Source of the DNA: SAR202 cluster bacterium
GTDB lineage: Bacteria > Chloroflexota > Dehalococcoidia > Lucifugimonadales > Lucifugimonadaceae
NCBI GenBank assembly: GCA_009392215.1
Contig: VFGZ01000028.1
Coordinates: forward strand, 1-38,178
Reading direction: 5' to 3'
Length of the DNA: 38,178 bases
Shown here: in pieces, positions 1 to 38,178 of the stretch
Numbering within the stretch: position 1 is the first letter of the stretch
How the letters are laid out: each line of letters starts with the position of its first letter
The notes under the pieces: generated by a model
Databases searched by the model: none
What the model was told of the DNA's origin: nothing
Seen by the model: only the letters and a program-made list of their open reading frames with translations
Translations under genes and position numbers: made by a program

Positions 1-658
1 TTTTCGCGGGGTCTGAACGCTCCATCCTGAGCTTAAATAACCAATAAGTGAAGGCGTCCTCTGAAGCGAGTGAATGTGCGCCTTTGCCCTGTGATCTTCC
101 AGGTATAGGTTGCAGACCCGTTTCAAGGCTAAAAACCTCCCAAAGTTGACCTCTGCTATTACCGTATAGTAGTTCATGGGCCCGCTCCAAAGACCCATCA
201 CTTAACTCCCGTCCACTGGCCACGCGAGTATGGGTTATTTCCTCTTCAACAGATACCAACAATGCTTGCTCAACGGTCACTCCATAGAAATACGAGAGAT
301 GCGCTCTGAACTTATCGACTCCAACGGCTCGCATAAATTCAGATTCTGCAAAACCACCAAAAAGCGCTGACTCACTAAGCCATTCCCACCAAATCTCGTT
401 CTCGATTTTAGAACTACACGCATCGAGCAGACGCTCGGCGAGAAGACGCCAGTCAAATGCTTCACCAGCAATCAGATAGTCCATAGTTCTACCCGCAATA
501 GTCTCTCTAGCAATAGGCCATTCAGCAATCGTTTCGAGAACTGACAACTTCCAATCTCTCGCATTTCCATCAATCTGAGATTGCAAGCTGGAGATAATTA
601 CGTCAGGTTTCCATGCCGTAACATCAGAAATAAACTCTTTATGTTCGTTCCTAACCAC
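1..658 (-). CDS. Unrecognised protein, C-terminus beyond the window edge
   Basis: An open frame runs from a GTG at 658-656 to the left edge, 219 codons without a stop, so the gene is partial. It reads as a normal soluble protein, rich in Trp, Glu and Leu (segments such as EIWWEWLSESALFGGF and LLYGNSRGQLWEVF), with no signal peptide or obvious membrane segment. I do not recognise a family. The start is set by an in-frame TGA just upstream; the GTG overlaps the polX stop by 8 bases, which suggests translational coupling as the last visible gene of the prs-secA-polX run. Internal ATG codons are possible later starts. That this is a real gene is fairly sure, because the frame is long and continuous with operon-like spacing. 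Its function is unknown. Confidence 0.6.
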   Translation of the reverse strand, partial: MVRNEHKEFISDVTAWKPDVIISSLQSQIDGNARDWKLSVLETIAEWPIARETIAGRTMDYLIAGEAFDWRLLAERLLDACSSKIENEIWWEWLSESALFGGFAESEFMRAVGVDKFRAHLSYFYGVTVEQALLVSVEEEITHTRVASGRELSDGSLERAHELLYGNSRGQLWEVFSLETGLQPIPGRSQGKGAHSLASEDAFTYWLFKLRMERSDPAK

Positions 659-2420
659 GGGATTTCATGAATTCATATCTATCTGACTTTGGCAAGTTTA
701 AAAAACGTCGTAACTCTTGAAATGGAAGGGTGTTCACTACTTGGTTTTTTTCGACCCAACCTCGAATAGCTGCTTGAACACCAAAGCGCAAATTACCAAA
801 TTGATTTGTCCGATGGGAGTCAGTGTTGATCGCAAATATTACACCGAGTTCAACTGCTCTACGGACATGATCCGCCTTCAAGTCAAGTCGATCAGGCGAA
901 CAATTAATTTCCATAACTGTACCAGTCAAAACCGCTGCTTCAAGTACGCTTTCAATGTGCATCATAACCGGCGCACGACGCTCAAGGAGCCTTGCTGTTA
1001 AATGGCATATGACGTCAACATGTGGACTTTGCATCGCACTGATCACACGCTTTGTCATGACAGCCTCATCCTGGTCCATGGCCGAATGAATCGAAGCTAT
1101 AACAATATCTAACTCCGACAAAACCTCGTCTGAATAATCCAATGAGCCGTCGGGCTTAATATCCATCTCAGTACCTGTAAGCAGTTCCATATCTGGCAAA
1201 TCAGAACTCATTTTTCGCACAATATGATTATGCGAATTCAGCCGATCAGGACTTAAACCATTAGCCACTGTAGCACTCGGCGAGTGATCAGTGATGGCCA
1301 AATATTCAAGGCCTCGACTTTGTGCTGAATCAACCATCTCATTCATCGGGAATCTACCGTCAGACCAGTCGGTATGGCAATGAAGATCGCCACGGATATC
1401 ATTAAGCGAGATGATAGACGGAAAATGATCTTCGACCGCCAGCTCGAGCTCTCCATTGTCTTCTCTCATCTCCGGAGGCACAAAAGCCAGACCAAGGTAA
1501 TCAAAAACATTCTTTTCATCCTCAACATCAATCGTTGAATCTGATCCAAGGTCAAATAAACCGTCTGAAGATATTGTTGCGTCTGCATCAGCAGCAATTT
1601 CCGCCAATTTATCTAAATGTGCATCGGAACCAGTGGCATAAACAAGTGCACCAGCAAATGATTCCGATTTCACGACTTTAATTGAAAATTCCAGACCACT
1701 CTTATCTAAAAATTTAGCACTTGAATCATCGTGTCTCAGCACGGTATATGTATTCGACAATGTGGTGAAAGCATCGACAACCGTACGCATCTCAACTTCA
1801 TCATCAACTGAACAGATTAAGTCGATGCTATTAACCAGCTCTACCCCTCTCCTGATCCCGCCAGCAATCATAATTCTTGTGATAGATGGACAACGTAATT
1901 CCAACTCGCTTATCACATCGGTGGCATAGTCATGCGCTCTGCCAATACCTATACGAGTCCCCTGCTCGATCCGCAGCTTCACGTGGCGCAAAATAGACAA
2001 TGAGTTTTTCTTAGTAATCCTAGGTAGCGATTGAAAAAGCCCGGATTCAATTGAATTAGCAAGATCCTGAAATGACCTGATGCCAAGGTCCCGTACCGCA
2101 CTAAACGCGGTTGCAGGCCCAATACCTGGAATTTGTACAAGATCGAGTACACCTTCGGGCGTCTCATTTAGGAGACTTTCTAGAAGTTCAAGCTGACCCG
2201 TTTGAACTAATTCCTGCACTTTGCCCACTATAGCTTCGCCGAAACCTGGAATTTCACGAAGACGGTCAGGTTCTTCAACAAGTTCCGAAACGGGATACGG
2301 GAGACTTCTAATGACATCTGAGGCCCTTGAGTACGCGCGAACCTTGAATACGTTTTCGCCCTTTGCTTGCATCAAAATCGCGACATCCGCAAAAGTTTTG
2401 GATATGGAAGTGTTGTTCAT
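651..2420 (-). CDS. polX: PolX family protein (X-family DNA polymerase fold plus PHP domain), polymerase site degenerate
   Basis: This is a 589-residue member of the bacterial PolX family, normally a repair polymerase with a C-terminal PHP 3'-5' exonuclease. Helix-hairpin-helix segments are IPGFGEAI (about 57-64) and IPGIGPATA (about 97-105). The nucleotidyltransferase core runs from about 150 to 310. The PHP domain starts near 343 with DLHCHTDWSDG, followed by AITDHS, GTEMD, SIHS, CHLTARLL and NTDSH, so its metal ligands look intact. In the core, the family DxD site reads NSIDL, with Ser198 for the first Asp, and the third catalytic Asp (usual VDxR) is Ser246 in EFSIKV. Polymerase activity is therefore doubtful, while the nuclease or phosphatase half may work. 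I start at the ATG at 2420, since MNNTSISKTF aligns with the family N-terminus; a TTG at 2462 would add 14 residues. It lies 63 bases after secA. Confidence 0.9.
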   Translation of the reverse strand: MNNTSISKTFADVAILMQAKGENVFKVRAYSRASDVIRSLPYPVSELVEEPDRLREIPGFGEAIVGKVQELVQTGQLELLESLLNETPEGVLDLVQIPGIGPATAFSAVRDLGIRSFQDLANSIESGLFQSLPRITKKNSLSILRHVKLRIEQGTRIGIGRAHDYATDVISELELRCPSITRIMIAGGIRRGVELVNSIDLICSVDDEVEMRTVVDAFTTLSNTYTVLRHDDSSAKFLDKSGLEFSIKVVKSESFAGALVYATGSDAHLDKLAEIAADADATISSDGLFDLGSDSTIDVEDEKNVFDYLGLAFVPPEMREDNGELELAVEDHFPSIISLNDIRGDLHCHTDWSDGRFPMNEMVDSAQSRGLEYLAITDHSPSATVANGLSPDRLNSHNHIVRKMSSDLPDMELLTGTEMDIKPDGSLDYSDEVLSELDIVIASIHSAMDQDEAVMTKRVISAMQSPHVDVICHLTARLLERRAPVMMHIESVLEAAVLTGTVMEINCSPDRLDLKADHVRRAVELGVIFAINTDSHRTNQFGNLRFGVQAAIRGWVEKNQVVNTLPFQELRRFLNLPKSDRYEFMKSRG

Positions 2421-2483
2421 GTCCAAAAGATTATCGCTGCAAACAACAACTTGGTCGACCAAGCACCGGTCAAATGCGGTGAA

Positions 2484-5222
2484 CTAACGAGCCTGCTTGG
2501 CCTGCTTACGTTGTAGCCGGTCAAGTTTTCGTCGTTCAGCTCTAGTCATTTTTCGGCCATCGGGAGTGTGCGTCGGCACTTGAGCTAACCCTGTACCACC
2601 TTGTTGCCCACCACCGTGGTTTGAATTCACATTAGCCATCACTGAACGTTTTCCAGCAGCCGCATTGGCTTTTTGGGTCGATAAATCGGCTTTTGTAGCA
2701 TTCATTTGTGGCCTTTCGGAGCGGGTTGGTTCTTGATTCATTGCCACTCGGAATATAGTTCTAGCTACCGTCGATTTAATCATGGCATCTAGTGAGGTAA
2801 ACATCTGAAATGCCTGGCGTTTGTAAGCAACAAGTGGATCGCGCTGACCCGCGGCTTCAAGTCCTATTCCTTGCCTCATATTATCCATAGATGTGAGATG
2901 CTCAACCCAATTTTCATCAATGGTGCGCAACATAATCGTCCGCTCTAGACGATGTAATAAATCCATCCCAAATTCTTCAGTACGTATGTCATAAATCTGA
3001 TCTACTAGTTGAAGAAACACTTCTTCAACTTCATCAGGCCGCATATCGTATATATCGTCTTTATCCGGAAAACCATGCAGTGAGGGGAATACTGTCATCA
3101 ATTCTCGATACAGACCATCAACGTCATAGTTTTCTGATCCACCGACAATTCGGTCGCCGACTATCGCACGTACTTCCTCGTCGAGATAACCACTGATTGT
3201 CGGTCGAAGGTCTTCCCCGTCAATGATCTTATCCCGAAGTTGATAAATCACATCCCTCTGGGTGTTCACCACATCATCGTAGTCAACCAAATATTTACGA
3301 ATTTCAAAGTTCTGTGCTTCGACCTTAGTTTGTGCGGTTTCAACAGATTTTGAAACCATCTTGTTCTCGATCGGGACATCAGCTTCCCAGCGGAACAGGT
3401 TCATCGCTCCTTTTATCCGTTCGCCGCCAAATCGTCTAACGATGTCGTCTTCGGTAGAAAGATAGAACTGAGTTTCACCCGGATCTCCTTGACGCCCGCA
3501 TCGACCACGCAATTGATTGTCAATGCGTCGCGATTCGTGCCGTTCGGTTCCGAGTACGAATAATCCACCTTTTTGGATAATCGCTTCATGGTCTATATCC
3601 CAGCCGGCTTCAGACGCAACTGTGACATCTGGATTGCCCCCAAGGATAATATCGGTCCCACGTCCAGCCATATTTGTCGCGACGGTGACCGACCCAGCTT
3701 TTCCAGCTTCGGCGACAACGCTCGCTTCTCGTTCATGCTGCTTAGCGTTCAGTACATTGTGAGGTATCTTCTTTTTTTTCAATAAGCCTGCAAGGAGTTC
3801 CGATTTATCGATACTGGTTGTTCCTACAAGAACGGGTCGACCATCACGGTGTAGTTCACTAATTCGTTGGGCGATCGCATCCCATTTAGCTTCTTCTGTC
3901 ATGAAGATATAATCCCCATGATCAATTCGCTGAGTGTCGCGATTTGTTGGTATTTCAACTACTTCAAGTTTGTAAATCTTATCCAACTCTTCTGCTTCGG
4001 TTGTAGCAGTACCTGTCATACCAGCGAGTTTTTCATACATGCGGAAATAATTTTGAAGTGTGATAGTGGCGTATGTGTTTGACTCCCGTTGAACGTTTAC
4101 TCCTTCCTTCGCCTCAAGAGCTTGATGGAGGCCATCAGAGAATCTTCTTCCAGTCATTAACCTCCCAGTAAACTCATCAACGATCACGACTTCATTACCC
4201 TGAACCACGTACTCACGATCCCGCAGATAAATGTGTTCTGCTCGGATAGCATTTTCCGTGAAATGCGACAACACATCGTTCTCAGGGCTGTAAAGGTTTT
4301 CTACTTTCAACTCACGCTCGATAGCCTCAATACCTTCTTCAGTAATTACTATGGTCTTACGCTTATCCTCGATTTCAAAGTGAACATCGGGACTGAGTCG
4401 CTTCGCTAATTGGGCAAATCGGCGATACTCATGGCTCTGTTCACGCGCAGGACCAGAAATTATGAGTGGCGTCCTAGCCTCATCAATGAGAATGTTATCG
4501 ACTTCATCAACGATGGCATAATTCCGTCCGCGTTGAACTCGCCGCCCAGCCTCTTCCACCATGTTATCCCGTAAATAATCGAACCCAAATTCATTGTTTG
4601 TACCGTAGGTGATATCACAAGCATACGCATCCTGTTTGGTACTGAGTTGAAAGTTATCCTCTGGCAATCTTACTGGCGGCGAAGCATCACCATCATCAGG
4701 TGCTTGAGCATCGAGTGGAGCATCAGGATTGAATACCCAGGAAGAATTATTCTGAAGGCACCCGATAGTAAGTCCCAAAAAATGATGAACGGCTCCCATC
4801 CATCCAGCATCTCGTTTGGCCAAATAATCGTTGACTGTAATGACATGAGCGCCCTCACCAGCAATGGCATTCAGGTAGGTAGGCAAAGTGGCAACAAGGG
4901 TTTTACCTTCACCAGTCCGCATCTCAGCGATCTTGCCCTGATGCAACACAATCCCACCAATCAACTGCACATCAAAATGGCGCATACCAATGGTTCTTTT
5001 TGATGCTTCTCTGACCGCAGCAAATGCCTCAGGAAGTAGATCATCCAAGCTCTCACCTTCCGTATATCGAGAACGCAAGGTGGTTGTGACGGCCTTCAAG
5101 TCACCATCACTAAGTTTTTCAAACCTCGGCTCCAATTCGTTGATTAGATCAACGAGCGGATGAATGGCTTTCAGAGCTTTTTCGTTGGAATCACCAACAA
5201 GTTTGTTGAATAAATTTAACAT
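2484..5222 (-). CDS. secA: Preprotein translocase ATPase SecA
   Basis: SecA is the motor that drives unfolded preproteins through SecYEG at the cytoplasmic membrane. The 912-residue protein has the family N-terminus, Walker A MRTGEGKT at 101-108, VITVNDYLAKRD, TYGTNNEFGFDYLRDNM at about 205-221, the DEAD-type box DEVDNILIDEARTPLI from 239, and the second helicase domain with NMAGRGTDIILGGNP and GRCGRQGDPGE. Two features differ from textbook SecA. Residues about 160-197 form an acidic, proline-rich insertion in the first nucleotide-binding domain. The C-terminus ends in a Gly/Gln-rich linker and a basic tail (RAERRKLDRLQRKQAKQAR) without the cysteine zinc motif used for SecB binding. The ATG at 5222 has a weak GAAG upstream. 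It lies between prs and polX. Confidence 0.98.
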   Translation of the reverse strand: MLNLFNKLVGDSNEKALKAIHPLVDLINELEPRFEKLSDGDLKAVTTTLRSRYTEGESLDDLLPEAFAAVREASKRTIGMRHFDVQLIGGIVLHQGKIAEMRTGEGKTLVATLPTYLNAIAGEGAHVITVNDYLAKRDAGWMGAVHHFLGLTIGCLQNNSSWVFNPDAPLDAQAPDDGDASPPVRLPEDNFQLSTKQDAYACDITYGTNNEFGFDYLRDNMVEEAGRRVQRGRNYAIVDEVDNILIDEARTPLIISGPAREQSHEYRRFAQLAKRLSPDVHFEIEDKRKTIVITEEGIEAIERELKVENLYSPENDVLSHFTENAIRAEHIYLRDREYVVQGNEVVIVDEFTGRLMTGRRFSDGLHQALEAKEGVNVQRESNTYATITLQNYFRMYEKLAGMTGTATTEAEELDKIYKLEVVEIPTNRDTQRIDHGDYIFMTEEAKWDAIAQRISELHRDGRPVLVGTTSIDKSELLAGLLKKKKIPHNVLNAKQHEREASVVAEAGKAGSVTVATNMAGRGTDIILGGNPDVTVASEAGWDIDHEAIIQKGGLFVLGTERHESRRIDNQLRGRCGRQGDPGETQFYLSTEDDIVRRFGGERIKGAMNLFRWEADVPIENKMVSKSVETAQTKVEAQNFEIRKYLVDYDDVVNTQRDVIYQLRDKIIDGEDLRPTISGYLDEEVRAIVGDRIVGGSENYDVDGLYRELMTVFPSLHGFPDKDDIYDMRPDEVEEVFLQLVDQIYDIRTEEFGMDLLHRLERTIMLRTIDENWVEHLTSMDNMRQGIGLEAAGQRDPLVAYKRQAFQMFTSLDAMIKSTVARTIFRVAMNQEPTRSERPQMNATKADLSTQKANAAAGKRSVMANVNSNHGGGQQGGTGLAQVPTHTPDGRKMTRAERRKLDRLQRKQAKQAR

Positions 5223-5281
5223 CTTTAGCTTCTGACTCGCAGTATTTAGTGCCGGGTTATGCCCAGATGAAAATCCACCAG

Positions 5282-6241
5282 CTATTGGGTAAACAATTCT
5301 CCAACCGAACGACCTTCATGAATCCGTTTTATCGCTTCCCCAAGAAGTGGAGCAACAGATAACACTTTCATCTTGAAGTTTACTTTGTCAGCAGACAAAG
5401 GAACTGTATCGGTTATTACAACTTCCTTAATATGAGGCACCTGAGCGAGTCTAGTTGAAGTGTCTCCGGATAACACGCCATGAGTGGCGACGGCATAAAT
5501 ATCAGTGCTGCCCCGTTTGGTAATAGCATCGGCGGCAGCAATCATTGTTCCACCCGTACCAATCTCATCATCAAACAGGATAACCGAACGGCCATCAACA
5601 TCCCCGATAACATTCAAGCTTTCAACCCGGTCGTCGTTACCCAGTCTCCTTTTCTCAACTATCGCCAGAGGAGCGTTAATCGAATCAGCAAAGTCACGCG
5701 CTTTCTTAGAAATTCCGATATCGGTCGCTACAACCACCGGATCATCCAAGTCCCTTTCAACAAAATATTCGACAAGTTTCGGCATAGCCGTGAGCTCATC
5801 AACCGGAACCTGGAAAAATCCTTGAACTTGACCAGCATGTAGGTCTACCATTACCACCCGCTCTGCACCGGCTGTTTCAAGTAAATCTGCGACTAGACGA
5901 CCTGTAATCGGCACCCGAGGCTGATCTTTTTTATCCGTTCGGGCATAACTATAAAATGGAACTACAGCCGTTATTCGTCCAGCTGAGGCACGCTTAGCAG
6001 CATCAATCATTATCAACAGTTCCATGATGTGATCATTAACTGGTTCTATGGTCGACTGCAGTATAAAAACATCTTTCTGACGAACATTTTCCAATATCCG
6101 AACAAACGTGTTGTCATTACTGAACTTGAAAACCTCTACCTGGCCCACACTCTGATGCAGATAATTACAGATATCCTGCACCAATTGAGGGTGGGAGTTC
6201 CCCGCAAAAATAACTGGGTTTCCATTAGTACCAAGCATCAT
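5282..6241 (-). CDS. prs: Ribose-phosphate pyrophosphokinase (PRPP synthetase)
   Basis: The enzyme transfers pyrophosphate from ATP to ribose 5-phosphate, giving PRPP for purine, pyrimidine, histidine, tryptophan and NAD synthesis in the cytoplasm. At 319 residues it has the normal length of class I enzymes. Visible signatures are the flexible-loop segment YSYARTDKKDQPRVPITG, the family signature VDLHAGQVQGFFQVPVDEL, and the PRPP-binding loop ILFDDEIGTGGT. The start is the first of two consecutive ATGs at 6241; it overlaps the TGA of the crotonase gene as ATGA, so translation is probably coupled. Homologues often begin close to this point, but the second ATG at 6238 is also possible. secA follows after about 60 bases on the same strand. 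Confidence 0.97.
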   Translation of the reverse strand: MMLGTNGNPVIFAGNSHPQLVQDICNYLHQSVGQVEVFKFSNDNTFVRILENVRQKDVFILQSTIEPVNDHIMELLIMIDAAKRASAGRITAVVPFYSYARTDKKDQPRVPITGRLVADLLETAGAERVVMVDLHAGQVQGFFQVPVDELTAMPKLVEYFVERDLDDPVVVATDIGISKKARDFADSINAPLAIVEKRRLGNDDRVESLNVIGDVDGRSVILFDDEIGTGGTMIAAADAITKRGSTDIYAVATHGVLSGDTSTRLAQVPHIKEVVITDTVPLSADKVNFKMKVLSVAPLLGEAIKRIHEGRSVGELFTQ

Positions 6242-7077
6242 ATCCCCTTGAACTTTGGTCGGCGTTTCTGCCTTAAGGCTTCCATACCTTCAACATGATC
6301 ATTAGAGGATAACGTTATTGACTCGGCTACGGCAGCCATTTCAAGGGAAGTTTTGAGATCCATTGACAACCCACGGCGCATCATGGTCTTAGCCAGCCGC
6401 GTTGCGATTGGTGGACCAGAAGCAATACTTCGAGCCATGTCTTGAGCTTTACCAATTAGCTCGTCGCCAAGCACAACATCGTTCAAAAAACCTACACTCT
6501 CAGCCTCAGTCACATCCATAAAACGTCCTGTATACATCAATTCGGCAGCCTTTGCATGACCGAAAAGCCTAGGGTAGAACCAAGTCCCCCCGTAACCCGG
6601 AAATAAACCGACATGGATATAAGCGGCCATGAACCGGGCATTATTCGAAGCAATACGAATATCGCAAGCGCAGGCAAGATCAAATCCCGCGCCTACAGCA
6701 TCCCCATTAATGGCTGCAATAACAGGTTTTTCCATTTCGTGAATACCCAAAATTACGTCTTGAGCAAGATGAAAGCCTCGTCTTAAACCCTCTGCCCCTG
6801 CAGGTCCAAGTTTATGTGGTCCATCACTTTTACCACCTGCCATCTCGTCGGTATCTGCTCCCGAACAGAAAGCACGACCGGCTGCGGTGATAATGAGGGC
6901 ACGAATTGAATCGTCTGATGCTATCGACTTCAATGACTCAACAAGCGATTTAAGGAGCTCACTTCCGAGGGAGTTCAGGCGGTCAGGGCGATTAAGTGTA
7001 AGAGTAGCGTAACCCTGTTCACGATTAACATCTTTAATCAAACAGTGATTATTCGTCGCCTTAGCATAATCTGACAT
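6238..7077 (-). CDS. Enoyl-CoA hydratase/isomerase (crotonase) family protein with altered catalytic residues
   Basis: This 279-residue crotonase-fold protein should act on an acyl-CoA thioester in the cytoplasm. The oxyanion-hole segments are present: AFCSGADTDEM near 70 and AAINGDAVGAGFDLACACDIRIAS near 121-144, then GLFPGYGGTWFYPRLFG. The two glutamates of classical enoyl-CoA hydratase (rat Glu144 and Glu164) align with Asp133 (GFDLA) and Tyr153 (AAYIHVG). Simple hydration of crotonyl-CoA is therefore unlikely; isomerase, hydrolase or lyase chemistry is possible. About ten extra residues near 80-95 (GGKSDGPHKLGPAG) widen the loop after the first oxyanion segment. It is the first gene of the minus-strand run with prs, secA and polX and overlaps prs by 4 bases. 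The link to housekeeping genes may be positional only. Confidence 0.9.
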   Translation of the reverse strand: MSDYAKATNNHCLIKDVNREQGYATLTLNRPDRLNSLGSELLKSLVESLKSIASDDSIRALIITAAGRAFCSGADTDEMAGGKSDGPHKLGPAGAEGLRRGFHLAQDVILGIHEMEKPVIAAINGDAVGAGFDLACACDIRIASNNARFMAAYIHVGLFPGYGGTWFYPRLFGHAKAAELMYTGRFMDVTEAESVGFLNDVVLGDELIGKAQDMARSIASGPPIATRLAKTMMRRGLSMDLKTSLEMAAVAESITLSSNDHVEGMEALRQKRRPKFKGI

Positions 7078-7214
7078 GAGAAAATTTTAGCACTCAAAAA
7101 GAATAACAAGCACTCGATAATCTGATCATCTAAGTATTTCCACAGCGCACCGATAGCCACCCTGTACTAAGGGATGTGAGCATGATGGGCTTGCATCCTC
7201 ATTAGCCAAACAGG

Positions 7215-7565
7215 TTATTCGGACAAACCATCGTAAACATCCTTCTTGAAGCCGAAGATGATTTGAGAACCGTCTAAAAGAATTGGCCTTCTTATCAAAC
7301 GTGGCTCTTTGAACATCAAATTTATTAACTCTTCATCGGATGCTTCCCCGCGAAGATTTCTATAGGGTTTCGAGCTGGGGCTTCGCCAAGCAAACATCTC
7401 ATCTACGGAGCAAAGTTCGCTGATATCTTTAATCTCAGCATGAGACAGTTGATCTTTAAAAAAATCGCGAAACACATATTGAACGTCTAAATCATCAAGG
7501 GCCCGACGGGCCTTCTGGCATGTGCTTCAACGAGACCAACAGTAAAACTTCAAATCATCAGACAA
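7215..7565 (-). CDS. ArsC/Spx-like thioredoxin-fold protein, probable selenoprotein (in-frame TGA at 7529-7527)
   Basis: The downstream part is a clear ArsC/Spx-like domain: FRDFFKDQLSHAEIKDI, FAWRSPSSKPYRNL, DEELINLMFKEPRLIRRPIL, and a closing GFKKDVYDGLSE. The N-terminal redox loop lies upstream in the same frame and reads LKFYCWSR-(TGA)-STCQKARRALDDL. The family has CSTC there, so TGA stands exactly at the catalytic cysteine and would give a U-x-x-C pair (Sec13, Cys16 if translation starts at TTG 7565). The full frame is then 116 residues, the usual family length. A hairpin follows the TGA (separate entry). Other genes here use TGA as stop, so the code is standard. The TTG start has a run of Gs 5 bases upstream; a second TTG at 7553 is possible. 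Members reduce arsenate or other thiol/oxyanion substrates; the substrate is unknown here. The alternative is a nonsense-mutated pseudogene. Confidence 0.72.
7497..7514 (-). promoter_or_regulatory. Candidate bacterial SECIS hairpin
   Basis: Read on the minus strand, GGCCC (7512-7508), loop GUC (7507-7505) and GGGCC (7504-7500) form a five-GC-pair stem. Two outer A-U pairs (7514-7513 with 7498-7497) are possible around a bulged C at 7499. The first loop base is G and lies 20 bases after the TGA. Bacterial SECIS elements, recognised by SelB, are known to sit just inside the coding region after UGA, with a G at the start of a small apical loop some 16-37 bases away. The fit is by eye; no folding was run. 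Confidence 0.55.
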
Positions 7566-7656
7566 GAAAAACCCCCGGCTATAACATCAGTATTTCCCAG
7601 ACCAACCCATAATTATGAAATATGAGACAAGCCCACCCTAGCAGCTATGAGGCACA

Positions 7657-9039
7657 TTGGGTAACCAAGAATTTAAAAATATAAGAAAATTTTTTAACAT
7701 TTGGTCACATCGGTCGCCATTCAAACGTACCGTAAGAGATTTTCATTTAGGCACTCGCAGTTTTACTAATTTAAGTTTGTACAGTTTTGGGCTTTCTGGA
7801 CTCTGGACGGCTGTCAGCTCAGTCATACTACCTTTCAAGATCCTCGAAGTATTGGAAATTGGCACAATCAACGTTTTTGGACAAGTTTTGGACAAAAATG
7901 GCGCTCTCGGCGTGATGTCATTAATCGGATTGCCAATAGGCGCGATGATTCAATTGATCTCCGGATCAATAAGTGACTACAGCAACAGGCTCGGGAAACG
8001 TTTGCCGTATTTGTTATTTGGTGGAATTGGGTTGGCTATATCCACCGTACTTCTTGGATTCGCTACAACTTTTGTCTCTCTTTTCCTTATGTATATGGCG
8101 ATACAAATATTCGGAAACGCCGGACAGGGGCCTGCCAATGCCTTAATCGTTGATCACGTACCCCCGCGTCGAAGAGGTGAGGCATCCGGAGTTCTAAATT
8201 TGTGGAGACTTATGGGAGCAGGAATTGTCACAGTGATCGTCTTGCAATTTATGGCCAATTATCAATTGGGAGCTGCTCCACAATGGCTGTGGTATTCAAT
8301 CACGTTCATTGTTGTGATTTTGATTGCAAGTACGTTGTGGACGACGTTGTCTCTACGACCAAGCGTAAAGTTCAAGGACACTAGACTAAGTCGAAATTTA
8401 GCACTCCAAAATACACCCTTAGATAACGATAAACCTAACCTGAGAATAAACCTGTCGAAAAGTTACCTCATTTTCTTAATCGCACTAGCGTTCTCCATAG
8501 CAGCACTATCATCTTTGCAAATTTATGCCCTCTTTTTCCTCCAGGATGTTGTCGGTCTGGCGAATCCAGCCGATGGAGCAGATTTACTAGTCATCGTCGT
8601 CATAGCAACAGCTGTGTTTACTGTTCTGCCGGCCGGTAAATTGGCCGATAAATTCGGAAGAGGAGCACTATTTTTCATCGCGGGACTGAGTGGTGTGGCT
8701 GGATCAACACTTCTACTATTTGTAAATTCAATCGCACCTGTACTTGGTATCGGGGCTCTTTTAGGATTCAGCGCTGGCTTGTTTTTAACACTAACTTGGG
8801 CCGTAGCTAACGACCTCGTAAGTCGAATGGCTGCAGGAAAAGAACTCGGTTACACAAGCATTGCAACGCTAGCTGGATCTGCCGCTGCAAGATTTGCAGG
8901 GATAGGGATCGACGAACTCAATAACCTGTCGGAAAATCTCGGATACAAGGCGATGTTAATAGCTGTGGCGATGGCGTTCATTATTGCAACGGTGCTACTT
9001 GCCGGGTTAGTCAAAAATTTACAGCACAATGACACCTGA
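7657..9039 (+). CDS. MFS transporter, GPH/SLC45-like
   Basis: This 460-residue integral membrane protein has about twelve hydrophobic segments. The motif after the second or third helix, GSISDYSNRLGKRLPYLLFGG, resembles the glycoside-pentoside-hexuronide and SLC45 sucrose-carrier groups (SDxxxxxxGRRRPF). A second-half copy appears as GKLADKFGRGALFF. A sugar or glycoside cation symporter is the most likely role, but specificity cannot be read. The TTG at 7657 has GAGG four bases upstream, and a 30-residue basic N-terminal tail precedes the first helix. It is divergent from the ArsC-like gene, leaving 91 bases for both promoters. The next gene, ispH, is 140 bases away and probably has its own promoter. 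Confidence 0.85.
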   Translation: MGNQEFKNIRKFFNIWSHRSPFKRTVRDFHLGTRSFTNLSLYSFGLSGLWTAVSSVILPFKILEVLEIGTINVFGQVLDKNGALGVMSLIGLPIGAMIQLISGSISDYSNRLGKRLPYLLFGGIGLAISTVLLGFATTFVSLFLMYMAIQIFGNAGQGPANALIVDHVPPRRRGEASGVLNLWRLMGAGIVTVIVLQFMANYQLGAAPQWLWYSITFIVVILIASTLWTTLSLRPSVKFKDTRLSRNLALQNTPLDNDKPNLRINLSKSYLIFLIALAFSIAALSSLQIYALFFLQDVVGLANPADGADLLVIVVIATAVFTVLPAGKLADKFGRGALFFIAGLSGVAGSTLLLFVNSIAPVLGIGALLGFSAGLFLTLTWAVANDLVSRMAAGKELGYTSIATLAGSAAARFAGIGIDELNNLSENLGYKAMLIAVAMAFIIATVLLAGLVKNLQHNDT

Positions 9040-9180
9040 TGCGACGAAGGTTATCGATACATCAAATGAATTGTTGAATAAATAAACTCAACTAACTAGC
9101 TATACTTAGAAAACAGTGACCCTCCAATCAGTAAAAAATAAATATCACCCAAAAATCAAGAGACAAATTGGATCCATTAA

Positions 9181-10155
9181 ATGACAGTAGATGTTTATAT
9201 AGCCAGCCCCCGCGGTTTTTGTGCCGGAGTCGACCTAGCTGTAGACATTGTTGATCTAGCTATCCAGCGATATGGGAAGCCCGTCTACGTCAAACATCAA
9301 ATCGTTCACAATCCCAAAGTGGTAGCAAATGTGGAATCCAAAGGTGCCATTACAGTCGAACATGTCTCTGAAGTTCCCGAAGGAGCAGTAGTAGTCTTCT
9401 CGGCACATGGGTCTCCACCCTCAGATTATGAAACAGCTGCTAATCGAAATCTCACAGTCTTGGACGCCACTTGTCCACTGGTCACAAGGGTTCATAACGA
9501 AGCTAAGAAGTACACGAGAGAAGGCAAGAAAATAGTCCTAGTGGGTCACGGTGGTCATCAGGAAGTGATCGGAACCACAGGTCAAGCCCAAATGGAATTG
9601 GTTGACGAAAGACAAGAATGGCAACTACCGAACTGGAGCAAGGAAACTGAAGTAGCCGTACTAACGCAGACCACACTTTCTGTCGACGATACTGCTGTTG
9701 CTATTGACAAAATACGACAAAAACACCCAAATGCAATTGTTCGAAATGACATTTGTTACGCTACCACAAACCGTCAATCAGCAGCCACGGAACTTGCAGA
9801 TCAGACCGAAGTAGTTCTTGTGATAGGCGCTCAAAACAGCTCTAATTGCAACCGCTTGAAGGATGTCGCCATAAATAAAGGAGTACCGGCATATTTAATA
9901 AATGGTCCGGAGGAATTGGACCCTTCTTGGATCGAAGGGGTAAAAAAAATCGGCATTACCTCAGGAGCTTCCACACCTGAAACCCAAGTCCAAGCAGTGA
10001 TCGAATCAATCACACCTGACAACATATTCCGAGTGGGGCCCGGTGAAGAAAAAACCATATTCGCGATACCCAGAAATTTGCGAGAAATGGTAGGACAGGG
10101 CTCACGACGTAATCCAGAAATCAAAGAAGATATTGCTACTGATGAAAATAACTAG
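9181..10155 (+). CDS. ispH: 4-hydroxy-3-methylbut-2-enyl diphosphate reductase (IspH/LytB)
   Basis: IspH carries out the last step of the MEP isoprenoid pathway, reducing HMBPP to isopentenyl and dimethylallyl diphosphate with a [4Fe-4S] cluster. The three cluster cysteines are visible: Cys14 in PRGFCAGV, Cys98 in LDATCPLV and Cys192 in NDICYATTNRQ. Substrate-binding segments HQIVHNPKVV, SAHGSPP, GHGGHQEVIGT and TSGASTPE are also present. The length of 324 residues is normal, with a short Glu/Lys-rich tail. The ATG at 9181 matches the family N-terminus. The last 14 bases overlap the start of the following enolase-superfamily gene, so the two are probably co-transcribed although no metabolic link is evident. 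Confidence 0.98.
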   Translation: MTVDVYIASPRGFCAGVDLAVDIVDLAIQRYGKPVYVKHQIVHNPKVVANVESKGAITVEHVSEVPEGAVVVFSAHGSPPSDYETAANRNLTVLDATCPLVTRVHNEAKKYTREGKKIVLVGHGGHQEVIGTTGQAQMELVDERQEWQLPNWSKETEVAVLTQTTLSVDDTAVAIDKIRQKHPNAIVRNDICYATTNRQSAATELADQTEVVLVIGAQNSSNCNRLKDVAINKGVPAYLINGPEELDPSWIEGVKKIGITSGASTPETQVQAVIESITPDNIFRVGPGEEKTIFAIPRNLREMVGQGSRRNPEIKEDIATDENN

Positions 10156-11263
10156 TATCGAATGTTTAGTTCTCGACGAAGAATATCCTTATGTAATCAT
10201 TCAAACCGATGAAGGTATCACTGGCTTTGGAGAGTGTTTTCGTCGCGCTCCATACATCTCAAAAACCACCATCGAAACTATTTTCGCACCACTGGTAATA
10301 GGTAAATCTCCGTTCAATTCAGAAAATATATGGGACGGCATGCTCAGAGCCGGCGGAGTAGCTGGCCCCCATGGAGCCCTCCTGACCGCAGCGGCTGGAG
10401 TCGATCTAGCTTTATGGGACCTCAAAGGCAAAGCTCTTGACACACCTGTATACAACCTGATCGGAGGGAAAAGTCGAGACAAGATCAAGGTTTATGCCAG
10501 TTCGCTTGTACGTGACCTCACTCCAACAGAAGAAGCCAATCGTGTGGCACGTTTTCGTGATGAAGGATATACCGCATACAAAATGCATTCAGCTGTACCA
10601 GGAAGAATTGACGACCCCCGAGATTTAACCGTTGAAACGGTGAAAGCAATCCGATCAGAAGTCGGATATGACATGGACGTCCTCGTAGACGTAAATAGTG
10701 CGTACTCGGTCCACCATGCCATAGAAATTGGGCGGCAACTGCAGGATCTTGGAGTTTTCCATTTCGAGGAACCCGTTCATACGAGAAACTACGAAGGTTT
10801 AGCTACGGTCGCCGATGCCCTAGATATGCCTGTCGCTTCAGGAGAAAATTCATTTACACGTTGGGAGCATCTAAGGCTTATACGAGAAGGGCGACCAGAT
10901 ATTGTCCAGCCTGACGTCGTGAAAGTCGGAGGTATCACCGAATTCCTCCGTATTGAAGCAGTGTTAAGTGCACACGGGGCAACAATGACTATCCATAACA
11001 CTCAACCATACGGCTCTACTGCTGCACACGCCCACCTATTGGCTCCGAGTAATAACTTTCCATATGCACAGGAGTACAACATAGAAACAGTCGGGATTCG
11101 AGATAATGACTCAATTCTGGACACGCCATACGAGGTGGAAGACGGATTTATAAGAATTCCTGATGGACCAGGACTAGGCCTAGACTACAACTTAGAAAAA
11201 ATGCGTAGCCGAAGCAGTGATACACCATCGGTTTTGCGATCTGCCTGGGGACATATGCAGTAA
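10142..11263 (+). CDS. Enolase-superfamily enzyme (mandelate racemase/muconate lactonizing type)
   Basis: This 373-residue protein has the superfamily N-terminal capping domain and a (beta/alpha)7-beta barrel. Barrel residues visible are Lys147 in YTAYKMH, metal ligands Asp183 (LVDVNSAY), Glu209 (FHFEEPV) and Glu235 (ASGEN), then QPDVVKVGG and His285 in TIHNTQPYG, and QEYNIE near the end. Such enzymes abstract a proton alpha to a carboxylate; acid-sugar dehydratase is the commonest role, but racemase or cycloisomerase cannot be excluded. I chose the ATG at 10142 because MKITSIECLV matches the family start; a TTG at 10133 would add three residues. It starts inside the ispH stop region. The C-terminal gene (MFS, opposite strand) is only 14 bases away. 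Confidence 0.92.
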   Translation: MKITSIECLVLDEEYPYVIIQTDEGITGFGECFRRAPYISKTTIETIFAPLVIGKSPFNSENIWDGMLRAGGVAGPHGALLTAAAGVDLALWDLKGKALDTPVYNLIGGKSRDKIKVYASSLVRDLTPTEEANRVARFRDEGYTAYKMHSAVPGRIDDPRDLTVETVKAIRSEVGYDMDVLVDVNSAYSVHHAIEIGRQLQDLGVFHFEEPVHTRNYEGLATVADALDMPVASGENSFTRWEHLRLIREGRPDIVQPDVVKVGGITEFLRIEAVLSAHGATMTIHNTQPYGSTAAHAHLLAPSNNFPYAQEYNIETVGIRDNDSILDTPYEVEDGFIRIPDGPGLGLDYNLEKMRSRSSDTPSVLRSAWGHMQ

Positions 11264-11277
11264 ATATATAAAATACC

Positions 11278-12564
11278 CTAATTCCGCTCGTCGATCGAAA
11301 AACCTGTAATCAATTCAGGCCACCTAAATAGCGATAGCGCTATTGCAAGCAAACCAACTACAGCGTACCCCGTGATAGTCACTGCTACACCATACTGTTC
11401 GATTAGCCAACCACCGATCACCATTCCCATGGGTAGAGCGTAAACAGCGAGCATCCTCACTCCCATCACTCGACCTCTCATCTCAAACTTAGCAAAAGTC
11501 AAAAGCACGACAGACATCGTAATCATGCAAAAACTAACTGAAACGCCCATCAGGGCTAGTGCTGGCAAGCCCCACGTATTCGACTGAGTTTGTGCGAAAA
11601 AAATTAACAGTACGTGCCAGACGATCATAGCCAGCATCATAAAACGTTCAGGATGAGAAAACTTTCCTACTGCAGCCATCAACAATGACCCAAATAACGC
11701 TCCAGCCGCAAATGTCGCAACCATCACGGCGAGCCCATTTTCATCATGGCCGTACACATCCCTAGCCACTACTGGCAAAAGACCGTTAGTGAATGGAAAC
11801 GCTGTGGCATTAACTAAAAAAGCCAGGAACATAATTGGCTGAAGAGCCGACGAATTCATAATGTATTTCATGCCATGTTTCATGTCAGTTAATGGATTCA
11901 TGCGTTTATTTATCTGCAAAGTTGATGGAACTGATCTGATCCCTAAACCAAAAAAAACGCTGAACGCGTAAAACAAACTTACAGCAGTGAGGGCCCATCC
12001 AAGTCCTAAACGCGACAATAAAGTTGCACCTAAAAGAGCTCCTACAATTCGTGCGGAGTCCTGCGTGGTTCGAGCAAAACCAGATGCGTTCATCAACAAG
12101 CGCCGCGGCACCGTGTCCGCAATTAAAGATTGTCGCAGTACATTATCCGCGGGCCTTAATAACCCACTGAAACCTGCAACAATAAATACGTGCCAGGGTT
12201 CAATCAATCCAGTAATACCAAGAACCAGTAATACCGCCGACGATAAACCTGTGCCAATACGAAGCGAAATCAACATGCGTTTTCTATTCATTCGATCGGC
12301 GATTACACCGATTAAAGGCGCGGTAATGGTTCCTGAAAACCGCAGGGCACCCAGTAAACCGACCAAGAACGGCGAATCCGTAGCTACCAAGATGTACCAT
12401 CCCAGGATCAGAGTTTCCATTTCTGACCCCCATGTATTCATAGCGTCAGCAGACCACTGGAATCTGAAGCTTCGGATACCAAATGCAGATAAAACGGATC
12501 TAAAACCAGATGCATTATTATCTGGAGAGTTACCGCTGGACTTGCCAGATCTGTCAGCTACCAT
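11278..12564 (-). CDS. MFS transporter, EntS-like (MFS_3) exporter
   Basis: This 428-residue protein has about twelve hydrophobic helices. The N-terminal half has MFS motif A as GVIADRMNRKRMLISLR and the group-typical RPADNVLRQSLIADTVPRR loop, which is characteristic of the enterobactin-exporter-like MFS_3 subfamily. This points to efflux of a small molecule rather than nutrient uptake, but the substrate is unknown. The first 20 residues are polar, rich in Ser, Gly and Asn, and cytoplasmic. The ATG at 12564 lies only 6 bases from the GTG of the divergent DUF192 gene, so the promoters must overlap coding sequence or one start lies further in. The gene is convergent with the enolase-superfamily gene, with 14 bases between stops and no visible terminator. 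Confidence 0.88.
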   Translation of the reverse strand: MVADRSGKSSGNSPDNNASGFRSVLSAFGIRSFRFQWSADAMNTWGSEMETLILGWYILVATDSPFLVGLLGALRFSGTITAPLIGVIADRMNRKRMLISLRIGTGLSSAVLLVLGITGLIEPWHVFIVAGFSGLLRPADNVLRQSLIADTVPRRLLMNASGFARTTQDSARIVGALLGATLLSRLGLGWALTAVSLFYAFSVFFGLGIRSVPSTLQINKRMNPLTDMKHGMKYIMNSSALQPIMFLAFLVNATAFPFTNGLLPVVARDVYGHDENGLAVMVATFAAGALFGSLLMAAVGKFSHPERFMMLAMIVWHVLLIFFAQTQSNTWGLPALALMGVSVSFCMITMSVVLLTFAKFEMRGRVMGVRMLAVYALPMGMVIGGWLIEQYGVAVTITGYAVVGLLAIALSLFRWPELITGFSIDERN

Positions 12565-12570
12565 CGATTT

Positions 12571-13182
12571 GTGATTATTTCTCCGAAAAAGATGACGGTC
12601 GCAACATTTATATTCATAGCACTATCTGCGCTCACCGTTTTAGCAGCTTGCCAATCAGTCGAAGATAGATACCCTTACCCACAGTTCCTAACTTCTAGAG
12701 ATTGCCAAGGTTTACCACATGGCGTTTTACCAATAACCGACCTGTTTATTTCAAAATCCAACGGCGAGGGAGATATTACTTTACAGGTTGAAGTAGCAGA
12801 TGAGCCTTCCGAAAGAAAACAAGGCCTTATGTGCCGAGAATCAATCCCACCAGGGACCGGGATGCTCTTCACATATGACTCCGACAATTCAAGTGGCTTC
12901 TGGATGTACAACACATACACTGCAATCGATATTCTCTTCATCGACTCTTACGGTCAGGTAGCCGATATGATCAAGATGTCACCTTGCCCAAGACAAACGT
13001 TATATCCCTTGGAGGGAGATGAAGAGTGGAAAATAAGGTGCATGTCAGAAGCCCAAGCATATGTTCCCGCAAAATCTTGGCGTTCCACGTTAGAACTCCC
13101 GGCTGGCTGGCTTTCTGAAAAATATCTGCATGATCCAGTGAAATCAATATCCAAAATCGATTGGACAACTCCAACCAAATAG
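12571..13182 (+). CDS. DUF192 lipoprotein
   Basis: This 203-residue protein begins with a lipoprotein signal: Lys-Lys n-region, hydrophobic FIFIALSALTVLAAC with lipobox cysteine at about residue 26, so it should be exported and lipid-anchored. The mature part is DUF192: VEVADEPSERKQGLMCRE, GMLFTYDSDNSSGFWMYNT, AIDILFIDSYGQVADMIKMSPCP, and a closing ELPAGWLSEKYL. The function of the family is not established. A GTG at 12571 keeps the basic n-region before the helix; an ATG at 12592 would remove it, so I prefer GTG. It is divergent from the EntS-like MFS gene. The phosphoglycerate-mutase-like gene follows after 36 bases on the same strand, so co-transcription is possible. Confidence 0.88.
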   Translation: MIISPKKMTVATFIFIALSALTVLAACQSVEDRYPYPQFLTSRDCQGLPHGVLPITDLFISKSNGEGDITLQVEVADEPSERKQGLMCRESIPPGTGMLFTYDSDNSSGFWMYNTYTAIDILFIDSYGQVADMIKMSPCPRQTLYPLEGDEEWKIRCMSEAQAYVPAKSWRSTLELPAGWLSEKYLHDPVKSISKIDWTTPTK

Positions 13183-13218
13183 TTACAGATAATCAAGTAC
13201 GTACAGAGCACACAAAAA

Positions 13219-15192
13219 TTGTCACCAAGAAAACATAAAGTGGTTCTAGTTGTTACAGACGGTCTCGGCTTCAATAGGTCTCGTGCAAGGAAAATCGTCG
13301 CCAAAGCCTGGGCACAACTTCATGCCAATGATCGACAACGGTTAGAAAATGCGGCATTAAGGATCAACCGTAATTCCAATTGGGGAAGCACTCTCCTATA
13401 TCCAGTCAGCGTCGAAAGTCTAGCTCCCAACACATCGACCTCTGAAGCTTGTAAATGGATCAGTGATATACAACGCGCTAAGAAGTTATTAAGTAAAGAC
13501 TTAGTCGAGCGCATCCATACCCTAGTCGAATCTATAGCAGACTCAGAAAGATACGTGCCCTGGGCATCCGGAACTCGCAACCTAAGCAAGCTCCGCAACA
13601 AAAACCTATCTTTACCGACCAGTGCATCAGGAGTATGGGTTGGTTTTGAAAACCTTGAGCCCACAATACAAGGCAATTCTGAAACGGGGCATCAACAGAT
13701 TGGCAATAATAGCCTGGCTCCACAACTACCACTCGAGATAACCAAATCCATAAATTCAGGATCCTTTTTTGAGAACCAGGCGCTTAATAACGTGATTGCA
13801 CAGGCAAAAAACCGAGCTGCGAAAATTAACTTCTGTTTCCTACTGTCGGGCGTAGGCGGTGACGATGGACGGGTACATAGTGCATGGAATCACCTCGAGG
13901 CATTTTTAAAACTTGTGTTCGAAATATACGAGTTGCCAGCAAGTCAAGTTCAAATGCAAGCCATCTTGGATGGACGAGATTCAGATATACATAGTTCAAT
14001 CAACAAGAAATTTAACTCAGGAGATTTCCTGGGACGCCTTGAAAATCTATTAGATGAATACGATGCACGTGAATCGTTAGCGTGGGTTATCGGACGATCG
14101 ACAGCAATGGATCGGGATTACAGGGAATCTGCTGCGAAAACAGACTTCGATCTCCTCTCAGGCAAAGCTGCACATACTGTCTCGAGCTTCAATGAAATAC
14201 GAAAAATAATTGCTGAATCACACGCTAATGGAAAAACAGACCAAGATATACCGTCAATCTCCCTGACGCGAAGTGATGGCACAAAGCCAGTTTTATCCAA
14301 AGGAGACGCATTTATCAATCTCAATTTCAGGTCAGACCGCCAACGTTCTAAAATCGGTTTTCTAGCTGGCGCACGTTCTCTTCTCACATCCGAGGGGGAA
14401 GCACGCGGCAGGCCTTGGAATGGATCATGGATCGATCACAATCTCAATCTGGACATATGCACAATCGCTGAATACCACCCTGATTTCAAAAAAAAATACA
14501 AAGTATCAGTGGCATTCCCTACCAAACCACATCCCGATAATTTCCTAGCTCAGTGGAAGGATACCGTCGGATCAGATGAATACACACTAATTGCTGAAAG
14601 CGTTAAATCGTCTCACATGGGTTATTTTTTTCGAGGACGACGAGAGGAACCGACATTTAACACCAAAGAGATTCGTCTAATCACTGCATCCCATGGGCAG
14701 GAGGATGGGGTGCAATCCGACACTGACTTCTATTTACACCCAGCCATGCGAACAAAAGAGATAACGGCACACGTGTTAAAAACTATTGAGTCCGGTACCT
14801 CCCGCCTTATCTGTTGCAACATTGCAGCTCCAGACATGGTCGGCCACTTACTCCCCAGTCGATACGAAGAGGCCAAAATTGCGTATCGTGCAGCCGCAGA
14901 TGCTTTAGTGGAAATCGCTGCAGTATCCGAAAAATTCGGGCTGCACATGTTAATCACTTCGGATCACGGTAATATCGAAGATGACACTTCAGCACATTCG
15001 GCAAACGACGTACTAACAACAGTGATCCGGACAGGCGAAAACAAATTTAAAGCCGCAATTCCAATATTCCAGGCAAGACTTTTTGATATAGGACCCACAT
15101 TATTCGAGCTAATGGGCGTAGAGCAAAATAATCGAAAATTTCCTGTAGAAAATAAAGAGTATGTTGGAAGGCCACTGATTAAATTTGAATAG
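13219..15192 (+). CDS. Enlarged, divergent cofactor-independent phosphoglycerate mutase (GpmI-like)
   Basis: This 657-residue protein belongs to the alkaline-phosphatase-like GpmI family (usual length near 510), which interconverts 3- and 2-phosphoglycerate. Family motifs run in order: VVTDGLGFNR (usual DGWG), GNSETGHQQIGNN with the nucleophile Ser at 154 (usually near 62), LSGVGGDDGRVHS, ILDGRDS, GRSTAMDRD, INLNFRSDRQR, SHMGYFFRGRREEP, APDMVGH, ITSDHGNIED, and AHSANDV. The metal-binding Asp and His residues appear kept. About 90 extra residues lie between the first Asp (14) and Ser154, and other segments are also expanded. Catalysis is plausible, but the substrate may have changed. The start is a TTG at 13219 preceded by an A-rich stretch; no better start is in frame. 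It probably follows the DUF192 gene in one transcript. Confidence 0.85.
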   Translation: MSPRKHKVVLVVTDGLGFNRSRARKIVAKAWAQLHANDRQRLENAALRINRNSNWGSTLLYPVSVESLAPNTSTSEACKWISDIQRAKKLLSKDLVERIHTLVESIADSERYVPWASGTRNLSKLRNKNLSLPTSASGVWVGFENLEPTIQGNSETGHQQIGNNSLAPQLPLEITKSINSGSFFENQALNNVIAQAKNRAAKINFCFLLSGVGGDDGRVHSAWNHLEAFLKLVFEIYELPASQVQMQAILDGRDSDIHSSINKKFNSGDFLGRLENLLDEYDARESLAWVIGRSTAMDRDYRESAAKTDFDLLSGKAAHTVSSFNEIRKIIAESHANGKTDQDIPSISLTRSDGTKPVLSKGDAFINLNFRSDRQRSKIGFLAGARSLLTSEGEARGRPWNGSWIDHNLNLDICTIAEYHPDFKKKYKVSVAFPTKPHPDNFLAQWKDTVGSDEYTLIAESVKSSHMGYFFRGRREEPTFNTKEIRLITASHGQEDGVQSDTDFYLHPAMRTKEITAHVLKTIESGTSRLICCNIAAPDMVGHLLPSRYEEAKIAYRAAADALVEIAAVSEKFGLHMLITSDHGNIEDDTSAHSANDVLTTVIRTGENKFKAAIPIFQARLFDIGPTLFELMGVEQNNRKFPVENKEYVGRPLIKFE

Positions 15193-15303
15193 TTACCTGT
15201 TCATACCTATCCGAATGGTGAACCTAGATCCCTAGTGTCCAAATCTCGTACCTGACCCACCAATGAGAAGCAAACCGTATTTCACCTTCATGTTCCTAGA
15301 CTC

Positions 15304-16074
15304 CTACCACGCGACTTCTCCACCATCAATTACAAGCTCTATACCAGTAACCCACGATGATTCATCAGAAGCTAGGTAAAGAATCCCGTAAGCGATATCC
15401 ATCGGCAACCCAAGACGACCCAAAGGAGTCATATTCAAACGAGCTTCTCTAATTTCTTGCTGTGAATGGATGTCAAGGGTCATAGGTGTATCAGTAAACC
15501 CTGGATGCACCGAGTTCACTCGGATATTGTCCTTTGCATACTGAACAGCTGCAGCCTTACTGAATGTACGAGCCGCTCCCTTGGATGCGTGATAGGCAGC
15601 TCCAGCCGGAGATCCCACGATGCCAAAAATTGATGAGACATTTACAACTGACCCGCCACCATTTTTACGCATCTCTGGAATGGCGGCCTTAGTACCTAGC
15701 ATTACAGCAGTGGAATTGACGGAAAACACAGTATCCCAGTTTTCGACAACTGTATCCTCAACGGTCGCCCTGCCTTTAGCACCCGACATACCAGCATTGT
15801 TAACTACAACATCAAGGCGCCCCCATGTATCCATGATCTCGGAGCAAGTTGCAATCCACTGACTCTCAGAAGTCACATCGACTTTTCGGTACAGCGCAAC
15901 GTCACCAGACTGGTTGAGTTCGGACTCAAGGGCAACACCCTTATCATCATCAATATCTGCTATCACGACCTTTGCGCCTTCCATGACAAACAACCGAGAT
16001 GTGGCTTCTCCGATTCCTGAAGCCCCACCTGTAACAATAGCGGTCTTACCCTCAAGTCTCTTGCCTGTTGGCAT
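15304..16074 (-). CDS. Short-chain dehydrogenase/reductase (classical SDR)
   Basis: This 256-residue NAD(P)-dependent oxidoreductase has the cofactor motif TGGASGIGEA near 17-26, ADIDDD after the second strand (acidic, suggesting NAD), NNAGMSG, the catalytic Ser in NVSSIFG, and YHASK as the YxxxK pair. PGFTDTPM and the C-terminal VTGIELVIDGGEVAW are typical of FabG-like and alcohol or sugar dehydrogenases. The substrate is unknown. The ATG at 16074 is chosen because AAGGA lies seven bases upstream; a TTG at 16080 would be too close to it. The gene is convergent with the GpmI-like gene, and a frameshifted enolase-superfamily remnant lies just upstream on the same strand. Confidence 0.93.
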   Translation of the reverse strand: MPTGKRLEGKTAIVTGGASGIGEATSRLFVMEGAKVVIADIDDDKGVALESELNQSGDVALYRKVDVTSESQWIATCSEIMDTWGRLDVVVNNAGMSGAKGRATVEDTVVENWDTVFSVNSTAVMLGTKAAIPEMRKNGGGSVVNVSSIFGIVGSPAGAAYHASKGAARTFSKAAAVQYAKDNIRVNSVHPGFTDTPMTLDIHSQQEIREARLNMTPLGRLGLPMDIAYGILYLASDESSWVTGIELVIDGGEVAW

Positions 16075-16114
16075 AGTCAAATCCTTTTGTTAAATCTCAA
16101 ATCACCTACAACAA

Positions 16115-16293
16115 TTACTCGTCAATAACATTATGTTTTAACGCATCTGAACAGATTTCCAATCCTAAACCAGGTCTGTCAGCAAAAGGTCCCCTAGCCC
16201 GCCATCATAGGGTGGAACCTCTGTCCAGCAGACACTATTACTCTTTTGTTCGGCTTCTAGAACTTCTACAACTGGAGTAGCGAGTTCGGTCAT
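16115..16293 (-). pseudogene. Frameshifted C-terminal remnant of an enolase-superfamily gene
   Basis: No complete gene is here, but two minus-strand frames carry protein-like text. From an ATG at 16293 one frame reads TELATPVVEVLEAEQ and then TEVPPYDGG; after a frame change near 16195 the next reads RGPFADRPGLGLEICSDALK to a TAA at 16117. The second part resembles the C-terminus of enolase-superfamily proteins (compare SDAPGLGIDINIDEMLKHP in the gene at 33726-34868). TELATPVVE resembles the segment after their last barrel strands. The rest of the gene is absent upstream. I read this as a decayed remnant adjoining the SDR gene, since SDRs and enolase-superfamily genes are paired elsewhere in the window. 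A sequencing error would not restore the missing N-terminal 300 residues. Confidence 0.5.
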
Positions 16294-16479
16294 TTCAACC
16301 CATCTAAACCTTCAAGCAGGACCCAGATGGACAGATTACCTCTCAAGAGCCACATTTGGTACAGACATACAACATTATTTACACCCCCGCAGTATGCAAT
16401 TAGCAATACACTAGTTGCGGCTTGAAAGTAATTTTTTCCTAGAGATCCCGCAACCTTACGTGAAACAACATACCGACTG

Positions 16480-17760
16480 ATGACGCCTGAAGAATCTGCA
16501 AACCCAAAGTCAGGAACCAAAAAAGTATTTTATGGGTGGTGGGTGTCACTTGCCGGAGCTGCAAATATGTTTGTCAGTTCCGGACCAACATTCCAAGCTG
16601 CGAGCACCCTTTTCCGAGCAATAGAAGATGAATTCGGGTGGTCACGAGCGATTGTGACAGGGGTTGCGTCTTTTGGCAGATTCGGAGGTGCATTGCTCGG
16701 ACCCATCGAGGGCTGGATGACCGATAAGTTCGGAACCGGAAAGATGGTTCTTATCGGATTCACTCTCGGCGGTTTCGGGTTGATCTTTTATTCTCAACTA
16801 CAAGGGCCGATTCAATATTACGTAACATACTTCGTGATCTCGTTAGGATTTTCTTTAGGTGGGTTTGTGCCATCAATGGCAGCGGTAAATGCATGGATGC
16901 CACATCGCAGAGCAACGGCCATGTCCATCGTGATAGGCGGCTCAAGCCTCAGCGCCTTATTATTGCCGGCTATAGTTTGGGGAATCACCGCCCACGGATG
17001 GCGCGAGACTACATTGGTGATGGGGATTATTTCATTAGCATCCGGCCCACCTCTAGCTTACATCTCTGGCAAGAGAGCACCAGCATACGAACAGATAGAC
17101 GTTCATATATCCGACTCAGACAATGGTAGTGACCAAGAAAAAACAAACACCATAGCCCAGCACGATTTCACAGCAAAAGAAGCCCTGCGTACTCGTGGAT
17201 TCTGGGCTTTGGCTATTACTCATATGCTGACAAATTTGTCAGTTGGAACGATTTCCGCACACTTATATTTTCAATTGACAGACAGGAATAGCGTCAACCT
17301 ATCCGATGCGGTAGCGGCTACAGTAATACCGATCATGGGACTTACCCAATTCACTTTTCAAATAATCGGCGGATATACCGGGGACAGAATAAATAAGCGC
17401 ATCCTGCTCCCGCCTCTTTTAATAACCCAGGCAACATCTTTAATCGTACTGGCAAATGCAACAAATTATTTCGGAGCATTGATATTTGCCGTGTTGTGGG
17501 GGCTTGGCTTCGGCGCAAGGACACCGATGCTCCATGCACTTCGAGGCGAATTCTTTGGGCGGAAACATTTCGGTGTCATCCTGGGAATGTCAGCGTTCCC
17601 GATGGCGGTAGGAATGATGGTCACACCAGTAATCGTTGGGTGGATTTTCGATCACACCGGAACATACGAAACTTCTCTTTATGCATTAGCCTTAGCTTGC
17701 GTCATCGCTACATGCACAATTCTACTGGCCACAAAACCTGTCAAGCCCAAACAGTTATAA
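16480..17760 (+). CDS. MFS transporter, OFA/monocarboxylate-like
   Basis: This 426-residue membrane protein has about twelve helices. It opens with FYGWWVSLAGAANMFVSSGP after a short polar tail, the hallmark of the oxalate/formate-antiporter and monocarboxylate-porter branch of MFS. EDEFGWSRA, GPIEGWMTDKFGTGKMVLIG and NAWMPHRRATAMS follow at the usual places. A charged central loop near 205-225 separates the halves. Uptake of a carboxylic acid is likely, but the acid is not identified. The ATG at 16480 has no strong ribosome site. Its upstream region of about 190 bases shows nothing certain. It is divergent from the enolase remnant and SDR and 160 bases before fhs. Confidence 0.88.
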   Translation: MTPEESANPKSGTKKVFYGWWVSLAGAANMFVSSGPTFQAASTLFRAIEDEFGWSRAIVTGVASFGRFGGALLGPIEGWMTDKFGTGKMVLIGFTLGGFGLIFYSQLQGPIQYYVTYFVISLGFSLGGFVPSMAAVNAWMPHRRATAMSIVIGGSSLSALLLPAIVWGITAHGWRETTLVMGIISLASGPPLAYISGKRAPAYEQIDVHISDSDNGSDQEKTNTIAQHDFTAKEALRTRGFWALAITHMLTNLSVGTISAHLYFQLTDRNSVNLSDAVAATVIPIMGLTQFTFQIIGGYTGDRINKRILLPPLLITQATSLIVLANATNYFGALIFAVLWGLGFGARTPMLHALRGEFFGRKHFGVILGMSAFPMAVGMMVTPVIVGWIFDHTGTYETSLYALALACVIATCTILLATKPVKPKQL

Positions 17761-17920
17761 CAAGCCACGATGAACAACAATATTTAGCCCAATAACTGAT
17801 ACGCAAAAAAATCTTCAAGTGCGCTTGACTTCCAATTCGTGTCAGCACACGTAGAATTAACATGGTTGAGTAAGCCCCACCTCAAAAGCAGGCGCCAGCA
17901 CTTATACACAAAGAGTTTCA

Positions 17921-19555
17921 ATGCGAAAAATTGATGACATCGCAATCGAAATGGGTCTCGACCCAGACAAACTCGAACCTTATGGACGCGATAAGGCGAA
18001 AGTTCCGCTTGACGCATTCCCTAACGTAAATGATAAGGCAAAATTAATTGTAATCACCGCAATCACACCAACCCCTGCAGGTGAAGGAAAATCCACTACC
18101 GCAGTCGGCCTTGTACAAGGCCTTGCTAAAATCGGCAAAAAACCAGTTTTGACAATCCGACAGCCATCTCTTGGTCCAGTATTCGGACACAAAGGCGGAG
18201 GGACTGGTGGAGGCGAATCAACAGTTGAGCCAGCTGTAGATGTCAATCTCCATTTTACCGGTGACTTCCACGCCATCGAATCAGCACACAACCTTCTTGC
18301 TGCGATGGTTGACAATGCTGTTTTTAGAAATTCTATAGAAGGATTCGATGCATCCGGGGCTACATGGAGACGGGTCACCGATGCAGAAGATCGAGCATTG
18401 CGCACAATCATGACTGGCGGAGGCGGAAGGCTCAACGGTCCCGTACGTGAAACCGGATTCGATATCAACGCTGCGTCGGAAATAATGGCGATCTGCTCTC
18501 TCGCAGAATCATATAGCGATCTCAGAGATCGTATTGGAGATATCGTCGTAGGATGGAAAAGAGATCGTAAGACACCAGTCACAGCCCGCGAAATCAATGC
18601 TGTAGGATCAATCATGGCTTTGTTGCGAGATGCAATAAAGCCAAACCTTGTCCAAACCTCAGAGGGTCAGCCAGCTATTGTTCACATGGGCCCTTTCGGT
18701 AATATAGCCCACGGCTGCTCATCCATCCTTGCGGATAACCTCGCTATAAATTGCGGTGATTACGTAGTAACAGAAGCAGGTTTCGGAGCAGATCTCGGGT
18801 TTGAAAAATTCATGGATATCAAGGTACGACAAGGAGGTCCAAAACCTTCACTCGCAGTCATCGTTGCGACGATACGCGGCCTCAAATGGCACGGAGGCGT
18901 AACAATCAGTGACATGGAATCCCCAAATCCCGAAGCCGTACGCAAAGGATCAGAAAATCTGAAGAATGCTTTACGTATTGTGAATATGTATGGCTTGCAG
19001 GCGGTGGTCGCAATCAACAGGTTTCCTACTGATTCCAAAGACGAAATATCCATCGTGAAAGAAGTAGCGAAAAGTGCCGGGGCTTTTAGCGTTCAAGAAG
19101 CTCATGGATTCATGTCAGGTGGTGATGGAATGACCGAACTCGCTACTGCAGTTGTCGAAGCCGCCAATCAACCCTCCGAAGTTAAATTACTCTACGAAGA
19201 CAAAGATTCTTTTTTCGACAAAGTGGAATATTTGGCCAAATCTCTTTACCTTTCAAGAGAAGTAACCTGGGGGCCAATGACGAAAACTACGGCACGGCGA
19301 TTCGCCGACAATGGTTGGGACTTCCCTGTTTGCATGGCGAAGACGCACCTTTCCATATCCGCCGACCCAAAGTTAAAAGGAGCTCCAACCGGGCATACAC
19401 TACCAATCAGGGAACTACGTATTCTTGCTGGAGCTCGTCAAATCGTGGCTCTAGCTGGAGACATCATCACCTTGCCAGGGCTCCCATCTCAACCCAATGC
19501 TTGGGATATTGACCTTGATCATAACAACGAAATAACTGGAATACTAAGCACCTAA
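17921..19555 (+). CDS. fhs: Formate-tetrahydrofolate ligase
   Basis: The enzyme makes 10-formyl-tetrahydrofolate from formate, THF and ATP, feeding one-carbon metabolism. The 544-residue protein is near the normal 555. Visible are YGRDKAKVPL near 21-30, the P-loop TPTPAGEGKS at 49-58, RQPSLGPVFGHKGGG, NLHFTGDFHAIESAHNLLAA, TWRRVTDAEDRALR, DAIKPNLVQT, GPFGNIAHGCSS, VVTEAGFGADLG, and the closing ITLPGLPSQPNAWDIDLD. The glycine-rich loop continues GGGESTVEP, where clostridial enzymes have GGGYAQVVP. The segment around the folate-stacking Trp of the Moorella enzyme reads EAHGFMSGGDGM, without Trp. These are minor departures. The ATG at 17921 fits the family N-terminus. The zinc-ribbon gene follows after 44 bases. 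Confidence 0.97.
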   Translation: MRKIDDIAIEMGLDPDKLEPYGRDKAKVPLDAFPNVNDKAKLIVITAITPTPAGEGKSTTAVGLVQGLAKIGKKPVLTIRQPSLGPVFGHKGGGTGGGESTVEPAVDVNLHFTGDFHAIESAHNLLAAMVDNAVFRNSIEGFDASGATWRRVTDAEDRALRTIMTGGGGRLNGPVRETGFDINAASEIMAICSLAESYSDLRDRIGDIVVGWKRDRKTPVTAREINAVGSIMALLRDAIKPNLVQTSEGQPAIVHMGPFGNIAHGCSSILADNLAINCGDYVVTEAGFGADLGFEKFMDIKVRQGGPKPSLAVIVATIRGLKWHGGVTISDMESPNPEAVRKGSENLKNALRIVNMYGLQAVVAINRFPTDSKDEISIVKEVAKSAGAFSVQEAHGFMSGGDGMTELATAVVEAANQPSEVKLLYEDKDSFFDKVEYLAKSLYLSREVTWGPMTKTTARRFADNGWDFPVCMAKTHLSISADPKLKGAPTGHTLPIRELRILAGARQIVALAGDIITLPGLPSQPNAWDIDLDHNNEITGILST

Positions 19556-19599
19556 GTAACTCTCCAGTAGCCAATAAATTCTGATAATCGAGACACAAC

Positions 19600-19938
19600 A
19601 TGACATCTGAATCCCAGCCTGCATTTACCTGTAAAGTATGCGCAAACATCCTAGAACCACGATTCTTACCATCAGCACCGCCAAGTTGTCCAAGTTGCGG
19701 AGCAAACATGGCACCCAATCAGGCTGCCATTGACGCTCAATTGACGGTGTTTTGCCCATCCTGCCACGCGAAAAACAGCGCATATGAACACGATAATTGC
19801 TCCAGTTGCGGAGCAGCATGGGGTAATTGGTCTGGCAGTGAAGCAGTCGAGCAGTCACCCGAGTCAGCTATACAAAACGATCGCGTACTATACAAATCCT
19901 CACGTGGGCCTGAAGGCGGAACTACCCCACGTTGGTGA
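19600..19938 (+). CDS. Small double zinc-ribbon protein
   Basis: This 112-residue protein has four CxxC pairs: FTCKVCAN, SCPSCGAN, FCPSCHAK and NCSSCGAA, enough for two zinc ribbons within about residues 10-75. The tail is polar and ends in PEGGTTPRW. No enzyme domain, signal peptide or membrane helix is visible. Such proteins often bind nucleic acid or other proteins, but nothing fixes a function here. It lies 44 bases downstream of fhs on the same strand and is probably co-transcribed. The stop is 48 bases from the stop of the convergent DUF3500 gene. Confidence 0.75.
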   Translation: MTSESQPAFTCKVCANILEPRFLPSAPPSCPSCGANMAPNQAAIDAQLTVFCPSCHAKNSAYEHDNCSSCGAAWGNWSGSEAVEQSPESAIQNDRVLYKSSRGPEGGTTPRW

Positions 19939-19986
19939 GCTGACTCCTAAGGCATTCAATCCTTTTTATTTAAACCAGACCAAAAT

Positions 19987-20988
19987 TCATTGGTGCGACG
20001 ATTTGTAATGCAATGCAAGAAGGTCTTCCCCAAAATCATGGGTGAAATCACGCAACACCGAATGAATATGGTTGGCACCGTTTTGTGTATTGTCATATTC
20101 AATGAGGAATCGAGGATGTCGAATGGCGTAATAATGACCTTGCCCAGCCTCTGACGGACCCGCCCACGCGAAGGTTGTGCTATCAAACCCTGAAGCTTCA
20201 AGCTCCTTCCAATAATTTAATGCGAGATCGTCAGCAGAACGAGTAACGTAGTGCCTTACAATCTGGACAAGCTGTGTACGTTGTGAATCACTCAAAAAAT
20301 CGAACCCAATCCCCGATGGGACGATATTCGGATCTACAGATCTGATATTGGTACTCAATATATCTGCTGGAGCAACGGGATCGACAACCGCCAACTTAGC
20401 CTGATCTCCATCAAGAGACATAAGTAAGGATCTAGCCCAATCTTCCTCCTCCGGAAGGGTGCGTTCTCCTTTACGCTCACCATGCTTAATAACAGCGGGG
20501 TTTGCACCGAAGAAAAGTGGAAGTATTGATACCTGTTCACCGTTTACGATAGTTGCAGAAAGAGCTATATGATGCCCTCCCACTCTGAACCCCCAGGGTT
20601 CCTCAATGCTACCTGGAACGCCAAAAACACTGAACCAGTAACGTTCCGGAGAACGTTCCCACTGCGAAACGTTCTTACTAATGCCCTCCCATTCACCAAG
20701 AATTGTCTCTAGCTCAATAATTCGATGTGCAGTAGCCGAACCTCGCTCGCTATAACCCGTTTCCATCAATACAAAAGCAGCGTCGCGTTGTTCATTGGAC
20801 ATTTCGCTTACGAGCAATCCATTTCGATCAATAGGCGTGTAAGCCCACTCATAACGCTCAAGCCCAGCAAATTCGAACGATGCGGTTCGGCGTTGCGCAT
20901 CATCCAAGGAATCAAGGAATGCCTTTGCAGCTATGGTCATTCGTTTTACTGCATCAGAGGCTGAAGATGAAATCGCTCTCGTGGGCAT
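19987..20988 (-). CDS. DUF3500 family protein
   Basis: The 333-residue protein matches the DUF3500 pattern: YEWAYTPIDRNGL, a long helical segment, SPERYWFSVFGVPGS, WGFRVGGHHIALSATIVNG, PLFFGANPAV, EEDWARSLL, and the strongly conserved end FLIEYDNTQNGANHIHSVLR followed by DFTHDFGEDLLALHY. The family's biochemical role is not established; its conserved His, Glu and Asp residues suggest metal binding. No signal peptide is visible. The ATG at 20988 is preferred because AGGAG lies five bases upstream; a GTG at 20991 would be too close. It sits downstream of an amidohydrolase gene on the same strand, about 117 bases away, so a shared pathway is possible. Confidence 0.9.
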   Translation of the reverse strand: MPTRAISSSASDAVKRMTIAAKAFLDSLDDAQRRTASFEFAGLERYEWAYTPIDRNGLLVSEMSNEQRDAAFVLMETGYSERGSATAHRIIELETILGEWEGISKNVSQWERSPERYWFSVFGVPGSIEEPWGFRVGGHHIALSATIVNGEQVSILPLFFGANPAVIKHGERKGERTLPEEEDWARSLLMSLDGDQAKLAVVDPVAPADILSTNIRSVDPNIVPSGIGFDFLSDSQRTQLVQIVRHYVTRSADDLALNYWKELEASGFDSTTFAWAGPSEAGQGHYYAIRHPRFLIEYDNTQNGANHIHSVLRDFTHDFGEDLLALHYKSSHQ

Positions 20989-21105
20989 CACTACTCCTCA
21001 CTTTTATAAATTCTCCAAGAACAGATTCAAAATATTAATTGAGGATATTTTGTTATTGCCATCTTAATCCAAAGACACAACTAAATGAACAACATATTGA
21101 TAATA

Positions 21106-21942
21106 TTACCCACCCCACACACCGAACAAATTCTCACAGGTTCCGCCTAATATCTGATCGCTTAAACCTGGTCCGATTGCAGGCTCAATACGATCAGCGA
21201 TTTCCCACCCTTTGTCATAACCCGCCTGTTCAACTATGAAAGGAAAGTCTGTGCCCCACATCAATCTCCCAGGTGAATATGCGTCGATCAATTGATGAAC
21301 CCATCCGAACATGTCTGCGTAGGGGAAATCTTGATTTGAGGCGCGCGGAAATTCCGAGAGTTTTACGTTCAAATTCGGATGGCGGGCCATCGAAATCAGG
21401 CGCTCAAATTCAGGTACCGGAGAACTATTTCTAGAAGGCACACAGTGCCCAAAATGATCGACTATAGCTGGTGTGTCTGGAAACTCATCTGCAAGTGCCT
21501 CAATCTCGTCATAGTTATGAGGGCTGACCAAAAAACCAACCGGTATACCAAGTTCGCCCGCACGCGCGTAAAGAGCTCTTCCGACGTCCCCATACATAGT
21601 CTCACCCTCTCTCCAAAGAGCAGGGTTAAAACGAACGCCTTTATAACCTTGTTCTACTAATTCAACTAACATTTCGACTGGGTCATCTGCTTGAGGATCC
21701 ACCAGACACATTCCAATAAATCTGTCCGGCCATTTCGCTATAGTGTGATTAACGTAGCTGTGATCGAAACCATGAACTATCGGCTGTACGATCAGTGATC
21801 CTGCTACGTCAGCTGCGTCCATCAACTGAAGCAAAAACTCAGCGTCACCCCGCGCTCTGAGAGGTTGTTCCTGCCCTGGTTTATAAGGATATCTATCGGG
21901 GTCATGAGCCCAAACGTGGAGATGCGAATCAATTTTTTTCAT
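21106..21942 (-). CDS. Amidohydrolase-family TIM-barrel hydrolase/decarboxylase (Amidohydro_2)
   Basis: The 278-residue protein begins with MKKIDSHLHVWAHDP, the HxH metal motif of the COG3618-like amidohydrolases. It continues with the substrate-barrel segments GYKGVRFNPALW, VSPHNYDEIEALADEFP, IVDHFGHCVPS, NVKLSEFPRAS and the metal Asp in LMWGTDFPF, ending in GTCENLFGVW. Relatives are lactonases, aminocarboxymuconate-type decarboxylases and L-fuconolactonase-like enzymes. A sugar lactonase would suit the sugar-acid enzymes in this window, but this is inference. The ATG at 21942 fits the family start. The 258 bases upstream, shared with the divergent isomerase-like gene, show TTGAC-like hexamers near 22109 and 22120 but no well-spaced promoter. 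Confidence 0.9.
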   Translation of the reverse strand: MKKIDSHLHVWAHDPDRYPYKPGQEQPLRARGDAEFLLQLMDAADVAGSLIVQPIVHGFDHSYVNHTIAKWPDRFIGMCLVDPQADDPVEMLVELVEQGYKGVRFNPALWREGETMYGDVGRALYARAGELGIPVGFLVSPHNYDEIEALADEFPDTPAIVDHFGHCVPSRNSSPVPEFERLISMARHPNLNVKLSEFPRASNQDFPYADMFGWVHQLIDAYSPGRLMWGTDFPFIVEQAGYDKGWEIADRIEPAIGPGLSDQILGGTCENLFGVWGG

Positions 21943-22200
21943 GTCAGTAGATTAAGCCTGTAAAAGAATCCTGAAAACTGATACCAAAATTCATAGGTAC
22001 GGTTTTATTGAGTGAGTTCGATTGTGAAGCTTACGACATCTGGACGAAATCATAAAGCCGAGATAAATGATGTAAATTCATTCCCAACTAAGCATAGTAA
22101 TGGGCTACTTGACTATTGATTGACTTGCGAGTGGTGATACATTCCCAGCCAACCGATTAACTCAAACCCAATTCTTACTTCCAACTAGAAAACAAAACCA

Positions 22201-23040
22201 ATGATCAAGCTTAGCCTTCAATCCCTTTGCTACCGCGACACGTTCAATGCCGGAAAAATATCGATGCTTGGAATCATCGATAAGGCCGCTGAATACCAGA
22301 TGGACGGTGTCGATCTCCATTTCACCCATTTCGAATCAACTAATGATTCCTATCTCGAAGAAGTAAAACGTGCCTGCTTAGAGCGGGGTCTGCACATGTG
22401 CTATATCGGGGTGTCCAACAATTTTGGAAAAACGGGGCAGGAACTACTCGACGAAATCGAGCTTATGAAGAAATGGATCGATGTCGCCTCAAAAATGGGT
22501 ATCCCTATGATCAGAGCCTTCGGGTCATGGATTCCAGAGGGTGAATCTGAAGAGTCTGCATGGCCCAGGTTAGTTGCATCAACAAAAGAAGTGGCGGATT
22601 ACGGAAAATCAAAAGGCGTCTACGTCGGTCTTCACAATCACAATCACGGATGCATCCCAGCAACCGGGGAACAAGTGATCAGATTGCTTGACGATGTTGA
22701 TAACCCGTATTACACCCATATTCTGGACACCGGCCAGTACCGCGGTTCCCCAGGGGCATCATTCGGAGAAAGAGGGAAGGAAGATCCCCAATGGAATTTC
22801 TACGGCTCCATTGAAACATCAGCACCTCGTGCAGTGCATGTCAGAGCGAAAATTTACCGAATCGCCAGCGGCGTAGAAAAATGGCTCGATTATGATCGCA
22901 TTATGCCAATAATTAAAAACGTCGGATTCAATGGTTGGATGTCGGTCGTGTTCGAAGGACAAGACGAACTGGACGAACCTGCTGCGGTCCCATTAGCCAA
23001 TGCGTATCTGAGGTCATTGTTAACTAAGTACGAAATGTGA
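22201..23040 (+). CDS. Sugar-phosphate isomerase/epimerase-like TIM barrel, copy 1
   Basis: This 279-residue protein belongs to the AP-endonuclease-2/xylose-isomerase-like TIM-barrel group. It has DGVDLHFTHFES near 35-46, LHNHNHG at 144-150, NPYYTHILDTGQYRGSPGAS, VHVRAKIYR and WMSVVFEGQDE; the acidic and His residues at strand ends are the likely metal site. Members isomerise or epimerise sugars or keto-acids or dehydrate 3-dehydroshikimate, so the reaction is open. The next gene is a paralogue sharing the LHNHNHG and LDTGQ-GSPGAS blocks, 18 bases downstream. The ATG at 22201 begins a family-like N-terminus. The three genes 22201-24578 form a probable operon. Confidence 0.85.
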   Translation: MIKLSLQSLCYRDTFNAGKISMLGIIDKAAEYQMDGVDLHFTHFESTNDSYLEEVKRACLERGLHMCYIGVSNNFGKTGQELLDEIELMKKWIDVASKMGIPMIRAFGSWIPEGESEESAWPRLVASTKEVADYGKSKGVYVGLHNHNHGCIPATGEQVIRLLDDVDNPYYTHILDTGQYRGSPGASFGERGKEDPQWNFYGSIETSAPRAVHVRAKIYRIASGVEKWLDYDRIMPIIKNVGFNGWMSVVFEGQDELDEPAAVPLANAYLRSLLTKYEM

Positions 23041-23058
23041 CCCCAAAAGGCATAAATC

Positions 23059-23886
23059 TTGAACCCTATATACCTACAAGCGCTTTCTTTCCAAGATGTT
23101 CAGGGGGCCAATGAGGACTGCATTTACGCAGCTGCGGATATGGCCGCCGAACTCGGAATCGCGGGTATAGATATAGAAGATCGACTCCTTAAGAGCTACG
23201 AACCACATTACCTTCAAGCACTGGCACACCAAATTGAGTCCCGCGGTATTACGATCGGCTATTGCGGTCTAATTGTAGATTTTAACGCTCCAATTTCCTC
23301 GATTCCTGATGAAATAAATAGGGCCAAGTTACTACTCGACGCAATTCCATATCTCGGTGTTGAGTCAATCCGGATACCGGGTAATGGAGTCGTGGGGAGA
23401 CAAAGTACTGAAGGCACATTCAAGGCCGTTCGCAGTAAGTTCCAGCAAGTTCTTGACCACGCAGAAGGATCGGGCGTCACGGTGTATTTGCACAACCACA
23501 ACCATGGGTCAGTCCCTTCCACTGGGGAACAGGTGCTTCGCTTGGTCAACGAATTAAATAACCCTGGTCTATCATATGTGTTAGATACAGGGCAATTTCA
23601 AGGCTCTCCGGGAGCCAGCGGTGAAGGATCACCAAGTAATATAGCTAAGGATGAGCTTTATGAATCCATTGATATGTGCGCTCCAACCGCATCAATGGTT
23701 CGAGCAAAGTTCTACTTCGCACAATCAGGCCCCGAACGGTGGCTTGACTATCCACGTATAGTGGCTTCGTTAAAAAAGTCAGGTTTCGTTGGTCCGATTT
23801 CTATAGTTTATGAGCCTAAGGGAAGTGTCCCTTCAACTGACGCACTGCCATTGGCCGTACGAAATATAATCGATCTACTCAAATAA
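23059..23886 (+). CDS. Sugar-phosphate isomerase/epimerase-like TIM barrel, copy 2
   Basis: This 275-residue paralogue of the preceding gene has IAGIDIEDR near the first strands, VESIRIPGNG, VTVYLHNHNHGSVPSTGEQV, SYVLDTGQFQGSPGAS, MVRAKFYFAQSGPERWLDYPRI and SIVYEPKGS. Homology to copy 1 is clear in the central and C-terminal thirds and weak near the N-terminus, so the duplication is old and the two may have different substrates or form a heteromer. The start is TTG at 23059, supported by AAAAGG eight bases upstream. The same arrangement, AAAGG-CATA-TTG, precedes the ComD-like gene at 29895. It is co-transcribed with copy 1 and probably with the RidA-like gene. Confidence 0.85.
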   Translation: MNPIYLQALSFQDVQGANEDCIYAAADMAAELGIAGIDIEDRLLKSYEPHYLQALAHQIESRGITIGYCGLIVDFNAPISSIPDEINRAKLLLDAIPYLGVESIRIPGNGVVGRQSTEGTFKAVRSKFQQVLDHAEGSGVTVYLHNHNHGSVPSTGEQVLRLVNELNNPGLSYVLDTGQFQGSPGASGEGSPSNIAKDELYESIDMCAPTASMVRAKFYFAQSGPERWLDYPRIVASLKKSGFVGPISIVYEPKGSVPSTDALPLAVRNIIDLLK

Positions 23887-23921
23887 AAACAATTACAAAA
23901 TCACTAGTGAGGAAATTCATT

Positions 23922-24578
23922 ATGGGTACCTACTACGACAACTCAATAGTTCCCGATCATCTGAAAAGAAATTTCGATGTCTACGACCGAATCAAGGAAC
24001 TCAACCTGGATTTAGGCTCATTTGATAGCGAAGTCGGTAGTCTGAAAGGTGCTGGTATTTGCGGGATAATATTTCATGAGTCAGGCCTTACTTATCTCTC
24101 AGGCCATGGTTATGGACCTGGTCATATGTACGATGACCCCGAGCGAATCAGGGAAGGCCAAGAAGCGGCCGAGTGGATCGCCAATTCTATGATAAAACGA
24201 CTTCACTGGGGTCTTACCTGCGGAGGAGAGGGTGGTGATCTCAACGATATTATTTACACAGTGAAAGCTCTGGGAATGGTCGTCTCAACCGACGTCGCAT
24301 TCAATGGCGGACCTGCAGTAATGAACGGCTTTTCCGAAAGATGGCAATCTGTTTTTGGCGGAGGCGCTGGTGAATTTGCCACAAATGGCGAAGATCAGAG
24401 CTACTCAGGTGTACATGCGCGGAGCGCTATCGGTGGATTCACCGGACGTTTCTCGATCGAACCTGAGATCATAGTCGCTATTCCCCCCGAACTGTCCCGA
24501 GCGATCATCCAAAACCGAGGCTGGGTTTTCCCGCTTCCACCAGCCATGTTACAGAAAGTCACCGCAGAGCAAGGCTAA
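23922..24578 (+). CDS. RidA/YjgF-like protein, extended N-terminus
   Basis: The 218-residue protein has a RidA-like core over about residues 45-200: GICGIIFHESGLTYLSGHG, EAAEWIANSM, LNDIIYTVKALGMVVST, ERWQSVFGGGAGEFAT, VHARSAIGGFTGRFSIEPEI. RidA proteins remove reactive enamine/imine intermediates; divergent ones act in amine or keto-acid catabolism. It is nearly twice the usual RidA length of 130, with an N-terminal extension and a longer loop before the final strands, and I do not see the arginine context clearly, so deaminase activity is uncertain. The ATG at 23922 has GAGGA eight bases upstream; a GTG at 23907 would add five residues. It is 35 bases after the isomerase-like pair. Confidence 0.75.
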   Translation: MGTYYDNSIVPDHLKRNFDVYDRIKELNLDLGSFDSEVGSLKGAGICGIIFHESGLTYLSGHGYGPGHMYDDPERIREGQEAAEWIANSMIKRLHWGLTCGGEGGDLNDIIYTVKALGMVVSTDVAFNGGPAVMNGFSERWQSVFGGGAGEFATNGEDQSYSGVHARSAIGGFTGRFSIEPEIIVAIPPELSRAIIQNRGWVFPLPPAMLQKVTAEQG

Positions 24579-24767
24579 TTAAAAACCATCACGCGGGTTC
24601 GGTGTCCTGAAGAATTCTGGGGCGGGGTAAACACGTATCCGAATACTACAGATCAAGTTGATCAGAAGTTGCTAAAAAGCTTCGATTGATGCGAAAACGG
24701 ATGACACGTCAAAACCATTACCAATGGATACAATAATCATCATAGCGAAACACCTAAGCGGAGTCAC

Positions 24768-25670
24768 ATGCGGATCCTAGTGTCAGGGGGATCTGGTCTT
24801 ATAGGCCGGGCATTGATCACCACTCTACTCTCTGAAGGCCATCAAGTGGTCCAATTAGTCAGGCGCAATACGAATCCCGACGCGCTCACCAAAGAGTTTT
24901 CATGGGATCCTGAAGATGAGATATTTGAACACAAAGATATAGGACCAATTGACACAGCGATTCATCTGAGCGGATCTTCAATTGCGGGAGCTCGTTGGAG
25001 TACCAAACGAAAACTGCTAATAAGAAATAGTCGGGTACTGTCAACAAAACTTCTATCTAACGGTCTGGGTAAAATGGCAAATCCACCAAACTTGTTAATC
25101 GTCGCTTCAGGCATGGGATTTTATGGAGATAGAGGCGACGAGCCATTAAACGAGCTTTCGGGACCGGGAAATGGTTTCCTTGCGGATACGGCAGTGGAAT
25201 GGGAATCGGCTACCAAGAGTGCAAAGAAAGCTGGTATCAGAGTCGTAAATGCCCGTTTTGGTCTTATCATCTCCCGTAACGGCGGACTACTAAAGACGCT
25301 CAGAATCCCGTTCCGATTCGCACTCGGCGGTCAACTTGGAGATGGTCGCCAATGGTGGCCATGGATCTCATTGGATGATGCTGTCAACTGTCTTTCTTTT
25401 TTGATCGAAAATGATGATATCTCTGGCGCAGTAAATGTCACTGCGCCAGCACCTGTTCGCAACTCAGAATTAACTTCTGCCGTATCTAATATTCTTTCGA
25501 AACCAGCCTGGGTCAACTTACCAAAATCAATAATTAAAATAACACTTGGACAAATGGGTATAGAAACAATGCTCCACAGCCAACGGGCATTACCTAAGGT
25601 GCTAATAGATGCCCAATTCAGATGGCGTTACGAAATTATTGAAGAAATCCTGCGACGAGAGTTAAGGTGA
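24768..25670 (+). CDS. TIGR01777 family NAD(P)-binding epimerase-like protein (YfcH/SDR39U1)
   Basis: The 300-residue protein has the Rossmann start MRILVSGGSGLIGRALI and the features specific to the TIGR01777 group: FSWDPE, HLSGSSIAGARWSTKRK, IVASGMGFYGDRGDEPLNE, FGLIISRNGGLL, RQWWPWISLDDAV, GAVNVTAPAPVRNSE, and the C-terminal DUF1731-like end LHSQRALPKVLIDAQFRWRY. The reaction of the family is not settled; related proteins are linked to cell division and to nucleotide-sugar-like epimerases. The ATG at 24768 fits the family. The 188 bases upstream show nothing that I can name. It is convergent with acnA with only one base between stops. Confidence 0.93.
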   Translation: MRILVSGGSGLIGRALITTLLSEGHQVVQLVRRNTNPDALTKEFSWDPEDEIFEHKDIGPIDTAIHLSGSSIAGARWSTKRKLLIRNSRVLSTKLLSNGLGKMANPPNLLIVASGMGFYGDRGDEPLNELSGPGNGFLADTAVEWESATKSAKKAGIRVVNARFGLIISRNGGLLKTLRIPFRFALGGQLGDGRQWWPWISLDDAVNCLSFLIENDDISGAVNVTAPAPVRNSELTSAVSNILSKPAWVNLPKSIIKITLGQMGIETMLHSQRALPKVLIDAQFRWRYEIIEEILRRELR

Positions 25671-25671
25671 C

Positions 25672-28347
25672 CTATTCCTTAGCCATCATTTGTCGCAGCA
25701 CATAAGGCAACAATCCCCCATTGCGGTAGTATTCATTCTCGATAGCAGTATCGATGCGAATAAGTGCCTCGAACTTGGTCGCCTTGCCGTCACTATCGGT
25801 CGCAGTCACGGTCACAGTTGATCCCGGCACAACAGAATCCGCTACCCCAGGAATATCAAAAGACTCGGTCCCATCCAAACCCAACGTATCTGCGGAATCC
25901 CCATCGGTGAACACTAAAGGTAAAACTCCCATACCGATCAAATTAGAGCGGTGAATTCGTTCGAAACTCGACGCTATGACGGCACGAACACCGAGTAGCA
26001 TAGGTCCTTTTGCAGCCCAGTCTCTAGAGCTGCCAGTACCGTATTCCTTACCAGCCAAAACAATTAACGGAACTCCTTCAGATTTGTATCTTTCAGATGC
26101 GTCAAATATACGCATCTGATCACCGTCAGGTTGATAGATCGTCCAGTCGCCCTCAAGGTCAGGGGTCAGCTTATTTCGCAATCGTATATTTCCAAAAGTC
26201 CCTCGTACCATCACGTTATGATTGCCTCGCCTAGATCCGTATGAATTGAAATCTCTTCTAGGCACATCGTTACCAATCAATAACTGTCCGGCTGGCGTGC
26301 TCGGTGGAATGGAACCCGCTGGTGAAATATGATCAGTAGTCACTGAATCCCCAATCATAACCAACGCCCTAGCACCGACTATCTCAGTCCTAACCGCAGG
26401 CTCATCACCAAAACCCTCAAAATATGGAGGCTCTTGTATGTACGTGGACTCTCTATCCCACTGAAAATTAACACCGGTAGGAGCTTCCAATTGTTGCCAT
26501 TCAGGTGGGCCAGCGAAAACCTCACCATACTGTTGCTTGAACATATCCGACGTCAGCGAATCGGCTATCGTTTCAGAAATATCGGACTGTGAAGGCCAAA
26601 TATCCTTCAGGAAAACATCGTTACCTTCAGGATCCTGCCCAATTGGTTCACTGATCAAATCAATATCGACGTTCCCCGCAAGTGAGTAAGCTACCACTAG
26701 AACGGGTGAGGCAAGATAATTAGCTTTAACCTGAGGATGGACCCGACCTTCAAAGTTCCTGTTTCCACTCAACACTGCAGCAGCTGTCAGATCATGATCA
26801 TTTACCGCATCAGAAATTGACTGTGGCAATGGGCCAGAGTTTCCTATGCAGGTAGTGCATCCGTATCCGACGGTGTTAAATCCAAGAGCATCCAAGTCTT
26901 TATCCAAACCCGCTGCCTCTAAATACCGGGTGACTACAGTCGAGCCCGGGGCCAAGCTGGTCTTCACCCATGGTTTACGAACGAGTCCTCGTCTTAAAGC
27001 GTTCCTGGCCAGAAGCCCGGCTCCGACCATCACAGAAGGATTTGAGGTGTTAGTACAACTGGTTATCGCTGCAATAACCACCGAGCCATCACCAACAGCA
27101 CCAGCGTAACCATCGACCTCAACATCATGAACATCCGATGATAAACCTTCGAATGAGGATCTGAAGTTAGTTCCGATCTTACTTAACGCGATACGATCCT
27201 GAGGACGCTTAGGCCCAGCCATAACAGGCACAGTTTGACCTAAGTCAAAATCAAGCGAAACTGTATATTCAGGCTCATTGTTTGCATCGTAAAAGAAAAG
27301 GTTCTCTTTAGCATACTGTTGAACTAGTTCAACAGTTGAGTCATCGCGACCGGTGGCTTTCAAATACTTAAGGGTTTGGTCATCAATCGGGAAAAAGCCA
27401 CATGTCGCTCCATATTCAGGGGCCATATTAGCGATAGTTGCGCGGTCAGCTAACGGAAGACTCTCTAGTCCTGGACCATAAAATTCTACAAACTTTTCAA
27501 CGACACCTTGCTCGCGAAGCATTTCCACAATTCCGAGTACTAGATCCGTAGCAGTGGCACCCTCAGGAAGGCTGCCATTTAAACGTACACCCACAACATC
27601 AGGCACCACCATGTAATAGGGTTGCCCCAGCATAACGGCTTCAGCTTCAATACCCCCAACGCCCCAACCTAAAACACCTAGACCGTTAACCATGGTTGTA
27701 TGTGAATCCGTTCCAACGCAAGTGTCAGGAAATGCGAGTCGCCCACTCTCATTTTTTTCTGAAAGAACGGCTTCAGCCAGAAACTCCAAATTCACCTGAT
27801 GAACGATACCCGTACCAGGAGGGACGATCTTGAGATTATCGAATGCCCCCTGTGCCCACTTCAACAATTGATACCGTTCAGTGTTCCGTTCGAATTCGCG
27901 TTCTATGTTCATCACCAACGCGCCCGAACTCGAAAAATTATCTACTTGAACTGAATGATCGATCACCATGTCAGAACGAACAATCGGGTTGATTATCGAA
28001 GAATCCCCCCCAGCATTTTTAACTGCATCTCGCATAGCAGCGAGATCAACTGCCACTGGTACGCCAGTAAAATCCTGTAACACCACTCGCCCTGGCATGA
28101 ATGGAAACTCGTTGGCCATTTTCGCATTTGGCCTCCAAGACGACACCAACTTCACATGCTCATCTGTCGCCAAGCCCTCATCAGCTTTTCGCAACGTGTT
28201 TTCGAGTAAAACTCTAATTGAATATGGAGTCTTAGCAATTTCTATCAATCCGTGGTCTTCCAGTACCGAAATCGCGTAATAATCAACTGTACCTTGCGAG
28301 GTGTTGAACGTACGTCTTGCATTAAATAATGTTGATTTTGATGACAT
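25672..28347 (-). CDS. acnA: Aconitate hydratase
   Basis: Aconitase converts citrate to isocitrate in the TCA cycle using a [4Fe-4S] cluster. The 891-residue protein has the AcnA/IRP1 order: DFTGVPVAVDLAAMRDA near 92-108, DTCVGTDSHTTMVNGLGVLGWGVGG, cluster Cys431 in ITSCTNTSNP, Cys497 and Cys500 in GYGCTTCIGNSGPL, then the swivel domain with GDSVTTDHISPAGSI, GNHNVMVRGTFGNIR, GKEYGTGSSRDWAAKGP and SFERIHRSNLIGMGVLPL. Length is normal. The ATG at 28347 is the only suitable start. It is divergent from an MFS gene; the intergenic region has a tandem 11-base repeat. It is probably monocistronic. Confidence 0.98.
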   Translation of the reverse strand: MSSKSTLFNARRTFNTSQGTVDYYAISVLEDHGLIEIAKTPYSIRVLLENTLRKADEGLATDEHVKLVSSWRPNAKMANEFPFMPGRVVLQDFTGVPVAVDLAAMRDAVKNAGGDSSIINPIVRSDMVIDHSVQVDNFSSSGALVMNIEREFERNTERYQLLKWAQGAFDNLKIVPPGTGIVHQVNLEFLAEAVLSEKNESGRLAFPDTCVGTDSHTTMVNGLGVLGWGVGGIEAEAVMLGQPYYMVVPDVVGVRLNGSLPEGATATDLVLGIVEMLREQGVVEKFVEFYGPGLESLPLADRATIANMAPEYGATCGFFPIDDQTLKYLKATGRDDSTVELVQQYAKENLFFYDANNEPEYTVSLDFDLGQTVPVMAGPKRPQDRIALSKIGTNFRSSFEGLSSDVHDVEVDGYAGAVGDGSVVIAAITSCTNTSNPSVMVGAGLLARNALRRGLVRKPWVKTSLAPGSTVVTRYLEAAGLDKDLDALGFNTVGYGCTTCIGNSGPLPQSISDAVNDHDLTAAAVLSGNRNFEGRVHPQVKANYLASPVLVVAYSLAGNVDIDLISEPIGQDPEGNDVFLKDIWPSQSDISETIADSLTSDMFKQQYGEVFAGPPEWQQLEAPTGVNFQWDRESTYIQEPPYFEGFGDEPAVRTEIVGARALVMIGDSVTTDHISPAGSIPPSTPAGQLLIGNDVPRRDFNSYGSRRGNHNVMVRGTFGNIRLRNKLTPDLEGDWTIYQPDGDQMRIFDASERYKSEGVPLIVLAGKEYGTGSSRDWAAKGPMLLGVRAVIASSFERIHRSNLIGMGVLPLVFTDGDSADTLGLDGTESFDIPGVADSVVPGSTVTVTATDSDGKATKFEALIRIDTAIENEYYRNGGLLPYVLRQMMAKE

Positions 28348-28437
28348 GTTTTATTTGCGGCTTTCAAGCATTGTAAATAAAGTCTAATATCGATTTTCCA
28401 ATTTGCGGGTAACCACTTTACCAGCGGCAATAGTTGT

Positions 28438-28459
28438 TCCTGCATAACTCCTGCATAAC
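28438..28459. repeat. Perfect tandem duplication of TCCTGCATAAC
   Basis: The 11-base unit occurs twice head to tail between acnA and the divergent MFS gene, 90 bases upstream of acnA's start and 33 bases before the MFS start. One helical turn of spacing would place two copies on the same DNA face, so a regulator operator is conceivable. A chance slippage duplication is equally possible. Confidence 0.4.
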
Positions 28460-28491
28460 ATTGTGACCGCTCTGACTGCTAGCATCCACCC

Positions 28492-29853
28492 TTGTACGTT
28501 TCCCGTTGCACCAAAGTGAGGCATGAAATTCAAGCTGACATCGATCCCAGAATCGTTATAGCAAAACGGACTCCTTTTTTTTACGGATGGGTCGTTGCAC
28601 TCGCCGCAGGATCCACAATGTTCGTACGTAACGCCGCTGCCACTTTAACTATCGCAGTTTTCGTATTTCCTATGAGCGAGGATCTTGGATGGAGTCGAAC
28701 ATTGATAGTGGGAGCCGCTGCAGCTGCAGGTTTTATATCTATGTTCGCCTCTCCTCTTGCAGGATGGATACAGCAAAAATTTGGAGCTCGAGTTCTAATG
28801 AGCACGTCGGTGTTCCTGCTTGGAGCAGTAATTCTCTCTTTAAGATGGACTACCAGCCCGATCACTTTTTACCTTTTGTTCGGCATCGGCAGGCTCATAT
28901 TCCAAGCCCCGCTACAAATCAGTGCGTCAACTGCAGTAGCCCAATGGTTCGTTCGATTACGCGGCAGGTCATCTTCTGTCTTAGGGGTAACACACTCAAT
29001 GGGCATGGGGTTGTTCCCCCTATTTGCACAATTATTCATGAACGCAAACGACGGGGATTGGCGTATGGCATGGTTCTGGATGGGAATTTCCGTATGGATC
29101 ATAGCCTTACCACTCACACTAATAGTCATGGTAAACAAACCAGAAGACGTCGGCCTTACTCCAGACGGGGATGCCCCTGCGGGCGAGAACGAATCAAACC
29201 CTTCTTCATCTCCAACCGCCGCTGAAAAAGAAATCCAGTGGACGCTGAAGGAAGCTATGCAAACTCCAGCTATGTGGACACTTGCCCTGGCCGGAGGACT
29301 GGTTTACTTCATTCACACTGGGGTAAACATTCACCAAGCTGCTTTCCTTCGCGATCACGGCATCAGTCCGTCCGTAGCCGCCTCTGCACTCACCGTGATG
29401 GCAGGTGGAACAGCAATTGGCAGTATTTTCTGGGGCAACCTGCTTGATCGGTTGCCAGTCAAAGTCGTGTATACGGCAGCCGCTGGTTGGTTGGGCGCAA
29501 TAGCCCTATTGTTCCTTCTGGTAAATTCTCCGATAATGGCATTCACAGTGGCTCTACTTTTCGGTATTGGCCTAGGAGGTCTACTGGTAGTGCCCCCTGT
29601 CGCTATAGCCCATTACTTTGGAAGAAGCTCGCTGGGAGCTATACGTGGTGCAACAGAACCTTTTGTCAGCGGTGGGCAAGCTCTTGGAGCTGTAGGCGCA
29701 GGATTAATATATGACTTAAGTGGCTCGTATCAGGGAACTTTTCCTACGTTCACGGGCGCTGCGATCATCGCTATCATCCTTTTAGTAGCAACAAGACGGC
29801 CTAACAAGCACAAGGACACAGAAACGGTTGCGGAAGGTGATAGAACCAGTTAA
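28492..29853 (+). CDS. MFS transporter, OFA/monocarboxylate-like
   Basis: The 453-residue membrane protein has about twelve helices and the OFA-type opening FFYGWVVALAAGSTMFVRNA, then SEDLGWSRTLIVGAA, SPLAGWIQQKFGARVLMS and WFVRLRGRSSSVLG. A Ser/Pro-rich acidic central loop (about 220-245) joins the halves. Uptake of a carboxylate or sulfonate is plausible, because the two following genes encode a ComD/ComE-like decarboxylase. The start is uncertain: TTG at 28492 gives a 30-residue tail and GTG at 28516 a shorter one; neither has a strong ribosome site. The thiamine-enzyme genes begin 41 bases downstream on the same strand. Confidence 0.87.
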   Translation: MYVSRCTKVRHEIQADIDPRIVIAKRTPFFYGWVVALAAGSTMFVRNAAATLTIAVFVFPMSEDLGWSRTLIVGAAAAAGFISMFASPLAGWIQQKFGARVLMSTSVFLLGAVILSLRWTTSPITFYLLFGIGRLIFQAPLQISASTAVAQWFVRLRGRSSSVLGVTHSMGMGLFPLFAQLFMNANDGDWRMAWFWMGISVWIIALPLTLIVMVNKPEDVGLTPDGDAPAGENESNPSSSPTAAEKEIQWTLKEAMQTPAMWTLALAGGLVYFIHTGVNIHQAAFLRDHGISPSVAASALTVMAGGTAIGSIFWGNLLDRLPVKVVYTAAAGWLGAIALLFLLVNSPIMAFTVALLFGIGLGGLLVVPPVAIAHYFGRSSLGAIRGATEPFVSGGQALGAVGAGLIYDLSGSYQGTFPTFTGAAIIAIILLVATRRPNKHKDTETVAEGDRTS

Positions 29854-29894
29854 TCTCACGCCAATATCAATATCACATAAGAAAGGCATAGAGC

Positions 29895-30407
29895 TTGATC
29901 AACGGGATCCTACATCCAAAAAACGTAATTGACCAACTTGTGCGGCAGAAAGTCTCTCACTATGTAACTCTGCCGGACTCTGAAACCGCGCACATGTACG
30001 AAGCTCTGATGGCAGAACCATCGATAACCGTCGTACCAGTTGCAAGAGAAGGAGAAGCAATCCCTGTAGCTGCTGGTCTATTCATTGCAGGTCAAAACCC
30101 GGTAATTTCGATACAAAATGCGGGCTTTTACGAAGCTGGTGACGCATTACGTGGACTGGCACTGGGTATAGGCCTTCCACTTGTAATGTTTATCGGATAT
30201 CGCGGTCATAATAGAAAAGGTGACACCCCGGATTCAGCAGCTGCATTCCTTGAACCTTATCTACACCTATGGAGAGTTGATTACTTCGTTATAGAGTCAG
30301 ATGATGACCTAGAGCGAGTACCTCTTGCTTTTGAACGGGCGGCAGCAACAAACCAACCATTTGCCGTAGCCATAGGAACCGAATACGCAAAAGAAGGTGT
30401 CGAATGA
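29895..30407 (+). CDS. Thiamine-diphosphate enzyme, alpha (PYR) subunit, sulfopyruvate decarboxylase ComD-like
   Basis: The 170-residue protein is the pyrimidine-binding half of a split thiamine-diphosphate decarboxylase. VTLPDSETAHMYEAL, VPVAREGEAIPVAAGLFIAG (the REGEA segment at 51-55 holds the expected cofactor-activating Glu), ISIQNAGFYEAGDALRGLAL and FIGYRGHNRKGDTPDSA are typical of ComD and of phosphonopyruvate decarboxylase N-halves. The known reaction of ComDE is sulfopyruvate to sulfoacetaldehyde; the substrate here is unproven. The TTG start at 29895 is supported by AAAGG eight bases upstream. Its stop overlaps the next gene's start as ATGA, as expected of paired subunits. The adjacent MFS gene may bring in the substrate or its precursor. 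Confidence 0.88.
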   Translation: MINGILHPKNVIDQLVRQKVSHYVTLPDSETAHMYEALMAEPSITVVPVAREGEAIPVAAGLFIAGQNPVISIQNAGFYEAGDALRGLALGIGLPLVMFIGYRGHNRKGDTPDSAAAFLEPYLHLWRVDYFVIESDDDLERVPLAFERAAATNQPFAVAIGTEYAKEGVE

Positions 30408-31012
30408 TTACCTACGAAAACGCATGCCGAATAATCAATCGATCGCGTGGATCAGCGGTCAGTGTAACCACTATGACCCAGACTAAGTACTGGAACGAAA
30501 TTTCTGAGGACCCCGACCTCGACATCGGAATATCAAATGGAATGTCAAAGGCTTCGTCAATCGCACTTGGCGTCGCCCTAGGCAAACCAGAAACAACCGT
30601 ATTGTGCTTAGATGCCGACGGCTCGCTGTTAATGAATTTAGGGTCTCTCGCAACCGTGGCTGGAATGGGACCAAAAAATATGTTTCACTTTGTATTCAAC
30701 AATGGAATATACGCTATAACTGGAGGTCAACCCGTACCCGCACCCGGTGTGGAATACGCTGAGGTGGCAAAAGCATGTGGTTACTCGGCGAGTTATCGCT
30801 TCGAAGATACAGAAACGTTTGATAACAATTTGCCCAAAATCTTGCAGAGTGAAGGTCCTGTATTGATCGAACTGATCGTAAAAGGCGAGCCGCAAACCGA
30901 TGGTGTCGACCAGACATGGGAATCCAATGCTGGCATGCCCAGACAACTACGAGCTTTACGAAAGCGCCTGACGGGAAAAGACGATTGGGGAGCAGGAGGA
31001 CCTTATATTTAG
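30404..31012 (+). CDS. Thiamine-diphosphate enzyme, beta (PP) subunit, sulfopyruvate decarboxylase ComE-like
   Basis: This 202-residue partner of the preceding gene has the pyrophosphate-binding domain: ISNGMSKASSIALGVALG, CLDADGSLLMNLGSLATVA and the Asn pair in FHFVFNNGIYAITGGQP, which form the Mg-thiamine-diphosphate GDGx(24-27)N motif (first Gly replaced by Ala). GSLLMNLGSLAT with PKN is close to archaeal ComE. It should bind the diphosphate of the cofactor opposite the alpha subunit. The C-terminal tail (PRQLRALRKRLTGKDDWG) is polar. The start at 30404 overlaps the alpha subunit by 4 bases. Which 2-oxo acid is decarboxylated (sulfopyruvate, phosphonopyruvate or another) cannot be decided. 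Confidence 0.88.
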   Translation: MITYENACRIINRSRGSAVSVTTMTQTKYWNEISEDPDLDIGISNGMSKASSIALGVALGKPETTVLCLDADGSLLMNLGSLATVAGMGPKNMFHFVFNNGIYAITGGQPVPAPGVEYAEVAKACGYSASYRFEDTETFDNNLPKILQSEGPVLIELIVKGEPQTDGVDQTWESNAGMPRQLRALRKRLTGKDDWGAGGPYI

Positions 31013-31097
31013 AATAATGATCTCCAAAACATTTCTATCACGCCAAGATGCTTGTTAACTAATCGAAATAGAGCGTAAGAATTACTGGAACGAATTA

Positions 31098-31119
31098 TTT
31101 GCCATCAAAAACAGGCAAA
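31098..31119. terminator. Possible weak bidirectional terminator hairpin
   Basis: TTTGCC (31098-31103) and GGCAAA (31114-31119) form a six-pair stem around a ten-base A-rich loop, in the gap between the convergent ComE-like and CocE-like genes. There is no clear T-run on either side, so it is a weak candidate. Confidence 0.25.
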
Positions 31120-31127
31120 CCGTGAGT

Positions 31128-32867
31128 TCACAGTAACGGCAATAGAACGTGCGAAGATCGCACCGCATCTCGAAACACTCTGTTATCAGCCACAGGCCCG
31201 CTACTCTCGTACGCGTTATTACGCCCCGTCTGCCAATTCCGATCCCATCTTGGAAAACTACTGCTGGCTATAGCGACGCGAACACGATGCCCTTTTTGAA
31301 ATACATGGCTTGTCGCCCACAAATCTATTTCGAATTGCATCGGCATATGAGGAATCAAAGCTATAGGATCTTCAAACGAATCTTTGAATCTCGCTCGTAA
31401 AATACCGTCACAGATCAACATCGATGTCCCATCTGGATGGACATCGGTTATCCTAACGACCCAATCAGTATCAATAGCGGTAGAAGAAGCATGGAGTACT
31501 GCCTTTACTGGACCGGTTACATCTAAAGCCTCTTGTAAGATATCAGTGGTATAGGTCAGGACATTATCTTCGTATCCACGCTGGTCTCGCGGGCCATTGT
31601 CATCTCCGAGATGCCCACCACCAAATGAACGTATCGGATTTTCAGGATCTGATTGGTACTCATCAAAAACTTCACCGAAACCATCAGGCATAGTCCTAGA
31701 TAAAACTCCATCGTTAAGAGACTGAGCGGATCCTGAACTTCCATTGGACAAGTAAAACGGAGTATATGAGATCTCTGCAGGCGGCCATTCAGAAAATTCA
31801 CGCCATTTATTGACTCCCATCGTGAACAATTTGACAGGCTTTTCCTGTTCTATTCCGTTATCAATACCTTTTAACCAGTGATCAAACCAACGTAACCTCG
31901 TCGCGAACCATCCCAATTTAGCCTGCTCGCCAAAATCTACCTCTCCAGATGTGCGCATATCCGCAGGAGAAGGATTGTGTACCCAAGGACCTATCGTTAG
32001 ACGCTGACCTGATCTTGCCTGTTTATTCACAGCTTTAGCACGCATTCCGACATAATTCTCAAGCGTCCCCCGCAAGAAACAGTCATACCAACTACCAAAG
32101 TGATGAATCGGAACATCTACTCGATCATGGCTTCTGACGATACTAAATTCGTTCCAATATTCACCTTGGTTCGGATGGTCCATCCAATCAACGAACCAGT
32201 CCTGTAAATCGGCAACAGGAGGCAACGGAGAGATTGGAACGTGTTCAAGCCATTTCTGATAATCATCAGAAGCTTTGTTAAGTCGAGTTACCACTTCGTC
32301 TTCCATCCCTTCCGGAGCCAATTTCACAGCATTCGTTGCGGCATGCTTAAGTATCCAACTAATGTTAAAGCCATGTTCGAATACACCACTTCTATAGACC
32401 CATTCAATGTAGTAGTCCGATGACGATTGACGAACAAACTGAGCCACGAGATGAGGAGGTTGCGTTGCAAGCATTCTGTACTGGGTCGCCCCTGAGTAAG
32501 AGCCTCCAATTGTCCCGATCTTTTTGTTCGACCATGGCTGCGCAGCTGCCCATTCAACAGTGTCATACCCATCTTGGTTCTCGCCGTCACCGTCGTCTCT
32601 GAACGGATAAAACAACCCATCAGAAGCGAATCTTCCTCTGACATCCTGAATAACGGTCACATAACCATGCGAGGCATAGTATTCTCCGGCTCCAAGCGAT
32701 GATTCAGAAGAAGCTGTTTTATCGTAAGGCGTTCGTTCAATGAGCACTGGAAACTGACCCTCTAGGTCAGGTCGCCATATGTCAGCCCGCAACAAAGTCC
32801 CGTCGCGCATGGGAACTTCTACATTGCGCTCGACAATCACATCTAAATTTCCAAGAGAATCGTTCAT
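31128..32867 (-). CDS. CocE/NonD family hydrolase (X-Pro dipeptidyl-peptidase S15-like)
   Basis: The 579-residue alpha/beta-hydrolase has the CocE/NonD layout: an N-terminal VPMRDGTLLRADIWRP, ERTPYDKTA, VIQDVRGRFASDG, nucleophile Ser123 in GTIGGSYSGATQ, Asp262 in GSWYDCF, His297 in GPWVHNPS, then the C-terminal jelly-roll domain starting near 400. Known relatives cleave esters such as cocaine or acyl groups, beta-lactam precursors, or X-Pro peptides. No signal peptide is visible, so it is cytoplasmic. The ATG at 32867 has GGTGAG six bases upstream. It is the last gene of the minus-strand catabolic cluster, 67 bases after the SDR, and could release an acyl or ester group from the substrate. 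Confidence 0.92.
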   Translation of the reverse strand: MNDSLGNLDVIVERNVEVPMRDGTLLRADIWRPDLEGQFPVLIERTPYDKTASSESSLGAGEYYASHGYVTVIQDVRGRFASDGLFYPFRDDGDGENQDGYDTVEWAAAQPWSNKKIGTIGGSYSGATQYRMLATQPPHLVAQFVRQSSSDYYIEWVYRSGVFEHGFNISWILKHAATNAVKLAPEGMEDEVVTRLNKASDDYQKWLEHVPISPLPPVADLQDWFVDWMDHPNQGEYWNEFSIVRSHDRVDVPIHHFGSWYDCFLRGTLENYVGMRAKAVNKQARSGQRLTIGPWVHNPSPADMRTSGEVDFGEQAKLGWFATRLRWFDHWLKGIDNGIEQEKPVKLFTMGVNKWREFSEWPPAEISYTPFYLSNGSSGSAQSLNDGVLSRTMPDGFGEVFDEYQSDPENPIRSFGGGHLGDDNGPRDQRGYEDNVLTYTTDILQEALDVTGPVKAVLHASSTAIDTDWVVRITDVHPDGTSMLICDGILRARFKDSFEDPIALIPHMPMQFEIDLWATSHVFQKGHRVRVAIASSSFPRWDRNWQTGRNNAYESSGPVADNRVFRDAVRSSHVLLPLL

Positions 32868-32934
32868 ATTTTCTCACCACATAAAACGTAATTAAAAACT
32901 CTCAACTATTGATAGGAATGACTAATATGTTCGT

Positions 32935-33720
32935 TCACATCCCAGCTCCGCCGTCCACGGTGATCATTGACCCTGTAATCATCGCGGCATCATCGGTCGC
33001 GGCAAACAAAAACGCGTTTGCTATATCTTCAGGACGCTGAAGTCTGCCCAAGGGGGTCCCATCTAATCGCTTAGCATAGTTCTCAGGGTTGTCGATACTC
33101 GTATCCCAATCATTTGGGCTATGAGCATTGTTACCACGAAGAAACGGCGTGTCGACATGCCCAGGAGAAATTAATACGCATCGTATCTTGTCGTTCGCAA
33201 ACGAATGCGCGGCCGACCTAGTAAGCCCAATCATGGCCATCTTCTGAGCAGCATAGCCCGGACTTCCACCCCCAGGGCGTATCGCAGCCAAAGAACCCAT
33301 ATTCAAAATGACACCTCCACCAGATCTACGCATAGAAGGAACGACTGCCTGTATTCCAAGAAAGGCACCATTAAGGCCCACTTCCATGATCAGCCGAAAT
33401 TGATCCTCTGTTTGCTCTTCAAACCCAACCCTAAAGTTGGCACCGGCATTGTTACACAGCAAGCTTACCGAACCCAGTTCCGATTCGGTTTTTGAGACGG
33501 TTGTAGCCCATTCATCAGCTTTCCTAACATCGAGATTGGTTGCAAATGCTTTGCCGCCTGAGTCAATAATGTCAGCAACTACTTCCTCAGCTTTTTCAAT
33601 TCTGTTGTCCGCTACGCAAACCGCCGCTCCTTCCGATGAAAACAGACGCGCTTGTGCTCCGCCCATAGCACCCCCACCTCCCGAAATGATTGCAACTTTC
33701 CCCAGTAAACGATTAGACAT
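32935..33720 (-). CDS. Short-chain dehydrogenase/reductase
   Basis: The 261-residue SDR has cofactor motif SGGGGAMGGAQA (a variant of TGxxxGxG, with Gly-Ala-Met before the last Gly), VADNRIEKA after strand 2, CNNAGAN, catalytic Ser in NMGSLAAI and YAAQK for YxxxK, then ISPGHVDTPFL and ITGSMITVDGGAGM. It should oxidise or reduce a hydroxyl of a sugar-acid-like intermediate; NAD is suggested by Asp in VADN. The ATG at 33720 is favoured; a GTG at 33729 overlaps the enolase stop as GTGA and would add three residues (translational coupling either way). It lies in the run from DinB to CocE on the minus strand. Confidence 0.92.
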   Translation of the reverse strand: MSNRLLGKVAIISGGGGAMGGAQARLFSSEGAAVCVADNRIEKAEEVVADIIDSGGKAFATNLDVRKADEWATTVSKTESELGSVSLLCNNAGANFRVGFEEQTEDQFRLIMEVGLNGAFLGIQAVVPSMRRSGGGVILNMGSLAAIRPGGGSPGYAAQKMAMIGLTRSAAHSFANDKIRCVLISPGHVDTPFLRGNNAHSPNDWDTSIDNPENYAKRLDGTPLGRLQRPEDIANAFLFAATDDAAMITGSMITVDGGAGM

Positions 33721-33725
33721 TTTTT

Positions 33726-34868
33726 TCACCCCAGTGTTAGTGAGCCGTCAGAGCGACGAGAAGTCTCACCGCCTCCAGCTTCATATGGATGTTTCAGCAT
33801 TTCATCAATATTGATATCGATACCCAACCCCGGAGCATCGGAGGGTATGAAATAGCCGTCCTTCATATCCGTGACATTAGTCACAATATCTGCCTTGAAA
33901 GTTCCGGGTTCTGGAATAAATTCGTTCATATCCCAATTGGGTGTAGCAGTAGCGATGTGCGCCAACGCCATATTCGCAATCGGCCCGAGAAAATGATGTG
34001 GCAAGATCCGTTGATGAAAACTTTCCGCAACCGCAGCGATCTTCTTCACATGCGTAAAACCACCAGCGAGACCGATATCTGGTTTCAAAAAACTGACTCC
34101 AGGCAACGTACAGTATTCACGAAACTCCCAAAGGGTATTATTCCGTTCTCCTACTGCTAACGGTAGATTAGTCTTCTTGCCGACTGCGCCCATGGACATC
34201 ACAGAGTCGGGGGCGATTGGATCTTCATAAAAATATGGAAGGAATTCTTCGATCTGCTGTGCAAATACCACTGATGATCCAGGATTCATGTTCCGATGGA
34301 TTTCAATTCCGATATCAAAATCCCAACCAACCTCTTCCCGTACTGCCTGGACGATCGCAGTATTCTGACGGATAAGTTCTCCGTGAGCCATTTCACCCCA
34401 ATTGCTTGGAAAGGGGGTCATTTTTAAGGCGGTATAACCATCGTTTTTCGCCCGCCTGGCTGCTTGAGCATAACTCTCTGGGCTAGAAAGAGTCCCGATC
34501 TCACCATAAGAACCAAGCAGAACGATTCCGCGGACTCTATCGCGAACTTTACCTCCGAGAAGATCCCATACCGGAACCCCTAAACGCTTTCCCTTAATGT
34601 CCCACAAAGCCATATCTATAGCTGACAATACAGCTGTTATTGCCGGACTACGAAACGAATATTTCCTGTAGGCGGTATTCCAAATGCGATCAATGTCACG
34701 AGGGTCAAGTCCCTGGATGTCACTTTTGATTCTATGGGCGATGACCTCGGTCGCGTCAGCATAACTCCAAAAATTCCCTTCACCTACGCCGTACGTGCCA
34801 TCGTCGCAAGTGACGCGAACAGTCAGCCATTTAGATACGAGCCAAGTCTCTATATTCTCGATTTTCAT
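33726..34868 (-). CDS. Enolase-superfamily enzyme, acid-sugar-dehydratase-like
   Basis: The 380-residue protein has the capping domain (DGTYGVGEGNFWSYADATEV) and a barrel with Lys149 in YTALKMTPFP, metal ligand Glu189 with His191 in IGIEIHRNMNP, Glu215 in YFYEDPIAPDS, Glu241 in AVGERNN, then PDIGLAGGFTH and His291/His292 in LPHHFLGP, ending with PGLGIDINIDEML. The acidic-x-His pair after the first ligand and the later His are the arrangement of gluconate/galactonate/mannonate-type dehydratases, unlike the DVNSAY pattern of the paralogue at 10142. The ATG at 34868 matches the family start; TTG at 34886 is less likely. It follows the UxuA-like pair and nearly touches the SDR gene, so a dehydratase step feeding a dehydrogenase is plausible. 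Confidence 0.93.
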   Translation of the reverse strand: MKIENIETWLVSKWLTVRVTCDDGTYGVGEGNFWSYADATEVIAHRIKSDIQGLDPRDIDRIWNTAYRKYSFRSPAITAVLSAIDMALWDIKGKRLGVPVWDLLGGKVRDRVRGIVLLGSYGEIGTLSSPESYAQAARRAKNDGYTALKMTPFPSNWGEMAHGELIRQNTAIVQAVREEVGWDFDIGIEIHRNMNPGSSVVFAQQIEEFLPYFYEDPIAPDSVMSMGAVGKKTNLPLAVGERNNTLWEFREYCTLPGVSFLKPDIGLAGGFTHVKKIAAVAESFHQRILPHHFLGPIANMALAHIATATPNWDMNEFIPEPGTFKADIVTNVTDMKDGYFIPSDAPGLGIDINIDEMLKHPYEAGGGETSRRSDGSLTLG

Positions 34869-34892
34869 ACTCAACAGAATCCTCAATAATAG

Positions 34893-35882
34893 TTATTTCA
34901 GGTCAAATAAGGGAGTGTCGGTTACCGTCTCTATCAAAGACTGTATATATCCGTTGGCATATGCTTTTGCACGGTGCCCCCATTCCGTATCGCCGACAGT
35001 GTGCGGCACATGGTCGTCCATAAAAAAGCCATCAAAATCATTTTCGTAATAAATTCTCATAGCCTTGTACATGTCCACGTAACCTTTGTTGACAAAGGTC
35101 TCATGAAACTTAGGCACGGTACCAGAGACATTACGGAAGTGCACATACAACACCCGTTTGCGTTGCACAAAATACTCGATCATGTCGTAAATGCTTTCCC
35201 CGTCATCGCAATCAGCGCCTAGCATTTGAGCGAATGAGCCCTGACATAAAAGAATTGAGTTGTAGGGACTGTCAACAATGTCTATTAGGCGCTTGTAATT
35301 CTCAAAGTTAAATAGCAATTGAGGGACACCACCAACAATCTCCATTGGAGGATCAACCGGATGCAATCCGAGTCTGACTCCATATTTTTCAGCAACAGGA
35401 GTTGCCTCTTTTATCCAAGTTTCGAGACACTCCCATGCGCTGCTCAATGAGAAATCCCAGTCAATCACATTCGGCCATGCTTCAATTTCGGAGTCATAAG
35501 CAGTGCCAAGCGCTCCCCAACCTACATCCACGTGTCCTGTTCGGTAGAAACGGGGATACCGCCAACTCATGGTGTATACCGGGATACCAGCATTTCCAAT
35601 GTTCTTGATAGTCTCAATCATATTTTCAAGCTGCTCTTCAAAACGAGGTCCACCAGCAATCATGTGATGTCTCATATCAATCTGGGTGTTCTCGATTGCC
35701 GTCAACTTCAAGCCAAATTCATCAACCCTGTTTTTCACTCCCACGAGATCTACTAATTCCCATTTGCCGTCCTTAACCGGTACGGGAGGGGTATTAAGCA
35801 CGACATCTTGTACGCCAAGTTGTGCCATGAAGCGAAAAGCTTCTGCATTCAAGGAACCGTTGAGACCCATACCAATCCTCAT
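34893..35882 (-). CDS. Mannonate dehydratase (UxuA)-like TIM-barrel protein, copy B
   Basis: The 329-residue protein has the UxuA metal-site set: His174 in LGLHPVDPP, Cys213 in LLCQGSFAQM, His248 in VLYVHFRNVS, Asp289/Asp290 in FFMDDHVPH, and the end GYIQSLIETVTDTP. UxuA dehydrates D-mannonate to 2-keto-3-deoxygluconate; the differing details here (HPVDPP for HPDDPP, no sign of the rest of a hexuronate pathway) leave the substrate open. The ATG at 35882 overlaps the stop of copy A as ATGA. The enolase-superfamily gene starts 24 bases after its stop. Copies A and B are related but far from identical, so they may have different substrates or pair in one complex. Confidence 0.88.
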   Translation of the reverse strand: MRIGMGLNGSLNAEAFRFMAQLGVQDVVLNTPPVPVKDGKWELVDLVGVKNRVDEFGLKLTAIENTQIDMRHHMIAGGPRFEEQLENMIETIKNIGNAGIPVYTMSWRYPRFYRTGHVDVGWGALGTAYDSEIEAWPNVIDWDFSLSSAWECLETWIKEATPVAEKYGVRLGLHPVDPPMEIVGGVPQLLFNFENYKRLIDIVDSPYNSILLCQGSFAQMLGADCDDGESIYDMIEYFVQRKRVLYVHFRNVSGTVPKFHETFVNKGYVDMYKAMRIYYENDFDGFFMDDHVPHTVGDTEWGHRAKAYANGYIQSLIETVTDTPLFDLK

Positions 35883-36946
35883 GACACAGATCCATTCTCT
35901 ATTTGGCTCATACGGACTGGTCCGCCATATTCCTGTTCTTTAGTAACTGATTCAATAAGACCCTGAATATAGCCTTGGGCAAATAACCTCGACCGATAAC
36001 CACCTACATTTCCGGGAAAATCCGTATCGTCAGAAAGCATCGGGCAATGGTCGTCCATAAACGTGCCTGTGTACCCAGCATCACGATAAACCCGCATAAT
36101 CCGCTTCATGTCAACATAACCTGTATTGATGAACTCTTCATTGAAGACAGGAATTTGACGATTAACGTTGCGGAAATGAACAAACAAAATCTTATTTTCA
36201 CGAACAAAGTAATCAACCATGGCATAGATATCCTCCCCCCCCATTTCACTGAACGTACCCTGGCAAAACTCAATAGCGTTGTAGTCGGATGGATAGATGT
36301 TCAACAATCTCTTGTAGGCATCAAAACTGCGCAATAATCCAGGAACTTTACCGCGTGCAGGCATCGGTGGATCGTCAGGATGAATACCGCATCTGATGCC
36401 TTCTTCCTCAGCTAAAGGAGTTAAAGCCTTAATCCAGTATTCCAAGTGGTTCCACATCGCTTCTTCATCCTGACTATCAGGAACACCTGGGTACCACTCA
36501 GGATCTTCACTGCGAATCGAATGATCATAGGCCGTTCCATATGCACCCCCTCGTATTGAAACTGGAGAGGTTCTCCATACGCTGACAGGCATCCATTGAT
36601 AACCCCATATTCGTATCCCAGCTCGAGCCATATCTCGAACATGATCAAGCATTTCTTCAATTAACTCGTCCCGCCGAGGACCACCGAAAATAATGTCAGA
36701 ATACTCAGGAAAAAGTGAGAATCCTCCTTCAACGCCTTCGATATTCAAACCGAATGATTTCACCCTGCTTATCAATGCAAGGTAATCTTCATAGTCTGGA
36801 CGCTTTTTGCGCTGTAACGGCTCTTTAGACCCCGGCAGGGTCTTGGTGCCCGGCCCTGTGTAAATTATGAGATTTTCAACTCCGTACTGAGCTGAAGTAC
36901 GCATAACCTCATCGTCTACCGAACTAACTGCCCAAGACTGACGCAT
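35879..36946 (-). CDS. Mannonate dehydratase (UxuA)-like TIM-barrel protein, copy A
   Basis: The 355-residue protein has the UxuA pattern: His189 in GIHPDDPPMPARGKVPG, Cys228 in EFCQGTFSEM, His257 in LFVHFRNVNRQ, Asp298/Asp299 with His300 in FMDDHCPM, and the end FAQGYIQGLIESVTKEQ. The His, Cys, His and Asp positions are those that hold the metal in UxuA. The length is a little under the 390 of the E. coli enzyme. The ATG at 36946 has AAGGAG five bases upstream, a strong ribosome site. Copy B overlaps it by 4 bases. A third copy begins outside the window and ends at 38131, so the family is expanded in this locus. Confidence 0.9.
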   Translation of the reverse strand: MRQSWAVSSVDDEVMRTSAQYGVENLIIYTGPGTKTLPGSKEPLQRKKRPDYEDYLALISRVKSFGLNIEGVEGGFSLFPEYSDIIFGGPRRDELIEEMLDHVRDMARAGIRIWGYQWMPVSVWRTSPVSIRGGAYGTAYDHSIRSEDPEWYPGVPDSQDEEAMWNHLEYWIKALTPLAEEEGIRCGIHPDDPPMPARGKVPGLLRSFDAYKRLLNIYPSDYNAIEFCQGTFSEMGGEDIYAMVDYFVRENKILFVHFRNVNRQIPVFNEEFINTGYVDMKRIMRVYRDAGYTGTFMDDHCPMLSDDTDFPGNVGGYRSRLFAQGYIQGLIESVTKEQEYGGPVRMSQIENGSVS

Positions 36947-36968
36947 TTCTACTCCTTAAATTGATCAA

Positions 36969-37487
36969 TCATCCGTCAAAACCTCGCTGCATGCCACGGA
37001 TATAAGCAACTTGCCCCAAATGCTGGGATTCTTCGGCAAGAATATGTCCAAGGATCCAACCGATATTAAATGATTCATCTCTATACGAGGCATATACATC
37101 ACGATCCAAATCAGATTCATTTAACTCGTCAATCATTCCAAGCAAAGACGAATGTGCAGCATCAAAATAATCGAGTATCAGGTTTATATCTACTGATGGA
37201 AAGTCGCGCACTTGATCCGGTGTCTCCCCACGACCATATCGCTCTTCTGACATCCCAAGTCTCCCTGCCCAACCATCTCGAATCCAGAGTTCGTCATTAC
37301 CAAGAACTGTAGAATTGGCCCATCGGTCAGACACGCGAGCCATGTGCCAAACTGTCCATAGAATGTGATTTGACTCTGCACTAGGTTGCCAGAGCAATTC
37401 CTCAGCCGTAAGACCATCAAGAGTCTGTTTAAGCTTCCCGTGATACTCGTTCAACCCACTTTTTATCGGATCTCTAAACGAAGCCAT
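36969..37487 (-). CDS. DinB-like four-helix-bundle metal-binding protein (DUF664-like), copy 2
   Basis: The 172-residue protein has the DinB-fold His pattern: WHMARVSDRW near residue 47 and HILAEESQHLGQVAYIRGM near 147, which together supply the usual three-His metal site. Members include glutathione-, mycothiol- or bacillithiol-dependent enzymes and many of unknown role. No DinB damage-response meaning is implied. The ATG at 37487 has AAAAGGTGA nine bases upstream. Its paralogue ends 15 bases before it, and the UxuA-like copy A starts 22 bases after. Sharing an operon with dehydratases suggests a thiol-dependent isomerase or transferase step, which is inference. Confidence 0.85.
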   Translation of the reverse strand: MASFRDPIKSGLNEYHGKLKQTLDGLTAEELLWQPSAESNHILWTVWHMARVSDRWANSTVLGNDELWIRDGWAGRLGMSEERYGRGETPDQVRDFPSVDINLILDYFDAAHSSLLGMIDELNESDLDRDVYASYRDESFNIGWILGHILAEESQHLGQVAYIRGMQRGFDG

Positions 37488-37502
37488 TTATAAATCACCT
37501 TT

Positions 37503-38015
37503 TCAGCCATTCAAACCACGAATCATTCCACGCACGTACGCTATCTGACCCAAATGCTGCGACTCTTCCACCACGACATGACCGAGTATCCATTCCAAGT
37601 TTACTGAACGCCCTCTCCGGACAAATTCCTTCCCTAAATCATCATCCCCCAGGCACTCAATCACACTCAATCCACTCGACCGAACCGCTTCAAAGTAATC
37701 CATAAGATCGGCAACTGCAACTGTAGGTAACGCCCTCACATCATCAGGTGTGTGGCCATAACCATTATCCTCAGCGTCGATACCTGTCTTTACCGACCAT
37801 CCACCTGAACTCCATACTGTATCGTTCCCACCTACAACACCATTGATCCAGTTATCTTCAACACGTGCCATATGCCAGACGAGCCAGATGATCGTGTTAG
37901 ACTCCAACCCGGCCTGCCAACGTAATTCTGGTTCCGTCAGACCATCGAGTTTTAATTTCAAATCTTCCAGATACTCGGACATAGCACTCTTTATTGAGTC
38001 TTTGAATAAGCTCAT
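37503..38015 (-). CDS. DinB-like four-helix-bundle metal-binding protein (DUF664-like), copy 1
   Basis: This 170-residue protein is clearly paralogous to the next one: shared SIKSAMSEYLEDLKLKLDGL start, WLVWHMARVEDNWING, HTPDDVRALPTV, and WILGHVVVEESQHLGQIAYV with the metal-binding His residues. The tandem pair is a local duplication that has diverged considerably. The ATG at 38015 has GGAG eight bases upstream and overlaps the stop of a tiny open frame as ATGA. It is downstream of the partial third UxuA-like gene on the same strand, with 115 bases between. Confidence 0.85.
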   Translation of the reverse strand: MSLFKDSIKSAMSEYLEDLKLKLDGLTEPELRWQAGLESNTIIWLVWHMARVEDNWINGVVGGNDTVWSSGGWSVKTGIDAEDNGYGHTPDDVRALPTVAVADLMDYFEAVRSSGLSVIECLGDDDLGKEFVRRGRSVNLEWILGHVVVEESQHLGQIAYVRGMIRGLNG

Positions 38016-38068
38016 GCATTTTCTCCGTCTGGGTTAATCTCCAACAAACCAAACTCATAAAATGTCAT
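38012..38068 (-). CDS. Possible small open frame (18 residues) coupled to DinB-like copy 1
   Basis: From an ATG at 38068, with AAAGG seven bases upstream, a frame reads MTFYEFGLLEINPDGENA and stops in an ATGA overlap with the downstream DinB-like start. The same frame stays open to a TTG at 38110 (32 residues, adding TFVVNLFELKGHT). It could be a leader peptide, a small protein, or a degenerate tail of a lost gene. I recognise no family. Support is the ribosome site, the 4-base overlap and the natural-looking residues. Confidence 0.3.
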   Translation of the reverse strand: MTFYEFGLLEINPDGENA

Positions 38069-38130
38069 CGTGTGACCTTTGAGTTCAAATAAGTTGACGA
38101 CAAACGTCAATCATTGCTAACACTCACGCA

Positions 38131-38178
38131 TCATCCTTGCTTGCTGACAGCCTCAATCATCGCCTGTATGTAGCCGTT
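38131..38178 (-). CDS. C-terminal end of a third UxuA-like protein, truncated by the window edge
   Basis: The last 16 codons of a minus-strand frame read NGYIQAMIEAVSKQG and stop at TGA 38133-38131. This matches the ends of the two UxuA-like proteins in the window (NGYIQSLIETVTD and QGYIQGLIESVTK). The rest lies beyond 38178. It is the first visible gene of the cluster running from here to 31128. Confidence 0.65.
   Translation of the reverse strand, partial: NGYIQAMIEAVSKQG

Follow-up and report, generated by a model that had tools for sequence, protein, structure and literature searches.

The window, a 38,178-nucleotide stretch of a SAR202 cluster bacterium contig, very probably encodes a selenoprotein of the ArsC/Spx-like family with selenocysteine at the reactive site. 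On the minus strand, the gene (7215 to 7565) starts with TTG at 7565-7563 and is translated as LSDDLKFYCWSR-TGA-STCQKARRALDDL... up to a TAA stop, which gives 116 residues with the UGA as residue 13. This single in-frame UGA (7529-7527) stands where the CxxC motif of the family has its first cysteine, so that the window protein has UxxC instead; the partner of the pair, Cys16, is encoded at 7518-7520. In the alignment to relatives with cysteine, the UGA falls on their active-site cysteine, and the match to the Pfam ArsC model (PF03960, 53.6 bits versus a cut-off of 24) runs across the UGA, from residue 8 to residue 112 (E = 2.8e-14). The sequence-only reading of this DNA had placed the TGA exactly at the reactive cysteine of a protein of 116 residues, and both points hold. 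It had also foreseen that a standard gene caller would report just the C-terminal part. Indeed, the mechanical list of open reading frames for the window has only 7475-7215, with a GTG start and 86 amino acids: a plain ORF call reduces the gene to a stub. The full-length gene has a weak ribosome site before its TTG, and many relatives in the genus have GGAG followed by GTG or ATG. A scan of the window for further frames with a recoded UGA and a C/U motif yielded 11 rows, one of which (7529) is the ArsC/Spx-like gene.

Since the frame is interrupted and the assembly is a draft of 69 contigs, we considered whether the gene might simply be broken, with the UGA as a stop, a sequencing error, or the mark of a pseudogene. 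This is extremely improbable. Among genus genomes in which the 5' end is intact, counting the window's own, the codon is TGA in 18 of 18 and is the sole in-frame stop in the stretch read, which rules out chance. On both sides of the UGA, the genus genomes differ roughly 3 to 5 times as much at third codon positions as at positions 1 and 2 (0.39 versus 0.08 before it and 0.55 versus 0.17 after it). The same UGA is found in the isolate Candidatus Lucifugimonas marina JH1073 (CP046147.1), which passages of PMC10444878 describe as a SAR202 isolate sequenced with PacBio. We infer that JH1073 belongs to the window's genus and that this genus lies within the SAR202 Chloroflexota. More broadly, of 104 distinct proteins in the family, 94 have the UGA and the other 10 have cysteine, so the UGAs of the relatives would need to be errors too. 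Random stops or frameshifts in relatives, which the earlier reading had named as evidence against it, were not what we saw: the relatives, including the isolate, have an intact frame with the UGA.

The 104 proteins came from a scan of 140 loci, 135 of which were merged into 104 distinct proteins for these counts and into 103 distinct stretches (93 with UGA and 10 with Cys) for the hairpin test described below. The five loci left out were L042 and L082, which start at a contig edge; L137, which has no aligned N terminus; and L138 and L145, in which the motif codon was not parsed although U was printed at the motif. For L046 and L084, the motif register was set by hand, with a shift of four codons.

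Another possibility is that the UGA is decoded as some other residue (tryptophan, cysteine, or through suppression) rather than as selenocysteine. We found no support for this and regard it as very improbable. First, TGA terminates 12 of the 31 main open reading frames of the window, which are a selection from the mechanical list, so TGA is a normal stop that has not been reassigned, as the sequence-only reading had argued. Second, in the loci read, the residue that replaces selenocysteine is cysteine. Third, the window's own genome (1.81 Mb in 69 contigs, 84.8% complete) contains the complete selenocysteine machinery, whose presence the same reading had named as support: a tRNA-Sec (69.4 bits, with anticodon TCA according to ARAGORN) and profile matches for SelA (513.1 bits), SelB (329.5 bits), and SelD (373.6 bits). 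Overall, we rejected a pseudogene, a sequencing error, and code reassignment based on the conserved UGA, the isolate genome, and the use of TGA as a normal stop. A side observation concerns the SelD of this genome (L023, G000:C22:5859-6788, minus strand): its active-site motif reads CAGUAGK, with one UGA in frame, which makes this SelD a probable second selenoprotein there.

We then compared 100 genomes, including the window's own. The gene is present in 62 of them: 55 have one TGA (the position of the TGA was read for the fetched loci, and for other genomes only the number of TGAs), 6 have Cys, and in 1 the gene is cut by a contig end; the other 38 lack it. G072, which has a two-piece match in different frames, was counted among the TGA genomes. 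Another genome, G067, has two copies of the gene with one TGA each. The gene for SelA was above the cut-off in 79 of the 100 genomes, and it was found in 52 of the 55 genomes with the UGA gene versus 27 of the 45 others (Fisher P = 3.5e-5, ignoring relatedness). All 55 carry at least one of selA, tRNA-Sec, and selB: of the three without selA, G059 and G084 have tRNA-Sec, and G026 has selB. Neither selA nor tRNA-Sec was found in a search of G026, whose assembly is 86% complete.

The six genomes with the Cys form are five members of genus g11 and G090. The g11 genomes keep selA (5/5), and tRNA-Sec is present in both of those tested, so the Cys form occurs there alongside a retained selenocysteine machinery. 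In G090, which is 97% complete, there was no selA, tRNA-Sec, or SelB above the cut-off. We also searched 10 genomes (0.7-1.5 Mb, 69-95% complete) from g5 and g6, two genera of the same family, and found neither selA nor the ArsC/Spx-like gene, as if the selenocysteine trait had been lost along with genome reduction.

The sequences show a SECIS-type hairpin after the UGA, whose pairing is conserved among genes with the UGA but not among Cys homologues. In the window it spans 7497-7515 on the minus strand, corresponding to +12 to +30 nt downstream of the UGA, with the apical loop GUC at 7507-7505. According to passages of PMC13188914, the model for bacterial SECIS elements allows a loop of 3-9 nt with a G in the first two positions, an upper stem of 4-16 bp, a spacing of 16-37 nt, and a minimum free energy of at most -7.5 kcal/mol. 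The window hairpin lies within these bounds, with a 3-nt loop (G first), an upper stem of 5 bp, and 19 nt from the UGA to the loop, and the 48 nt after the UGA fold with -9.4 kcal/mol.

In 19 sequences from the genus, 132 of the 133 designated pairs form, as compared to a mean of 88.8 (standard deviation 4.0) under a null model of synonymous recoding; Z values from this pair test overstate the case because the pair-specific structures were chosen post hoc from the folds and the sequences are related. For 65 other UGA genes, in which the loop is four nucleotides further on, 465 of 520 pairs form (null 280.2, standard deviation 8.2), with exchanges among G-C, A-U, C-G, and U-A at several of the pairs. 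At least 7 of the 8 pairs form in 54 of these genes, and 6 or fewer form in the other 11. As a control, sliding the partners gave 166-338 of 520 pairs, versus 465 in register. A third form of the hairpin, in the nine genes of family f74, has all 54 of 54 pairs (null 37.3, standard deviation 2.5). In contrast, when two of these structures were imposed on the 10 Cys genes, 30 of 80 pairs (null 31.3) and 33 of 70 pairs (null 34.7) formed, which is the null level. This difference in pairing between UGA and Cys genes also argues against decoding of the UGA as another residue.

For the window by itself, the specific pairs exceed the synonymous null (P = 0.025), but the folding energy of the 48 nt is not below that null (z = 0.33). 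In a first fold of 69 nt, z was -1.38, and 23 of 200 shuffles were equally good. Across genes, the mean z for folding energy is -1.29 for the 93 UGA genes and -0.48 for the 10 Cys genes, one of which (L102) reaches -3.44. The contrast between UGA and Cys forms is thus weaker by plain folding energy, which is a poor test for a SECIS element in the window. At least three registers of the hairpin are seen, with the apical loop at +20 to +22, +24 to +26, or +19 to +23 (f74), in a comparison of L028-L046 with L047-L175; in the window's genus, the loop is four nucleotides nearer to the UGA than in most. SelB and the selenocysteine-charged tRNA would use this hairpin to insert selenocysteine at residue 13.

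The Sec and Cys forms occupy one locus as orthologues. In the window, the gene is followed on the minus strand by an enoyl-CoA hydratase family gene (6238-7077) and a ribose-phosphate pyrophosphokinase (PRPP synthetase) gene (5282-6241), and a divergent MFS transporter gene lies on the plus strand (7657-9039); we use these neighbors as syntenic context only. We compared 42 named loci (L066-L107): downstream, 38 have a homologue of PRPP synthetase, and upstream, 35 have an MFS homologue in divergent orientation. LytB adjoins the gene instead in five of the seven loci without MFS (L078, L095, L100, L103, and L106); as for the remaining two, L082 begins within the gene, and in L107 all of these neighbors are missing. 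Four loci lack PRPP synthetase, and in three of them the sequence is short on that side. Both neighbors are present in all 7 of the 7 named Cys loci, which is why we consider the two forms orthologous at one place. This single syntenic locus provides a natural series, in which the Sec forms keep the SECIS hairpin and the Cys forms do not. A tree of the family (104 rows, with 114 columns kept) implies at least four changes between Sec and Cys, of which three are forced by starred branches, and 24 forks are open. Our reading is that the change in g11 went from Sec to Cys, judging from its nested place in a tree with a midpoint root only.

The family extends beyond these genomes. When the family profile was run against 399 genomes from the phylum, 59 of them had matches, of which some were weak and partial. 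We also searched named contigs with conserved peptides of the ArsC/Spx-like family, and among the best 80 of 93 matches, UGA forms were found in Syntrophaceae/Smithellaceae and in metagenome-assembled genomes (MAGs) labeled Bacillota. A few loci have UxxS in place of UxxC: L053 and L089, which represent one f1 genome (UQTS), and L142 and L143, from two MAGs labeled Bacillota. One contig labeled as uncultured Alphaproteobacteria (L066) carries the locus with 89-95% protein identity over the neighbors and is probably from a mislabeled or contaminated bin.

The identification as ArsC/Spx-like, which was made from the sequence alone, is supported and can be refined: judging by profile scores, the Spx/MgsR-like model fits the window protein better than the one for glutaredoxin-dependent arsenate reductase does. 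It narrowly exceeds the cut-off of TIGR01617, for Spx/MgsR family RNA polymerase-binding regulatory proteins (77.2 versus 75.05), and it scores 36.9 bits against TIGR00014, for glutaredoxin-dependent arsenate reductase, whose cut-off is 106.05. An AlphaFold2 model of the protein (pLDDT 86.8, pTM 0.74) has Spx, ArsC-like proteins, and YffB as its first ten matches in the PDB, with TM scores of 0.66-0.86 by query length.

We lean toward a general thiol/selenol redox role for a thioredoxin-fold ArsC/Spx-like protein with UxxC. Sec13 and Cys16 would form a selenenylsulfide/selenol pair, which may reduce, or sense, an oxidized partner. This role is favored because serine replaces a key glycine of Spx (see below), the arsenite exporter gene acr3 does not track with the UGA gene, and no ArsB was above the cut-off. 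Arsenate reduction and Spx-type control of transcription are less likely special cases of it, and both are compatible with the selenoprotein claim.

First, the protein might be a selenium-dependent arsenate reductase, with Sec13 as the residue that attacks arsenate, resolution of the intermediate by Cys16 or by a thiol partner, and export of the arsenite. The fold and sequence are those of the ArsC family, the window's own genome encodes an Acr3 arsenite exporter (402.4 bits), and the gene has only itself as a match within that genome (E ≤ 0.001). However, besides the low score against TIGR00014, acr3 is about as frequent in genomes with the UGA gene (16/55) as in the others (11/45; P = 0.66), and ArsB was above the cut-off in none of the 100 genomes, with 11 weaker matches. 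Also, none of the nine neighbors scanned (651-13182) is an ars gene, and the acr3 of the window's own genome is on another contig. We therefore view a role as an arsenate reductase as unlikely; arsenate detoxification is unsupported by co-occurrence with acr3 or arsB in the 100 genomes.

Second, the protein might be a selenium-based regulator of the Spx type, whose oxidized Sec-Cys pair would promote binding to the C-terminal domain of the RNA polymerase alpha subunit (alphaCTD) and turn on thiol-stress genes. Besides the TIGR01617 score, Spx in complex with alphaCTD is the best match by fold, and arginines are found at the positions aligned to R60 and R92 of Spx. Yet the position aligned to R47, which we take to have a role in Spx, has glutamate; the protein stays far below the cut-offs of the Spx models (for NF002459, 51.6 versus 123); and of 10 more distant relatives that we scanned, 2 exceed the cut-off of TIGR01617. 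Moreover, Ser53 of the window protein aligns with G52 of Spx, which contacts alphaCTD and is absolutely required for activation of trxB (passages of PMC2801614). We consider this mechanism rather improbable, and more improbable still the fuller proposal that SAR202 has an Spx-type regulator that senses oxidation with Sec-Cys instead of Cys-Cys and controls RNA polymerase. If it were true, the stress response in this marine lineage would be adjusted by the availability of selenium.

ArsC-like selenoproteins with UxxC are already known from ocean metagenomes; what the sequences now pin down is a predicted host and recoding signal. The sequence-only reading had attributed such proteins to marine metagenomes, and it was right: passages of the 2008 Global Ocean Sampling selenoproteome study (PMC2398784) list a UxxC set, Arsenate reductase 2 (cd03032), with 42 sequences in the table. 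We liken it to the window protein by domain type and motif only, as hosts are unnamed in those passages, and neither "chloroflex" nor "SAR202" occurs in the main text. Passages of a 2006 study count three selenoproteins in Chloroflexi (PMC1794560), and the word selenium is absent from passages of the JH1073 paper (PMC10444878). Our literature search found no description of an ArsC/Spx-like selenoprotein in SAR202, which does not prove absence, as subscription papers were outside its scope. The SAR202 Chloroflexota, including a cultured species, can be named as the host clade for a kind of selenoprotein known from metagenome reads, and the isolate makes the prediction accessible to a test by proteomics.

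Among known systems, passages of two reviews describe an arsenate reductase-like selenoprotein with UxxC (NF041106 in PMC13188914 and COG1393 in PMC9312934), which resembles the window protein as an ArsC family selenoprotein. The window protein, however, scores 32.1 against NF041106, NCBI's model for ArsC family (seleno)proteins, whose cut-off is 85, and none of the 10 more distant relatives reach the cut-off (best 51.1). The arsenate reductase from the Sargasso Sea (passages of PMC1088965) is also an ArsC-like selenoprotein with selenocysteine at the first motif position, but it has UxxS where the window protein has UxxC. Finally, Spx of Bacillus subtilis (PDB 1z3e and 3gfk) shares the fold (TM 0.82 for 1z3e) and has its redox pair in the same place, but it has cysteine where the window protein has selenocysteine, and its G52 is not conserved in the window protein.
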